The position numbers were made by a program, and so were the translations under genes. From Eublepharis macularius (taxonomy: Eukaryota > Chordata > Lepidosauria > Squamata > Eublepharidae), in contig NC_072807.1 in NCBI RefSeq assembly GCF_028583425.1, positions 33,671,001 to 33,735,000 of the forward strand: DNA of 64,000 bases. The letters run 5' to 3'. Numbering within the stretch: position 1 is the stretch's first letter; each line of letters opens with the position of its first letter. Below, in pieces: positions 1-64,000 of this stretch. The notes beneath the pieces are model-generated. The model searched no databases. It was not told the origin of the DNA and saw nothing but the letters and a program-made list of their open reading frames with translations.

Positions 1-140
1 TTGGGGGGGGGGAATCCTCAGGAATTAATTGGTGAGAGCCTTCTTTACATGGTTAAGGCCACTGGCTACCCTAAAATCAGATAGCGACTAGCCATTAATG
101 TGTGTTGAAAGTGACTAATGTGTGCTGTACATGCTCAACA
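1..140. other. window start, nothing recognised
   Basis: Starts in a G run, followed by unremarkable AT/GC-balanced DNA. Positions 129-140 are the left target-site copy of the SINE that follows. Confidence 0.5.
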
Positions 141-357
141 TGCCCTGACCTGGATAGCCCAGGTGAGCCTGGTCTCATCAGATCTCAGAAGCTAAGCAGG
201 GTTGGCCTTGGTTAGTAATTGGATGAGAGACCTCCAACGAAGATTAGGGCTGCAGAGGCAGGCAATAGCAAACCACCTCTGTTAGTCTCTTGCCATGGCA
301 ACCCCACCAGGGGTTGCCATAAGTCAGCTATGACTTGAGGGCACTCTCTACCAAGAC
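141..357 (+). mobile_element. 5S rRNA-derived SINE, full length
   Basis: The head reads like the internal promoter region of 5S rRNA: GAAGCTAAGCAGGGTTGG (A box) and TTAGTAATTGGATGAGAGAC (C box). The second half is a LINE-type tail with GCCATAAGTCAGCTATGAC. A perfect 12-bp target-site duplication, ACATGCTCAACA, lies at 129-140 and 358-369, so this is a complete insertion with little decay. SINE3-class elements of this kind are known from squamates. The copy is too diverged and too fused to be a functional 5S gene. Confidence 0.85.
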
Positions 358-369
358 ACATGCTCAACA

Positions 370-1159
370 AAAATGACTAACTTCAGCTGATGGCCTCCTA
401 ATAATAATAACAATAATAATAACAACTCCATTTTCCCATTCAGTCAAGGGCATCATCCTGAAAAGTGATTCTGGTCCTGGAGCGTTCTTTGCCCGCACAA
501 ACTCTCTCTCTTTTTCTGTTTCTTCTTTTTCTTGTTTTATTTATCAAAGTATAGGCTTCCTAGGAGCACTAGCTCATGCAGGTTTACTCAGGAGGAAGCC
601 TCAGTGACTTCAATCTAACAGAGATGTGGGGGTGGGAGAAGTAACAAGAAAAAGCAGCGGTAGAAAACATTCTTAAGAAAGGAGAACCGCTGGAATTAAA
701 GAATTAAGAAAAGTGAAAAGTAGGAATTAAAACGTATTTGGCTGCACTGAAGCCAGTTTCTTATGAAGCAACAGAGAAGCTCACAACATCCCTTCTTGAA
801 ATTATGTGTTCCAATCATTATTAGAGGGAGGGTATAGGGAGAAAAGGCTGTTTCTTGCCCCACTTATACACATATGTGATTCCCCCCTCCAACCCAAAGA
901 CATGCATACGAGAGAATAAGAATTGCTGTCTATTGCTTTCTTCCAAGGCGCACAGGATAGCATTCATGAGTTCCCCAATCATTTCATCCTTACAACAACT
1001 CTGTAAGGCAGCTAAAGCCAAGAGTAAGCAACTGGCCGAAAAGGAGCTTTATGGCTGAGAGGTGGAATTGCCCAACAGTTATTTCCTGACCAGGGAGCTC
1101 AAAGTGGTGTACCCGATTCTCTTTTCTATTTTCCTTCCCACAAATACACCACGACACAC
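370..1159. other. intergenic, no gene seen
   Basis: Holds a short AAT/AAC-rich simple repeat at about 398-428. No exon, repeat family or promoter could be supported in the rest. Confidence 0.5.
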
Positions 1160-1312
1160 TAAGTACAGTATAGTGGTCAGAGTGTCAGGCTAACACCTGG
1201 CAGACCTGCGTTCGAATCCCCCTCTGCCATGGAAGTTTGCTGGGTGACCTTGGGCAGGTTGCACACTCAGCCTAAACTTCCTTGTAGGATGAAAACGGAG
1301 TAGAGGAGAACA
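1160..1312 (+). mobile_element. tRNA/CORE-type SINE fragment
   Basis: Contains the B-box-like GTTCGAATCCCC, then GGGTGACCTTGGGCAG and a GGATGAAAACGG stretch, the order seen in the MIR-like SINEs of reptiles. It is truncated at the 3' end and next to a younger Sauria SINE. Confidence 0.65.
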
Positions 1313-1344
1313 ATGCAAGCTGCTAGAGGTCCCCAGGCAAGGTG

Positions 1345-1646
1345 TAGGTAAAGGTAAAGGGAGTCCCCGGTGCAAGCACCGAGTCATTACTGACCCATGG
1401 GGGGACACTGCATCACTACGTTTTCTTGGCAGACTTTTTACGGGGTGGTTTGCCATTGCCTTCCCCAGTCATCTACACTTTACCCCCAGGAAACTGGGTA
1501 CTCATTTTACCGACCTCGGAAGGATAGAAGGCTGAGTCAACCTTGAGCCGGCTACCTGAACCCGACTTCCTCCAGGATCGAACTCAGGTCATGAGCAGAG
1601 CTTGGGCTGCAGTACTGCCGCTTACCACTCTGCGCGATGGGGCTCT
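1345..1646 (-). mobile_element. Sauria-type SINE, full length
   Basis: Read on the minus strand it starts with a tRNA-like head (GGGGC...GCGCAGAGTGGTAAG) and ends in the CTTTACCTTTACC tail shared with squamate Bov-B LINEs. A 10-bp target-site duplication, AGGCAAGGTG, lies at 1335-1344 and 1647-1656. Related copies lie at 10243, 17158 and 28214. Confidence 0.85.
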
Positions 1647-1656
1647 AGGCAAGGTG

Positions 1657-1790
1657 AAAATGAAGTAAATATAATGAAGTGAGACCCACCAGTCAGCTTC
1701 ATGGCAGAGTGGGAATTCAAAGCTGCCTCTCCCACAACTCCCCTCTTCACTGTAACTACTACACCATGCTGTCTAGGGTGCAGAATATGG
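1657..1790 (-). mobile_element. tRNA-type SINE fragment
   Basis: The minus strand carries a degenerate head (ACAGCATGGTGTAGTAGTTAC) of the tRNA-SINE class seen at 5104. The Sauria SINE lies immediately beside it. Confidence 0.5.
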
Positions 1791-2160
1791 ACCACACAGC
1801 CAGCACTGACCCCACCTACCTTAGCAATGGCCCTCCAACCTCTTCCTTCAAGGGCTTGCCGGCAGTGGAATGAATCCTGGCCTCTGTGCACTTCTCCCCA
1901 ATCCCCCACACCTGTCTTGGCTCCACCCAGCCAGCCTCTTGCCAGTTCTAGATCCTAGCCTCTTTTCATTGTTCTCTCCCAGAATGAATGAAACCCGCTG
2001 CCCCTGGGCAAATATTTGTCTTTGGTTTATGGGTATGGAGGGGGGGTGGGATTGTGTATGTATGCATATAGTTATAAAAGGAATAAGGATGTTATCACTT
2101 GCTTTATACTGCCCTTGTAGAACTCATAATTCTGTATAAGAAAGATGCATGGCTAGATCA
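1791..2160. other. intergenic, nothing recognised
   Basis: Several short open frames overlap here on both strands, but they have no homology I recognise, no splice context and no start context. Confidence 0.5.
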
Positions 2161-2297
2161 AAGGGTTGCCAAGCTGGGCAGTTTGTGGTGATTTGGGGGT
2201 GAAGGCAGGGTAGGCTGGAGTTTGGGGAGAAGGAGCTCAGCATGATGAGATGCCATAGCCCACCCTCAAAAGCTGCCGTTTCCTCCAGGGGAACCGG

Positions 2298-2765
2298 TAG
2301 AGTTGCCAGCTCCATGTTGTGAAATTCCCGGAGATATGTGGGCTGGAGCTTGGCGAGGGTGGAGAGGGATCTCAGAGGGGTATAATGCTGTAGATTCCAC
2401 CCTCCAAAGCAGCCATTTTCTCCAGGGGAACTAATCTTTATGGCCTGAACACATGGCTTTTTTTCAGCTGGAATGCGGTGGAATGGAGTTCCGGAACCTC
2501 TTAAAAATAGTCACATGTCTGGTGGCTCCGCCCCCTGATCTCCAGACAGAGGGGAGTTGAGATTGCCCTCCACACCATGCAGTGGGGAGGGCAATCTCAA
2601 CTCCCCTCTGTCTGGAGATCAGGGGGCGGGGCCACCAGCCATGTGACCATTTTCTCCCTGGGCAACCCACTGAGTTCCACCACCTTTTTCCAGGGAAAAA
2701 AGCCCTGCCTGGACATCAGTTGTAATTCCAGATCTCCAGCCACCCCCTGGAGGCTGGCAACCCTA
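2298..2765. mobile_element. hAT MITE (TAGGGTTGCC family), middle nested element
   Basis: Flanked by a perfect 8-bp target-site duplication GGAACCGG (2290-2297 and 2766-2773), the length typical of hAT elements. It sits inside the outer copy and is itself interrupted at 2452-2707. Confidence 0.85.
2452..2707. mobile_element. palindromic hAT MITE (CAGGGCTTTTTTTC family), inner nested element
   Basis: The ends are CATGGCTTTTTTTC and AAAAAAGCCCTG. The body folds back on itself, with CTCCAGACAGAGGGGAG on both arms. Target-site copies CCTGAACA/CCTGGACA (7 of 8 match) flank it. Sister copies lie at 5708-5916 and 51069-51335. Confidence 0.85.
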
Positions 2766-3043
2766 GGAACCGGTCTCTGTTGTCTGGAGTCCAACTGTAA
2801 TTCTGGCGGAACTCCAGGACTCTCCTGGAGGCTGGCATCCCTACAATACAGGATATCATCTTTTGCCTCATTTTTAAAAAATGAAGAAAAATAAACTAAG
2901 GGATCTTTGATTTCTTTTTGCGATGATTACTTGGCCAGTTCAGTTTCTCATTGCAAGGGGGGCATTGAGTTGCATCCCGAAATACCAGCAGTCATGCTAT
3001 GCAGTTCTCAGTCTGTTCACACACGCAAATAATACCCATAAAC

Positions 3044-3381
3044 TAGGCCTGCCAGCTCCATGCTGGGAAATGCCTGGAGATTTTGAGGGTGGAGTTTGGG
3101 GAAGGGAGAGGCCCTACCGGGAATAATAATATACTTTACTATATTATAGTAAACTATATGATAGTATAATGCTATATATATTATACATTGTATATAGTAT
3201 ACTATAATATAGTATTATAGATAATATCTCTACTTAATATATAGCATAATATAAGTATATTATAATACTATATTATACTACACCATCGAGTACACCCTCC
3301 CAAACTGCCATTTTCTCTGAGATCTGGAAATCAATCATAATTCTAGGAGATCTCCAGCCTCCACGTCGAGGTTGGCATCCA
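3044..3381. mobile_element. hAT MITE (TAGGGTTGCC family) split by an AT-rich block
   Basis: The left half (TAGGCCTGCCAGC onward) and right half (CCAAACTGCCATTTTCTCTGAG to GGTTGGCATCC) are the two parts of one copy. They are separated by the TA-rich block at 3128-3287. Confidence 0.7.
3128..3287. repeat. TA-rich imperfect repeat inside a hAT copy
   Basis: About 160 bp of almost pure A and T with recurring TATAATA and TATAGTA units. Several stretches are self-complementary and could form cruciforms. Confidence 0.8.
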
Positions 3382-3387
3382 AAAGCC

Positions 3388-3765
3388 CTCCCCATCCGCA
3401 CGTGCTACCGTCGCGCGCCCACTCCTGTTTTCAAACTCGCGGCCGCTCACCTCATTGGTTGCCGCGGGTTAAGACCACGCCCCTCGATTTCCTTTATTTG
3501 GGAAAGGGCGGAACTCTGTGACATCATTCCGTCCTTTCTATTAGAGAGCGGGAGCCCCGCCTGCCAGAACTGCAATTCCCAGGCTGCTGTGCGGCGCACC
3601 GTAAGGCGCAGTTGAAATTTTTTTTCCCTACCGGCGTGGCCGCCTCGCCGGTTAGACATGTAAAGCTTCGTTCCCGCTGAAACTACAGGCCCCGGCATGC
3701 CTCGCGCGGGAGCGCCCAAGCGTTTCCGGCTGGCGGAGAGTGTCGGTTGTCAACATCCAGGTACG
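3388..3765 (+). promoter_or_regulatory. UBL7: UBL7 CpG-island promoter
   Basis: CpG density rises sharply compared with the flanks. Seen directly: an inverted CCAAT box (ATTGG, 3454-3458), a ZNF143/THAP11-like element at 3569-3587 (ACTGCAATTCCCAG core), a second element at 3682-3700 (ACTACA...GGCATGC) and an ETS-like GTTTCCGG near 3722. There is no TATA box at a useful distance, which fits a housekeeping promoter. The start site is inferred to lie around 3700-3740. A divergent transcript, as reported next to human UBL7, would also begin here, but nothing in the sequence proves one. Confidence 0.75.
3710..3760 (+). other. UBL7: UBL7 exon 1, 5' UTR
   Basis: The non-coding first exon ends in CATCCAG followed by the donor GTACGG at 3761. 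It joins the acceptor TTTACAG before 6120. The 3' boundary is well supported and the 5' boundary is a guess. Confidence 0.6.
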
Positions 3766-4044
3766 GTCGTTGCTTCTTTGAGGGGGGCAATACTAGGAAG
3801 GCTTGTTCTCTCCCCCCCCCCTTGTCTCTATGGTTTCCTCCTGGCTTGGCTTTTTGTCTCTTTGGGCTAGACCATTAGTTACCCTGAGCGGGAGGAAGAG
3901 CAAAGGATGGGCTGGATGGCCTAGTAGGGAGATCCTGGCCTCTAAAAATGGGCTTCTCTGCCCAAAGGCCTATGCCTAGAGATGGCCCAGGCCTCTGTGT
4001 ATTTCTAGGCCTCTTTGTTGTTTTTATCTTTCCTCTGCCAGTTC

Positions 4045-4224
4045 TGGGCTTGGAAATTCTAGGAGATTTGGGGAGGGTGGGGTTTGGGGAAGAGAGCTCA
4101 GCAGGGTTGTCATACCATGGAGTCCATCCTCCAAAGCAGCCATTTTCTCCTGGGCAACTGATTCCTGTAGTCTGGAGCGCAGTTATAACTCTGGGAGATC
4201 TCCACCTGGAGATTGGCAACCTCA
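4045..4224. mobile_element. hAT MITE (TAGGGTTGCC family), 5'-truncated
   Basis: Has the family body (TTTGGGGAGGGTGGGGTTTG, CCATTTTCTCCTGGGCAACT) and right end GATTGGCAACCTCA. It lies in UBL7 intron 1. Confidence 0.7.
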
Positions 4225-4337
4225 CATCCTCCAAATCATGATTTCATGGCTGCTGTTGTGTGGCTGACTCATTATATTTTCTTCCTGCCCTTCTTCCAAG
4301 GAGCTCAGGACAAGGGGTGTGATTTGCTCCCTTAGCA

Positions 4338-4536
4338 TGGTCACCTCTGGGTTGTGAAATTCCTGAAGATGTGGGGGAGGTGGGATTTGGGGAGGAGAGG
4401 GGCCCATACTGGGTATATTGCCATAGGTTTTACCCTCCAGAACTGCTGTTTTCTCCAGGCAAACTAATCTCTGTCCTCTGGAGATAGGTTGCAATTCCAT
4501 GAGACATCCAGGACTCACCTGGAGATTGGCAACCCT
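4338..4536. mobile_element. hAT MITE (TAGGGTTGCC family)
   Basis: Same family body as at 4045, ending GGCAACCCTA at about 4535. The left terminus is decayed. Confidence 0.7.
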
Positions 4537-4732
4537 ACTCCTGCACACCTTTAATAAGATAGAGGGAGGTGGAGACAGAGGGAGTGTGTCAGGCCCCAGG
4601 TCACCTAGTGAGCAAATGTTGATGTGTTTGTGCATTAGGTTGTTGTGTGCCCTACAAAGTGAGACTCAAGGCAGGCTACACAGGGAAAGGTTAATTCTGT
4701 TTTTAAAAGTCCACTGAATTCTTTGGTTCTTA

Positions 4733-5010
4733 TTTATTTACACCCTGCTTTTCTCCCCAAATGGGGACCCCAAGTAGCTTACAACATGCTCCCTCTCTCC
4801 ATTGACTATTTTTCTTTGCTGGACTTTTTTGGCCCATCCCCATGTGATTCTCACCATCATTTTATCCCCGCAAGAGTCCTGAGAACTAAGTTAGGCTGTG
4901 AGAGGGAGACTGCCCCAAAGTCACATAAAGTTTCGATGCAAGTAGGGTTTTGAACCCAATACCCCTCAGTCCTTCTCTGACACTCTAACCACTGCACTTC
5001 TGGCTCTTAT
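4733..5010 (-). mobile_element. CORE/MIR-like SINE
   Basis: The minus strand carries a tRNA-like head near 5000 and ends in a TTGGGGTCCCCATTTGGGGAG motif plus an A/T-rich tail. Old, moderately decayed copy. Confidence 0.6.
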
Positions 5011-5103
5011 GAATGTTGTCTCAACAGAGCATGCTAACAAAGCTGGTCATTGTTGTTCCTCTGTTGTATAATTTTCCATTGTATAGATATCTGAAACTTC
5101 AAG

Positions 5104-5262
5104 ACAGCATGGTGTAGTAGTTACAATTGGCCTAGGATCTGAGAACCCCTGGTCCAAATTCCAGCTCTGCCATAGAAGTTTGCTAATTGACCTTGGGCCA
5201 GTCACATTCACTCAGCCTAAGCTACCTCACAGGTTGTTGGGAGGATAAAAACAGGAGGAAGC
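5104..5262 (+). mobile_element. CORE/MIR-like SINE
   Basis: Head GCATGGTGTAGTAGTTAC, then GACCTTGGGCCAGTCAC and CAGGTTGTTGGGAGGATAAA. Truncated at the 3' end. Confidence 0.65.
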
Positions 5263-5707
5263 CACTTCTCTCCATTGGAGAGAAAAACCGGTTACAAATA
5301 AATAACTCTTGGGTACACCTAATAAAGGTAAGTTCTGCTCCTCCAGGTATATGTTGGATTAATTTTGGCTTGTGGTGGTGAGGGAGGCTCTTGACCTTAT
5401 AATGGGAATGCCAGTATTCTATCTCTTGGAAGTATTGTAAGAGTTGAGTTTAAAAAACACTTTAAAAAACTTAAAAGTAGGAATAAGAAGTCACAATGAA
5501 TTGCAGTTCCTAGCCGTTGGGACCCATAGATCTTTTGTGTGCGTGTATATGTGTGTGCGTGCCCTCTAATTATGGCCCTTGTCTTCGGTGCTCTTTCTAT
5601 ATCTGAGGCTCTAATTTTATTTATTTAATGTACTGATAGTCTGCCTTTCTCACTAAGGCTCAAAGGGGATGACAAATTTAAGAACACAGTGGAATAAAGA
5701 ACAAGAC

Positions 5708-5916
5708 CGGGGCTTTTTTTCAGTGGGAACGCGGGGGAACGGAGTTCCGGAACCTCTTGAAAATGGTCACATGGCTGGTGGCCCCGCACAGCACGGAGGG
5801 CAATCTAAACTCCCCTCTGTCTGGAGATCAGGGGGCGGGGCCACCAGGCATGTGACCATTTTCTCCCTGGGCAACCCACTGAGTTCCACCACCTCTTCCC
5901 CCCCCCAAAAGCCCTG
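5708..5916. mobile_element. palindromic hAT MITE (CAGGGCTTTTTTTC family)
   Basis: A perfect 8-bp target-site duplication AACAAGAC lies at 5700-5707 and 5917-5924. The arms share CTCCCCTCTGTCTGGAGATC-type sequence with the copies at 2452 and 51069. One arm is partly deleted. Confidence 0.88.
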
Positions 5917-6119
5917 AACAAGACTATAAGATTATTTGTAAACAACGCAACAGCTGGAATTGCAAATATTCAGTGCAGTATGAACAAGCTGGTACATGGA
6001 AGAAACTTTGCTCTTTAATTTGGTAGGAAGGAGGGCTAACGTCTCCTAGGCATCTTGCAAGGCAGTCGACGCAGTCAACATTCACCTGTCTCCTTCCTTG
6101 TCTTTGGTTCCCTTTACAG

Positions 6120-6184
6120 ATTCCGCCTGGAACTCAGATTGGGGCCTCACCGAATCCAGCCCGCCCAGCCTAGACGCGGACGCC
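6120..6184 (+). other. UBL7: UBL7 exon 2, 5' UTR part
   Basis: Follows a polypyrimidine tract and TTTACAG acceptor. No ATG precedes the start codon in this exon. An in-frame ATG at 6098 lies upstream of the acceptor, in the intron, and is not used in the spliced message. Confidence 0.85.
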
Positions 6185-6368
6185 ATGTCTGTTTCCGAGT
6201 GTTACATTGCAGTGAAGCTGGCAGACCAGCCCCTGGCTCCGAAATCCATCCTGCGTCTGCCAGAAACTGAACTGGGGGAATGCCCCTTGGGCGGCTGCAG
6301 CATCTCCTACTTGAAACAGCTCATCACCGGGAAGCTCCAGGAATCTGTCCCCGACCCGGAACTCATCG
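6185..6368 (+). CDS. UBL7: UBL7 coding exon 1, start codon and N-terminal half of UBL domain
   Basis: ATG in the context GACGCCATGT (G at -3) opens MSVSECYIAVKLADQPL. Residues 1-61 reach PDPELI. The exon ends one base into the Asp-62 codon before the donor GTGAGC. The sequence matches human UBL7 residue for residue through most of this segment, including SILRLPETELGE. Confidence 0.96.
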
Positions 6369-6564
6369 GTGAGCTATTTTAAAGTGTATTGGATCTGTTG
6401 AGCCCATAACGCTCTGCCATGCGCTGTCACAGGGGATGGGGACTGGGTAAGATTGGACCAAAACCTTGTTACAGGAACAGGGACAGAGCGTCAAAGATTT
6501 GACACTTGCAATGGCTGTTGAGTACTTCCGCCGCCTCTGGAGTGTCCCGCCACTCCTCTACAAA

Positions 6565-6787
6565 ATAATATTAACTGCCCTTATAGAAGTGAGAGAGATT
6601 AGTGCCTCACCCAGAGCAGTGAACAAGTTCAGCATTGTTATTATCCCCACAATACAGCTGGGGAGCTGGGGCTGAGAGGAGGGGCTTACTCAAGGCCTCC
6701 TGCTGAGCTCATGGCAGGAGTGGGATTCGAACCAGCAGAGTGCTGATTTGCAGCCCAACCACTTCACCACTACGCTACAGCAGCCAA
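6565..6787 (-). mobile_element. tRNA-type SINE (GCTGTAGC head)
   Basis: The minus strand begins GCTGCTGTAGCGTAGTGGTG and contains GGTTCGAATCCCAC. The plus-strand sister is at 20418-20650. Confidence 0.75.
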
Positions 6788-7147
6788 GTGTAAAACGGTT
6801 CAGTGATCTTAACCCTTTGGGAGGGACAATTTGCATACCGCCCCCCACTTTCTGGTTTGTCAAAGAGCCCCCCCCCCTTGCTACTGAATCTCTAAAAGAG
6901 GGGCTCGGAAGAAGAGATATATATCAACCTTCCATCTAAAGCAGGAAAGGCTCAGAAGCCCAAAACAAGTAAGACTTGTGAGTGTTAAATTAAGCCAGGA
7001 AATGTATTTTCATCGTGGTTCCTAAATTCTGGATTCTTCCCCCATTTCCCCTCATCTGTTTGTCTTTGTATGTACTTTAAAAAATCTGTTCCCATGCTCC
7101 TTTAGTGTAGATACTTGTGTTCCTTCGAGATATTCTCTTGAGACTTT

Positions 7148-7330
7148 GGCAAATGATTTTATTTATTTATTTAGCTTATTTATAGCCTGCCTTGCTCACT
7201 GAAATTCAAGGCAAATTACAGAGTACAGGAAGAAGGGCAGTAATCATACTGTATAGGACAATGAATGGATTCTGCAATAGGGCTGGGAGTACGTATATGA
7301 ACCCAACGAGCAACAATGAATATGATGTAT
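7148..7330 (-). mobile_element. degenerate SINE/LINE tail
   Basis: ATTTATTTATTTAGCTTATT followed by CTGCCTTGCTCACTGA resembles a reversed retroelement tail. The family is uncertain. Confidence 0.4.
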
Positions 7331-7357
7331 AAGAATGATGCAATTGAACAACACAAT

Positions 7358-7593
7358 AGTTTGGTGTAGTGGTTAAGAGCAGCAGGACTCTCATCTGGAA
7401 AACTGGGTTTGATTCCTCACTCCTCCGCTTGAAGCCAGCTGGGTGACCTTGAGTCAGTCACAGCTTCTAGGAGCTCTGTCAGCCCCTCCACCTCACAGGA
7501 TGTTTTACTGTTGAGATAATAATGGCATACTTTGTAAATCGCTCTGAGTGGGTGTTAAGTCATCCTGAAGGGCGGTATATAAATCAAATGTTA
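7358..7593 (+). mobile_element. tRNA SINE (GTTTGGTGTAGTGGTTAAGAG family)
   Basis: Head GTTTGGTGTAGTGGTTAAGA, middle CAGCTGGGTGACCTTGAGTC, tail GGGCGGTATATAAATC then ATGTTATT. The same family occurs at 11341, 33969, 35143, 46446, 60285 and 61068. Confidence 0.85.
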
Positions 7594-7976
7594 TTAGGCC
7601 TAGGAACACAAAATTAAATGACAGTGTAAATGGCTAACTGCCCAGGCCGGGTCTTCTCTGGCATATGTGCTGAAAGGAAATGTGTCCCACCCCTTTGGGG
7701 GGAATTTCACTCCTCCACAGTGGCCCAAACTAACAGGTTTAAGGAACTGGGTCAGTTGCACATACCAGGCGAGAGGTTATTGCATCTGACAGCTTGAAGA
7801 CTCTCGGTATTGGCCTGGCATTTGTATTTAGAACAACAGAGGGGGGAGCAAACCAACACAGCACATCAAGGGTTGTGCTCTTGCAATGTGGTACAGCTCA
7901 AAGAACTGAGCGGGTGGCTGGCCTCCTGGATTCCTTGGTGTGTTATCCTGCGCTATAAGCCTGAACTGTCTTTCAG

Positions 7977-8096
7977 ATCTCATCTATTGTGGCCGGAAGT
8001 TGCGAGATGACCAGACCCTAGAATTTTATGGCATCCAGTCCGGTTCCACGGTCCACGTCCTCCGCAAGTCTTGGCCCGAGCCGGATCAGAAACCAG
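7977..8096 (+). CDS. UBL7: UBL7 coding exon 2, C-terminal half of UBL domain
   Basis: Acceptor TTTCAG precedes AT, completing Asp-62, then LIYCGRKLRDDQTLEFYGIQ and the strand GSTVHVLRKSWPEPDQKP. Ends one base into a Glu codon before GTAAGG. CGRKL is the ubiquitin-fold segment matching AGKQL of ubiquitin. Confidence 0.96.
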
Positions 8097-8576
8097 GTAA
8101 GGGGTGTGGTGGTTGGCACTGCATGCATCTCTGTGTGTGCAGTATTACTGATACTTTACAACTGTGCTGGACCATTTGTGCTTTTCTTTGCTCTTTTCTC
8201 CCCCCAAAACAAAACCACCCTTTACTCCATCTCTGCCTGCTTCCTCCTCAAGTGCAGGCCCTTATCTGAGAGATCCAGGACACCATTTCTGGTCTTGACA
8301 GCCCAGTCTTTGATGGCTGTTCTGCTATACAAAGGAAACAGCAACAGTGTTCAAACTAAAAAGTCTTTGGATTTCATTGTAGCTTCTCCCACATCTTTAA
8401 GCCTGTCTTTGGAGCCTTTCCAGAAGGCTGCGCTCAATTTCCATTCTGAAGGACTGCAAAACATGCACATGAGAGCCTTCATGCCAACCTATCCATGTCC
8501 TATGTGCACCTTTGACTTTCATGGCGATGGACGTAGGATTTACTTGGGATTTTTTTTTTGCCTTTCTTTTCTCCAG

Positions 8577-8659
8577 AGCCAGTGGATAAAGTGGCTGCTG
8601 TACGAGAATTCCGGGTTCTGCATACCGCCTTGCACAGCAGTCCGGTCTTCCGAGATTCG
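8577..8659 (+). CDS. UBL7: UBL7 coding exon 3
   Basis: Acceptor CTCCAG, then AG completing Glu, then PVDKVAAVREFRVLHTALHS and SPVFRDS. Ends in phase 0 before GTGGGT. Residues about 102-129. Confidence 0.95.
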
Positions 8660-8785
8660 GTGGGTATGGCTGAATCCGCCCCTCTTGAGCCAATTCTCTC
8701 CTTTACACAGAGGGGGCAGGAAGAGTCCATTTAGAACATTCGCTGGGTTCCCCAAATACTGATCGCGTTTGCATTTCCCCTGCAG

Positions 8786-8870
8786 GTCTTTAAGATGCTG
8801 GGGAATAAGGAGTCTTTAGATCAAATCATTGTTGCTACGCCTGGGCTGAACAGCGACCCGATCGCTTTGG
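8786..8870 (+). CDS. UBL7: UBL7 coding exon 4
   Basis: Acceptor TGCAG, then VFKMLGNKESLDQIIVATPG and LNSDPIAL, ending one base into Gly before GTGAGT. The intron before it is only 126 bp. Confidence 0.95.
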
Positions 8871-9166
8871 GTGAGTCAGGGGTGGAGGGGTCTGGTGAAG
8901 AAAGCAAAGATTTGCCTGCCCTTGTTTTTATATTATATGGGGCCAAGGATTGAAGCAAAGGTTCACTTCTCTTTTTTGCTTGCCGAGTTTTATGGTGGTC
9001 TTATTTGTGCCAAGGGAACCTACCTCACGGGAGGCAGAGTGTTCATCAACTTGCTTCATTTACGTCTTGGGCCAGCTAAAGGATTCAATTCTTGGTTAAG
9101 TGGGAGAATAGATTGTGATGCCTGGCTACAACATGACTTTTAACCCACTCCGTGTATGTTTACTCA

Positions 9167-9284
9167 GGGCCAAGCTACACATGACGAATGACACTTGAAC
9201 GGCAAGTGGATTGAGTGGAGGGCAAGTGAACAGGGAGAAATACACTTGCTGTTCAAGTGTCATTCGTCATGTGTAGCTTGGCCC
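9167..9284. mobile_element. palindromic PIF/Harbinger-like MITE
   Basis: The termini GGGCCAAGCTACAC/GTGTAGCTTGGCCC form a nearly perfect fold-back of 118 bp. A 3-bp TCA duplication flanks it (9164-9166, 9285-9287). Related copies lie at 22297, 28655, 33217, 55350, 58213 and 62433. The superfamily is inferred from the TNA-type 3-bp duplication and GGG ends. Confidence 0.8.
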
Positions 9285-9840
9285 TCAGACACCAGTCCTA
9301 CTTTGTTCAAAGGAGTTCTTCCTAGATAAGTGTTCTTCCTAGAAATTGGTGTGATACACCTTTATGGAGATAGCTTAGCATTTTGCCTCTTTTGGTAAAT
9401 AGACCTCTAAAATTCCTCTCTGAGAGACAGAGTGTGTGTAGGACAGGGTTATTCTGTGTCTAGAAAATCAAATTTGCAAACACAGTAAATGATGTAGATA
9501 CATTTTAGAATGGAGGAAGAGAGAACTGGGGGTGATATTGTACGCACACAAGGAAAAAGAGAAAGGCAAGTCTCATACAAAAATGAGGTTAAGGCATAGA
9601 ATAAGGTTTGCTCTGATCTCTGAAAGCCACCTTTCTCAAGTTTGAGTTGCAATGCAAATCTGATTTTTTTTTTCTTCTCTGTGTGGGAAAGGAGAGAAAG
9701 CATAATTAACCAGACTTCATCATATAAGACCATCCCATCCAGATTAGCGTATCACTGATTTGCCTTTTAATTTTTTTCCTTTTCTGGATGACATTACCGA
9801 TTGCAATCAATAAGTGAGAAAAGTCTTTTGTGTCTTACAG

Positions 9841-9898
9841 GGGTCTTACAGGATAAAGACCTTTTTTCTGTCTTTGCTGATCCAGCCATGTTGGACAC
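9841..9898 (+). CDS. UBL7: UBL7 coding exon 5
   Basis: Acceptor CTTACAG, then GG completing Gly, then VLQDKDLFSVFADPAMLD. Ends two bases into a Thr codon before GTAAGT. Confidence 0.95.
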
Positions 9899-10242
9899 GT
9901 AAGTCTGAATTTCAATGCCTCGCGTCATGACCCAGGTGACGTTTGTAATCGAATAATGTCTGGTCCCTTTTTAGTAACAAAGCGGCCTGGGTCTCTAGTT
10001 CTCCATGGCCAAACCCCCCCAGAATGTCCTCTTGCCTGGTCTTCCGAACCTTTCACATACAGCTGGTAGATATTGGATTTGTCCCAAAGGGCTAAAACCC
10101 AAATTAGGTACTGGCTGAATCTTTGGGTATCCTGGGGCAAATTTGTCTGCACTTCCTGACTCCCAGTACTCAACTTTTATACCAATCAGGACTTCCTTTC
10201 CCCCCTAATTATTTTGATTCCCCCCTCCAGCTGCTGTATTAG

Positions 10243-10462
10243 TAGGACCGAGTCATTACTGACCCATGGCGGGGACATCGCATCACGATGTTTTCTTGGC
10301 AGACTTTTAGTTATGGGGTGGTTTGCCATTGCCTTCCCCAGTCATCTACACTTTACCCCCAGGAAACTGGGTACTCATTTTACCGACCTCGGAAGGATGG
10401 AAGGCTGAGTCAACCTTGAACCAGCTATCTGAAACCGGCTTCGGCCAGGATCGAACTCAGGG
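10243..10462 (-). mobile_element. Sauria-type SINE, truncated
   Basis: Carries the GACCGAGTCATTACTGACCC tail side through the B-box region (GGATCGAACTC) but lacks the tRNA head. A short inverted copy of the B-box segment follows immediately, making a hairpin (AGGATCGAA...TTCGATCCT) at 10448-10472. Confidence 0.8.
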
Positions 10463-11000
10463 TTCGATCCTGAGTTTAGGGTTTAGAGAGTATGGAATGT
10501 GGATTTCATTAAATAATTCCTGTCTCCCTCACTCTGATTTGAACATGGGTACGCTTCTGCCTCACAAGTTAAGGACATTGTGAGGAAGTCAAAACACCCT
10601 GATCCCAAAATCTTACTGACTTTAATAGAACTGACTTCTGCACAAGTCTAGTTTGGATTTTTGTTAAAACTCGGTCATTCTAGCGCCAACTCTATGATGC
10701 AGGAAGACTTGCATAGAATGCAAGTCACTAAATTGCAATGGTGGTTGCAACTTGACTATTCTTTTGATAGAACAGCAATCTGTAAATGTTTGCATGTGAA
10801 TAAATCAACTGCTTGCCCCTTAACCAGTGAAATTCTGCCCCTTCTCACCTTCTGGCATCTTTTCACCGGACATAGCCTCACACAGCCATGTGCCGGTCTT
10901 TGCAAGCCACCAGGACTAGAAGCTTGCTTTTAGAACCCTGGGTCATGATGGTTCGGCCGACTTGGCTCCCATAACGTGTCTGTTCTCTCTTCCTTGCTAG

Positions 11001-11134
11001 GCTTATCCCAGCTCATCCTGCTTTGGTGAATGCCATTATCCTGGTTTTGCACTCGGTGGCGGGCAGCACGCCCTTGCCCACCCCCGAGACCTCCTCACGA
11101 AGCATGCCATCTAGCTCTTACCGTGACATGCCGG
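11001..11134 (+). CDS. UBL7: UBL7 coding exon 6
   Basis: Acceptor TTGCTAG, then G completing Thr, then LIPAHPALVNAIILVLHSVA and a Ser/Pro/Thr-rich stretch to SSSYRDMP. Ends one base into Gly before GTGAGT. Confidence 0.95.
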
Positions 11135-11302
11135 GTGAGTGAGGCACTCCGGATTTGCCCAAGGACCCCAGGCAGCTTGCTACCCTCGCTTTCCCTTGTT
11201 GTGGCAACAGATGTTCAGCACTGCACGGAGCTACGATGAATGCTCAATGGTTTACAGAATGGGGCTCATTCCCAGCTCATGGCAGTTGTTATTTCCAGCA
11301 CC

Positions 11303-11581
11303 TTTCTGAATCCAGAGAGATGGAAAGTGCTGTCTTTCCAGTTTGGTGTAGTGGTTAAGAGCACGGGACTCTAATCTGGAGAGCTGGGTTTGATTCCCCA
11401 CTTCTCCACTTGAAGCCAGCTGGGTGACCTTGGGCTAGTCACAGTTCTCTGGAGTTCTCTCAGCCCCACCCACCTCACAGGGTGTTTGTTATGGGGATAA
11501 TAATAACATACTTTGTAAACCGCTCTGTGTGGGCATTAAGTTGTCCTGAAGGGCGGTATATAAATCGGTTGTTGTTGTTAT
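11303..11581 (+). mobile_element. tRNA SINE with 38-nt 5' extension
   Basis: The standard SINE starts at about 11341 and ends GGTATATAAATCGG then GTTGTTGTT. The preceding 38 nt (CTTTCTGAATCC... to ...CTGTCTTTCC) recur exactly in front of the SINE at 46446 on the other strand. Confidence 0.85.
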
Positions 11582-11795
11582 AGCAGTGTGGTGCAGGAGA
11601 GGTTACAGCAGAATTGGCAGAAATCCCTCTGTCCAGCTCCAGCCCAAGCTCTTGCTCCCTTCTTGAACTTTTGTTCTGAGATGCTGGAATTCTAAACCCA
11701 GAGTTTGAGCTCCTTTGCTCAGTAAGGTAGACATCTAATGGGACCTGGATTTGGAAGAAACCAGGTTTCATGGTGGTCTCATCTCTTTTGGGCAG

Positions 11796-11845
11796 GTGGT
11801 TTCTTGTTCGAAGGTCTCTCCGATGATGAAGATGACTTCCATCAG
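11796..11845 (+). CDS. UBL7: UBL7 coding exon 7, acidic motif
   Basis: Acceptor GGCAG, then GT completing Gly, then GFLFEGLSDDEDDFHQ in phase 0 before GTAATG. The acidic DDEDDF segment is identical to human UBL7. Confidence 0.95.
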
Positions 11846-12103
11846 GTAATGCGAGGCGCCAAGAGGTGGATGGGTGTCTCTTGGAACATTTCAGCCGCTT
11901 CAGGCTTACTATTTTCAGTTCTGTAATCCTAGCCCCACTCTGTGGCTTTGTTTGTTAGAGAGCGTTTGCTGTTTGTTTGAATGGGTCTTTTGTGTTTTGT
12001 AATATGCCTTGAGTCTTGGTGAGAAAGGCGGGCTACAGATGAAGGTGGTGATGATAATTTCAGGGAAGGTCTAAAGCCAGGAAATGGACTCTTTTCCTAA
12101 CAG

Positions 12104-12271
12104 AGTACCAGGACCACTCCTTCCAGCAGTACATCTGGCTCCCGCCCTGCCTCCCTCGGTTACACTGGGGCAGCAGGTCCCCGGCCCATCACACAGAGCG
12201 AATTGGCGACGGCCCTGGCGCTGGCCAGCACCCCTGAGAGCAGCTCGCACACTCCTACTCCAGGGACACAG
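12104..12271 (+). CDS. UBL7: UBL7 coding exon 8, Ser/Thr/Pro linker
   Basis: Acceptor CTAACAG, then STRTTPSSSTSGSRPASLGY, PRPITQSELATALALASTPE and HTPTPGTQ. It is exactly 56 codons before the donor GTAAAG. Confidence 0.95.
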
Positions 12272-12371
12272 GTAAAGGAGGAGCGGGGGCTGTACAGCTG
12301 ACAGATGCCCTTTCAAGTCGGGAGAGAGAGAAAGAGAAAAGGGATACTTGTTGAGAAATCTCTCCAGAAAG

Positions 12372-12845
12372 AAGCAATGTATTAGGGAGCTGTGGCGCAT
12401 GTTCTGGGCACCCCACTTTCAGAAAGAAGTAGACAAAACGGAATGGGTTCAGAAGTGGGTGACGAAGGTGCCTAGGGGTCTGGGAAACAAATCCTTTGAT
12501 GCGGGTCCAGCCCTGAGAAGAGAAGGCTGATGAGGTGATGTGTCTGTGCTGTGCAAATACCTAAAGGGCTGTCCAGTGGAAGAGGGCAAAGATTTCTTGG
12601 CTGCTCCAGCAAGCACGTCTGGATCAAATAGATTTAAGTTAGGAGGAGGGTAGATTTTCATTGAATGTTAGGAGGAATCTCCTAATGGTAAGAGCAGTAT
12701 GCCAATGGAACCACTTACCTGCTCTGTCTCTTGCCTAAGATCTTAAAGCACCCCTGAGAGTGGACAGCCCTCCACTAGGGATCGTCTGCTTTTGAATCTC
12801 CTCCATCGAGCAGGTGGTTGGAATGGATGGCCTCTACAGTCCTTC
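12372..12845 (+). mobile_element. CR1 LINE 3' coding fragment
   Basis: Contains TTCTGGGCACCCCACTTTCA, CTAAAGGGCTGTCC and GGAATGGATGGCCTCTACAG, landmarks of the C-terminal ORF2 region of CR1. Many frame breaks, so old. It lies in the UBL7 intron before coding exon 9. Confidence 0.75.
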
Positions 12846-12884
12846 CAAGACTGTTAATCAGCAAATGTCTTCTCCTCTGTCCAG

Positions 12885-13007
12885 GGACATTCTTCAGGCA
12901 CATCGCCGATGTCCTCCAGCGTCCAGTCAGGAACTCCCATCACCAATGACCTCTTCAGCCAGGCCCTGCAGCACGCCCTACAGGCTTCCGGGCAGCCAAA
13001 CCTGCAG
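12885..13007 (+). CDS. UBL7: UBL7 coding exon 9
   Basis: Acceptor GTCCAG, then GHSSGTSPMSSSVQSGTPIT and NDLFSQALQHALQASGQPNL, 41 codons in phase 0 before GTCAGT. Confidence 0.95.
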
Positions 13008-13277
13008 GTCAGTTACCTGGACTATAGCCAAGACAGCCTCAGAGTTGACGGTCTTGCATCCATTGCACAGACATCTCCCTAGCATGAAACAGCATGGGAA
13101 ATAATGCTTTTGGGGTGCAAGTGTGAGTAAGTGAGAGACATGGTGGCTTATAGGACAGTTATCTCAATAACTAGTAGTTTGGATTGGGGTTGCAGAACTG
13201 TCCGAGAATAGATCTCGAAACAGGTGGTCTTAAATAAAGTATTCTGTCCATGTGCAATTGGCCACTATAAACACTGA

Positions 13278-13488
13278 TCCAGAGGAATTAGCCGTGTTAG
13301 TCAGTATTCGCAAAATAGTAAAGCGCCCAGTAGCACCTTTAAGACTAACCAACTTTATTGTAGCATAAGCTTTCGAGAGCCACAGTTCTCTTTGTCAGAT
13401 GCATCTGATGAAGAGAGCAGTGGTTCTCGAAAGCTTATGCTACCATAAAGTTGGTTAGTCTTAAAGGTGCTACTAGACTCTTTACTGT
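13278..13488. mobile_element. fold-back Penelope-like short element
   Basis: A 37-bp single-copy overhang (13278-13314) leads into two inverted arms of about 87 bp meeting at CAGATGCATCTG (centre 13401/13402). A perfect 12-bp target-site duplication TATAAACACTGA flanks it (13266-13277, 13489-13500). The right arm carries CTGATGA, a stem and CGAAA, the order of a hammerhead ribozyme core. Hammerheads of this kind are known from Penelope-like retroelements. Family assignment is inference. Confidence 0.75.
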
Positions 13489-13709
13489 TATAAACACTGA
13501 GTATACGGGAAGGGCTCTATTATCTTCCCACAGGGGCTAGGTTAGACCGGACAGCAACTCATCCAGAGCTGCCCCGTAACCTTCGGTGGTGGGGGGTGGG
13601 TGGGAATTTGGGCCCAGTTCTCCTGGCCTCCACCCCATTCCCCGTCTCCCCCATGCTCAGTTCTGCCCAAGGGTAACTGCAGCCCCTTTTTGCTTCCTCT
13701 TGCCCGCAG

Positions 13710-13847
13710 AGCCAGTGGCAGCCGCAGCTGCAGCAACTGAGAGACATGGGGATTCACGATGACGAGCTCAGCCTTCGAGCGCTGCAGGCCACCGGAGGGG
13801 ACATCCAAGCTGCCCTGGAGCTCATCTTTGCAGGAGGAGCCCCCTAA
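13710..13847 (+). CDS. UBL7: UBL7 coding exon 10, UBA domain and stop
   Basis: Acceptor CCCGCAG, then SQWQPQLQQLRDMGIHDDEL and RALQATGGDIQAALELIF, ending GGAP and TAA at 13845-13847. MGI takes the place of the MGF/Y loop that contacts ubiquitin in UBA domains, as in human UBL7. Confidence 0.97.
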   Translation, partial: SQWQPQLQQLRDMGIHDDELSLRALQATGGDIQAALELIFAGGAP

Positions 13848-14310
13848 CGGGTCCGCCTTTTCAGGGAAGGCGTGGAAACTTGGGAGGTTATTTTATTTTG
13901 TAGCATCTGATCTCTACGACCCGAGTACTAGTCTTTGGATATTTTATCACCTGTTGCCAGTCCTCACTGTCTCCCTTGCACGATCCCCCCTTACCTTCTT
14001 CTTATCTGAATAGATCCTGTGGCAGACTGGCTGAAAAAAAAACCCTGTGGTGAGCACTGAGCCCACAATGACATTTTTGCATGTAGGGATTTTTCATGGC
14101 AGCTGAGAAGGGCCAAAAGCTATCCTAGACTTGAGAGCTGCAGGCTAGCATCCGGCTCTGAAGACCCATTCTGGAGAAATCGACAGCCGTTCCTCAGCTT
14201 AGAAGCTTAATCCTCTTTTGAATCAACTGTTCTGTTCCTGCGGCTTTCTGAGGCTCTGTCCAGGTTTGCATGGCTGTATGTGATTTCATTAAAGGTCTCC
14301 TTCGCCAGTT
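13848..14310 (+). other. UBL7: UBL7 3' UTR
   Basis: About 460 bp of sequence without repeats runs from the stop to the poly(A) signal. The exact cleavage site is not visible. Confidence 0.7.
14288..14293 (+). terminator. UBL7: UBL7 poly(A) signal ATTAAA
   Basis: ATTAAA is followed within 40 bp by a GT- and T-rich stretch (GGTTTTTTTTT). This is the first plausible signal after the stop codon. Confidence 0.7.
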
Positions 14311-14644
14311 GTCCAGGGTTTTTTTTTTAAGAGTTTGAGATGGTGATGCTTTGATATACATAAACAGACTAATTCCAGGTGCACTCAGATGTCAGGTGGG
14401 TTTAGCTGGTGGTACCACAGCCATCTTTTAGGAAGAAGCGTGGGTTAGGGGAGAGAGAACAGAGTGAGATAGGTGTGGGGGGGGTTACCTTTAGCTACGA
14501 TTGTAATGTAAAAAGTGGGTCCCTGGTTAGTGTTAGATGTGGGCTGTGAAAATGGAATTGTAGTGTAATATTTATAGTGTTGTATTAGGACTTGGGAATC
14601 CTGTTTTTGAAAATTCCACTAAACTGACGCTTCTCTGGGTGATT
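14311..14644. other. intergenic, nothing recognised
   Basis: Directly downstream of UBL7. No repeat family or gene seen. Confidence 0.5.
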
Positions 14645-14800
14645 GTACCTAGTGGCAAGGTAGTAGTTAGAGCACTGGGAAAACCTCCGTTCAAATCCCT
14701 ACATTGCCCTGAAGGTCACCCGGTAATCTTCACCTACTTGACAGGTTGTTTTGAGGATAAATGAGGGTGGGGAGCCCTATATATTGCCCTGTACAGAGTG
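14645..14800 (+). mobile_element. CORE/MIR-like SINE, decayed
   Basis: TAGTAGTTAGAGCACTGG, CGTTCAAATCCCTACA and TTGTTTTGAGGATAAATGAG appear in the order of the MIR-like SINEs. Confidence 0.55.
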
Positions 14801-15332
14801 GAGGAGGTAAAAATAAATGGCCATAACAGAAACGTTGCTGGCTACTAGAAAAGATATTTTGAGCCAGCAGGGGGTGCCCTTGCTACAGTGTTGAATTTCT
14901 GTCCCAGCAGAATTCCCCGAGGAATGGGTATATGTGAGATACAGAGAGAGACACACACACATTTTTTTCGTTACAATATTCTGAGCTCTTTTTCTACTTC
15001 AAAAATCCTAAAATTTTTGAATCCAAAAATCCCAAAAAAGTCCTAAAATTTCTTTTAATTAAAAGGAGTTGTTTAACCAGGTGTTTTCATACTCAAAATG
15101 TTCTGTAAGGGAAAAACCCAGGCATGCATTTTTTTTTTCAAAGTTCATCATTTTAACACATTAGTGACGTTACCAATTTTCTACTTCCTTTCCTCGGAAA
15201 AATGGGGCGTGCTAACCAAAACAGGCGTACTCCTGAAAAAAATACTTTGTTTACTTAGGTCAGTAAAAGCAATGAGGTAATACACTCCTCGCCCAGTGAA
15301 AGGGGTAAGTATCACCAGTTACCGAGACAGCA

Positions 15333-15376
15333 GTGCAGTCCTAGGCAGAGTTACACCCTTGTAAAGTCCATTGAAG
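15333..15376. mobile_element. half of a palindromic MITE
   Basis: CAGTCCTAGGCAGAGTTACA and GTCCATTGAAG match one arm of the element at 39349-39433. The second arm is missing. Confidence 0.5.
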
Positions 15377-16854
15377 ACGAGGAGGTTTGGAAGGCTGCGA
15401 CTGCTTACGATTCCACCGATGATTTGGTACTCTGGAAATAGCAAACCAAATATTGCAGAGCGGTCAATTGCTCATGCAATGTGTCATTCACGGGAAGTCT
15501 TTAAAGTTCTTAATATTGTTTGGTATGACCTCAACAGGAATATGAAAACATTCAGGCAATTTTAAACCTTTTAGGAAATATGAGAAATAGCTCCACTGAG
15601 TAATTTGCTGTTCTAGTGAAGAAACCAAACACCAAGCTGGGATTTTGGAGGTTGTTGGAAAATTTAGGAGTAATTTACTCTGAAGTCCGTTACTCAGAAG
15701 CCCTGTTACCTGTTTTTGAACCCAGAGCTGAGGCCTGGAAAAAGCGCCTCTGAACATGTTCAGAACATATTTGTGAGTCGCTGGCATTCATACACTTGGG
15801 GTTAGGAAGCACTTCCATATCAGAAGACATAGCTTTTAAAAAGAATTTTTAGCCTTTTGTTTATTTTAAGTAAACTATTGGGAAAGAAAAGATAAATCTT
15901 CATACGCTTGTAAATCAGGCAGAAAGCCAGATGTTAACAGACCGAACTTTTTTCTACTACCTGAACCTGGCGGCTTGCAATCTCTGCCTACAGCATTGCT
16001 TAAAATTCTCTTTTCCACCCTAATTGCTAATTTTCTGTTCTCGGAATATCTGCCCGGCCTGGTCTAAAATTAACACTGTGGAACTGTGATGAAAGTGGGA
16101 AAATCGGGCTGCAATCCTTGGAGTGAGCCCCATTTAATAAAACGAGACTTACTTCTGAGAGGAGCTGCTTTGGCATGCTGTTTATCCAGCAATAAACCAC
16201 AAAGCATGGTCAAGATTGCCAGAACATCCGCTCCATGCACACAGTTTGTAGCGTAAGTTTCCAGGCCTCTGAGATGTGACTGAGTCTATGCTAGAAACAA
16301 CACGAGTAGGATATACAGTGATAAATACAGACATACTAGGTGGTTTTCAAGAGCTGAGACACGATTTCCTGCACGCAAGGCGCTTCCAGGACATCCTAAA
16401 CATTGACCTCAAGGGCAGAACGGCAGAATAGAAAATGACAGATGGAGGGGGGGGAAACCATTAACAAAAGTGGTTGCATCCTTAATTGAACCCCGAAGGG
16501 GTTTTATTGGATGGGTGTGAGCTTCCATAAGCAATATTTCTACTGCAGAAGCCTGAATCATCCAGCGAGCTGCCCAGTCCTTCCCAGAAAATTGCTGTTT
16601 TTCGAAAGGTGCAAGCGGAGTCTTTTTTTAAAAAGAACCTTAACAATCAATCTGGCTTCTGGTATCATTAATATATCAAAGTAACATTGCATGTTTTTGG
16701 CAGTAATGCCGTAAGCCCAAGACTCTGGGGCACGTTTTAAGTATGTCATCAAAATGGGGTCCCTGCAAGATTGTTTAATCCGTAGTTCAAAATTATGTAA
16801 CTGCATTTTTAAAAAACTGGAATAGAAACCTTTTGTGAGGAGGATGGTTTTAGA
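15377..16854. other. intergenic, no gene seen
   Basis: About 1.5 kb without a recognised gene. The segment near 16096-16175 (CTGCAATCCTTGGAGTGAGC) may be another worn palindromic MITE arm. Short open frames in the rest have no recognisable homology. Confidence 0.45.
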
Positions 16855-17135
16855 TGGGTAGCCGTATTGGTCTGCAGTAGAACAGCAGGATTTGAGTCCA
16901 GTGGCAACTTAAAGAGACCAACAAGATTTTCATGATACTTTTAGGTGGGTTTTGGCCTGCAGTTGGAACAGCGTAATTTCAGTCTGGGGTGCCTCAGAGA
17001 CCAATAAGCTTTTCAGGGCGTAAGCTTTCGAGAGTCAGAGCTCCCTTCTCCAGACACCAGACATCTGAAGAAGGGAGCTCTTGAAAATCTTGTGGGTCTC
17101 TAAGGGGCTGCTGGACTCGAATCCGCTTTTGTGAC
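16855..17135. mobile_element. Penelope-like short repeats, fold-back pair
   Basis: The left part (GTAGCCGTATTGGTCTGCAG, then AGTCCAGTGGCAAC) is inverted relative to the right part (CATCTGAAGAAGGGAGCTCT, then TCTCTAAGGGGCTGCTGGAC). The motif CTGAAGA...GAAA occurs on the right arm. Two insertions may be superimposed. Confidence 0.55.
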
Positions 17136-17157
17136 AGTGAGAACTTCCCCTTGCTTA

Positions 17158-17451
17158 AAGGTAATGGTAGTCCCCTGTGCAAGCACCGAATCATTACTGA
17201 CCTATAGGGGGACATCACATCACGACGTTTTCTTGGCAGACTTTTTACAGGGTGGTTTGCCGTTGCCTTCCCCAGTCATTTACACTTTACTCCCAGGAAA
17301 CTGGGTACTCATTTTACCAACCTCGGAAGGATGGAAGGCTGAGTCAACCTTGAGCAGGTTATTTGAACCCAGCTTCCGCCAGGATCGAACTCAGGTCGTG
17401 AGCAGAGCTTGGGCTGCAGTACTGCACCTTACCACTCTGCGCCACGGGGCT
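17158..17451 (-). mobile_element. Sauria-type SINE, full length
   Basis: Full tail-to-head structure on the minus strand. A perfect 11-bp target-site duplication CCCCTTGCTTA lies at 17147-17157 and 17452-17462, so the copy is young. Confidence 0.88.
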
Positions 17452-17462
17452 CCCCTTGCTTA

Positions 17463-18380
17463 CATGCATTCAAAGAGGGCCTTTTCTGATGTGGACTGGG
17501 ACTGTTGTTTGGTCAATGTGGGATGACGCTTTTTATGGTTCTGTTCTTTTAGTGCTGGACCGCTTGCATGCAACATATCTTTGGGAACCATCTTGGATGC
17601 ATTGAAGCAGTAGCTAGAAATATTTCTAATCAATTAACGGAGCCTCTGGTCCATAAACAAGGGGAAACCCTATCGGGTTGGGAGCGTAAGCACAGGACGG
17701 TGCTAGGCCTAGCTGCCTAGATCCAGGCTGCATGTTGCTTTTCTCTTACCTTGGGAAGGGGAGGGAGGGAATATCCGAACTCGCTTCTGGAATTGGAACA
17801 GATTTGCACCAATTAACCAGTGAGGCTTTTTCATGGATGGAGCTAAAGAAGATCACTCAGTAACAATCGATTGCAAATCGAAGTACTGTTAAAGGGAGCA
17901 GGCTGTAGATTACAGGTGGGGTACCATCTTCATGAGCTTAAGGTCCTGGGTTCAATTCCTAACCTTTCCGCTTTGAGGATTTCAGGTAGGGAGGGGTTTG
18001 GAATCTCTCTCTCTGCCGGAGACCATAGAGAACGGCTTTCAGCCAGTGTCTGTCTCACTGTGTCCCTGGTAGAAGAGCTGTCGGACTTAGAATGATAGCT
18101 TCAGGCCCCTGGTCGACACCCATTTTTACAGGCCAACCCATGTCCCTAGCTAGTGCCCATCAAACCAGGTTTGTTAACCACCGTTTGTCTTAAATATGGT
18201 TCTTTTGTGGGTGATGTCTGAATGCAGACATTCGAGATGGTGGCCCTGCTTTTGATCAGGCCTTTTAATCATTTCCTTTCCCCCAGGCCATGCTTGCATA
18301 TCAAATGATGGATTTCAGCTCTTGGAGGGCGGCGCCATTTGAAGCATCTGAGCACGGGGCTTTTGGCTGGGAATGTCTAA
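17463..18380. other. intergenic, no gene seen
   Basis: No recognised repeat or coding segment in about 0.9 kb, apart from the TAA target-site copy at 18378-18380. Confidence 0.45.
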
Positions 18381-18783
18381 GAGCTAAACCGCATGAAAGG
18401 AATTACAAGAGGACGCTCAAGTGAGGGGAGACGCAATGTTAGTTGGGAAGTGTAGTTTGAATTTCACCTCTCTTTACAGAGCTGGCAAAGATCGCTCTTC
18501 AGAGGGTTTGTTAATTTCATCTCTCTAGAGAGCCAGCAAAGATGGTTCCACAGAGGGTTTATTAATGATTGACAGGGCCTTAGGGGAGGCAAAGAGGAAA
18601 TTAACACACCCTCTGAAGAACCATCTTTACCTGCTCTGTAGAGAGGGGAAATTAACAAACTGAGGAGTGATCTTTGCCGGCTCTATAGAGAGAAAGATGA
18701 AATTCAAACTACGCTTCCCAACTAACATTGTGTCCCCCTTCACTTGAGCATCCTCGTGTAATTCGTGTTGTGTGGTTTAGTTC
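18381..18783. mobile_element. long palindromic MITE, PIF/Harbinger-like
   Basis: The termini GAGCTAAACC/GGTTTAGTTC are flanked by TAA on both sides (18378-18380, 18784-18786). The arms of about 200 bp also contain an internal direct repeat built on CAAAGAT...TTCAGAGGGTTTGTTAATTTC-like units (shortened here), present two or three times per arm. No coding capacity. Confidence 0.75.
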
Positions 18784-18786
18784 TAA

Positions 18787-19807
18787 GTCAACCCTGTTCC
18801 TCGTGTCAGCTGTCACTCTTCAGTGGAAAAGTTTTATTTCCCACTTCTGTTCTTCCTGGCACCAATGACGATGAAGGGTGGGTCAGCCAGATGTTCTTGG
18901 AAATTAACTTGGACCTTTTGCCACCCACCCTGGGTGTGGAACCCTGGGGCTGCTGCCCTTATGGTGGTAGCCAAGGCATGTTTTTTTTCTTGACCTTGTT
19001 TCAAGAGCTTCCCACACTGTGACCGGAGCATGCCTCAAAAAAATGCTGTTTATAGCGTTCTTTCGAAAAACCCCACTAAAAAAGCAATTTACTGCCAGAG
19101 CCAGCCATAATGAAAACAGGTTGTGAGGTCACCATTTCCATGAATGTGGTGAGTGCATGCTGGATTAGACACCGAGCTAAAATGTTACAGAAAGGAAGCA
19201 AAGATTTAGCCAACCTGGGACACAGTGTATTGGCTTCTTATACTCAACTTTTCTGGGGCAGGGGGGAATCCCCTGTCCATCAAGAGAGTTTTACTAGCAG
19301 TGACGGGAAAAGGTTAAAATTGATAACATCTCCATAACTCTTAATTGCTAGATGAATTACTAAGCACATGGAGCCAGATTTTAGGAAGTTGGTAAAAATA
19401 GTCCCTTTCCACTGCCTATCTTATCAGTCTAGTAAAGAAACAAGAAACTAGTAGGATTTATCTTGTTTGTTACCCTCTGGAATATCCTTTCAGTCATGTG
19501 GATAAAACCATCTAATAAACTGGACTATCGAATCAATTGGGGAGGACAAGAAAAAGAAAAACATTAGAGCCGCAGACTAACTGATCATAAAATCATAGTC
19601 TTTAGAAGTGGGACCTTTTTTTAAACTTACCCTACTGGTAGGGACCTCTTTGTGAAGCAGTTCTATACTACTCCCCCCACCACAACATAGCATATAAGAA
19701 TCTCTCACCTGTTTAACGCAGAATATGTTCCTATTTTATTTTCCATTGTTAGCATTCGCCTTGAAACTTGCCAAGTGACCCTGGGCAAGTCTATTCTGTC
19801 TCTCAAA
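18787..19807. other. intergenic, no gene seen
   Basis: No family recognised. Short open frames only. Confidence 0.45.
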
Positions 19808-19890
19808 ACAAAAGTCCAGCAGCTCCTTAAAGACTAACATTTATTTCGACAAGAGCTTTAATGAGGCAGAGCTCACTTCTTCAGATATCA
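19808..19890 (-). mobile_element. Penelope-like short repeat, single arm
   Basis: GTCCAGCAGCTCCTTAAAGA, then AACATTTATTTCGACAAGAG and CACTTCTTCAGAT: the minus-strand version of the tail plus hammerhead-like segment. Confidence 0.6.
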
Positions 19891-20417
19891 TTTTTGGAAT
19901 TCTTATCTGGAAAATTACAGAAAAGGGGGGCAGAGATGGGTTTGGTTGTAAATCCCCTCATAAATCTTCCAAGTGTAATTCTCCATGTAAGGACTAGAGT
20001 GGAATTGGTCCTTACACATAGTGGATGGTGAAAAGGTCAGGAGTACACATAAAGTAGCGAAGTAGGATAAATAAAAACTGATCTGGAAGAAGCTGTCTGG
20101 AGTTTGAGAAAAATGATCGCAAGTACAAGGTTACAGCATAATAAAATATATAAGGAAGAGCTGATTAAAGTTTCTAAAGAATGGATCCCATAGAACTTAG
20201 AAACTGTAGTGAATAAGGAACCCTCAGTTTCTTTCCCTCAGTTCATCCTACATCATGGTTGTTGTGGGGATAAAATGGAGGAGGGGGAGAAGTAGGTACC
20301 TGAACTCCAATGAGGAAGGGAGGAATCAAGAGGCAATAATAAATGATCAGTTAGTTTGCCTCCTGGCTAAGGGGGAGTGCACATGACTTGCCCACAAAGC
20401 TTTGCTTTACAAAGCTT
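19891..20417. other. intergenic, no gene seen
   Basis: Nothing recognised. Confidence 0.45.
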
Positions 20418-20650
20418 TGCGGGCTGCTGTAGCACAGTGGTTAAGTGGTTCAGCTGTGAATCAGCACTCTACTGGTTCGAATCCCACTACTGCCATGAGC
20501 TCAGCAGGTGGCCTTGGGTAAACCACTCCTCTTAGCCCCAGCTGTATTGTGGGGATAATATAACACTAACTTGTTCACTGCTTTGGGTGAGGCACCAATC
20601 TGTCTAGAAGAGAGGTATATCAGTGCAGTTATCATCATCATCATTATTAT
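20418..20650 (+). mobile_element. tRNA-type SINE (GCTGTAGC head)
   Basis: GGGCTGCTGTAGCACAGTGG, GGTTCGAATCCCACTACTGC and a tail AGAGGTATATCAGTGCAG running into ATC repeats. Same family as 6565-6787. Confidence 0.8.
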
Positions 20651-20785
20651 GCACAATAATCTGAAGAAGTGAGCTGTGACTCACGAAAGCTCATACCCTA
20701 CCACAAATTTTGTTAGTCTTAAAGGCGTTACTTGGACTCTTGCTCTTTTCCACTGCTACAGACTAATGAACATGGCTACCCATCT
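20651..20785 (+). mobile_element. Penelope-like short repeat, single arm
   Basis: CTGAAGAAGTGAGCTGTGAC, TCACGAAAGCTCATACC, TTTTGTTAGTCTTAAAGGCG and ACAGACTAATGAACATGGCT: the full tail order of the family. CTGAAGA, a self-complementary stem (GTGAGCTGTGACTCAC) and GAAA resemble a hammerhead core. Confidence 0.7.
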
Positions 20786-21816
20786 TGACTTAAGCACAAG
20801 AATGCTTGTAAAGTTCCCAACACAATTGTTGCAGTGAGTTTTTTTGAGTGACAACCATTCTCTTTGCCTCTTATCAGCCAACACAGGACAAGGGAAAGAG
20901 TTGTGTAAGTTCAGCACTCCAGCTTTACACCCTTGTTCACTGGGCTTTACTGCTGAAACTGGCACGCACAATTATTTACCCAGCCTCAAAAATCACAAAG
21001 CCCCTAATGCAGTGCAACTGTGACTGAGTGAACCTTCAGACACAACAACTTTTGCACTCATGACTTAAGGAATGTCACTGATGACTGGATTCTTTGGATG
21101 CTGATGAAATTCAGTTGCACTGTTAGTTTCCTGCTCAAGATCAGGAAATTAAAACTGCCGTGTGGAAGTTCTCTAGTGAGCTTTGCATATTCCCAGTCAC
21201 GTAGTCATCAAGCCCACGGTTTGATTTCTGGAAAGCCACTTGATCTTCCCCCTCACACTTAATGCAAGAATAAATTCTACAAGGATGTCCTCTAAAGTAC
21301 TCCAGAACCGCCCCCCCCCCCTTCCTAATGCAAATGATGTGGTGGAGCGTGGAATCCATCTCATTGCTGCCCATAGTCAAAACTTCCTGTATTTAAAGAT
21401 CCTCAGACCTATTAACATTTACGACCCATTAGTTTCTTTTTCTCTTGGCAATCCTTTCTTAAGATGAAAGAGCAAGGAAAGGGCCACATTAACTCCTAGA
21501 GCGTTTACGTTTACTAGGAGAGGTCCTCTTCCCTAATAAACAGTTTGGATTTCCTCTGTATAGAGATAAGTGCGGAATTGCAAAATATAAGTGGAAGATA
21601 TGGGTTTAAGATTGCCTCCTTCAGATGCAAACTGCCTGGTCTCCATAACTCATAAGAAGACTCTTTTCCCGGCAGAAGACTGCCCACGTTGAAGAGGAAA
21701 ACGACTAGCTTAATTAATGCCTGTAAATGTTAGAGAAACCCAGCCCAGGAAGCCACAAACAAGATGAGGACTCTAGATTCACCTGCCCAGTCAGAGCACT
21801 GGTTCAGCCCAGGCGA
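20786..21816. other. intergenic, no gene seen
   Basis: No recognised feature. C run at about 21310. Confidence 0.45.
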
Positions 21817-22024
21817 CAGTTGCCATCCTCCAGATGGTGGCTGGAGAGCTCCCCGTCTTCCCAGGCCACAGAAAGCAGCTCACTTGGAGAAAATGGCTGT
21901 TTTGGAAGGTGGACTCTATGGCATTGTACCCCACAGAGGTCCCTCACCTTCACAAACTCCGCCCTCCCCAGGCTCCATCCCTAAAAACTCCAGGAATTAG
22001 GCAACCCAAAGCTGGCAACTCTAA
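21817..22024. mobile_element. hAT MITE (TAGGGTTGCC family)
   Basis: CAGTTGCCATCCTCCAGATG to AAAGCTGGCAACTCTA with the family body between. Termini worn, no target-site duplication seen. Confidence 0.75.
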
Positions 22025-22296
22025 AGTTTACTTTAAGTCGGCCCTTGAAATTAGTCTGGGTTAGGGCAGCTTTGAGTCTATAAAGCAAACAGCTATTCTT
22101 TTTTAAAACTGGAGGAAGAAAATATTCAGATCTCAAGCAATAATGCGCCAGAATCCAAGCCTTTGACCTGCCCACCTATGATTTCTCCTTCTGATACATT
22201 TCTTTTTCAAAATCACTCTCACCTTTTGGTTAAACCACATGAGATGTTGGTGTTCGAGGACTAGAATTCTCTACATCTTATCTTATTTGGGACCTA

Positions 22297-22498
22297 GAGC
22301 CAAGCTACAAGTGACGCCTTACACAGGTTGGACGCTTGTCAGCTTCCCTCAAGATTTGATGGGAAATGTAGGCCTCCTGGTTTTACAGCTTGGCTCTCCA
22401 TTACAGCTGCAAGACCAGGACGCCTACATTTCCCATCAAAACTTGAGGGAAGCTGATAAGTGTCCAACCTGTGTCAGGCGTCACTTGTAGCTTGGCTC
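22297..22498. mobile_element. palindromic PIF/Harbinger-like MITE, long form
   Basis: The ends GAGCCAAGCTACAAGTGACG/CGTCACTTGTAGCTTGGCTC are perfect inverted repeats. The inner arms carry GATGGGAAATGTAGG. Flanks are CTA/CCA, one mismatch from a 3-bp duplication. The closest sister is 28655-28888. Confidence 0.8.
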
Positions 22499-23130
22499 CC
22501 AGTAAGCAGAACATTTGAGATCTGGGCAACTGTGTGGGGGCGAGAAGGGGGTGAACTCTTCTCTCCACTCATTTCTTTAAGCCTTGTTAAAGACAAGTGC
22601 CCACAATATCCTTTTCTCCTCCTTTGATAGCTTAAAATCAAAAGAGGTGGATTGTTTTCAACCAGGGTAAAAAAACCCTCATTACCTATTGCCACAGCCC
22701 CAATATACATTGAGGCCCCTCTGGAGCAAAACACTACAGGTTATTCCAATCACACCATTTCTCCATCATGCTCGTTCAACCTTGATACTACTTGAGCAAT
22801 GCTGGAAAAGTCTTTTTTTTTTTGCCCACTGTTCCTGTAAACAAGTGTTCTTACTCCCCCTTGCTAGGTAATGCCCCATTTGGCTTCTAATGCATCATTT
22901 AAAATTAATCTCCAGGTTTCTTAATAAAGCAACTACCATCTTTGTCCCCCACTGGCTGCCTTTTCAGAGGAGGTTGAAGTCGGTTCCCGGTTCCTTATTC
23001 ATAAATCCAACCACAGATTTTGAGGATATTTATAAAGCATTGCATCCCCAAATAATTTTTGGACCACCTTTGCCCTCCAAGTGGACTGTGCTTTAATGAT
23101 AAGCTATATCACCAGATTAAGCGGAGTGCC
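22499..23130. other. intergenic, no gene seen
   Basis: The stretch at 22890-23096 has a 68-codon open frame (TTDFEDIYKALHPQ) that could be retroelement-derived, but I could not place it in a family. Confidence 0.4.
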
Positions 23131-24119
23131 ATAGGATCTCTGGTAATTCACCAACACAGAAGGGGGGTATTTAGCTTCCAACAGATACAACAACAAAACT
23201 AGAAAAGCACGCCCAAGACGGAAAGAATTTCAACCATGAACAATAATGAAAATGTGAATACAATATTTCATCAAGGTTATACGTTGCTGTACAAAAGTTG
23301 AACGTTTCAATACAACATCCATAGGACACACAAAATTAAGGCAGTATACATATATGTCAAATGAATGTCAATTGCTGAGAAAATAATTTGTCCAAATACA
23401 ATCAATAAGCTTCCCAAGTACGCGTGGTAAGATTGAGTACGCTGTGCGCCAAGGGGCAGACACCTATGAAGCTGCTACAAGGCAAGGCTTGAGCTGCTGC
23501 GAGAGAAGGCAACGAGCGTCAGCCGGCAAAAAAATTCTTTTTTCTCGTTTCAGACGGAGGGTCCTTCTTCAGGCCACCATATATCACAAAATCAAATCAA
23601 CAATTCATTTTCCAACAAGTCATATCCGTGTGTGTCGAGGTGAGGACCTCACCTCGACACACACGGATATGACTTGTTGGAAAATGAATTGTTGATTTGA
23701 TTTTGTGATATATGGTGGCCTGAAGAAGGACCCTCCGTCTGAAACGAGAAAAAAGAATTTTTTTGCCGGCTGACGCTCGTTGCCTTCTCTCGCAGCAGCT
23801 CAAGCCTTGCCTTGTAGCAGCTTCATAGGTGTCTGCCCCTTGGCGCACAGCGTACTCAATCTTACCACGCGTACTTGGGAAGCTTATTGATTGTATTTGG
23901 ACAAATTATTTTCTCAGCAATTGACATTCATTTGACATATATGTATACTGCCTTAATTTTGTGTGTCCTATGGATGTTGTATTGAAACGTTCAACTTTTG
24001 TACAGCAACGTATAACCTTGATGAAATATTGTATTCACATTTTCATTATTGTTCATGGTTGAAATTCTTTCCGTCTTGGGCGTGCTTTTCTAGTTTTGTT
24101 GTTGTATAGGATCTCTGGT
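23131..24119. mobile_element. giant fold-back element, 461-bp arms, in a 14-bp duplication
   Basis: The arms 23185-23645 and 23647-24107 are reverse complements with no mismatch that I could see and a one-base spacer (23646). The sequence ATAGGATCTCTGGT occurs at 23131-23144 and 24106-24119 as a target-site duplication. A 40-bp single-copy overhang (23145-23184) sits on the left only, the same layout as the small fold-backs at 13278 and 26758. Each arm contains CCTGAAGAAGGACC...GTCTGAAACG, a hammerhead-like core. It directly precedes Penelope coding remnants. An 83-codon open frame is mirrored on both strands but has no recognised homology. Confidence 0.8.
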
Positions 24120-24329
24120 GGCACCAGAAAGCGCCAATTTGTATATGGGAGAATCGGAACATTATTTTCATATGTTCAACAGATAATAAACCCATTCTTT
24201 AGTAATATATTTATATGGTGGTAATATATAGGTTTTTTAAATTACAGAATGGTGATCAGAGTATGTTGGTAGAACTTCATAACTGGATGGGTGAATAGGA
24301 TGAGATGTTGAATTTGAATTTCGTGCAGA

Positions 24330-25545
24330 CAGAAAACAGATTAAATTTTTGGATGCCGTGATTATAAAGGGGGATGAAAAACTGTGGACAGATGTATGCA
24401 AAAAAACAACGGATAGAAATTCCCCTTTGAGATATGACAGTTGTCACCCGAAAAACACAAGAGCAATTTATTATATAGCCAGTTTCTTGGGCTTAGGAGA
24501 AATTGTACTAGAATTTATGACTTCAAAAGGGAAGCTTCTATCCTTAAACAAAATTTGGCCCCGAAGGGGGTTATCCACATCAGATACTGCGAACAGCCCA
24601 TTTTAAGGCTGTTTACTTTTGAGTAAGAAAACTTAAATGAGTGGAGAATTACATATAGCTTAACATTTAATAGTGTAAGTGCTGGACTAAAAAAAGGATC
24701 TATAGAAATTAACATATATTACAGTACATCTCCAAATGTGGTAAAAAAAATTAAATGTTTAATATGAAAGATCAGTGGGTACACAGTAATACTTAAAAGT
24801 CTGTTAGGTCTCTACAAGTTCTACCAGGATCAAGCCTTCCCCTGGTCATTATCTTTGCATGAAACAATGTGTAAAAAAAATGTGAAAATATATACATATA
24901 CCTGAGTTCAACAAGGTATAGTTCCAGTCAGACTAGATGTTGGAGGTGTGAAAATGCAGATTTCAACATAAAAGCAGTATTAATTTTTAAAGGGCGGGCA
25001 CTCCTTTAATTAAACATTTTATCGAGCATAATCACAGTTCTACAGATGTTTCGAGCTATGCAAAGAATTCATTGGCGTAACCATAAATTGTTGCTGTCAA
25101 ATGGATTTTAAGGTTACATACTTTATGCCCAAATGAGCATTAAGAACTACAGGAGATAGCGTAGACAAAAGAGCCAGATTACGGGAAGTTTTTTCTTTTC
25201 CAAGATTCCTTTTAAATGAGGACGGTACAAGAGATGATTAATATTAGATCTGTTTATTTCTTCAGTAGCTTGGTTTCATTTACGAGATACTATTTTTTTA
25301 ATTTTAATTGTTAGTAGTGGGTTAATATTTTGTACTTTTTAGAGAAAAAGGTGTCTCATGTTAATGAATGTGTGGTTGTTTTTACTTTGCCAAATACATC
25401 ATATGTATTCCTTGGTTTAACTTCAGGTACTCTGCGTGATTGTTTTTAGATATATGGATGTTAGCATGTTAAAAAAAATTCCTGTTAATGAGCATGAATT
25501 AATTATGTTATATTACAGATCCTCTGATGAAGCTAACACAAAACA
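24330..25545 (+). mobile_element. Penelope-like element, coding remnant
   Basis: One frame reads LDAVIIKGDEKLWTDVCKKT, TDRNSPLRYDSCHPKN. An overlapping frame gives YSQFLGLRRNCT and DFKREASILKQNLAPKG. This is the distal reverse-transcriptase segment of Penelope-like ORFs (family order: LDVTI, TDRN.LLHY.SCHP, QF.RLRR). Around 25130-25230 a fragment GDSVDKRARLREVF resembles the GIY-YIG endonuclease end. Near 25512 CTGATGAAGCTAACACAAAAC resembles the hammerhead segment. It is AT-rich and heavily decayed. The family call is by motif memory only. Confidence 0.65.
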
Positions 25546-25639
25546 CACAGGGATTAGAATATCAAAATCTTTTCACCTATTTTTGTATGTATATGATTTT
25601 AATTGCTGAATTTTATTGTAAAATTTGTTATGCAATTGT

Positions 25640-25722
25640 ATTTTATGACTGTTGTACCCTGTCCTGAGCCCAATTGTGGGGAGGGCGGGTTAAACACCTA
25701 ATAAACTAAACTAAACATGTTT
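25640..25722 (+). mobile_element. LINE 3' tail
   Basis: TGTCCTGAGCCCAATTGTGG, GGGCGGGTTAAACACC and AATAAACTAAACTAAAC: a CR1/L2-type 3' end. Confidence 0.6.
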
Positions 25723-25837
25723 CAGGAAAGGGTTTGCTTACCTGCTGCTTCAAAGATCTTGCTATTTATTGGCAATCGGCTGCCAAAAAGTTGCTAATCA
25801 CAAACTCTTTTGAGGAATTTGAAAGGGAGATGAATAT

Positions 25838-26046
25838 TATTTATTTAATTCTCTCCAATGGGGACCCAAAACGGCTTCCATTATTTTCTTCCATTTGATC
25901 CTGACAATAAACCTGAGAGGTAGGATAGGCTGAGTGTGTGTGTGTTTGGTCCAAGGTCCCCCAACTAGCTTCCACGGTAGAGTGGGGATTTGAACCCGGT
26001 TCTCCCAGATCCTAGACCCACACTCTTACCACTATACCACACTGCA
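25838..26046 (-). mobile_element. CORE/MIR-like SINE
   Basis: The minus strand reads GTGGTATAGTGGTAAGAGTG and GGTTCAAATCCCCACTCTAC, ending in a TTGGGTCCCCATTGGAGAG tail. Confidence 0.7.
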
Positions 26047-26407
26047 AAAAAATTGGAAGATTAGTGAATTTAGGGAAGCGTGAGGCACAGAGTGTTCCAG
26101 TTTGGAAATATTTGCACAGTGAAAAACCACCCAAAGCTTGATCTTGGACCAAATGAGAACAGTAGCCCGTACATATATATCTTCATCTTAATTTGGGCTT
26201 ATGGAAAATTCTCTTGGAGAAGATAAGATTAGACAGGATCCATGAAATCTCTGAAATGAACTTTCAGACTGTGAGCTGCTTGCTGACTGCCCTTTGGAAG
26301 GTCAAGTTACAGCTAGGTGGAATGGGTGTAGAAACAAACAGTACCTGTTATATGGATTGGCCGTACCTAATACCTTCAACTGGAAACCTCAAGTGCAAAC
26401 TCTTTCA
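26047..26407. other. intergenic, nothing recognised
   Basis: No exon or repeat family seen. Confidence 0.4.
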
Positions 26408-26605
26408 AAAGGGCAGCGTACATGAAACTACCTGATACTGCATCAGGCATCTGCTCTATCAAGATCAGTATTTCCTAACTCCAACCTCCAGCGAATTTCC
26501 AGTGTGTCAGGTAGAAGTCTTTCTCATCACCTACCACTTTAACTTTCCATTGGAGCGGCCAGAAATGAACACGGGTTGGGACCTTCTGTGTGCAAAGCAC
26601 ATGCT
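26408..26605 (-). mobile_element. tRNA SINE (GGCTCAGTGGTAGAGCATCTG family)
   Basis: Read on the minus strand it carries GTAGAGCATGTGCTTTGCAC, AAGGTCCCAACCCGTG and a tail with AGGTAGTTTCATG. Same family as 42026 and 60598. Confidence 0.65.
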
Positions 26606-26757
26606 CTACGGAAAAGGAGGAAATCTTTTTTTGACTATGTGGCTGAAAGATAAGCTTTTTCTTAATATGCTGAATATAAAATGGTGAGTATAATGTATTT
26701 TAACATAAATAAGTGAGGGGATGAAGAGGAAAAATATTATGTAGGTTTAATAATCTG

Positions 26758-26978
26758 GTCATAGATCCAGAGGATTTAGCCATGTTAGTCTGTAGTTGCA
26801 AAATAGTAAAAAGTCCAGTAGCACCTTTAAGACTAACAAACTTTATTGAGGCATAAAGTTTCGAGAACCACAGCTCTCTTCATCATGCCATGCATCTGAC
26901 GAAAAGAGCTGTGGTTCTCGAAAGCTTACGCCTCAATAAAGATCGTTCGTCTTAAAGGTGCTACTGGATTTTTTACTA
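26758..26978. mobile_element. fold-back Penelope-like short element
   Basis: A single-copy overhang of about 44 bp is followed by two inverted arms of about 88 bp with a short asymmetric centre near 26890. A perfect 12-bp target-site duplication TTTAATAATCTG flanks it (26746-26757, 26979-26990). The right arm carries CTGACGA...CGAAAGC. Confidence 0.75.
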
Positions 26979-26990
26979 TTTAATAATCTG

Positions 26991-27329
26991 CTCTACATCC
27001 TGCTTTTGATATTATGTCTATCCTTTAATGTTACTTTTTGTTGTATTATTTTGTAGTTTTAATACTTTGTTTTCAATAGTATGTTTACAGTCTAATATTA
27101 CTTTGTTATATAGTCTGCTTTTGATATTTTTTCTACAGTCCAATGAGATTTTCTGTTTTAATAAAATAATTTTTAAAAACTTCTTGGAAGACAGTGGTTC
27201 TTAAAGAATAGCATGACAGGTGAATCAGGGGATCTGCAGCACAAGAAAAAATTGGCAAAAAATTACCTCCCCCCACATTTGCTAGTGCAAATCTACTGCT
27301 GCATCCCAGCCAGTTTGTTAAAAGGCAAC
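26991..27329. other. intergenic, AT-rich, nothing recognised
   Basis: Repeated TTGATATT/AATATTACTTTG motifs suggest a worn retroelement tail, but no family could be supported. Confidence 0.35.
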
Positions 27330-27402
27330 TTGAATCTTAGCCTGCTGATGCAGGGAGGGCGGAATATAAATCGAATTAAATAAATAAATAAATAAATAAA
27401 TC
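27330..27402 (+). mobile_element. LINE 3' tail
   Basis: CTGATGCAGGGAGGGCGGAA, TATAAATCGAATTAAATAAA and an AAAT run. Confidence 0.6.
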
Positions 27403-27484
27403 TGTCCAGGAATAGCAGTCCCCCAACAACAGCACCCTCCTCTGATGCAAGAAGCCTTCCAGGGGTGGGGGAACCTTTTGCATC

Positions 27485-27655
27485 TACAGAATTCACCCTA
27501 CTGTAGTGGTTAAACGAGGATCTGGGAGACCCAGGTTCGAATCCCCACTCTGCCATGGAAGCTAACTGGGTGATCTTCAGCCAGTTATGTAGCCTCAGCC
27601 TAGTCCTACCATACAGGGTTGTTTTGAGGATAAAATGGAAGAGAGGATATGCTAT
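27485..27655 (+). mobile_element. CORE/MIR-like SINE
   Basis: GTAGTGGTTAAACGAGGATC, GGTTCGAATCCCCACTCTGC and GGGTTGTTTTGAGGATAAAA. Confidence 0.75.
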
Positions 27656-27759
27656 TATTTTATACTTGCTCTTTTTCTATTTGCTAGGGCACAGCTGGTG
27701 CTGAACAAGTTCTCTGTTGACAAACAGATATCCTGATTTGATCTAATCTTTACCTCTGT

Positions 27760-27970
27760 GCTTATTTGTATTTACTTCATTTATACTCCATTTTTCTCCC
27801 CATGAAGACTCAAGGTGGCCTCCTCTCCTCTAGTTTATCCTCACAACAACCCTGTGAGGTAGGTTAGGCTGAGAGAGTGTAACTGACCCAAAGTCTTCCA
27901 CGGCAGAGCAGGGATTCGAACCTGGGTCTCCCAGATCCTAGTCTGACTCTTTAACCACTACACAACACAG
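27760..27970 (-). mobile_element. CORE/MIR-like SINE
   Basis: The minus strand reads GTGTAGTGGTTAAAGAGTCA and GGTTCGAATCCCTGCTCTGC, with a TCACAGGGTTGTTGTGAGGA core. Confidence 0.75.
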
Positions 27971-28213
27971 GCTCACTGCTTGCTTTTGTCTACCGTTCGA
28001 TTATATGAAGGTGGCTTGTAAAACATGGGAATGAATGCAATCTTTGGTTACTGTTTTACACACTGCAGTTAACGTGTGAGATATGAAATCAAAAAGGGGT
28101 CTTAGGGCACCTGAAAGCTGAACAAGTTTAACTGAACCTAAAATTTCGTAGCCCATCAGGTGCGTGAAGTGAAATCTCAGTCTGTATAGATATGACATAC
28201 ATATATACACAGA

Positions 28214-28379
28214 GATAAAAGGTAAAGGGAGTCCCCTGTGCAAACACCGAGCCACTACTGACCCATGGGGGTGGGGGGAGTCACATCACGACGTTTTCTT
28301 GGCAGACTTTTTGTTACGGGGTGGTTTGCCATTGCCTTCCCCAGTCATCTGCACTTTACCCCCAGGAAACCGGGTATTC
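28214..28379 (-). mobile_element. Sauria-type SINE, truncated
   Basis: Has the AAAGGTAAAGGGAGTCCCCT tail through CCCCCAGGAAACCGGGTA. The tRNA head side is missing, and the next repeat starts at the break. Confidence 0.8.
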
Positions 28380-28382
28380 ATA

Positions 28383-28570
28383 CGCTTGTTTTATTACTTT
28401 TACTTCACTTGTATCCTGCCTTTCTCCCCCATGTGGGCCCAAAGTGGCTTATGTTGTTCATTTGGCTTCCATTTTATCCCGTGAGGTAGGTTAGGCTAAA
28501 AGAGTGTGCCTGGCCCATGCTTACCGAGTGAGCTTCCAGACAGAGTGGGGAATCAAAGTACCGTACCGCT
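28383..28570 (-). mobile_element. CORE/MIR-like SINE
   Basis: TGCCTTTCTCCCCCATGTGG at the tail side and TAGGTTAGGCTAAAAGAGTG in the core. The head is decayed. Confidence 0.6.
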
Positions 28571-28574
28571 CTTT

Positions 28575-28650
28575 CAAAGTCATCCAGAGCTTTGCCTGAG
28601 GCCCTGGACAGCAGCCGCCAGTCAGTGTAGGTGATACTGACCTTGATAGA
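28575..28650 (+). mobile_element. tRNA SINE 3' fragment
   Basis: CGCCAGTCAGTGTAGGTGAT and CTGACCTTGATAGACTGAG match the tail of the 60598 family. Confidence 0.55.
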
Positions 28651-28654
28651 CTGA

Positions 28655-28888
28655 GGGCCAAACTACAAGTGACGCCTGATACAGGTTGGACACTTGTCAG
28701 CTTCCCTCAAGTTTTGGCGGGAAATGTAGGCAGCTTGGCGGAATGTTGGACAAGAGACAGTTGAGAAGTCCATTGGACAGCAGTCAGGGAGCAAAGCTGC
28801 GAGACCAGGACACCTATATTTCCCATCAAAACTTGAGGCAACCTGACAAGTGTCCAACCTGTGTCAGGCGTCACTTGTAGCTTGGCCC
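28655..28888. mobile_element. palindromic PIF/Harbinger-like MITE, long form
   Basis: GGGCCAAACTACAAGTGACG to CGTCACTTGTAGCTTGGCCC. The inner arms match 22297-22498. A central segment of about 60 bp is unique to this copy. Flanking TGA/TTG do not match. Confidence 0.78.
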
Positions 28889-29039
28889 TTGCGTCTGACT
28901 CATTCACACAGGTGGAATAATGCCCTTTAGCAATGCCCTTTAGCAATCATTTGCGACTGGATTTTCCTGTGGAGTGCGCTGAGACTGCATTGTGCGAGGT
29001 GTGTGAATTCAGCCTTCAGCTTCAGGGGGCAGAAGAGGA

Positions 29040-29495
29040 GCCCCGCTGGATCAGACCCAAGATCCAGCAGCGACTGGCTCCTCCAACGCGTCCCCGAACC
29101 TCGCAAAACAAGGCACAGCCGGCAAGCGCCCCCTCTGAAGGTTTGCCTCCCACCCACTGTATTAGCAGGTAGACTGCACCTCACTCGGGAGGTTCCATTG
29201 GGTGGGAGCGGCCGAGAGAGAGCGGCCCGTTCTCTCCAAACCGATGCAGTCATCTCGGGCCAAGCCAAGCGGGCTTCAGCCTCCCGCATTTGCTACCTGC
29301 GCGTAAAGGGAACAGGTGCGCCCCGAGAAGGGGGGGGTTTCCCTACCTGGCGGGGGAGCTCCCCCCTCCGCCCTGCGCTGTCGCAAGGGCCTCCCACGTC
29401 GCTCCGCCTCTCTTGCCAGATCTGTATTTAGGCGGCGCTGCGAGTCAAGCCAAGCCCGAGCCAAGCGCCGGAGCTCCCAAGAAGGCGGGGATACG
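29040..29495 (+). promoter_or_regulatory. SEMA7A: SEMA7A CpG island and 5' UTR
   Basis: A strong rise in G+C and CpG, with many GCGC and CCGCC motifs and no repeats, runs to the start codon at 29496. A TATTTA box at 29425-29430 would place a start site near 29455, but CpG-island initiation could be dispersed. This is the only CpG island near the signal-peptide exon. Confidence 0.7.
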
Positions 29496-29610
29496 ATGGG
29501 CTGGGAGCGCGCCTCGGTCCTGCTCTGCCTCCTGTGCGCCGCCAGCCGGCTGCCTCTTCCCTGCGCTGCGCTCCGCAAGGCCAGCCCCAGGATCCGAGCC
29601 AGCCCGGCAG
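29496..29610 (+). CDS. SEMA7A: SEMA7A exon 1, signal peptide
   Basis: ATG in a strong context (A at -3, G at +4) opens MGWERASVLLCLLCAASRLP. The core VLLCLLCAA is a typical signal-peptide hydrophobic stretch with likely cleavage after PLPCA or nearby. The exon ends one base into a Gly codon before GTGAGA and is followed by a 26.4-kb intron. An in-frame upstream ATG at 29316 would add 60 basic residues in front of the signal peptide and is less likely. The exon is assigned from position, phase and signal peptide, not from direct sequence identity, because signal peptides diverge fast. Confidence 0.8.
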
Positions 29611-29662
29611 GTGAGAGTGCGCCGCGTTGCTCGCAGGAGGGCTAAGCCGGGGCTCCTGCTGC

Positions 29663-29870
29663 TAGCGTTGCCAGCTCCAGCCCGGGAAGGTCCTGGAGAT
29701 TTGGAGGGGGACTCTGGGGAGGTCAGAGTTTGGGGAGGGGAGGCCAACTGTGTCCACCTTTGCCACCTTCCAGAGCTATGATTTTTTCTCCCGGGGAACT
29801 CATTTCTGGAGCTTGGAGATCAGTTGTAATTCGGGGAGATCTCCAGCCACCACCAGGAGGATGGCAACCG
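29663..29870. mobile_element. hAT MITE (TAGGGTTGCC family) in SEMA7A intron 1
   Basis: TAGCGTTGCCAGC to GGATGGCAACC with the family body. It starts only 53 bp past the exon 1 donor. Confidence 0.78.
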
Positions 29871-29984
29871 GCTCGAGTTGGCGACCGTGCGATCGCAGGC
29901 TCCAGCCCCTTCGGGAGGATTCAGCTCTTTTCTCCAAGGAAAAACTGGATCTGGAAGAGAGTTTCAGGGAAGAGGCAGTGATGA

Positions 29985-30336
29985 TTTGCAAGGGCACAGC
30001 AGGATTTGAGTCCAGTCATCCTCCAGGTGGTGGCTGGAGATCTCCCGGAATTACAACTGGTCTCCAGACTACAGAGATCAGTTCTCCTGGAGAAAATGGC
30101 CGTTTTGGAGGCGAACTGACCCCGCTGAGGTCTCTCACCTCTCCAAACTCCGCAATCCCCAGAGTCCACCCCCCACCCCCAAATCTCCAGGAATTTCCCA
30201 ACCCACAGCTGGCAACCATAGTCCAGTGGCCCCTTAGAGACCAGCAAGATTTTCAGGGGATAAGCTTTCCAGAATGACTCCTGAAAGCTTATACCCTGAA
30301 AAATTTTTTTCTCTCTAAGGGGCCACTGGACTCGAA
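29985..30336. mobile_element. Penelope-like fold-back repeat carrying a hAT insertion
   Basis: The left arm (GCAGGATTTGAGTCCAGT) resumes after the hAT copy (GGCCCCTTAGAGACCAGCAA) and folds against the right arm (CTCTAAGGGGCCACTGGACT). Confidence 0.7.
30017..30220. mobile_element. hAT MITE (TAGGGTTGCC family), nested
   Basis: The flanks share GTCCAGT (30010-30016, 30221-30227), the target-site duplication inside the Penelope-like repeat. The left terminus is short by several bases. Confidence 0.78.
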
Positions 30337-32754
30337 CTCTGAACCTGGAAAGCTCTAAAGCACTTTGGAAACTTCCTCTGGTACAGTCCTGTGTAGAGCG
30401 GTATCAGCGGGCTTAGACTGAAGGAACTGCGTGTAAATACTTTGCCATGGATTGCGTTCCTTAATCCCACCACATATTGGTGCTTCTGGAGTGGGAAATG
30501 AGAAATAATAATTCAGCATTGCAAAGGTATTTCCTGGTCTGTCTGCTTTTAAGATGTTATTTCTGGGCTTTGTCGAATAAGCCAAGTTTGGGTTTATTCT
30601 TTTAAAAAAGCATCCTTCTGTGAAGTTGACAGGAGACCTGGTTGAAAAGGCTTGGATGGGGATCCACGGCTTAGCAAAGGAGGAAAAAATCCGTAATATG
30701 CAAGAGAGAAACCCTTCTCCGAATATAAAAGCATATTTTGGTTTTCCATTTGCTTCCCTCTCGACACAACTTTAGCATCTGCAACAGAGAAGGGCTGTTC
30801 TTAAGTAGGCTGTTAACTAGACCCGATGCTGTGAGACCTGAGTTCAAATCCATACTCTGCTATTGAGGGAATCCTGTAAACTTGTTTAGCGCTGGCTCTG
30901 TCCTCTCAGCCTAACCTACCTCACAGGGTGGGCGTAAGGTGAAAAAAGAGGACTGTCGAGTCACGTACCTGCCCCCCCCCAATCTCATTGCACTTGTGGG
31001 CACTTTGGGGAACTTTTGAGAATGGGGAGTGGGTGCCAGTGCAAAATGGCTGGCATGGAGTACTGGCAGGGGGGGGGCATTGCAAAATGCGGAGAGTTTG
31101 CAAGCTTCTGATGATGGTGGCTGCTTGTTCCGAACAGGCAGTCCCGGCAGACATGAAGGAGATTCCTCTTGGGCTTCTCCGAAGTGCTCGCTGCGCCATT
31201 GAGATGGAGGAAAGCCATGCCTGTCTATTAGCACTGGGGGAAACAAACGGGGGGGGGGCAGGAAACCTGTTGGAGGGCACCTCATTGGGGGATCAGTGAC
31301 CTACATTGTCCTGAGATCCACAAAGGAAGGTGAGATTAAAAAAAAATAATGGGATGGTTAGGAGCTCTGTGAACTTTGAAAGTAATTTATTAAGCTCTCT
31401 ACTGTTACTGGCTGTAATAAATACAGTTCAGGACATCATAATATTGAACATCATGAAAACACTTAGTTGCTTATTATAACTTTCTGTGGATGGAGGAAGT
31501 GGCTCTATGGCTACTGTCCATGTTTCTCTCATCAGGTTTCTGGATTTCTTATCAACCTGACGGATGACTAATGTTTGCCCCCGAGAGCAAAGAATATAGA
31601 TACTTCATTCTACTTGTAGTTCTGGTTATAGGCCTCCCCAGCTGAAACCAAAACAAGCCCCCCCCCCTCCCTGGCAACTGTCATAAATCTTTCACCATGA
31701 ATATTGGGGCCAAGCTAAATGCAGTGCAGGGAAAACTGCGATCTACAATTGGTTCAGCCAGGGAGGGCCCCCCCCCAATTTAAAAGCAAACATTGGGGCT
31801 GTGGCAATGGGGGTGGGGGCTTAAATATTTCCCCTGGTGCTATTTGCCTGATGCAAATCACCCTAGCTGGCTGAGCCGCATCAATTTCTATACCTTGCTG
31901 TGGAGAGCTATTTGCATTGGGGGCGGGGGAGGGGTACAAGGGGATGGTTTAAATTCTCCTTCCCCTATGCCACAAGGCTCAACCAGATTGCCCCCCTTTC
32001 CTTGTATTAAAGCTAAAAAAAGAAACACAACTTGTGGGTGATCCATTTATCTATCAATTGCCATAACACCTAATTTTGGCCCTAAACAGGATTTTCCAGA
32101 GTAAACCTGTCAATGGGTGGAAAGAAAAATAGTAAATGTGCATTCCTTGGAGAATATCTAGGGATGATTAATAAATAACCATAGTGCGGGTGAGAATCTA
32201 AGCAGGCAATATCCTACCCAGTAGGCAGATAATCCCACAGGGCAGTTCTGATATTAACAAGTTTGTGAAAACCTGTTGGATAAAAATACCTTAAGCCATT
32301 TTTATGCTGAGTTGATGCCGCTACGGAGACAGTCAAAATTTGGTACTACTGATAAGCTATACATATTGAAAATATTCCAGCTTTTCTGGACATTTCTCTA
32401 GGGTTTTTTTCAGCAGGAAGTGGGAAGCCGTATATTTCATTGTTGGGGGTGGGGGGTGGGTGGGAAGGTCAGAATTGCATTTGTATTGCAAAGCAAGGAC
32501 AGTCAAATTTTTTCCTATGCTTTAAATTACCTCTTGACTCCCTTTAAGGATCCTGCCTTGTCAATATCATAATAATTCAGGGAGGAGAGGAATATTTCTG
32601 AGAGTGATCTGTGTTTAAAACCAAACTCCTGTGCTTTGAATGGCGATGGCTATGTGTGAAACTAAAGTTAGTTTTTAAAACACAGTTTTTAGATGGGGGG
32701 AATGAGTGGTCCTGGTGTGGGAGGGTATGTGTACCCACTGACCCCCCACCTTGG
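30337..32754. other. SEMA7A intron 1, no feature recognised
   Basis: Many G runs (about 31070, 31250, 32440) and C runs. The segment 31705-32085 begins GGGGCCAAGCTAAATGCAGT and ends TTTTGGCCCTAAAC, so it may be a worn MITE. No exon could be supported: open frames here lack splice context. Confidence 0.4.
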
Positions 32755-32940
32755 CTAAAGCACATGCTTTATACGCAGGGGGTCCCAAGTGTAATCCCCA
32801 CAACCTCCGGTTAAGGATCTCTGGCACCAAGCATCGGAGAAAGTGCTGTTCACTGTCTAAGCCCCCAGAGAGAGACCACCAGTCTGGGAAGCCCCTATAG
32901 AGATGGTCTGTGCATTAGGTGGCTTCATACCTTCAAAAGA
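32755..32940 (+). mobile_element. tRNA SINE (GAGCATCTG family), decayed
   Basis: CACATGCTTTATACGCAGGG, GGTCCCAAGTGTAATCCCC and CATTAGGTGGCTTCATAC in family order. Confidence 0.6.
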
Positions 32941-33216
32941 GGAGCTGAAATGCAAGAAAGGGTATATTGTATCTTGCAAAAACGTGCACAAACTTCATCC
33001 GGAAGGTAATCTTTCTATGATCCTAAATGTAAAAACTGTCAGATACCATTTTGCTCCGCCTGTTTAAAATCTGCCTGGGACAATCCAGAGGTGCCAGAAC
33101 CCTGCCAGAAAAGCTAGCCGGCTACCCTACTGGATGAGAAAAGATAACAATATCTTTCCCTTGTGGGGCAAATGGGGAGGGGGTGGATCTAGACAAGATG
33201 GGAGCAGGGAGACTTA

Positions 33217-33316
33217 GGGCCAAACTAGAAGTGACGAAGTACACTTGAATGGCAAATGAACAGACTGTCACATGTATTCCTCCCTGTTCACTTGCGCTCC
33301 ACTTCTAGCTTGGCCC
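33217..33316. mobile_element. palindromic PIF/Harbinger-like MITE, 100 bp
   Basis: GGGCCAAACTAGAAGTGACG to CTTCTAGCTTGGCCC with a perfect TTA duplication (33214-33216, 33317-33319). Confidence 0.82.
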
Positions 33317-33734
33317 TTAAACACTCCTTCAAAGTTTTGTCTCTGCAAATGACTTAGCAGCACCAGCAGGTTGCATTTTATTTTTTAAAAAACTTCAAGG
33401 GACCCAATTGAAGGTCTTCCTCCAAAAGTATAGATTAGCTTAAGGCAGAATATGAGCTCAGTATGGTTTTCTTTTCTTTTTTAATTCAGGGAAGTACTAT
33501 TGGGCAACACAGGCTTTGAGACACCGTAATAGCAACATATGATTTTTATATCCCATAATTTATTCTCTCTACTTATCATCTGCAGTGGTTATCTTTATGT
33601 GACTTGCAACAGACAGGTCCATACGGCTGTTTGCAACTCCTTGCCCTGCTATGTGGATGTCTTTTTAGGCCCTTGACATCACTGGGCTTAAAAGGGTATA
33701 ACTCTGTTTAGGATAGTTTCCGGTGGGTACCTGC
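33317..33734. other. intron, nothing firm
   Basis: The stretch around 33675-33722 (CACTGGGCTTAAAAGGGTAT, ACTCTGTTTAGGAT) looks like one arm of the 39349-type MITE. Confidence 0.4.
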
Positions 33735-33915
33735 TGTGCTAGAAGAGCAAGATTTGGGTCCCATAGCACCTTCTTACTAGATTTCCAGGGTATGAGCTTT
33801 TGAGAGTCAGAGATCCTTTTGTGTGATAGAATGAAGGGAGCTTTGACTCTCAAAAACTCACGCCTTGGAAATCTAGTTGGTCCTTAAGGTGCTACTGGAC
33901 CCAAATCTTCCTGTT
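33735..33915. mobile_element. Penelope-like fold-back repeat
   Basis: AAGATTTGGGTCCCATAGCA on the left pairs with GGTGCTACTGGACCCAAATC on the right, arms of about 80 bp. Confidence 0.7.
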
Positions 33916-33968
33916 TAGGATGGCCCTGTTGGCTAGCTCCCTATGCAACGTGGAGATGTTTCCAGAGC

Positions 33969-34218
33969 CAGTTTGGTGTAATGGTTAAGAGCGGCAGGAC
34001 TCTAATCTAGAGAACCGGGTTTGATTCCCCACTCCTCCACTTGAAGCCAGCTGGGTGACCTTGGGTCAGTCACAGCTCTTCCAAAGCTCTCTCAGCCCCA
34101 CCCACCTCACAGGGTGATTGTTGTGGAGATAATAATGGCATACTTTGTAAACTGCTCTGAGTGGGCGTTAAGTTGTTCTGAAGGGCGGTATATAAATTGA
34201 ATGTTGTTGCTGCTGTTT
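33969..34218 (+). mobile_element. tRNA SINE (GTTTGGTGTAGTGG family)
   Basis: Complete order from GTTTGGTGTAATGGTTAAGA to GGCGGTATATAAATTGAATG and a GTT/GCT tail. Confidence 0.85.
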
Positions 34219-34782
34219 TATTTCTGTAGTTGTCTAGGGGCGAGGAAGAAAGGCAAAGCCCAGGATTTGAGGCAATTATGAGCACACAGATGTGTTAGCT
34301 GGTGGAAGCATGTTTTGGGGTTGTTGTTTAATGCTGCTTTTCTTTTGTCTTTCAAGAAATCACTTGCATTTACAGAAAGGCTTTCCCCTCTCCTCCTCTT
34401 CCCGTTCCTCTGTTCCTTCAGGACTCTCAAAATAGTTCAAGCGCTTCATCAGGCTTTGTGGGTTGTTGGTGGCAAGAAAATGGATGGAAGATGAGGCTTA
34501 GGTGGAGACTGATGGGAAGAACAGGCTGCTCCTTGGAAGCAGATCAGAATTTTGTACTGATTGTCTAGAACTGGCCAGCTCTATCCCTACTTCCGCAGCA
34601 CTGAGTGTTCCTACAATATAGCTCTTTTGGAACAGTTTGCTAGGATTCAGGGAGATGGGTGGACCTCCCCCAGGGCTCTGATGTGCAGATTTATCCTCTC
34701 CCTTTGGCATCCACAAATAGCCTACCGTAAATCCCGCTTCCCCCAAACAATTAATATAGATTTGGCATAGGTGATGGAGTGT
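34219..34782. other. SEMA7A intron 1, nothing recognised
   Basis: No repeat or exon supported. Confidence 0.45.
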
Positions 34783-35010
34783 CCTGACCTGGAAGGCCAG
34801 GTGAGCCTGATCTCGTCAGATCTCAGATGCTAAGCAGGGTTGGCAGGGTCAGTAATTGGATGGGAGACCTCCAATGAAGGCCAGAGTTGCTATGTAGAGC
34901 CAGACAATGGCAAAACACCTCTGTTAGTCTCCTGCCATGGAAACCATGCCAGGGGTCACCAGACTTGCCTGCTTGTCAGCTATGACTGGAGGGCACTCTC
35001 CACCACCAGT
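34783..35010 (+). mobile_element. 5S rRNA-derived SINE
   Basis: CCTGACCTGGAAGGCCAGGT, GATGCTAAGCAGGGTTGGC, TAATTGGATGGGAGACCTCC, then the LINE-type tail GTCAGCTATGACTGGAGGGC. Confidence 0.82.
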
Positions 35011-35142
35011 TGATAGAGTGTTGGACTAGATCCCATGGTCTGTGTGGCTTGCTTCTTAGTCTTCTTTCTTGCCCAGGGTGGGGAAGAGGGAAGTTAGTGG
35101 GACTGCTTGGTTTATGATCTGAGCAGAGGACTGGAGTGTAGC

Positions 35143-35276
35143 CAGTTTGGTGTAGTCATTAAGAGCGTGGGACTCTAATCTGGAGAACCGGCTTTGATTC
35201 CTCCACTTGAAGCCAGCTGGATGACCTTGGGTCAGTCACAGCTTCTAGGGGCTCTCTCAGCCCCACCCACCTCACA
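35143..35276 (+). mobile_element. tRNA SINE (GTTTGGTGTAG family), 3'-truncated
   Basis: Starts GTTTGGTGTAGTCATTAAGA and stops at CCCACCCACCTCACAG, where a second SINE begins. Confidence 0.75.
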
Positions 35277-35420
35277 GTGGGTTTGAATCCCCACTTCTAC
35301 CATGGAAATATGCTGGGTGACCTTGGTCTTAAGCCTGACCTACCTCACAGGGTTTCTGTTGTGAGAAAACGGAGGACAGGAAAATGATGTTGTAAGATGC
35401 TTTGAGTTCGAAATGCACAT
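35277..35420 (+). mobile_element. CORE/MIR-like SINE, 5'-truncated
   Basis: GGTTTGAATCCCCACTTCTA, GACCTTGGTCTTAAGCCTGA and TGTTGTAAGATGCTTTGAG. It may be a chimaera made by recombination or template switching with the preceding SINE, because the join falls at a CTCACAG shared by both. Confidence 0.65.
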
Positions 35421-36529
35421 AGTATATGGGGAAATTGGAGGGGGGTTACAGCCATAGCTTGTCTGGGAAGGATCTGCTAAGAAACAAAAGCAAAAAACCC
35501 CCACTAAAAATGCAGAATTTCATAATCCCCACTTCTGCTTTGAGGCTTCCATGAGGGAAACATAAACCCGACATCCAATTCTTCCTTGGAACTCTAAAAA
35601 ATAGAACATCCCACTGGCTGAGGATGCTGTTATCAGTAGAAGTTCAGTAGAAGTCCAGAAGTGCAGGGTTTTTTTTTTAAAAAAAAAAAAACTTTTTCCT
35701 TTATACCTTGTTCCCTACTAAAAATCACTCCCCTCCACTGCTTTTATGCCTGCATGTAAAAAGATAACCCACAGCCATGTTTTTCCCCCAACAGGGGTAA
35801 AAGTGGTTCAGCAAAAGATAGTGGTGAGAGTTAATTAAGGCTCTTCTCCCCACGCCAATCTCCCGTTTTAATCTCTGCGGGTGATCATTACTTCCATTTC
35901 CTGGCAGCTGTAGCTTGGGAACTTCCTGTTAAGCTTTTGTAAAACTTCGTCCAGACCCCATAATAAGTTATCTGATGGATGGCTATCTGAAAATGATAAC
36001 TGGCAGCCCCCAGAGGAGTAAAAATGTCTTCTCCTCTCGTTTATCTCATGTGAAACCTCAAACTGTTTGTTTCTTGGTATCTTCAGATTAGTTACAAATA
36101 AATGGCAGTTTCAAGTAGTGCTTAGGAAAACCAAACACCCAGATAATCCAAACTCTGGACTTGTTCAACTGGCCTGTTAAATATCTGTTTGTGGCTTCAG
36201 GGGCTGACACCAAATACCTTAATCTTGATCCGAGTGACATTTTTTTGCTGTGCCCCTTTCTTGTGGCCCAATAGTTTCTCTGAGGCGTGAACACCTGTCT
36301 GCTTTGCACAGATGGCAACAGAGCTGTGTGATCAACACAAAACAAGATGGATAGCTTTAAAAAACAACAAAACCAATTCCAAAAAGTGGCTGATGGAGCC
36401 AATGTGGTGGAGTGTTTAAAGTGTCAGACTAAAATCGGAGTCTTATCGCATCTTTTTGGAAACAAGTTCACCAAAATATTTTGTAAATTACAGGCGTAAA
36501 GTTAAATTTTCTTCCGGAGGTTTTTCTGT
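35421..36529. other. SEMA7A intron 1, nothing recognised
   Basis: Contains a T(10)A(12) self-complementary run at about 35671-35692 and no supported feature. Confidence 0.45.
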
Positions 36530-36934
36530 TGGAATATCAAAACCCCTTAATAGAAAATAAGTAACATGACAAGAAAATCTCTATTCTACTTTCTACAGCA
36601 AGAAATACTGTTGCCACTTATTGGAAAAAAACCTTATCACCCCCTATTGATGCTCGGATGGGTCGCATATGGTCTTATTTTGTTATGGAAAAGATTACTG
36701 TAGGTACTACACAACCATACTCTGAGAAAGCCCACAAAAATTTTGTGGCAATATGGGGCCCACTGGTGCCATTTTTTGGCTGAACAGGATTTTGTTCTGG
36801 ACAATCCAATTTACAAAGATATGATCCTTTTTTAAGGATTTTTTTTCTGTAGATGGTTGATTGCTTTGTCTACTTGTCAACTTGTATTTGGATTGCCTTG
36901 TGGGTTGAATTATTTTAATTTAAAAAAAAAAAAC
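36530..36934 (+). mobile_element. L1 LINE, 3' end of ORF2 and tail
   Basis: Short frames read VATYWKKTLSPPIDARMGRI-like residues and EKITVGTTQPYSEKAHKNF-like residues, the family order near the C terminus of L1 ORF2p. An A run closes it at about 36922-36934. Old copy with frame breaks. Confidence 0.6.
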
Positions 36935-36935
36935 G

Positions 36936-37020
36936 ACTAAGATTTGAGTACAGAAGCACCTTAGAGACCAATTAGATTTCCATGGTATGAGCTTTTGAGA
37001 CTCAAAGCTCACTTTGTCAG
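36936..37020 (-). mobile_element. Penelope-like short repeat, single arm
   Basis: AAGATTTGAGTACAGAAGCA, CCTTAGAGACCAATTAGATT, TGAGCTTTTGAGACTC. Confidence 0.6.
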
Positions 37021-37029
37021 GCTAAGAAC

Positions 37030-37205
37030 TGAAAGCCCCAGGTTCGAATCCCCACTAAGCTTGCTGGGAGACCTTGGGACAGTCACTCTCTCAGCTTAAT
37101 CTACCTTCCAGGGTTGTCGAGAGGATAAAAATAGAGGGAAAGGATGTTGTAAGCTACTTTGGGTCCCCATTGGGGAGGGAAAATGAGGCACAGATATCTA
37201 AATAA
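37030..37205 (+). mobile_element. CORE/MIR-like SINE, 5'-truncated
   Basis: GGTTCGAATCCCCACTAAGC, GGGTTGTCGAGAGGATAAAA, TTTGGGTCCCCATTGGGGAG. Confidence 0.75.
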
Positions 37206-37424
37206 AACCCCCAAGTTAAATAATTGTTGTCAGGAATCATGCTTATAAATAGCTCTGTTTTTTGTGCTTGGCAGCTGTTCTCCTGTGCAATATAGAGATC
37301 TAGTTTGGAGCCATCAATCTATAGTGACCCCTACCTGGTGGAACCACCCACCTGAGGCATGCTAAAAATGGGAGGCAGCATAAGGCAGAATTATTTCAGA
37401 GTGTGTTATTCTGATGACCCATAT

Positions 37425-37868
37425 GGTGGTGAAGAGTGCTGTCAAGTCATAGCTGACTTGTGGCGAGCCCAGGTGGGGTTTTCATGGCAAGAGACTAATA
37501 GAGGTGATTTGCCATTGCTTGCCTCTGCAATAGGGTTGCCAGCCTCCAGGTAGTGGCTGGAGATCTCCCGGAATTACAACTGGTCTCCAGACCACAGAGA
37601 ACAGTTCCCCTGGAGAAAATGGCTACTTTGAGGGGTGGATTCTATGGAATTATGCCATGCCAAGGTCCTTTCCCTCTCCAAACCCCACTTTCTCCAGGTT
37701 TCACCCCTCCCCCCCAGATCTCCAGGAATTTCCCAACTTGGAGCTGGCAACCCTACTCTGCAACCCTGATCTTCCCTGGAGGTGTCCCATCCAATTACTA
37801 ACCAAGGCCGACCCTGCTTAGCTTCTGAGGTTTGACAAGCTCAGGCTTGCCTGGGCTGTCCAGGTCTG
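37425..37868 (-). mobile_element. 5S rRNA-derived SINE split by a hAT MITE
   Basis: The minus strand reads the 5S head (AAGCTAAGCAGGGTCGGCCT, TAGTAATTGGATGGGACACC) near 37780-37860. The LINE-type tail reaches about 37425. A hAT MITE at 37531-37755 splits it. Confidence 0.82.
37531..37755. mobile_element. hAT MITE (TAGGGTTGCC family), complete, nested
   Basis: Complete 225-bp element, TAGGGTTGCCAGCC to GCTGGCAACCCTA, with a perfect 8-bp duplication CTCTGCAA (37523-37530, 37756-37763). This is the best reference copy of the family in the window, and it fixes the terminal sequence and the hAT assignment. Confidence 0.92.
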
Positions 37869-39348
37869 GGCGATGACCCATGTAGAAGGCTGAGAATTCT
37901 GGGCTTGGTTTGATGTTAGTATTTGAGTTATGCAGTTTTGTTCTCTTTGCTCCAAATGCTTCTATTGAACTGTTACATAACTATAACCTGCTTTGAGTCT
38001 TTTGCCGGAGAAAGGCACTCTAAAAATGTCGTAAATAAACAAATCATCGCAGGGCGAAGATGGAGGAGAGCTGGGTTGGAACGAAGTTCCAGGAAGACCA
38101 AAGTGGGGGAAGCTGGACAGAAAATGATAGGTTCTTCCTTCAGTGCAGAGGCGGATGGGCTATTCAGGCCAGCGGGAAAAGTCCCGGTGTGAAAGATTCC
38201 CTCTTTGGTGCAGGGGCTTCTCCAATGTTGTTCTTATCGCTGTGAACTTCCCTGAAGAAGCTTGAGTCTCCCCCCTCCCACAAGCAATGTTTTTGTTCCA
38301 CAACTATTATTGCTTCTCCTTCCAGACCTGCAGACTTCTTTCTTGCTGGCTAAGGGGAAGCGCCAGTTCCTCAAATGTAGTCACCGGTTCCTCGGCAGAC
38401 TTCTGTCCTAAGGTCCTGCACTGAATAATCTTTGGCAGAATTCCATGGTTACGGTATGATCCTAGATCTCTGTGCTGCAGGAGAACTGTGCTCCTTGGAT
38501 CCTGTCAACATAGATGTATGGAAATGATTCAAACAACCTAGATGTCAATGACCTTTGGTGGTATGTGTCGGGGACAACTGGCTCAGTATCCCAATTGCCG
38601 TATTGGGCTGGATCAAGGTAGACGACAGTTTCTTCCATACTTTCCCCAGGATCCAGCATGGCTGCCCCTCCATATTTGGGGCAGGCAGCCTATGTATGGA
38701 AAGAATTCCCTCCTGGACCTTCCTCCACAGCCTGGATCCAAGCTGGTAGTGACTGAACAGGAGGTGCGCATATGCCGTTACCTTTTCCCATTCTGCAAAT
38801 CCCGCCACTCGCTGGCTTGGTGCCCCAAGCGGCTGTTCGGGCGCGAAACCGTTTCTGCTGCCGTATCTTCATTTGACTGCGTGACCCGAACTTCGCTATT
38901 ATTTAACCAGTTCTTAATGCTGCTTTTTCCATTTCGAAACAAGCTCCCAAGGCAGAGAGTGATTCAGATAGATGCTAAAAATACACTAAAAAGTGAAAAC
39001 TCTACGTAAAATGTGAATGCAGCTGACTTGCATGACAAAGCTTTTTTTAAAAAACTGCTGAGCTTGCAAAAAGGCCCTGTCTGTGCTTGAGCTGAGCTGG
39101 CAGTGTCGATTCTTTAAATAAATAGGTCCATAGTGGTGCTGAATCATCTATGATTTATTTGGACGTCTTCTGGTAGAAAGATAAAACTTCTGCATTTCCA
39201 ATGAGTCTGGCTTTCTTTCCTTCTGATTCAGGGCTAACTCTCCTGGTCAGATTTCTGCTTGTTTTATTCAGACAGTGGAAGTAGTGGTTATCGTAATTCG
39301 CAGTGCAGGGGGCAAACTCAAGGTGAATCTGTCAGTACGTCATTTATA
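37869..39348. other. SEMA7A intron 1, no feature recognised
   Basis: A 155-codon open frame on + at 38542-39009 was inspected and has no recognisable domain. See rejected items. Confidence 0.45.
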
Positions 39349-39433
39349 GCGCAATCCTAAGCAGAGTTACCCCAGTCTCAGCCGATTGAAATCAATGGTC
39401 TTAGACTGGCATAACTCTGTTAGGGATTGCACC
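39349..39433. mobile_element. short palindromic MITE
   Basis: GCAATCCTAAGCAGAGTTAC on one arm and TAACTCTGTTAGGGATTGC on the other around CCGATTGAAATCAATGG. The family is widespread in squamates. The superfamily is not clear from this copy. Confidence 0.75.
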
Positions 39434-40622
39434 ATCTGTGAGTCAAATTCAGGCTTTGAAAACCTGTACTTGCCTCGGAATTCTAAGCTGGGAGGAAGAT
39501 TTTGTAGGAGACAAACTGTACGTGGGGGAGCTATGTGCTTGGACTTTCTTTTCTTCCACCCACCAATTATTTCTTGCTCCTTCTGCCATATTTTTTTAAA
39601 ACTTGGAACCTGTTCTCTTATGCTTCTCTCTTCTAATTTGGGTTCCAAGCCTAGAACTAAGCTTAGGAGAGAAGAAAAACAGCCAGAGTGGGGAGTAAAG
39701 GGTAAAAATAGTTGGGAGGAAACATTAGGCACCCCCTTCTAACTACCAGTTCCCCAGTGGGAAACAAAACTTTGTTTTAAAAGACATACCCTCCTCCTTT
39801 AAAACACTACCTACACACCAGTTTTGGTTAGCAATTCCAGGTGGAAGTTGAAGAATTCAGCGTCCTGTCTTTGCATAGCCACCGGGCAAATTGTGGCTGC
39901 ACAAAGTATGCAGTTTTATGGCTGGAATGAGATTTCGCTGTCAGCGGCCTCCAGCTAAACTTTTGCCCTGTCCTCTGAGACCTTTAATATTAGAATTCTG
40001 AATTTTAAAAAATGAGTAGGTGGGGGGAGCCAGACTAGAAATGCAAAAGGGTCAGTTGGGTGTTATGATCCCCAAGAGGCAGTGAGCTTTGAACTGAATG
40101 GTTCATTGGACGAGGACTTCCAAGGCCTGGGAAGCTGCCAATTGTAGAACACAACACACAACCCAAGGCTGAAAGAAACTGAAATACGACAATGCGTCAA
40201 CTCTGTTCCCACAAAGATAATGGGGTACTTTGTTTTGCAGCTCTGCTCAGCCGTTTGGCCTTGGACGTTCACTCCTCCATATTCAAAATCCTTCTCTGTA
40301 ACACAATAAAAAATACTGTTTGACTGTACAAAATGCTATCTGACTTCCTGCAGAGGTCACAGACCTGGATTGGTTTAGTTCAGCGGCGCCTTCTTTTCTG
40401 GAGTTTGATGCAAAAAGAGTAAAATGCTTAAAAATAACAAATAAAATGTTCTTCCCAGCAGGCGGGGGAATATTCATCAGGATGTTGGACAGTTCCATTC
40501 AATTGTTTAAAAGGAGCACTGTTTTGAGTTTCGCCTCTTTTTCCTGTTCGCTTTCTCTCCAGCTCAGACCTGCAGGTTTTGGGAACGGTTCCAGGGTTGA
40601 TCTGGGATTTAACAAATGTCTG
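39434..40622. other. SEMA7A intron 1, nothing recognised
   Basis: No supported feature. Confidence 0.45.
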
Positions 40623-40688
40623 CACTTGCCTTAAAGCAAAACGTGCCTGCTATCAATTTTCAGTCCACTTGCCTTAAAGCAAAACGTG
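40623..40688. repeat. 23-bp direct repeat with templated filler
   Basis: CACTTGCCTTAAAGC... (23 bp) occurs exactly at 40623-40645 and 40666-40688. The 20-bp filler 40646-40665 plus adjoining bases (40647-40668, 22 nt) recurs exactly at 43865-43886. Confidence 0.85.
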
Positions 40689-40834
40689 TCTTAAAGTGGG
40701 AATTAAACTCTTGAAGTTTCCCCCCTGTTGAACTACAATTCCCAAAGTTCCTTGTTGCTTTCATGAGGGTTCTGTAAGCTCCACTGGCCTGCAGATCTCC
40801 TCTCTGATGTGCAGCCAGGCAGAAAAATCCAGGT

Positions 40835-41249
40835 CAGGAGTCCCCAACCTTTTTAAGCCTGCAGGTGCCTTTGGAATTCTTACTGTGCAACTGCAAAATG
40901 GCCATTACAGGAGGTGAAGCCAACTGCAAAATGCCCGGGAGCATTGAGCGTAATTCCAAAAGTAACTCTTTAACATTTCAGGAACAAGCTCTATTGAAAA
41001 GGATGCTTTTTAAAATGGACATACTGTTTTTAAAATATTTTCTTGCATATTCAGAGCTTACCTTCATTCACTCAGGGAAGATGGTTATGCTATGCCGGGA
41101 GCTGCTCCCAAAGCAATGTTTTAAAGAATATGCTCAGCCAAGCAAAAGCCCCATCTGGCCCCACCCACTTCTTTAAAGCACTTGTTGGGTGAAAGGAAAG
41201 ATTTCACTGGGTGCCACGGAGCCCATGGGCACCATGTTGGGGACCCCTG
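40835..41249. mobile_element. hAT MITE (CAGGGGTCCCCAAC family)
   Basis: The ends CAGGAGTCCCCAACC and GTTGGGGACCCCTG are inverted repeats. The flanks ATCCAGGT/ATCCAGGG match at 7 of 8 bases. It is 415 bp long with no coding capacity. A second, partial copy lies at 51875-52005. Confidence 0.85.
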
Positions 41250-41321
41250 ATCCAGGGGTTCTTAAATATACCAAAAGACTGCTTAGTGTTTAAGACTTTC
41301 GTATGATGACCAAAGTTATCC

Positions 41322-41982
41322 TTTTTTTTTTTTATAAATTTTTTTATTTTTCATAACTACAAAACACTACACCAGACTATCACAAGGAAAGGGAAAGGAC
41401 AAAGGGGGGTGGAAAAAGAAAAAGGGGGGGGGGAATGAACTACAAACACTAAACACTACACTTCAATGTTTCCCTTCATACTGTCATAATACAAAAATAG
41501 CTCCATAGAATAATGATGGAGTGGTTAATCATACAGAAAATAAACATTTCAAATTCTGATTAAACTTTCCTCCCCCTTCTAGGTCCCGGACGCAATTCTC
41601 TCTGTGCAACTGCTGTTGCGATGCTCTCCTCCTCCCCCCCCCCCCTCCGGCTCCTCCTTTTCTTCGTTCTTGGTGCAGCAGAGTTCTGGGTTTTTATTCT
41701 CAAAATCCTTTAGTTGATCTTCTGATAATATCTTATAGGCCTGATCTTTATATCTGAACCATATTCCTTCCGGGAATAACCATTTGTACTTTATTCCATG
41801 GTCCCTCAGAAGAGCTGCAAACTTTTTATATTTAAAACGCCGTTTCCGGACTAGAAATGGAACGTCCTTCAAAATCTTGACTTTCAAACCCATAAAGTCC
41901 AAATCCGCATTGTATGAGTTATATAGGATGGTGTCCCGAATCTTTTTAGTTGAAAAGTCAATAATGATCTCACGAGGCAACG
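41322..41982 (-). mobile_element. L1-derived insertion with ORF1 end, 3' UTR and tail but no ORF2
   Basis: A perfect 15-bp target-site duplication TGACCAAAGTTATCC (41307-41321, 41983-41997) bounds one insertion. On the minus strand an uninterrupted frame to 41579 reads LPREIIIDFSTKKIRDTILY, LKDVPFLVRKRRFKYKKFAA and GIWFRYKDQAYKI, the C-terminal domain of L1 ORF1p. The stop is followed by about 260 bp with a polypyrimidine block, then AAAAATAAAAAAATTTATAA and a poly(A) end at 41322. The layout resembles HAL1 (half-L1) elements known in mammals. Confidence 0.8.
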
Positions 41983-41997
41983 TGACCAAAGTTATCC

Positions 41998-42025
41998 TGA
42001 CTGATGCTGGCCTATACATGGGCAA
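41998..42025. other. spacer between two insertions
   Basis: Short unique DNA between the L1 target-site copy and the next SINE. Confidence 0.5.
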
Positions 42026-42232
42026 GGGGCTGTGGCTCAGTGGCAGAGCATCTGCTCGACATATGGAACGTCCCAGGCTCAATCGCCGGCATCTCCATTT
42101 AAAAGGACAAGGAAGTAGGGGATAGGAAAGACGGTACCCTGGACCCTGAAGAGCCTCTGCCAGTCAGAGCAAACAAGAGCAACCTTGCCGGACCAAGTGT
42201 CTATTCTACATTTGGTCTGATGACTTCATCCA
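42026..42232 (+). mobile_element. tRNA SINE (GGCTCAGTGGTAGAGCATCTG family)
   Basis: GGGGCTGTGGCTCAGTGGCA, GTCCCAGGCTCAATCGCCGG (B-box-like), GGCATCTCCATTTAAAAGGA and CTCTGCCAGTCAGAG. Confidence 0.82.
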
Positions 42233-42431
42233 TTTATAATCACTTTCAAGGTATTGCTCAATGAGTTTCAATGAGTATTCAATGAGTTTTGAGCTGCATT
42301 CAGAATATTCATGTTCATTGCTGTGTTTTTTTTGCAGAGGTTTTTTTTTTTAATTTTGAGTGGCTGTGACTCTCCAAGGTCTTAGGCCTTCATCCTTCCC
42401 AGCTTGCAATCTGACTTTTTTAAAAAAAAAA

Positions 42432-42500
42432 CTGGGAATGTCAGAGATTGAACCAGGGACCTTTTCCACAGAAAGCGCATGACCTACGGCCTCTTCCAAA
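42432..42500 (-). mobile_element. tRNA SINE fragment
   Basis: GATTGAACCAGGGACCTTTT and GAAAGCGCATGACCTACG, the reversed head of the 42026 family. Confidence 0.6.
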
Positions 42501-42828
42501 CACTGGATTAACACAGCTACAGCCATTGTATTAAAATAATTGCTTCAGAAGCCTTGAGCAGGGAAAGATGCTGCAACATAAGTTGATATGCAATGTGTGA
42601 TTGGACAGTGGTAATGAGAGTGGATAGGGATTCTACGTGCATTCACGTGTTCCTGTTTTCATCTATGCAACAATGGAGGATATAAGGCTAAATGACTACA
42701 AAATCTATTTGGCTTTCAGATCGATGTTTAAGTAAAATTTCTTCAAAGGATAAACTATTTAGCTGCTTTTTTGACATCAAATCACTGATGAATTTATAAT
42801 TTGGACGGTGACCTTGCTTGGTTTATAT
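42501..42828. other. intron, nothing recognised
   Basis: No feature supported. Confidence 0.45.
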
Positions 42829-43028
42829 TCAGGTTGCCAACCTCCAGGTTGGGCCTGGAGATCTCCTGGAATCATGTCATCACCAGACTATAACTGATCT
42901 CCAGACTGGATGAAATGGCTGCTTTAGGGAGTGGGCTTTATGGCATGAGAGCCCACCCCACCCCAAACTCCACTCTCCCCAGGTTCTACCCTCAAATCCC
43001 CAGGAATTTCCCAACCCAGCAATTCTAA
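42829..43028. mobile_element. hAT MITE (TAGGGTTGCC family)
   Basis: AGGTTGCCAACCTCCAGGTT, GGAGATCTCCTGGAATCAT and CAGGAATTTCCCAACCC. Right terminus worn. Confidence 0.75.
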
Positions 43029-43370
43029 TTTATTTCAAAACAAAACTGCATTCCAAACGGGTGTATCTTTGTGGGTCACAGAAAAACACGTCCACCCACC
43101 GGACTGTTTTCCTTTTCTGTTTGGACAAACATCTTTTGAAAACAATCTCTTCCTTTTGGAAAAAGCACATGTGGGGGGGAGGGGGCGTGAGCAGGTCAAG
43201 CAGAGGCTAATTTACAAAACACACACAGCAAAGCGAAGCTCTTGGATGAAGAAGCACTTCAGTCTTAAATATTTTAATCCATACTCTACTTCTCGGAAAG
43301 GGGCATTCAGTTCTCTATGGGCCTCCTTTTCTCTGGGAGTGTTGGACTGGTCCCCCAGAACACCTCTTTG

Positions 43371-43589
43371 TAGAGTTGCCAGCTCCTGGTTGGGAAATTC
43401 CTAGAGATTTGGGGGGTGGATCCCAGAGAGGGTGGGGTTTAGGGAGGGGAGGCAGCTCAGCAGGGTATAATGCCCTAGAGTCCATCCTCCAAAGCATCCA
43501 TTTTCTCCAGGGGAACTGATGTCTGTCGGCTGGAAGTCAGTTGTAATTCCGGGAGATCTCCAGCTACCACCTGGAGGCTGGCAACCCTA
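43371..43589. mobile_element. hAT MITE (TAGGGTTGCC family), complete
   Basis: TAGAGTTGCCAGC to GGCTGGCAACCCTA, flanked by a perfect 8-bp duplication CCTCTTTG (43363-43370, 43590-43597). Confidence 0.9.
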
Positions 43590-43597
43590 CCTCTTTG

Positions 43598-44794
43598 GGA
43601 TCTTTAATGAGGCATCGTTTATTGCTTGGAAATCATCTTCTATTGAGCCTGGAAGTGGGTTCTATGTTATTCCGATTTAGTCCTATTGGACATTTCAGCT
43701 TTGCTCTTCGGGATGCCCTGGGGCTTAATATTCTTGCTAGGCAGTCCTTTCCGTAAATTGTTCGCTTGCTGATCAGAGTGGGCATTAGAAAGACGGATGC
43801 TTTTCCGGTTTCATGCTCCATCATGTTTAATATCTGAGAACCAGGTGCGGTTTCCCCTGTCCTGCTGCTATCAATTTTCAGTCCACAAACTGAGATGATT
43901 TCATTGCAGTGGTTCACTGCATCATTTGAGTCTTATGTTGTATCGTGTCCAATTTTGCCATTTGGGATGTGTCATTGCCCTTTTTTGGACCAGGGGGAAC
44001 AGCTGAGGAATAGTTTCGGCACACCTGCTTTGTTGCAGCAGCTGTTGATTGTACCACAAAACCGAATGTGTTAAATATTTGTGATTTTTGCGATAGCCCC
44101 TAGATTCCAAAGGAAGAATTTCATTTCCAGTTAATATTTTTGGCTTTGGGAATGGATCCTTCCCTTCTCTTTATCATTATTCAATGAAAATATTCAACGA
44201 TGAAATGTGCTGCTTTTTAATTCCACTAAAACTCCATTCCTCTCCAATGGAAGCCTTTGTTTCCAGTGACTTCAGGCAGGAACATGTATGCTGATTTACC
44301 CTATTGGCAGTAAATTTCTTTTGACCACAGCTCTTTATGACTTCTCCATCATCCCGTTAGTAACTCTGAGCTGGCAGTCTGATTCGATAGCACATTTTTG
44401 GGCATACTTCTCGAAAAGCATCTGTCTGTTTTCTTAGAACCATTTTGCCTTGTTTTGTTAAATGAAGGGAGGAAAGCACATTGCATTTCTGGACTGCCGT
44501 GTGGTCAGGCCAACGCCTACCCATCAATCCACCTTGCTCCCACCTGCTCCCACCATTATGAGCAGAGAGCTGTTATTCTCCTCCTTTTTGAATGCCGCCT
44601 CCAGGTTTTAAGAAAGTGGGAAATGTATCGCCCATGCTTCTTCCCACCCTCCTGGAAAATAGCTGCCAGGTTTCAGAGGGGAGGGGAGGGGGGAAAGATA
44701 AAGAAGAGAATTGGCTGCCACTTTCCAGCCATTGAAATAAGTGCTGCAGAATGATTTCACGGGAAGCGGGGGGACCTGGTGGCTTAATGCCCCA
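43598..44794. other. SEMA7A intron 1, unique-looking sequence
   Basis: About 1.2 kb with no repeat recognised. It contains the 22-nt segment shared with 40647. It is among the few long repeat-free stretches of this intron. Confidence 0.45.
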
Positions 44795-45024
44795 ACCTAG
44801 CTAGATAGCCCTGGTAGCCTTATTTTGTCAGATCTTGGAAGCTAAGTAGATTGTCCCTGGTCAGTATTTGGATGGCCAGGAGAACTGCTACACAGAGGCC
44901 GGCAATGGCAAGCCGCTTCTGACCATTCCTTGCTTTGAAAACCCAACTGGGTTGTCATAAGTCAGCTGGGACTTGATGGCATATGCGCGCGCGCGGGCGC
45001 GCGCGCACACACACACACACACAC
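44795..45024 (+). mobile_element. 5S rRNA-derived SINE ending in GC/CA microsatellite
   Basis: CAGATCTTGGAAGCTAAGTA, CAGTATTTGGATGGCCAG and CATAAGTCAGCTGGGACTTG, then alternating GC (about 44985-45006) and CA (45006-45024). The microsatellite grew from the tail. Confidence 0.78.
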
Positions 45025-45197
45025 AGAGGCTACGTAGCTGCTGGTTTCTTGCCTTGGAGGCAGAATGGATCTTACTTACAATTTGGCTAAGCTCCTCAGA
45101 GCTTAACTTCTACTACGCTCAGGGTGATATTTATAGCCTTAGTTAATGCTGATCTTCGTCCATTCTGCAGGAAGATTCATTAAGAAATAATAATAAT

Positions 45198-45609
45198 CAG
45201 GGGTCATTTCCTAGAAAAAGAGCTGGAGGAACTCATTAGCATAACTCATTAGCATGTGCCATGCCTCTTGACGTCACTGGAAGTGTGTCATTAGCATAAC
45301 TGATTTGCATATGCCACACCCCCTGACATCACCTATTCTGGCTGTTTTGGACCCAATCCTGGCCATTCAGGGCTGAAATTGGGCCCAGAATGGCAAAAAG
45401 GGGCTGAAAAGGGCTGAAAAGGGGCCCCAAATGGTCAGGATCGGGCCACTGCTGAGCAGGAGAGTGATCCACCACCCATCAGAGGCTCGATCCGGGCCAT
45501 TTGGGCCCCAATCCAGGCCCAAAATGGCTGAGAGTCAGGTGGGTGGGGCTACCTGTCATGAGACTGCCGGAACGACGTTCCTGTGCATTCTCCCTCAAAA
45601 TGAGCCCTG
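45198..45609. mobile_element. hAT-like MITE (CAGGGGTCATTT...AATGAGCCCTG)
   Basis: The ends CAGGGGTCATTT and AATGAGCCCTG are inverted. The flanks ATAATAAT/ATAACAAC (6 of 8 match) fit an 8-bp duplication in a SINE tail. Its right part is included in the tandem triplication. Confidence 0.65.
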
Positions 45610-46579
45610 ATAACAACAACAACAACAACATTCAATTTATATACTACCCTTCAGGATAACTCAGAGCGGTTTACAAAGTATGTTACTATTATCCTCACAA
45701 CAAAACACCCTGTGAGATGAGTGGGGCTGAGAGAGCTCCAGAGACATCACCTATTCTGGCTGTTTTGGACCCAATCCTGGCCATTCAGGGCTGAAATTGG
45801 GCCCAGAATGGCAAAAAGGGGCTGAAAAGGGCTGAAAAGGGGCCCCAAATGGTCAGGATCGGGCCACTGCTGAGCAGGAGAGTGATCCACCACCCATCAG
45901 AGGCTCGATCCGGGCCATTTGGGCCCCAATCCAGGCCCAAAATGGCTGAGAGTCAGGTGGGTGGGGCTACCTGTCATGAGACTGCCGGAACGACGTTCCT
46001 GTGCATTCTCCCTCAAAATGAGCCCTGATAACAACAACAACAACAACATTCAATTTATATACTACCCTTCAGGATAACTCAGAGCGGTTTACAAAGTATG
46101 TTACTATTATCCTCACAACAAAACACCCTGTGAGATGAGTGGGGCTGAGAGAGCTCCAGAGACATCACCTATTCTGGCTGTTTTGGACCCAATCCTGGCC
46201 ATTCAGGGCTGAAATTGGGCCCAGAATGGCAAAAAGGGGCTGAAAAGGGCTGAAAAGGGGCCCCAAATGGTCAGGATCGGGCCACTGCTGAGCAGGAGAG
46301 TGATCCACCACCCATCAGAGGCTCGATCCGGGCCATTTGGGCCCCAATCCAGGCCCAAAATGGCTGAGAGTCAGGTGGGTGGGGCTACCTGTCATGAGAC
46401 TGCCGGAACGACGTTCCTGTGCATTCTCCCTCAAAATGAGCCCTGATAACAACAACAACAACAACATTCAATTTATATACTACCCTTCAGGATAACTCAG
46501 AGCGGTTTACAAAGTATGTTACTATTATCCTCACAACAAAACACCCTGTGAGATGAGTGGGGCTGAGAGAGCTCCAGAG
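45326..46579. repeat. 418-bp unit in three tandem copies
   Basis: ACATCACCTATTCTGGCTG starts at 45326, 45744 and 46162, so the period is exactly 418 bp. No difference between copies was found when the lines were compared, including the AAC simple repeat. The unit spans the right part of the hAT-like MITE and the tail half of an adjacent reversed SINE. Confidence 0.9.
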
Positions 46580-46727
46580 AGCCGTGACTAGCCCAAGGTC
46601 ACCCAGCTGGCTTCAAGCGGAGGAGTGGGGAATCAAACCCGGCTCTCCAGATTAGAGTCCCGCGCTCTTAACCACTACACCAAACTGGAAAGACAGCACT
46701 TTCCATCTCTCTGGATTCAGAAAGCTG
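46446..46727 (-). mobile_element. tRNA SINE with the same 38-nt 5' extension as 11303
   Basis: The minus strand reads GTTTGGTGTAGTGGTTAAGA ending at about 46688, with the GTT tail at 46446. The 38-nt extension (46690-46727) equals that at 11303-11340 on the plus strand. Confidence 0.85.
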
Positions 46728-48083
46728 TGCCTCCTAATCTTACGTTCACTTATGGAGGAGCAGATCCCACTCTGTTACTTGAAAACAAGCCCCAGCGAAG
46801 CGAGCCACAATCTGTCACCACAGTGGTTAGAACAGCAAATCTTAATTGTTGAGTGTTTATGCTTGTATTACTTCAACCGTTGATATCTGCTGTGCAGACT
46901 TAATAGGGCTGCCATTTCAGAGGCAGTCTTACCGCATGCTGAGAAGGGCTAACCGAACACTGCGCCTCCCCCTGCCCAAAAAGGTGAAACCAAGAAAATC
47001 TCCTCTTGCTGCTTACACCCACCTAGCTCGGGCTCAGGAAGCTGCCATTTGGATCCTGCCCAATTTGCACAGGGTGTGCGTGACCCCAGCAGGGAGCCAT
47101 TGTGTGTGAGGGGAGCAGTGTTTCTAGGGCTCCATCCTGGACTTTTGCCCAGGGCCCCAGAATCACAAAGACTGTCTCCATGCGTCTGCTGTGCGCATTT
47201 CAGCTGTGCAAGGTGAATGCAGCAGGCCCAGCGCTCTGGAGTCCAGAAGGGTTCCATCCTGCAAGCAGTAAAGGAAGCATAGAATGACTCGAAGCGTTGG
47301 CTCACCCTTCACCTTCTTCTGCCCTCCTCGCAGTAGGTATGTTCAGACTTGCCAAATGTCTGGCGCTGACTTCAGCACATGATAGACTTGACCACACTGC
47401 TGTGGGCCGAGTACAATTAGTTCAGCAGCCCATGGCAGTGTGGTTAAGTCAGCGTGGGCAGGCTCAAAACCACGCCAGCCCCAGTCTGGAAAGGCTATGA
47501 TGGGGTCTTTTGTTAAAACATGTCAGTTGCACAGCCCTGCCTTTATGTTGCATTAAGCCGCACATTAACTCATCTGGGCTTTTTACGCATTAGAAATCTG
47601 GTAGAATGCACATTTTTAAACACTTTGCTCTTACAGGATTTACATGGGTCACGGGGCAAGATTTCCAGCTAGCAGTGACTTAAAACACACACACACACAC
47701 CCCAGCAAGTATGAAAGGATTGCTTAGCACTGCAGGGAAATGAACACAGCTGGCTGTTTGTGGGTGGGTAGGAAATGGCAAAGGACTTCCAGTACTGCAA
47801 AAGCAAGCCCAGGAACCGTTTCTCTTCTCTAATGTGCTGCTGATGCATTCTGCTGAAATGTTTTGAATAGCGCGACTGTGTGCTGCGTGGCCTTTGTACA
47901 GATGGAGCAGAGAAGCTGCTGGCACCAGCAATTTGTGTTCCTTTCTGTGCATGGATAAGGAGGTTGACTTCATCTCGGTACCCCCTCCACCCGCCATGCT
48001 AGTTGCTCAGCACAAAGGCTGCTATTGATAAGTTAAATTAAAGAAACCTATGGCTTTGAAGTTTGGGGGAAGAGATATGATAA
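46728..48083. other. SEMA7A intron 1, nothing recognised
   Basis: A CA microsatellite at about 47685-47700 only. Confidence 0.45.
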
Positions 48084-48370
48084 GGTTGCTAACCTCCAGG
48101 TGTGGCCTGGAAATATCCTGGAAGTATCTCCAGACTACAGACATCATGGCTGCATTGGAACGTAGACTCTATGGCATTATATCTTGTTGAGGTCCCTCCC
48201 CTTCCCAAACCAATGCCCTTCCCAAGATCTACCTCAAACCTCCTGGAATTTCCCAACCCAGAGGTGGCAGCCCTCCAAAGCTGCCGTTTTCTCCAGGGGA
48301 CCTGTTCACTGTAGTCCGGAAATCAGTTGTAATTCTGGGAGAGGTTGGTAACCAGGAGGTTGGCGATGCT
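48084..48370. mobile_element. two abutting hAT MITE copies (TAGGGTTGCC family)
   Basis: The first runs GGTTGCTAACCTCCAGGTGT to CAACCCAGAGGTGGCAGCCC (about 48084-48272). A partial copy in the opposite orientation follows (AAAGCTGCCGTTTTCTCCAG to AGGTTGGTAACCAGGAGG). Confidence 0.7.
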
Positions 48371-48374
48371 TGTT

Positions 48375-48430
48375 GCAGCACAAATAAGCAGGAAACTAGT
48401 GGCACCTTAACGCCAGACAAGATTTTATTC
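48375..48430 (-). mobile_element. Penelope-like short repeat, partial
   Basis: ACTAGTGGCACCTTAACGCC and AGACAAGATTTTATTCTAGC. Confidence 0.55.
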
Positions 48431-48607
48431 TAGCATCAGGTTCAGGGGTCTACAATCCGCTGAACATATCTTCACTGTGCAGACATTTTGCTTTAGGGGG
48501 TCTGAAAATAGCCAAACCACCAGATCCATGAAAAGCAGGACATCTAGGACAAAATGTCGTGATTTAAAATTCAAATCTAATCAACAAATTATGTACAATC
48601 CATTGAT

Positions 48608-48815
48608 GTGGTGGAGAGTGCCCTCAAGTCATAGCTGACTTATGGTGACCCTGGTGGGGTTTTCATGACAAGGGTGGCAAAGGTGGTTTGCCATTTGCCT
48701 GCCTCTGCAACCCTGGTCTTCACTGGAGGTCTCCCATCCTACTAACCAAGGCTGACCCTGCTTAGCTTCCAAGATCCAATGAGATCAGGCTCACCTGGGC
48801 TATCCAGGTGAGTGC
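48608..48815 (-). mobile_element. 5S rRNA-derived SINE
   Basis: The minus strand has TGGAAGCTAAGCAGGGTCAG and a GGATGGGAGACCTCCAG head. Target-site copies ACAATCCATTGAT/ACAATCCATAGAT (12 of 13) lie at 48595-48607 and 48816-48828. Confidence 0.87.
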
Positions 48816-48939
48816 ACAATCCATAGATATTTGAATTTAAAATCATTGCATTTCCCCTTGGATTTCCTGCAGAACTTCTTGAACCCTCCCAAGCTCCCTA
48901 AATAAAATGTTGCATGGTGAGGCTCCAACTCATTGCATC

Positions 48940-49023
48940 TGAAGAAGTGAATTCTAGCCCACAGAATTTTACATGAGAATAAAATTTTGTTTTAAAAGTG
49001 CTGCTAAACTCCTGTTTGTTTCA
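48940..49023 (+). mobile_element. Penelope-like short repeat, single arm
   Basis: CTGAAGAAGTGAATTCTAGC, GAGAATAAAATTTTGTTTTA and AAGTGCTGCTAAACTCCTG. Confidence 0.6.
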
Positions 49024-49519
49024 GCAGCGATCCCCTTGCACTTAAGTTCTGGCACATGGGTACCACATTCCGTAGGGGGTTGGCCTTCATCACATCAACA
49101 ACGCATAAGAATGGAAAAGATGCATTTGGCGCCTTTCGGTGTGTGCCTGGCTGTGCTTCTGACAGCCAGCTCGGAGGATTTTGAAGTCTCAGGGTAGACA
49201 ATCAGTAGCATACTGAGTCATCTCCATCTGTATTAATGAGGATTCCCTCCATCTATAATAAGCAGCGAGTGACTCACACAAACCCCAGAGAACAAGGTAC
49301 CGTCTCTGCTTGCACATTATAACAGTGAGATCATGGCCTCCAGAGGCCCGAAACTACAGAACTGACTTCAGAGTAAGAAGGTGTGGTGTGAGATGTTTTG
49401 GAGTCTTCCGTTACCATAGCACTTTGTTCTCCTTGCCCAAGCGATGGAAAACAAAGCTGGGGTTTCTCTTGGAGTTGTTTACAAATGGACAGTTTGAGTG
49501 GGCATTTACAGGGGTGTAA
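49024..49519. other. intron, nothing recognised
   Basis: No feature supported. Confidence 0.45.
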
Positions 49520-49650
49520 GAGATCCAGAGGAGTTAGCCGTGTTAGTCTGCAGTAGCGAAATAGAAAAGAGTCCGGTAGCACCTTTACGACTAATCAACT
49601 TTGCTGTAGCATAAGCTTTTGAGAGACACAGGTCTCTTTGTCAGATGCAC
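49520..49650 (-). mobile_element. Penelope-like short repeat, single arm with full left end
   Basis: GATCCAGAGGAGTTAGCCGT, GTAGCACCTTTACGACTAAT, CATAAGCTTTTGAGAGACAC and TTTGTCAGATGCAC, the same left overhang and arm as the fold-backs at 13278 and 26758 but without the return arm. Confidence 0.72.
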
Positions 49651-49819
49651 GTGTAAGAGAAAGTGAAGAGGCTGCTGGGCCAATGCTATCCCTCCTTGGC
49701 AGGTGGGTTTTCAAAGGAAGGAATGGGGGAAAACCTGCAATTTCCTGATAACCCCATTCATGTAATGGATGAAGTGGCTTCCTTCCAGCCCGCAATTACT
49801 TATGCGACCGTATATTTCA

Positions 49820-50320
49820 GAACTGAAAGAAGTCCAGGAGAGAATTGTGCGAGATGACTAAGCAGTGGAAGTGTCCTTCCGATGAGGACAGGCTTTTTCA
49901 GTTTAGAGGAAAGATTACTGGGGATGGGCACGATAGACGTTTATAAAACTATGCATGCGTGGAGGAAGTAGATAGGGACAGCTTTTTCTTCCTCTTGTTT
50001 GATGCTAGAACTCCAGGGGCACCCAGTGATCCTGGTGTGCAATAAATTCAGGAAACATTACTCAACAATTGTGGAATCCACTGCCAGTGGGCGTTGTGAA
50101 GGTTACGAGCATTGAAGGCCCTAAAAAGAGACCTAGGCAGATTTGTGGAGGTTTGGTCCATCAATGGCTACTAGCTATGGTGAACAAAGGTGAAGACACG
50201 CTCTGGACTGGGCGGCAGCATAAGGGGAAGGTGTTGGCCTCCTCCGAGCCCTGTTTGTTGTTCCTCTAGAGTAACCGGTTGGCCACTGTGTGAGACAAGA
50301 TGGTGGACTGGGGTCTCCAG
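49820..50320 (+). mobile_element. CR1 LINE 3' coding fragment
   Basis: Shows the CR1 ORF2 C-terminal order: a GGACAGGCTTTTTCAGTTTA segment, TATAAAACTATGCATGCGTG, GTGGAATCCACTGCC and the tail CCGGTTGGCCACTGTGTGAG. Decayed. Confidence 0.75.
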
Positions 50321-50454
50321 AGTCTTGGGTACCAGGTGTTGGCAAAGGCCATTTTCTTCCTGAGCACCTTTAACAGGATCCTTATGCATATAAAATATTT
50401 TCTACCGAGCCCCAGTCCCTTGGTATATGGAGATTGTCACAGTGCCATGGGTGG

Positions 50455-50637
50455 TGAGTAAACTTGTCAATTCTGTCTGTATTTGGGGGTGGCAGAGTTT
50501 GGGGAGGGAAATTATCTCAGTGGGGACGTGATGCTGTAGCGCCTGCTCTCCGAAGGTGCCATTTTATCTGGGGGGTTTGATCTTTGAAGTTGTAATTCCA
50601 GGAGAGCTCCAGGCCCTACCTGGAGGCTGGCAACCCT
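50455..50637. mobile_element. hAT MITE (TAGGGTTGCC family)
   Basis: TTTGGGGAGGGAAATTATCT to TACCTGGAGGCTGGCAACCC. Left end worn. Confidence 0.7.
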
Positions 50638-51068
50638 GGCTTCAGCATGCATCATCTTGCTCTCTTCTTGTTTTGTTATTGGCTCAGTTTCGCCTTCAGG
50701 CATCTTGCAGAGCAAATGGAAGGAACCATGCTCATTATGGCTGGCCTGCTTCCCAGAACCGAGGAGTGGTGGGAAAATCTTATGAAACATTCCAGAATGA
50801 GCTGGTGTCTGTGGGCCAATGTAACCAAACTGCCTTCACTAGCCGTGCAGAGGTGGTTTGCAGCCCCCAAGTCTGCAGCCTGGCACAATTAAATACTTTT
50901 TTGCGTTTTGCATAGTGAAAGACCACGTCTGCTTTTCTCCCTTCACACATACCTCGATGGGTTTTTTTTTTCTAGCAAAGTCAACCCGGGGCTTTTTTGA
51001 AGTGCAGAAGGCTTTCTTCGGTGTGAGGCCTGGCCCTGCCTTTCGTCCGCCCCTTTATCCCCCTGCAT

Positions 51069-51335
51069 CAGGGCTTTTTTTCTGGGAAAAGAGGTGGTGG
51101 AACTCAGTGGGTTGCCCTCAGAGAAAATGGTCACATGGCTGGTGGCCCCGCTCCCTGATCTCCAGACAGAGGGGAGTTTAGATTGCCCTCTGCGCCGCTG
51201 AGCACTGAGCGGCGCAGAGGTCAATCTCAACTCCCCTCTGTCTGGAGATCAGGGGGCGGGGCCACCAGCCATGTGATCATTTTCAAGAGGTTCCGGAACT
51301 CCGTTCCCCTGTGTTCCCCCTGAAAAAAAGCCCTG
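51069..51335. mobile_element. palindromic hAT MITE (CAGGGCTTTTTTTC family), complete
   Basis: CAGGGCTTTTTTTCTGGG to CTGAAAAAAAGCCCTG, 267 bp, flanked by a perfect 8-bp duplication CCCTGCAT (51061-51068, 51336-51343). The centre is GCGGCGCAG...CTGCGCCGC-like, so the whole element folds into one hairpin. Best copy of its family here. Confidence 0.92.
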
Positions 51336-51644
51336 CCCTGCATCCTGAGTGGTTGAACAGGAACCAATCCAAGTTTTTTTAATTGATTTTTTAAAAAAAA
51401 ATTATACAGCAACCTTGCAAGGTTAAAAGGTTGGCATCATAAAAAAAGAGGGGGGAAAGACTTTCGTAAGTTTCCTTAGCAATCAACGGAGGAAACTGAC
51501 AAGTCCTGAAATCCATCTACAGAATTGGGGCATTTTTCTAGGGGGAAAACAAAACACCAGACATCACTTTAGTCTAACTGCCTCAAAGTGTCGAAGTAAA
51601 AAATTGAAGTAATATGGAGTCAGAACCGATGAATAAAGCGAATC

Positions 51645-51805
51645 CAATCCAATAAGGGTAAGGGTAAGTGGTAAAGATAAGGGTAAATGATAACTGTAAG
51701 GTTTAAGGGGAAAGGGAAAGTGTAAGGGGTAAACATAAGGTTTAAGAGTAAGGGTTAGTGGTAGGCATAAGGTTTAAGGGCAGAGATAAGGAGAAAGGGT
51801 GAGGG
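51645..51805. repeat. degenerate TAAGGG/GTAAGG repeat
   Basis: About 160 bp of GGGTAAGGGTAAG-like and AAGGTTTAAGGG units with irregular period. Resembles but does not equal the telomeric TTAGGG unit. Confidence 0.75.
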
Positions 51806-51874
51806 ATTGAATACACAGAAAGCTCAATGTAAAGTCCACCATGTGGAAGAGGCCAAAGTTGGTACTGTCTGTTT

Positions 51875-52005
51875 TAGGGTTCCCCAACATGGTGCCCATG
51901 GGCACCACAGAACCTGCAGGCACTTCCCCAGGTGCCTGCCATGTGCTTCAGTAAAGGAGGTGGGCCATTGAAATGGCAGAACCAGTGACTAGCTGCCTTC
52001 TTACG
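51875..52005. mobile_element. hAT MITE (CAGGGGTCCCCAAC family), partial
   Basis: GGGTTCCCCAACATGGTGCC, CATGGGCACC and AGGCACTTCC match the reversed right end of 40835-41249. Confidence 0.7.
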
Positions 52006-52254
52006 AAATAAGGGTACTTTCCGCTTGGATCCTCCTCACCACTCACTGGAGAAGGATCCAGGCTCCTGTAAACTTGACCTAGGGATCAGTTGTGAGGCAG
52101 TGGGAGAGGGAACACCAGAGCAGTGGAGCATTCCCTTTGCCCCCTTGGTGGTCTTCTGTGTCTGTGTACTTTGTCCTCCTTTCCTCCCATTGGTTTGTAT
52201 CTTCTGTGTGCGCAAAAGTGCTGGAGAATCTCTGGTTTGGAGAGATTTGGTGCT

Positions 52255-52350
52255 ACACCTCTGAAGATGCCAGCCACAGCTGCTGGCGAAACGTCAGGAA
52301 CTACAATGCCAAGACCACGGCAATACAGCCCGGAAAACCCCCAACAACCA
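52255..52350 (+). mobile_element. Penelope-like short repeat, second family
   Basis: CTGAAGATGCCAGCCACAGC, TGCTGGCGAAACGTCAGGAA, ACAGCCCGGAAAACC. CTGAAGA, a perfect 6-bp stem (GCCAGC/GCTGGC) and GAAA give a hammerhead-like core. A fragment (ACAGCCCAGAAAATCTACAA) recurs at about 52925-52955. Confidence 0.68.
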
Positions 52351-52354
52351 ATCT

Positions 52355-52495
52355 CTGGTTTATTCTGACCGGCTCCAAGGACATAGGGAGAAGTCTTTCA
52401 CATAACCAGGGAGATAACTCTGGAGTGAGTCTGGGACCTTTGGCATGCAAAGCAGGTGTTCTGCTGCTAAGCCACAAGCTGCTCCTCCCTCGCAT
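52355..52495 (-). mobile_element. tRNA SINE (GAGCATCTG family), decayed
   Basis: TCTGGGACCTTTGGCATGCA, AAGCAGGTGTTCTGCTGCTA and AAGCCACA: reversed head. Confidence 0.6.
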
Positions 52496-53649
52496 CTGTT
52501 TGAGGTTGTGTTGTGTCTTCATGGTGTTTCGCTCTTTTCTGCTCAAACTCTACTATTAAAAACCTTTCTGGTCTTTAAATGCATAGCTAGCACAGTTGGC
52601 CACAAATACTGTTTAAATGACTGGGTTTCCTTTCCATAATCACAGCTCAACCCATTCCCATTTTGGATTTCCTGTTTGCAGCAAGGAGCCCTGGCACTTT
52701 AAATTAATAGTGACAGGTGTGCTTCCCCCCCTCATTTTCAAAATTGGCACCTCTTTGGAAGAAAGTACTGGAAGACTTTGATCTGGTGCATGGAATGTTT
52801 CCAAGCCCTTCCTCCACCCCACCTTCTTGGTGCCTGGTACCTTTCATTCTGCTCTGGTGCTGGTTTACAAGATTCAGCCTGGTCTATGGATGGCTTGGCA
52901 ATTTTTGGGTGAAGTCTTGTTCTTCTACAGCCCAGAAAATCTACAACAACCAACTTTTACACTAGACTTAAACGTTTGTTTTTGAGCCAAACCAAATATT
53001 CAGCACGACTGCGTCTGCCTGTTTTCTTTCCAGAATGTAGAACGGAAGCTGTCTGGGAAAAATAAATGAAATGGGTACTCCTTTTCCCCCTCCTCTTGGA
53101 GGCTAGACCACACCATCATGAGGGCCTCATAAACAAAAGCAAATATTTTAAAAAATCCTCTTTTTGTCTTTTTATTTTAAAAAGTAAGGTGGTTTGAGGA
53201 TGAGATGGTGTTGAATGTAGAAGAAGGGTTTAAGACTTCTGCCTGACACCAGGTCTGTGCCATCTGGAGAATCTTGTTTCCTTAAAATTCCCTGCCCAGA
53301 TTGTTTTTCCATCCACACACCTTGCCACACAAAGAACAAGGTTGTTTTGTGTATGTGGTGCTTGTGAGGCCACACTAGGGGAACTATGAACTGTACAAGG
53401 ATGGTAAAGTATTCAGGGCTTTTTGGAAAGCAATCTTAACTGGAGGCTTTCTCCATTGTAATGTGTAGTGTGCTTGCCGCCGGGAACTGGTTTAAAGGGC
53501 TAGCAAATTGGATAATCTCTTCAACTGCAAAGTGTCGGTATACTTTCTTGGGGCCACCCAGTCTGTGGGTTTCCACGGAATTCCTCCTGTGTGGCTAGAA
53601 AAAAAGCTTCCGCGCTTTGGGAAATGGTTGAGCAATAAAATACGTTTGC
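52496..53649. other. SEMA7A intron 1, nothing recognised
   Basis: Apart from the repeat fragment near 52930, no feature supported. Confidence 0.45.
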
Positions 53650-54190
53650 AAACTCTCAAACAGAGAAGGGCGTGCATCCTTTAAGAGCACGTAGAGTATG
53701 CTCACCGACATACTTGGGTTTAACATTGCCACAATTTCTTGCAGCTTATTTTGATTTCTTGACAGTTCCATGTTATCGACGATTATTTATGTTAGCCAGA
53801 CTGAATGCCATTCCATCAAGAGAATTGATGGGACGCTTAAATAGGGTTCCCTATTCTGAGAGACTCTGGCCAAATAGACACTCTTCAACACTGTCTATTT
53901 GAATGTAATATTCTAAACGTGGCAAGAGACAGATGGATTAATCCCTATATCCAGGACCCAGGAAGTATAGAGGACAATTTGAGGCTCCTTTTAGCAGGGG
54001 TGGATTTTAATACCACTTTAGCAGTAGACAAGTTCTTCTCCCAATCGGTTAAGGAAAAAACTTATTAAATTTTTAATACTATACAGACTATATATTAAAA
54101 GACTTTTTCCTATTTTAACTCTAATTCTAGTGTGGCACTGCTCAGAGCCAAATAGGTTGTATGAGCAGTATCATTAAAGTAAAGTAAACA
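53650..54190 (+). mobile_element. LINE (CR1/L2 group) C-terminal fragment with tail
   Basis: A 76-codon frame reads RLFMLARLNAIPSRELMGRL, YSERLWPNRHSSTLSI, the order seen near the C terminus of CR1/L2-type ORF2 (ARF..PS....R...P..ER.CP). It closes with CATTAAAGTAAAGTAAAC. Confidence 0.6.
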
Positions 54191-54319
54191 GTTGTAGGAA
54201 AGCTGCTACCTTTTCCTGGCAGTGATGCTGAGGTAGGATGTGTTACCTGTTCACTTTTTCCTGTTCTCCTGTTAGGGGCCGGAATACGTAGCTCTACGGA
54301 GCCTTCAAAGGGAATCTTG

Positions 54320-54530
54320 TTGTATATCCTTTAAATCTTGCCTTTAATTCCAGAGTTCAGGGCTGTGTACATGAGTCTCCTCTTCCTCCATTTTTCAGTG
54401 GCCCTGTGAGGTAGATTAGGCCAAGAGAGCGTGAGGTGCCTCAGAAAGATTGCCCAGCAAGGTGGGTGGCTGCATGTGGATTTGAACCCGGGTCTCCTTA
54501 GTCAGCACTCAGATAACCCACTTCTTTGCA
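54320..54530 (-). mobile_element. CORE/MIR-like SINE
   Basis: The minus strand has GGTTATCTGAGTGCTGACTA, GGTTCAAATCCACATGCAG and TCACAGGGCCACTGAAAAAT. Confidence 0.65.
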
Positions 54531-55019
54531 CCTTTTGTGAGAGTTCAGCTGCAGTGGTGCTTTCTGAAATGGCTAGCACAATGGACAAGGGTTGCCATGG
54601 CGACCAAAATGATGGCTGAACTAGATGGAGGCATCGCCAGAGAGTTCAGGAAGCCCGATGGGGCACGTGTGGCTTGCTGTGCTGTTAAGAGGTGGAAGAG
54701 CCACAAGGAAAAGAGATGCTGCAGCTTTTGTTGTGAGGAGGCAAATGGCAAAATTCTGGGCAAAGCCCAGGTAAGATCAGAACGTGTCACTGCCATTCAT
54801 CAGGCTTGAGCTGCTCTGAATGGGAGAATGGGGAAACCTAAGGGTGCCATCTTGAATGCATTGGTAGAGGAAAGGCGGGATATAAAGAAGGAATAAAAAG
54901 ATCCTCTTTTCAATAGCCAGACACTTAACCTCTGAAGGTACACAGTTAAAATCAGGGGTGTGACTCTATCCATTAGGTTCATCCAGGAACAGCCATACGT
55001 AAAGATTTCTCCAAGTCCC
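54531..55019. other. intron, nothing recognised
   Basis: Overlapping open frames on both strands, no homology recognised. Confidence 0.45.
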
Positions 55020-55346
55020 TAGGGTTACCATCCTCCAGGTAGTGCCTGGAAAGACAGTGTTTCTTAGTGGTTCAAGTGCCGGACTAGGATCTGGGAGGCC
55101 CAGGTTTGAATCCCCATTCTTCCATGGAAGGTTGCTGATGACCTTGAGTCAGTCATACGCTCTTAGCCTGACCTACCTTACAGGGTTGTTGTGAGGGGAA
55201 AGTGGAAAGCAGGAGAATGACATAAGCTGTTTTGGGTCCCCAAGGAGGAGAAATGTGTGGTATAGGTGAAATAAAATAAATCTTAGAATTACAACTGATC
55301 TCCAGGCTACGGAGATCAATTTCCTAACCCAGAGTTGACAACCCTA
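55020..55346. mobile_element. hAT MITE (TAGGGTTGCC family) split by a SINE
   Basis: The left part TAGGGTTACCATCCTCCAGG stops at about 55049. The right part resumes at about 55286 (AGAATTACAACTGATCTCCA) and ends GTTGACAACCCTA. Confidence 0.75.
55050..55285 (+). mobile_element. CORE/MIR-like SINE nested in a hAT MITE
   Basis: TAGTGGTTCAAGTGCCGGAC, GGTTTGAATCCCCATTCTTC and TTTTGGGTCCCCAAGGAGGA, ending in an AATAAA tail. Confidence 0.75.
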
Positions 55347-55349
55347 CGA

Positions 55350-55393
55350 GAGCCAAGCTACAAGTGACAAATTCGTCACTTGTAGCTTGGCTC
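55350..55393. mobile_element. minimal MITE: two 19-bp inverted ends and a 6-base loop
   Basis: GAGCCAAGCTACAAGTGAC, AAATTC, GTCACTTGTAGCTTGGCTC. The ends match the long MITEs of the family perfectly, but the whole interior is gone. Flanks CGA/TGA differ by one CpG-type change. Confidence 0.85.
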
Positions 55394-56029
55394 TGAGTTC
55401 CAGACCTTTGGGGACTTTACAGACTTGTGGTTTGTATTTGTGCCTGGAAACAATCTGGCTACCGGTGAAGTTCATTCAAAACTAGCAAGATGCGTTCCTA
55501 ATTTTTACCAGCGAACAGTATTTTGAACCAAGCAAAGGGCTGGATCTATACAGACATACAAGGTACTTTGGCCAGGGGAATAGCCCCCCACTTCCCCCCT
55601 GAAGCCCACTGATCTCCCCAAATGCTGCTCCTCGGGGACAGAAGGTTCTCAGGAACAGCAGGAAAGACATATCACAGGTCTGTAGCAGGAAAGGAGAATT
55701 GGTGGAAATTATACCATCCCTTCTATCAGCAGAAAATTTTGGATCCAACCTACAGTTTCCAGACAAGTGTTGAAAGTCAGCCCCCACATTAATCTAACTC
55801 GGATGTGACCAGAGCAGGGAGCATTGTGAACAGTGAATTCAAGTCTATATTTTTTTTAATGGAAATTGTACTTCTTGGCAACAAAGTCTTGTGCGTTACT
55901 GTCAAAGCCGAGAATTAATATGGAAGTGCTACTGACATGTGATGCTTTCTGTGCATGAAATATATGAAAAACCGTTTGGGGAATGAGTGACATGGTACTA
56001 GATTTCCTCTTCTTTTGTGTTTTTTATAG
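55394..56029. other. SEMA7A: end of SEMA7A intron 1
   Basis: No repeat recognised. It ends with a T-rich tract and TTTATAG acceptor. Confidence 0.6.
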
Positions 56030-56163
56030 GAGAGAAACGATTCTTGTTTACCACCAAAGAGGAGCACGTAACGCTATACCATGAAAATGGAACCTCTTCT
56101 GTCTTCGTGGGTGCTGTCAATAAGCTTTACTATTACAATTTTGAAACCTCGGAAAGCTACGTG
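56030..56163 (+). CDS. SEMA7A: SEMA7A exon 2, start of sema domain
   Basis: Acceptor TTTATAG, then GA completing Gly, then EKRFLFTTKEEHVTLYHENG, TSSVFVGAVNKLYYYNFETS and ESYV. Aligns with human HTVLFHEPGSSSVWVGGRGK. NGT is a possible N-glycosylation site. Ends in phase 0 before GTAAGG. Confidence 0.93.
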
Positions 56164-56514
56164 GTAAGGGAAATCAGGGAACAAAATTCAGCCATCCGAC
56201 TCAGTAGTTCAGACCTCAGAACTGTATATTAATTTGTTCAAGAATTTGAAATTTGGAATTCTGTTTAAATCTGGAAAGCTTCTGCTAGATTGTCAAATAA
56301 TATCTTGACACAACTAGCTTATGAAACTGTCTGCCGCAAATTGGAGGGTAGATCTGTTGAGGGTTGCCCACTTTGATGGCTAAACAAAACCCTTTTGGGC
56401 TACCTCAGAAAAATGGCAGAGGAAAGCTGTTATCTTTGTGAAGCTGCAACCAGGTCAAGGAACCATCTTGCTGGCTGCTGGTGGGAAAACAGAATTTTGG
56501 CCTTTTGTTCTGAT

Positions 56515-56700
56515 CCAACAAGACTCTGTGTAGATAGCTTTCAAAGGAGAACTAGATGAACTCACGAAGGATAGCCATTAATTTGTTAGGCTAAATGGAG
56601 CCTCCATATTCAGAGGCAGTATCTCTTTGAAAGCAGTTGTTGGGAGGGGGCAGCAACAGCGAACAGTTTGATGAACTGGGAAGTCACTAAACATGGTGTG
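56515..56700 (+). mobile_element. CR1 LINE 3' fragment
   Basis: GATAGCCATTAATTTGTTAG, GGAGCCTCCATATTCAGAGG and CAGTATCTCTTTGAAAGCAG match the CR1 tail order. Confidence 0.65.
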
Positions 56701-57131
56701 TGTTGGCTTGAAGATAGCAAAACATTTTCAAGGTCACCATCCACCCATCTTAATATCCATTTATGCAAAATTAAATCTCAGCATCTTGTGGCCATGAGAT
56801 CCAGAATCTAAAACTTGAGCAATGTACGTCCCCTCCCCCCCTTTTATTTGTTTTCACTAAATAAAGCTGCAGTTATCTATTGCTGTGGGTAACTCTGTAT
56901 TTTGATTTTTCCCTCATGGGCTTGCTCCACTCTGGCACGTGGTTTTTCTTAAACCTCCATTATACTATCTCTTCCTATGCTAAAATTGTGTTTTGTTGTG
57001 AAACCTGTCCCTTATAAGGCAGTGAACAGGCTGTATAATCTTTTGTATGTAACATTTTTGTGGTGGGTGGCAAACAGTGGGTATAGATAGAAACCAAAAT
57101 TAACAGTGTTCCCCCTCCCTCTCTCTTCCAG

Positions 57132-57170
57132 GAACCTTTCAACGTAACAGAGTCCAAATGTAGAAATTCT
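57132..57170 (+). CDS. SEMA7A: SEMA7A exon 3, 13 codons
   Basis: A 39-nt exon between CTTCCAG and GTAAGT encodes EPFNVTESKCRNS. The Cys corresponds to the first cysteine of the first conserved sema disulphide. NVT is a possible glycosylation site. The call rests on phase and alignment with human VRTVNIGSTKGSCLDKR. Confidence 0.85.
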
Positions 57171-57214
57171 GTAAGTTTTGGAATAATATCTTTAGTTACT
57201 CCTGAATAGAGTGG

Positions 57215-57600
57215 GGGCCATGGCTTGATTATTTATTTTATTATTTATTTATTTGATTTGATTTATACCCCGCCCTCCCCACAGATGGGCTCAGGGCGGC
57301 TAACAACATTAAAAAATGCATTAAAAATCATAAAAATAAAAAATCAATAATAATTTTTAAAAAATCATTAAAATAGTCCAGGAGCAGGCTATTTAAACAA
57401 ATATTGGGAGTCCGTATATGGGCATAGCAGATGGCCGAGGGCAGCCCCAGAAGAAGTGATGGTCTTAGATGGAAGAAGAAGGACACCTGCTGGCACTCAG
57501 CCAAAGGCCCGGCGGAACATTTCCATTTTACAGGCCCTGTGAAACTGTAACAGGTCCCACAGGTCCTGGATTTCCAGCGGGCCCTGCGGGATCCCTTTCA
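57215..57600 (-). mobile_element. CR1-type LINE 3' end
   Basis: ATTTATACCCCGCCCTCCCC, CAGATGGGCTCAGGGCGGCT at the tail. The body (ACAGGTCCCACAGGTCCTGG) runs to about 57600. Confidence 0.7.
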
Positions 57601-57604
57601 AGCA

Positions 57605-57790
57605 GAGAGTCCCCAGGTTCAATTCTTGCAATTGCCATCTAAAAACCACTAGTGTATCTGATATCCAGGGAGACACTTTTCTCTATCCATGATCCCAGTC
57701 AGAGTAGACAATGTTGAGATAGATTGACCGAGATAGATTGACCACTGGTCTAATCCTACATGGGCAGCTTTGTATATTCCGTTTAGGAAA
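57605..57790 (+). mobile_element. tRNA SINE (GAGCATCTG family), decayed
   Basis: GTCCCCAGGTTCAATTCTTG, TGCCATCTAAAAACCACTAG, GTCAGAGTAGACAATGTTGA. Confidence 0.6.
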
Positions 57791-57828
57791 AGGGCTGTAT
57801 TTTGGTGGAAGGGTAACTTGTTCCAAGT

Positions 57829-57930
57829 TCCTTAGATACAGCCAACAGCTTATATTAAGTTGGGAGTCGTGCATCTGTTTATGGCTTTGTCTAAGGTAGC
57901 ATACAGTCAAGATCTGTAGAAGGATATTCT
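57829..57930. repeat. local repeat unit A (pair of 59140-59225)
   Basis: CAGCTTATATTAAGTTGGGA followed by GTCGTGCATCTGTTT recurs at 59150 with small differences. Family unknown. Confidence 0.55.
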
Positions 57931-58124
57931 CTCTCTCTTTTTTTTCTTCCTTGCTCCAGTCTACTTTAATTATTACAGAAAGCTTTAAGCTGAGCACTGT
58001 AGGGTGGAGCACAGGCAATCTCCCTGTAGGATGGACCTTCAGTTTTTTGGGTGGAGAAATTTCAGGAGAAGGCAGTATGGTCTCCCTCTAGCCTCCAGCT
58101 GCTAGGACCAAGTGAAGTGCATGC

Positions 58125-58620
58125 GAAACTGTCTTAAACTGAGTCAGGCAACCATTGGTCCATCTTGGCCAGTATTGTCTCCTCCAACGAGTGGTGTCTC
58201 TGTGTAGTCTCAGGGCCAAGCTACAAGTGACGAATGACACTTGAATGGCAAGTGGATTGAGTGGAGCGCAAGTGGAGGGCAAGTGAACAGGGGGAAATAC
58301 GCTTGCCGTTCAAGTGTCATTCATCACTTGTAGCTTGGCCCTACAAGAAGTGACGAATTACACTTGAAGGGCAAGTGAACAGACTCACATGTATTCCTCC
58401 CTGTTCACTTGTGCTCCACTCGATCAAATGGAGTGCAAGTGGTGATCAAGTGGAGCACAAGTGAACAGGGAGGAATACATGTGAGTCTGTTCACTTGCCA
58501 TGCAAGTGTAATTCGGCGCTTCTAGCTTGGCTCTCAGGCAGAGATGCTTGGAACCGAGATCTTGATTACTCTTTTGGAATCAAAATCAGTGCTTTATTAC
58601 TGAGCTACAGCACGGCATCT
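58125..58620 (-). mobile_element. tRNA SINE (GAGCATCTG family) split by a compound MITE
   Basis: The left part ACTGAGTCAGGCAACCATTG, TGGCCAGTATTGTCTCCTCC and right part GCTTGGAACCGAGATCTTGA, TTACTGAGCTACAGCACGGC form one reversed copy around 58213-58533. Confidence 0.7.
58213..58533. mobile_element. compound PIF/Harbinger-like MITE
   Basis: Two family members sit back to back. The first (58213-58341, GGGCCAAGCTACAAGTGACG to CTTGTAGCTTGGCCC) runs directly into a second lacking its first terminal bases (to 58533, CTAGCTTGGCTC). The pair as a whole is flanked by TCA (58210-58212, 58534-58536), so it may have moved as one unit. Confidence 0.78.
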
Positions 58621-58987
58621 GCCGTGTTGTGGTTGCCTTGGAAAGTTGCTTCTGTGTAGTCGGCAACCTTCTAGAACCTCTCAGGCTGCCCTGTCAGCAT
58701 TTTGACGAGGCATGTTGCAATGTCCTTTCAAAATGCATCCAAGTCCACTTTGAACCCTGCAAGTTGTCGTTTGTTCCCACACTGTGGGAGGCGACTTGTC
58801 TCTTGAGTTTCAGGACCTGTGCAATTATCAGCTGGGCCTCAGGCCAAATCTAGGCTGCTGTGCCGGGTCTGCAAATTATAGGGTCAGCTGCCAGATTCAG
58901 CAATCCTTAGAACTGGAAAATCTTGCTGTGGAGGCTTTGCTATTCTGTGTGGGAATTGCTCGTCACCTTCCTTTTTTTTCTTTCCAG

Positions 58988-59083
58988 CTATATGCCCAGA
59001 ACTATCTCACGCTCGTAGCGAACTACAAAGGGAAAATGATGGTCTGCGGAACCAATGCCTGCTCTCCAACCTGTTGGAACTGG
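58988..59083 (+). CDS. SEMA7A: SEMA7A exon 4, sema CGTNA motif
   Basis: Acceptor TTTCCAG, then LYAQNYLTLVANYKGKMMVC, GTNACSPTCWNW, 32 codons in phase 0 before GTAGGA. Aligns with human ENYITLLERRSEGLLACGTN and ARHPSCWN. The second cysteine of the first conserved disulphide is Ala here, and an extra Cys appears in NACSPTC. Confidence 0.93.
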
Positions 59084-59139
59084 GTAGGAAATGGAGCTTG
59101 GTTTACGGTGATCATGTATTGTTCTTGAAATGACTGATA

Positions 59140-59225
59140 CGGCCGGCAGCTTATTTAAAATTGGGAGTCGTGCATCTGTTTCCATTCCTTTTTGAAGCCG
59201 TTCAAGATCAGGAAAGAAGACAGAT
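59140..59225. repeat. local repeat unit B (pair of 57829-57930)
   Basis: CAGCTTATTTAAAATTGGGA plus GTCGTGCATCTGTTT. Lies 57 bp past exon 4. Confidence 0.55.
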
Positions 59226-59274
59226 CTTCGAGAAAACACAACTCTCGTTGAGAAACCCAGCCTGGGAAGAATAA

Positions 59275-59432
59275 ACCGGGATCTTGTAACACCGTAAAGA
59301 CTAGTGACATTTTATTCCAGCATATTGTTTCATGGATCAGCGCTCACTACTTCAGATACAAGTGGGCTCTAGTCCACAAAAACTTATGCGGGAATAAAAT
59401 TTTGTTAATCTTAAATTGTCATTAGATTCCTA
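59275..59432. mobile_element. Penelope-like fold-back repeat
   Basis: CTTGTAACACCGTAAAGACT and GACATTTTATTCCAGCAT on the left oppose GCGGGAATAAAATTTTGTTA on the right around CACTACTTCAGATACAAGTG. Confidence 0.65.
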
Positions 59433-59477
59433 CAGAATTTTGCTGCAGTGGGCTGACATGACTCCTCCCTCTGGAAT

Positions 59478-59683
59478 AGCAAGATTCGAGACCAGTAGCA
59501 CCTTAAAGACCAACTAGATTTTCACGGTATGAGTGTCCCATATTTAATGAGTTGAGGGCTAGCTTAACTACTCCTCTACTTAAAAATATGGAACTACCTA
59601 ATATGAGAGCCCAGGTGACATGGGATACAAATGATTCAGATATAGATATAGATATAGATATAGATATAGATATAGATATAGAT

Positions 59684-59781
<98 letters not shown>

Positions 59782-59975
59782 GGATGGATGGATGGATGGA
59801 TGGATGGATGGATGGATGGATGGATGGATGGATGGATGGATGGATGGATGGATGGATAGGTTATGAGCTTTCAAGAGTCAAAGCTCCCTTGTTGAAAGCT
59901 CCTACCCTGGAAATCTAGTTGGTCTTTAAGGTGCTACTAGACCCAAATCTTGCTCTTCTGCTATAGACTAATATG
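59478..59975. mobile_element. Penelope-like fold-back repeat with microsatellite in its hairpin
   Basis: The left arm CCAGTAGCACCTTAAAGACC, AACTAGATTTTCACGGTATG and the right arm GGAAATCTAGTTGGTCTTTA, AGGTGCTACTAGACCC are inverted. The region between holds about 50 bp of other DNA and the 220-bp microsatellite. Confidence 0.7.
59637..59858. repeat. compound microsatellite (TATAGA)n(TAGA)n(TGGA)n
   Basis: About 8 hexamer, 23 TAGA and 19 TGGA units run head to tail with sharp borders. Long, nearly pure and probably highly polymorphic. Confidence 0.97.
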
Positions 59976-60174
59976 GCAACCCACCTGAAAGTACCTCCTT
60001 GAATAATCATCACAGGAGATTACATAGGGGATGGTGTTATGATTATATTCCTCAGGTGTGAGAAGGAAGGAGTTGTTAGGTTGGTGTGCTATCTCTATTT
60101 TCACTCTTTTGGGAATATGTGGGATGTTCCTTGGATGTACCTATTCATCACCGCTGCCTTTTATCTCCCTGCAG

Positions 60175-60259
60175 GTAGATAAGAAGAAAGAGCCGGGAAT
60201 TTCTGCCATGGGGCTGGCCCCCTATAACCTCGAGCAAAATTCTTTTGTCCTTTTTTACG
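60175..60259 (+). CDS. SEMA7A: SEMA7A exon 5
   Basis: Acceptor CTGCAG, then VDKKKEPGISAMGLAPYNLE, QNSFVLFY, ending one base into Gly before GTATGC. Matches human MRGYAPFSPDENSLVLFEG. A SINE tail begins only 25 bp after the donor. Confidence 0.93.
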
Positions 60260-60284
60260 GTATGCCTGTAAACTTCAGAGATGT

Positions 60285-60352
60285 TGGCATAATGTTTGTA
60301 AACCGCTCTGAGTGGGCATTAAGTTGTCCTGAAGGGTGGTATATAAATCAAA

Positions 60353-60392
<40 letters not shown>
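60285..60392 (+). mobile_element. tRNA SINE tail, 5'-truncated
   Basis: ATGTTTGTAAACCGCTCTGA, GGGTGGTATATAAATCAAAT and a (GTT)n run at about 60353-60391. Confidence 0.85.
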
Positions 60393-60597
60393 ATCCAGTA
60401 ATGCCTGACCAGACACCTTTGCTCAAGTTTTTGCCACTCCACCCATGTCATGTGATCCATGCATCCTTTCTGATATTGTAAATGTTTTTTTGGGGGGGTG
60501 CCCATATGAGATGGCATGCGTCTAGCCTCATTATCCCATCCTGCCCTCATTTCTGCCCTGCCAAACAGCTGTGCGCTGTTGCTTGAGCCATTCGGGT

Positions 60598-60795
60598 AGG
60601 GGCCATGGCTCTATGTAGAGCATCTGCTTAGCATGCAAATGGTCCCTGGTTCAGTCCCTGGCATCTCCAGGTAAAAGGACCAGGCAGGAGGTGATGTGAA
60701 AGACCTCCACCTCTGGAGAGCCGCTGCCAGTCTGGGTTGACAATACCTACCTTGATGGACTGATGGCCTCGCTATGAGGCAGCTTCATGTGTAAG
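60598..60795 (+). mobile_element. tRNA SINE (GAGCATCTG family)
   Basis: GGGGCCATGGCTCTATGTAG, GTCCCTGGTTCAGTCCCTGG, CATCTCCAGGTAAAAGGACC and GATGGACTGATGGCCTCGC, ending GGCAGCTTCATGTGT. Confidence 0.82.
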
Positions 60796-60889
60796 TTGAA
60801 GCTTGCTTTGGATGTTTCAGTGCATTGATATGCTGAAGACCTTCTGCTCTCTTTTCATCTCCCCCCAAAGTGAGTGTGACATAGTGGTG

Positions 60890-61066
60890 CTGACCTTTGC
60901 TCTGTGTGTGATGTGCCTGGTCAAATCGCTTCTGATTTATGGCAACCCTATGAATGAAAGACCTCCAAAATGTCCTATCGTTAGCAGCCTTGCTCCAATC
61001 TTGCCAACTGAAGGCCATGGCTTCCTTTTTTAATCCAAGCCATCTCATTTTGGATCTTCCTCTTTT
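60890..61066. mobile_element. old retroelement fragment, family not assigned
   Basis: ATGGCAACCCTATGAATGAA, CCTATCGTTAGCAGCCTTGC and CTGAAGGCCATGGCTTCCTT recur widely in squamate genomes as I remember them. Confidence 0.5.
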
Positions 61067-61067
61067 C

Positions 61068-61330
61068 CAGTTTGGTGTAGTGGTTAAGAGAGCATGGGAC
61101 TCTAATCTGGAGTACTGGGTTTGATTCCCCACTCCTCCGCTTGAAGCCAGCTGGGTGATCTTGAGTCAGTCACAGCTCTCTCAGAGCTCTCTCAGCCCCA
61201 CCCACCTCACAGGAGGATTGTTGTGGGGATAATAATGACATACTTTGTAAACCACTCTGAGTGGGTATTAAGTTGTCCTGAAGGGCAGTATATAAATTGA
61301 ATGTTGTTGTTGTTATCATCATCATTATTC
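61068..61330 (+). mobile_element. tRNA SINE (GTTTGGTGTAGTGG family)
   Basis: Complete from GTTTGGTGTAGTGGTTAAGA to GGCAGTATATAAATTGAATG and GTT/ATC tail. It lacks the 38-nt extension seen at 11303. Confidence 0.85.
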
Positions 61331-61654
61331 CTGCTGACCTGGGTTGACCAAATTTAAAATCTCTCTTTGGACATAAACCACTGGATGACCTTGAGACAGC
61401 TGTGGTCTCTTCCAGCCTAACCCTACCTCCCAAGGGGTTAGATCCAGACTGAACTTTCTGCCAATAGAGGAGGAGGTGAAATCTATGCCAAATTTCCACT
61501 TCTGCTGCTGACTCCTAAACTGCTGTTCCTGAGTGTTCATCCCCCAGGACCAGCATTTTGGGAGATCAGAGGCCAACCACAAAAAAGAGGGAGGCAGGAA
61601 AGTTTCGTTCCACTGCTGGAAAACACTTCCATCCCCAGAAGATCGTGTCCATTT

Positions 61655-61828
61655 TCACACTGCTTACCAGCCACGGAACATTATGCCAAGCTCCCGGAAC
61701 GACAGTGTCTTGCTGGCGCAATTTCACATGAGAACTGCAGTTCTTGTGCAAAATTGCTCCAGGAAGACGCTGTTGTCCCAAGAGCTTGGCGCATTGTGCC
61801 ATGGATGGTAAGCAGTGTGAAAACAGCC
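61655..61828. mobile_element. palindromic MITE
   Basis: TTTTCACACTGCTTACCAGC on the left and ATGGTAAGCAGTGTGAAAAC on the right. The inner arms share GAACTGCAGTTC at the centre (about 61735-61746). The superfamily is unclear because the ends are not sharp. Confidence 0.7.
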
Positions 61829-62129
61829 CTAGTCTGAATCTAACCCTGTGTTGTTGCGGGGGAGGGGCAGGGACTGCGCTTGCTGTCCTGAGTGGGCTGG
61901 ATAAAAAAGATCAATAAGTTGCCCCTTGAAATGTAGTATGAGGAGTTGTGTAGAGAGAACCTTTGGCCCTCTAAAGCCCTGTAAATGTGCAGAGCTCCTC
62001 TTCGGTATGGCTCAGGGAAATCGTGCCATAGAGATCTAGGACTCTTCTCCTCCATGTGATCTGGAACCTACACAGTGCACACAGGGGGTCTTCTATGCTC
62101 CTAATTTTGTTCCCTATCCTGATTTGTAG

Positions 62130-62234
62130 GTGACAACATCTACTCTCCCATCAGTAAGAATGGGGACAAACTGATCCGTTTTCGCCGGGTACAGGGGCCT
62201 TGGGCTCTTTATTCTGAAGATTCACTATGGCGCA
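62130..62234 (+). CDS. SEMA7A: SEMA7A exon 6
   Basis: Acceptor TTTGTAG, then GT completing Gly, then DNIYSPISKNGDKLIRFRRV, QGPWALYSEDSLWR, ending one base into Asn before GTGAGT. Aligns with human DEVYSTIRKQEYNGKIPRFR and RIRGESELY. Confidence 0.93.
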
Positions 62235-62432
62235 GTGAGTATGGCACCCATCTTGTTTCTGCAGGGGCTTCCCTTTATCTCCTTAACTCTTCTTCTCCCA
62301 CAAAAGCACACCCATGAGAGGATTCTGGAATGTCAAAAGAGAACTTGGGGGGCAGGGGGAGAACCACACGGGTGTTTATCATTTGGGTTTCCACCCTGAC
62401 TAAGCTGTGTCATGGGTTTGGGGACTTCTTAA

Positions 62433-62633
62433 GAGCCAAGCTACAAGTGATGAATGACACTTGCCTGACAAGTGAACAGACTCACGTGTATTCCTCCCTG
62501 TTCACTTGCCATTCACTTGTGCTCCACTACGTGATCAAGTGGCGTGCAAGTGGAGAGCAAGTGAACAGGGAGGAATACACGTGAGTCTGTTCACTTGCCA
62601 GGCAAGTGTCATTCGTCACTTGTAGCTTGGTCC
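62433..62633. mobile_element. palindromic PIF/Harbinger-like MITE, long hairpin
   Basis: GAGCCAAGCTACAAGTGATG to CGTCACTTGTAGCTTGGTCC with arms of about 95 bp (AACAGGGAGGAATACACGTG and its complement). Flanks TAA/ATA do not match. Confidence 0.8.
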
Positions 62634-63439
62634 ATAGTTGAAGGAGGTTTTGAGGATTTTTCCTTAGAGTGTGTGTCTTGTGGTCCAGGGAGGAAAAAAA
62701 TAGCCAGTTTAAAAACAAAACAAAACCTGAGCTGCTTGAAGCAGAAAGCAAAGCAGGTTCATTCAATCTAATGTGCGTAATGGAAGCAGGATTCTCTTCC
62801 TCCCTGGGGAACCCATGATAATGAGCCTTGGTGTTGGGAAGTTCTGCTCAGCACCTCCCTGTGCGTGGGGGCGGGGGTGCCTTTCCCCTAATCTCATGTG
62901 GAAAGGGAGGAAATGGAGGGGTGTGTGTGATTTTTTCAGGTTTTGTCCTCCTTTGGGACACTGTGTTTATTGCAATGTTGCTCCCAGAAATGGTGGCAAT
63001 GAAGCAGAAATTTGTGAATATGCCTCTTTGTGTGTACATATGTGTTTTTTGTTTTGGGATGTAGGGGTTTCTTGCTAACCCACAATGGTGCAGTATTAAT
63101 GCCTGCCCAATTGCAGCCCAGCTCACCTATTTCCATTCCTTCGTTTTATTAGCGTGGTGTCTGAGAAGAGACAGCTTTTTGTTAAGTGATATTAAAAATA
63201 TTTTGAAGAGTCAGCAGGGCTTTTTAGTTGAGGAAAAATATATAAAATGATTCTTATAGTGCTCTGTATGGTGTGGTCTAAGTAGGCAGAGATAACTCGT
63301 TTCCCTTTCCCATAATATTGGAATTCTGGGTGACTTGATGAAAATGAGATTCAAAACAGATGGAGAAAAAATACTATTTCCTCCTAGCTCCATTCCAATT
63401 CAGCCTTTTAAAAAACAATTAAAGTGAGCATTGAAAGGG
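62634..63439. other. SEMA7A: SEMA7A intron 6, nothing recognised
   Basis: No repeat or exon supported. Confidence 0.45.
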
Positions 63440-63740
63440 TCTAATTATAGATACATGATGCAAGGGGAAATTTGGTCCTTAGATGGCCTTAAAAGGGGCC
63501 AGTGCAAACTTGTGAAGGGTAGACCTATGATCTACTATTAGCTGTGATATTTAAACAGAACCTCCAGATTTAGAAGCACTGTACCTTTGCACGTCAGCTG
63601 CTAGCATCAAAGTGTATACAAATACTCTTTGCTTTCATGCCCTGTTGGTTGGCTTCCTCAGAAATGTCTGGTTGGTGACCCTGAAAAAGAGGATGCTAGA
63701 TTAGGTGCCCATTTGAAGAACACTGGTTTCCTGTATCTGT
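63440..63740 (+). mobile_element. CR1 LINE 3' fragment
   Basis: GATGGCCTTAAAAGGGGCCA, CAGAACCTCCAGATTTAGAA and GTCTGGTTGGTGACCCTGAA follow the CR1 tail order. It ends about 215 bp before exon 7. Confidence 0.7.
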
Positions 63741-63954
63741 TTTGACTCTTACTGGAAATGTACAAAATAAAGGTGTGTCCTTTCCTTGCTTGGAGTTCTC
63801 TAGCTGGGTGTTGTATAGAACAAATGAGGAACAATAATGCACCTGTATCTGGGCTGGTGCTGTGCCTACAGTGGAGCTTAGTCCAACTATCTCCCAACAG
63901 AGAGATCTCTCGTCCTGTGTTATCTCACCGTTGCTGTGTCTTATCCATTTGCAG

Positions 63955-64000
63955 ACCCAAAGCTTATTCAGGGGGCCATCATAAAGAATGAGGAGGCATA
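63955..64000 (+). CDS. SEMA7A: SEMA7A exon 7, cut by window end
   Basis: Acceptor TTTGCAG, then AC completing Asn, then PKLIQGAIIKNEEA. Matches human NPQFIKATIVHQDQAY. The exon is still open at the last base. Confidence 0.9.

Follow-up and report, generated by a model that had tools for sequence, protein, structure and literature searches.

Inverted pLTRs and short 3' extensions are named as peculiarities of the Penelope-type retrotransposons (PLEs) in the available text of PMC8969392. In Adineta vaga, the Penelope elements described in the accessible part of PMC3846280 have inverted pLTRs, one of which carries a 31-bp tail, and are flanked by target-site duplications (TSDs) of 8-10 bp, with some copies having no TSD. 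Palindromes occur at the inverted junctions of these elements, the head-to-head arrangement is the commonest, and self-priming was suggested as their source. The purified protein of a PLE from Anolis (PAc) cleaves and extends both target strands in vitro. Reverse transcription begins at two neighbouring positions within the RNA, apparently in the same way on both strands, and what lies between them is an optional 'tail' of 30-40 bp, carried by a fraction of genomic copies (PMC11167929, in the sections available). The later steps of PLE insertion are left for validation in the same sections, and how PLEs complete their insertion is an unsettled question.

Inverted PLE copies with a tail and a TSD are already known. 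Here we describe a palindrome with 461-bp arms (the large palindrome) in a 64-kb stretch of DNA, referred to below as the window, which is the whole stretch that was analyzed. We interpret it, with a probability of about 0.7, as a recent and probably non-autonomous Penelope-type retrotransposon insertion, and its membership of the PLEs is provisional.

The large palindrome and its borders

The initial annotation had reported exact 461-bp arms with a single-base spacer, and the two arms are indeed reverse complements at 461 of 461 positions (100%), with one A between them (Table 1). The arm is single-copy in the window, where its best other match is 14 nt long, and among the inverted pairs listed for the 64 kb the next in length has 189 nt, 95% identity and 35 kb between its members. 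The 14-bp TSD that had been proposed outside the arms was recovered as well, since ATAGGATCTCTGGT is present at both borders in copies identical at 14 of 14 positions, and already its first eight bases are confined to these two sites in the 64-kb window. Among 3000 random site pairs drawn from this repeat-rich window (975 bp separation, slack of +/-20 nt), a direct match of at least 10 nt was found in 14 and of at least 12 nt in four, the longest being 19 nt; matches of at least 12 nt being this rare, chance is an unlikely source of a 14-bp repeat that adjoins both borders. The right copy of ATAGGATCTCTGGT shares two bases with the end of the right arm, and therefore the inserted DNA comprises 23145-24105 (961 bp). 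Because of the same overlap, the length of the left single-copy overhang is either 40 or 42 nt, depending on whether these two bases are counted. On the minus strand this overhang would be the 3' part of the inferred RNA, of 42 nt when the shared AT is included. It agrees with the 40-bp left overhang noted earlier, which had been likened to the layout of two small fold-backs; we matched these by layout to the small palindromes at 13266-13500 and 26746-26993.

Table 1. Coordinates in the window: the large palindrome and the small hammerhead family
Feature	Coordinates	Strand	Remarks
Left TSD, ATAGGATCTCTGGT	23131-23144		exact 14-bp match to 24106-24119
Single-copy overhang ('tail')	23145-23184	-	40 nt; no counterpart on the right; PLE tails of 30-40 bp fit (PMC11167929, available text)
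Left arm	23185-23645	-	putative cDNA copy, inferred sense minus; 100% complementary to 23647-24107
Left-arm hammerhead-like core	23548-23572	-	CTGAAGA A GGAC(CCTCC)GTCT GAAA
Central base A	23646		one nt between the arms, where the two copies join
Right arm	23647-24107	+	inferred sense plus; final two bases AT common to the TSD
Right-arm hammerhead-like core	23720-23744	+	followed by CGAG in place of cleavable CGTC
Right TSD, ATAGGATCTCTGGT	24106-24119		exact 14-bp match to 23131-23144
Small palindrome	13266-13500		12-bp TSD, 36-nt overhang
Small palindrome	26746-26993		15-bp flanking repeat with one mismatch, 40-nt overhang
Tailed single-arm copy	49524-49650 (49514-49660 at widest)		10-bp TSD
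Old small-family copy	near 20.66k		no TSD of at least 8 bp found
Old small-family member	about 16850-17125		partial tandem, then inverted copy; arrangement resembles printed PLE ones
Weaker small-family fragments	near 19.8k, 33.9k, 59.5k, 59.9k		

With no differences in 461 bp, the large palindrome is at most 3.2 million years old (95% limit) if 1e-9 changes per site per year are assumed, 6.5 million years at 5e-10 and 1.4 million years at 2.4e-9, limits that are valid as long as the arms do not correct each other. The earlier suggestion of a very young insertion is consistent with arms of 461 base pairs and a 14-bp duplication that show no differences.

Joining of the flanks reconstructs the empty site as GTGCC-ATAGGATCTCTGGT-GGCAC. 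The inverted 5-mers GTGCC (23126-23130) and GGCAC (24120-24124) exactly bracket the duplicated target of the large palindrome, and bracketing of this type is absent at the four other insertion sites compared.

Hammerhead-like cores and elements of similar layout

A minimal hammerhead ribozyme in the pLTR is a trait of PLEs. Each arm contains a hammerhead-like core in the PLE style, built of CTGANGA, an extra base, a 4-bp stem and GAAAC. The cores point outward, the 5' side of each facing the centre, and the same outward polarity is observed in the small palindromes. In the large palindrome the core lies 73 nt away from the centre, and 365 nt separate its GAAA from the end of the arm. The core continues with GAAACGAG and has no U-H cleavage site, GAAAC being followed by GAG, whereas in the Anolis element PAc it is followed by GAAACGUC. 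The presence of GAG at this position makes ribozyme activity of the large-arm core doubtful; the core previously proposed for each arm is there, together with a 4-bp stem II. The core stretch folds no better than its own shuffles (z -0.17). We take it as a probable relic or variant of a PLE core rather than a working ribozyme.

The loose string CTGANGA...GAAA, with 21 occurrences in the window against a mean of 12.2 and a maximum of 18 in 50 shuffles, was rejected as evidence of hammerheads, being weak alone. Narrower forms of the motif were set after the sequences had been viewed: the string with a spacer of 8-25 nt occurs 11 times (mean 3.7, maximum 11 in 50 shuffles), with a U-H cleavage site four times (0.74, maximum 5 in 50 shuffles), and continuing as GAAACG three times (0.04, maximum 1 in 50 shuffles). 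The matches with a U-H site cannot include the large palindrome, by its sequence, and two of the three matches with GAAACG are its two arms. A search combining CTGANGA and GAAA with a stem II of 4 bp or more and no more than one extra base, which misses the small-family cores at 26.8k and 49.5k, gave six matches in the window against a mean of 0.33 and a maximum of two in 60 shuffles. As this form was chosen with the PAc and small-family cores already in view, its figure flatters. These six are the two large arms, 13405, 17065 and 20661 (small family), and 52261 (the Poseidon-like copy described below). When the arm itself was shuffled, a core with stem II appeared on either strand in 19 of 20000 shuffles.

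The small hammerhead family has the core CTGATGA A GAGA...TCTC GAAAGCTT, of the same build as in the large arm, and a cleavable motif is present in some of its copies. The arms of the small palindromes are 85-88 nt long and about 11% diverged, their core is no more than about 8 nt from the centre, and GAAA is 61 nt from the end in the copy at 13.3k. In all five arms that could be placed (two at 13.3k, two at 26.8k, where the junction is ambiguous, and one at 49.5k), the inner end lies at most about 8 nt upstream of CTGANGA or its remnant, indicating that the single-arm copy and the two palindromes have one common inner end. Such an end would be expected if the palindromes are two joined cDNAs, each extended as far as the 5' end of the RNA. 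Copying of a palindromic master as a whole was also considered and found no support: of the four columns that divide the four palindrome arms two against two, three pair the arms of one palindrome, one pairs them crosswise and none pairs left with left, the columns being few and the identities within palindromes (0.886 and 0.894) barely separating from those between them (up to 0.881). By its layout and core, and with no sequence match to PAc, this family is provisionally labeled PLE-like. Inverted small-family pieces were also observed around an ATAG microsatellite at 59474-59958.

Besides the small family, the window contains a solo Poseidon-like copy at 52239-52349, of which the part 52257-52349 aligns with the PAc RNA at 76% identity (E 3e-12), the one significant match to this RNA in the window among the matches listed. 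The copy is flanked by a 12-bp TSD, AATCTCTGGTTT (52227-52238 and 52350-52361), its end CCAACAACC aligns with the first start region of PAc, ACAACAACCC, and its hammerhead core is followed by GAAACGTC, with 62 nt from GAAA to the end. The combination of this match with the TSD and the matching end shows that a Poseidon-type PLE was once active in this genome. Together with repeats of kinds known from squamates, the 76% match to an Anolis element suggests a squamate reptile as the host. An end piece similar to that of the Poseidon-like copy is seen again at 52926-52953. The 9-mer ATCTCTGGT is common to the TSDs of the large palindrome (23136-23144, 24111-24119) and of the Poseidon-like copy (52228-52236, 52351-52359) and is found nowhere else in the window; when five segments were drawn at random, a shared 9-mer arose in 82 of 20000 draws, and a target preference is possible.

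Other repeats in the window include a second, unrelated fold-back family at 22297-22498, 28650-28889, 33217-33304, 58212-58342, 58346-58535 and 62436-62630, with termini like GAGCCAAGCTACAAGTGACG. This family appears MITE-like, and no flanking direct repeat was found around 22297-22498 among those listed. A further fold-back at 51123-51284 has 80-nt arms of 94% identity and a 2-nt spacer. Finally, a 418-bp tandem unit is present in three perfect copies (100%) at 45325-46580, which may be either a young duplication or an assembly effect.

Coding content and similarity searches

The large palindrome looks non-coding. Its longest open frame, of 102 codons (23387-23695), is antisense to the inferred RNA and runs across the centre, with a mirror copy on the minus strand (23597-23905); neither Pfam nor the PDB sequences gave a match to it. 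Pfam searches at E 1 with eight of the 19 palindrome frames of at least 40 aa, including the 102-codon frame, gave no match; the remaining frames are mostly mirror copies or reach into the flanks. One sense frame of 41 codons is open across the tail and continues into the flank, contains no ATG and has no Pfam match. The PLE-type ORF for a telomerase-like RT and a (canonical) GIY-YIG endonuclease was not found in the large palindrome (longest frame 102 codons, Pfam on eight frames); the element is at best a non-autonomous relative. In the window as a whole, 35 stop-to-stop ORFs reach 120 aa or more, and Pfam at E 0.01 gave nothing for eight of them and for two shorter frames.

Comparison of the arms with the PAc RNA, a sequence of 361 nt that served as the sole PLE reference, gave nothing significant, the best match listed being 10 nt with E 0.26 and the wrong polarity; the same comparison does pick out 52257-52349 at 76%. 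A candidate resemblance over 10 nt between ATACAACAAC at the arm border and the PAc start region, E 0.26 among the best matches listed, was dropped on account of its opposite polarity. Similarly, the arms have no significant match to the small hammerhead family (best E 1.1 among the matches listed), and the resemblance of the tail to the small-family tails is not significant, 136, 1310, 1590 and 1740 of 2000 shuffles being as good. Exact-pattern scans of viral and genomic contigs and similarity searches of phages and plasmids gave no match, which says little as the collections scanned are viral or prokaryotic.

We searched the whole window with Rfam at gathering scores and obtained nothing. 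At E up to 10, two palindromic stretches match mainly models of miRNA precursors, since perfect hairpins attract such models. No hammerhead was reported at this threshold for the palindromic stretches, for the core alone or for the PAc-like control, and the silence of Rfam in this control makes it uninformative for the other two.

Possible origin and relation to known systems

The TSD, the one-sided 40-nt extension and the head-to-head arms, taken together, correspond to a layout reported for inserted PLEs. By analogy with PAc, a GIY-YIG endonuclease provided in trans would make a staggered double break with cuts 14 bp apart, and each freed 3' end would prime the reverse transcription of its own copy of the same RNA, about 500 nt long. 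One cDNA would begin at the distal start and include the 40-nt tail, and the other would begin about 40 nt further in, so that two RNA start sites about 40 nt apart would account for the one-sided tail. Both cDNAs would then reach the same 5' end of the RNA, or halt at the same place, and would be linked head to head across a single base, fill-in yielding the 14-bp duplication. Behind this scheme are the observed palindrome, duplication, one-sided tail, core polarity and elements of like layout in the window; the extension of both strands and the two start sites are taken from those printed for PAc (PMC11167929, available sections). We infer the use of a PLE enzyme by the large palindrome and the joining step. 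Speaking against PLE membership are the lack of similarity to the one PLE RNA compared, the missing cleavage site and RT/endonuclease ORF, and the position of the core, which is farther from the centre than in the small family.

The main rival to two-strand priming is a snap-back, in which one target-primed cDNA of a PLE or of a LINE/SINE-type element folds back and self-primes the second arm. A single template would account for the 100% identity of the arms, and self-priming has already been proposed for PLE palindromes (available text of PMC3846280). Nevertheless, we consider the snap-back unlikely here, as the one-base spacer is too short for a hairpin loop unless it was trimmed or re-templated, and the second arm is 40-42 nt short at its outer end, where it abuts the TSD, a feature that plain copying of the tailed arm does not predict. 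Moreover, the tailed single-arm copy of the small family ends where the palindromes of this family join.

Long inverted arms could also belong to a fold-back DNA transposon or a long-TIR MITE with a 14-bp target duplication, and an unrelated fold-back family with common termini does exist in the window (22297-22498, 58346-58535, 62436-62630 and others). What makes this origin quite improbable is the duplications, which are of variable length (14 bp here, 12, 15 and 10 bp in the relatives by layout and 12 bp in the Poseidon-like control); variable lengths of 10-15 bp are long for transposases. In place of the symmetrical TIR termini and fixed short TSD of DNA transposons, the large palindrome has outer arm ends unequal by 40-42 nt and a TSD of 14 bp. 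The hammerhead-like core also argues against a DNA transposon, and no transposase was matched in the frames tested with Pfam. An artefact of assembly or library preparation is, in our judgment, more improbable still. A turned-back read would give perfect 461-bp arms with a 1-nt spacer, and the window holds a second perfect repeat (418 bp x 3.0), but the flanks of the two sides differ, both borders carry the exact 14-bp duplication and the right arm ends exactly at the tail boundary, which are not products of a turned-back read, an assembly fold-back being unlikely to be the cause as it would not create a TSD. In addition, the window contains older, diverged elements of like layout. The view taken in the initial annotation, that this is a real insertion and not a fold-back artefact, is supported by the exact duplication, the one-sided overhang and two further elements with this layout; that annotation named no mechanism, and the PLE reading is ours.

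Under the preferred reading of a Penelope-type insertion primed from both target strands, a broader scenario may be put forward tentatively, and we hold it to be possible though doubtful. Perfect head-to-head palindromes might be a regular end product of Penelope-type insertion, formed as an RNA-protein dimer copies one RNA twice from both cut strands at once. Non-coding hammerhead RNAs might have spread largely in this manner in this genome, and the large palindrome might be a fresh product of an undescribed family.

On the PLE reading, a perfect palindrome of this size that stands alone and is dissimilar to the sole PLE reference compared would be a new member among the inverted PLE copies with a tail and a TSD. 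No stand-alone hammerhead palindromes of such kind were found in a literature search by titles and abstract openings, with subscription papers mostly outside its scope. A fresh insertion in which the arms are identical, the duplication is intact and both presumed starts can be seen would document cleanly, in vivo, how two cDNAs meet end to end, and the common inner end of the small-family palindromes and the tailed single-arm copy makes the model of two joined cDNAs directly testable. A perfect hairpin of 461 bp could, moreover, give rise to double-stranded RNA and form an unstable structure in DNA.

Among the systems compared, the metazoan non-LTR retrozymes with type I hammerheads are likewise hammerhead-bearing and non-autonomous, lack LTRs and have TSDs of more than 4 bp when these are present (PMC7229834). 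They are linked to small circular RNAs (PMC7229834), whereas the large palindrome has neither tandem copies nor a cleavage site. The small family in the window shares with the large palindrome the TSD, a tail of 36-40 nt, the head-to-head arms and the polarity of the core; unlike the large palindrome, it has short diverged arms and mostly U-H after GAAA, and the two have no significant sequence similarity.

Similar to the large palindrome, the Penelope elements of Adineta vaga have head-to-head inverted copies, a tail on one of them, TSDs and junction palindromes (PMC3846280, accessible part). As described in that part, an ORF or a captured gene mostly lies between their inverted pLTRs, and the inverted copy of Pen2a is shorter by 37 bp, whereas the large palindrome consists of two equal arms alone. 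With the elements of the Penelope/Poseidon clade of Anolis carolinensis (PAc, Poseidon_Ac) it has in common the optional one-sided tail of 30-40 bp and the presumed use of both target strands, as well as an extra base before stem II of the hammerhead-like core, the latter by our own reading of the printed RNA (PMC11167929, available sections). It differs from them in having a mirror-image pair only, with no pLTR-ORF-pLTR arrangement, RT/EN ORF or cleavage site and with no similarity in the arms. The tail of PAc lies inside the ORF, and across that of the large palindrome only the 41-codon sense frame with no ATG is open. The start sites of PAc lie in an AC-rich stem-loop of the RNA, a rule that rests on one PLE, whereas the inferred sense ends of the large palindrome are GT-rich (TTGTTGTTGT, TGTGTTGGTG), that is, the complement. 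As to the traits of the PLEs as a group, a TSD of variable length is seen in the large palindrome and in the elements of like layout, and the one-sided tail of 30-40 bp and the head-to-head inverted copies are both present in the large palindrome.
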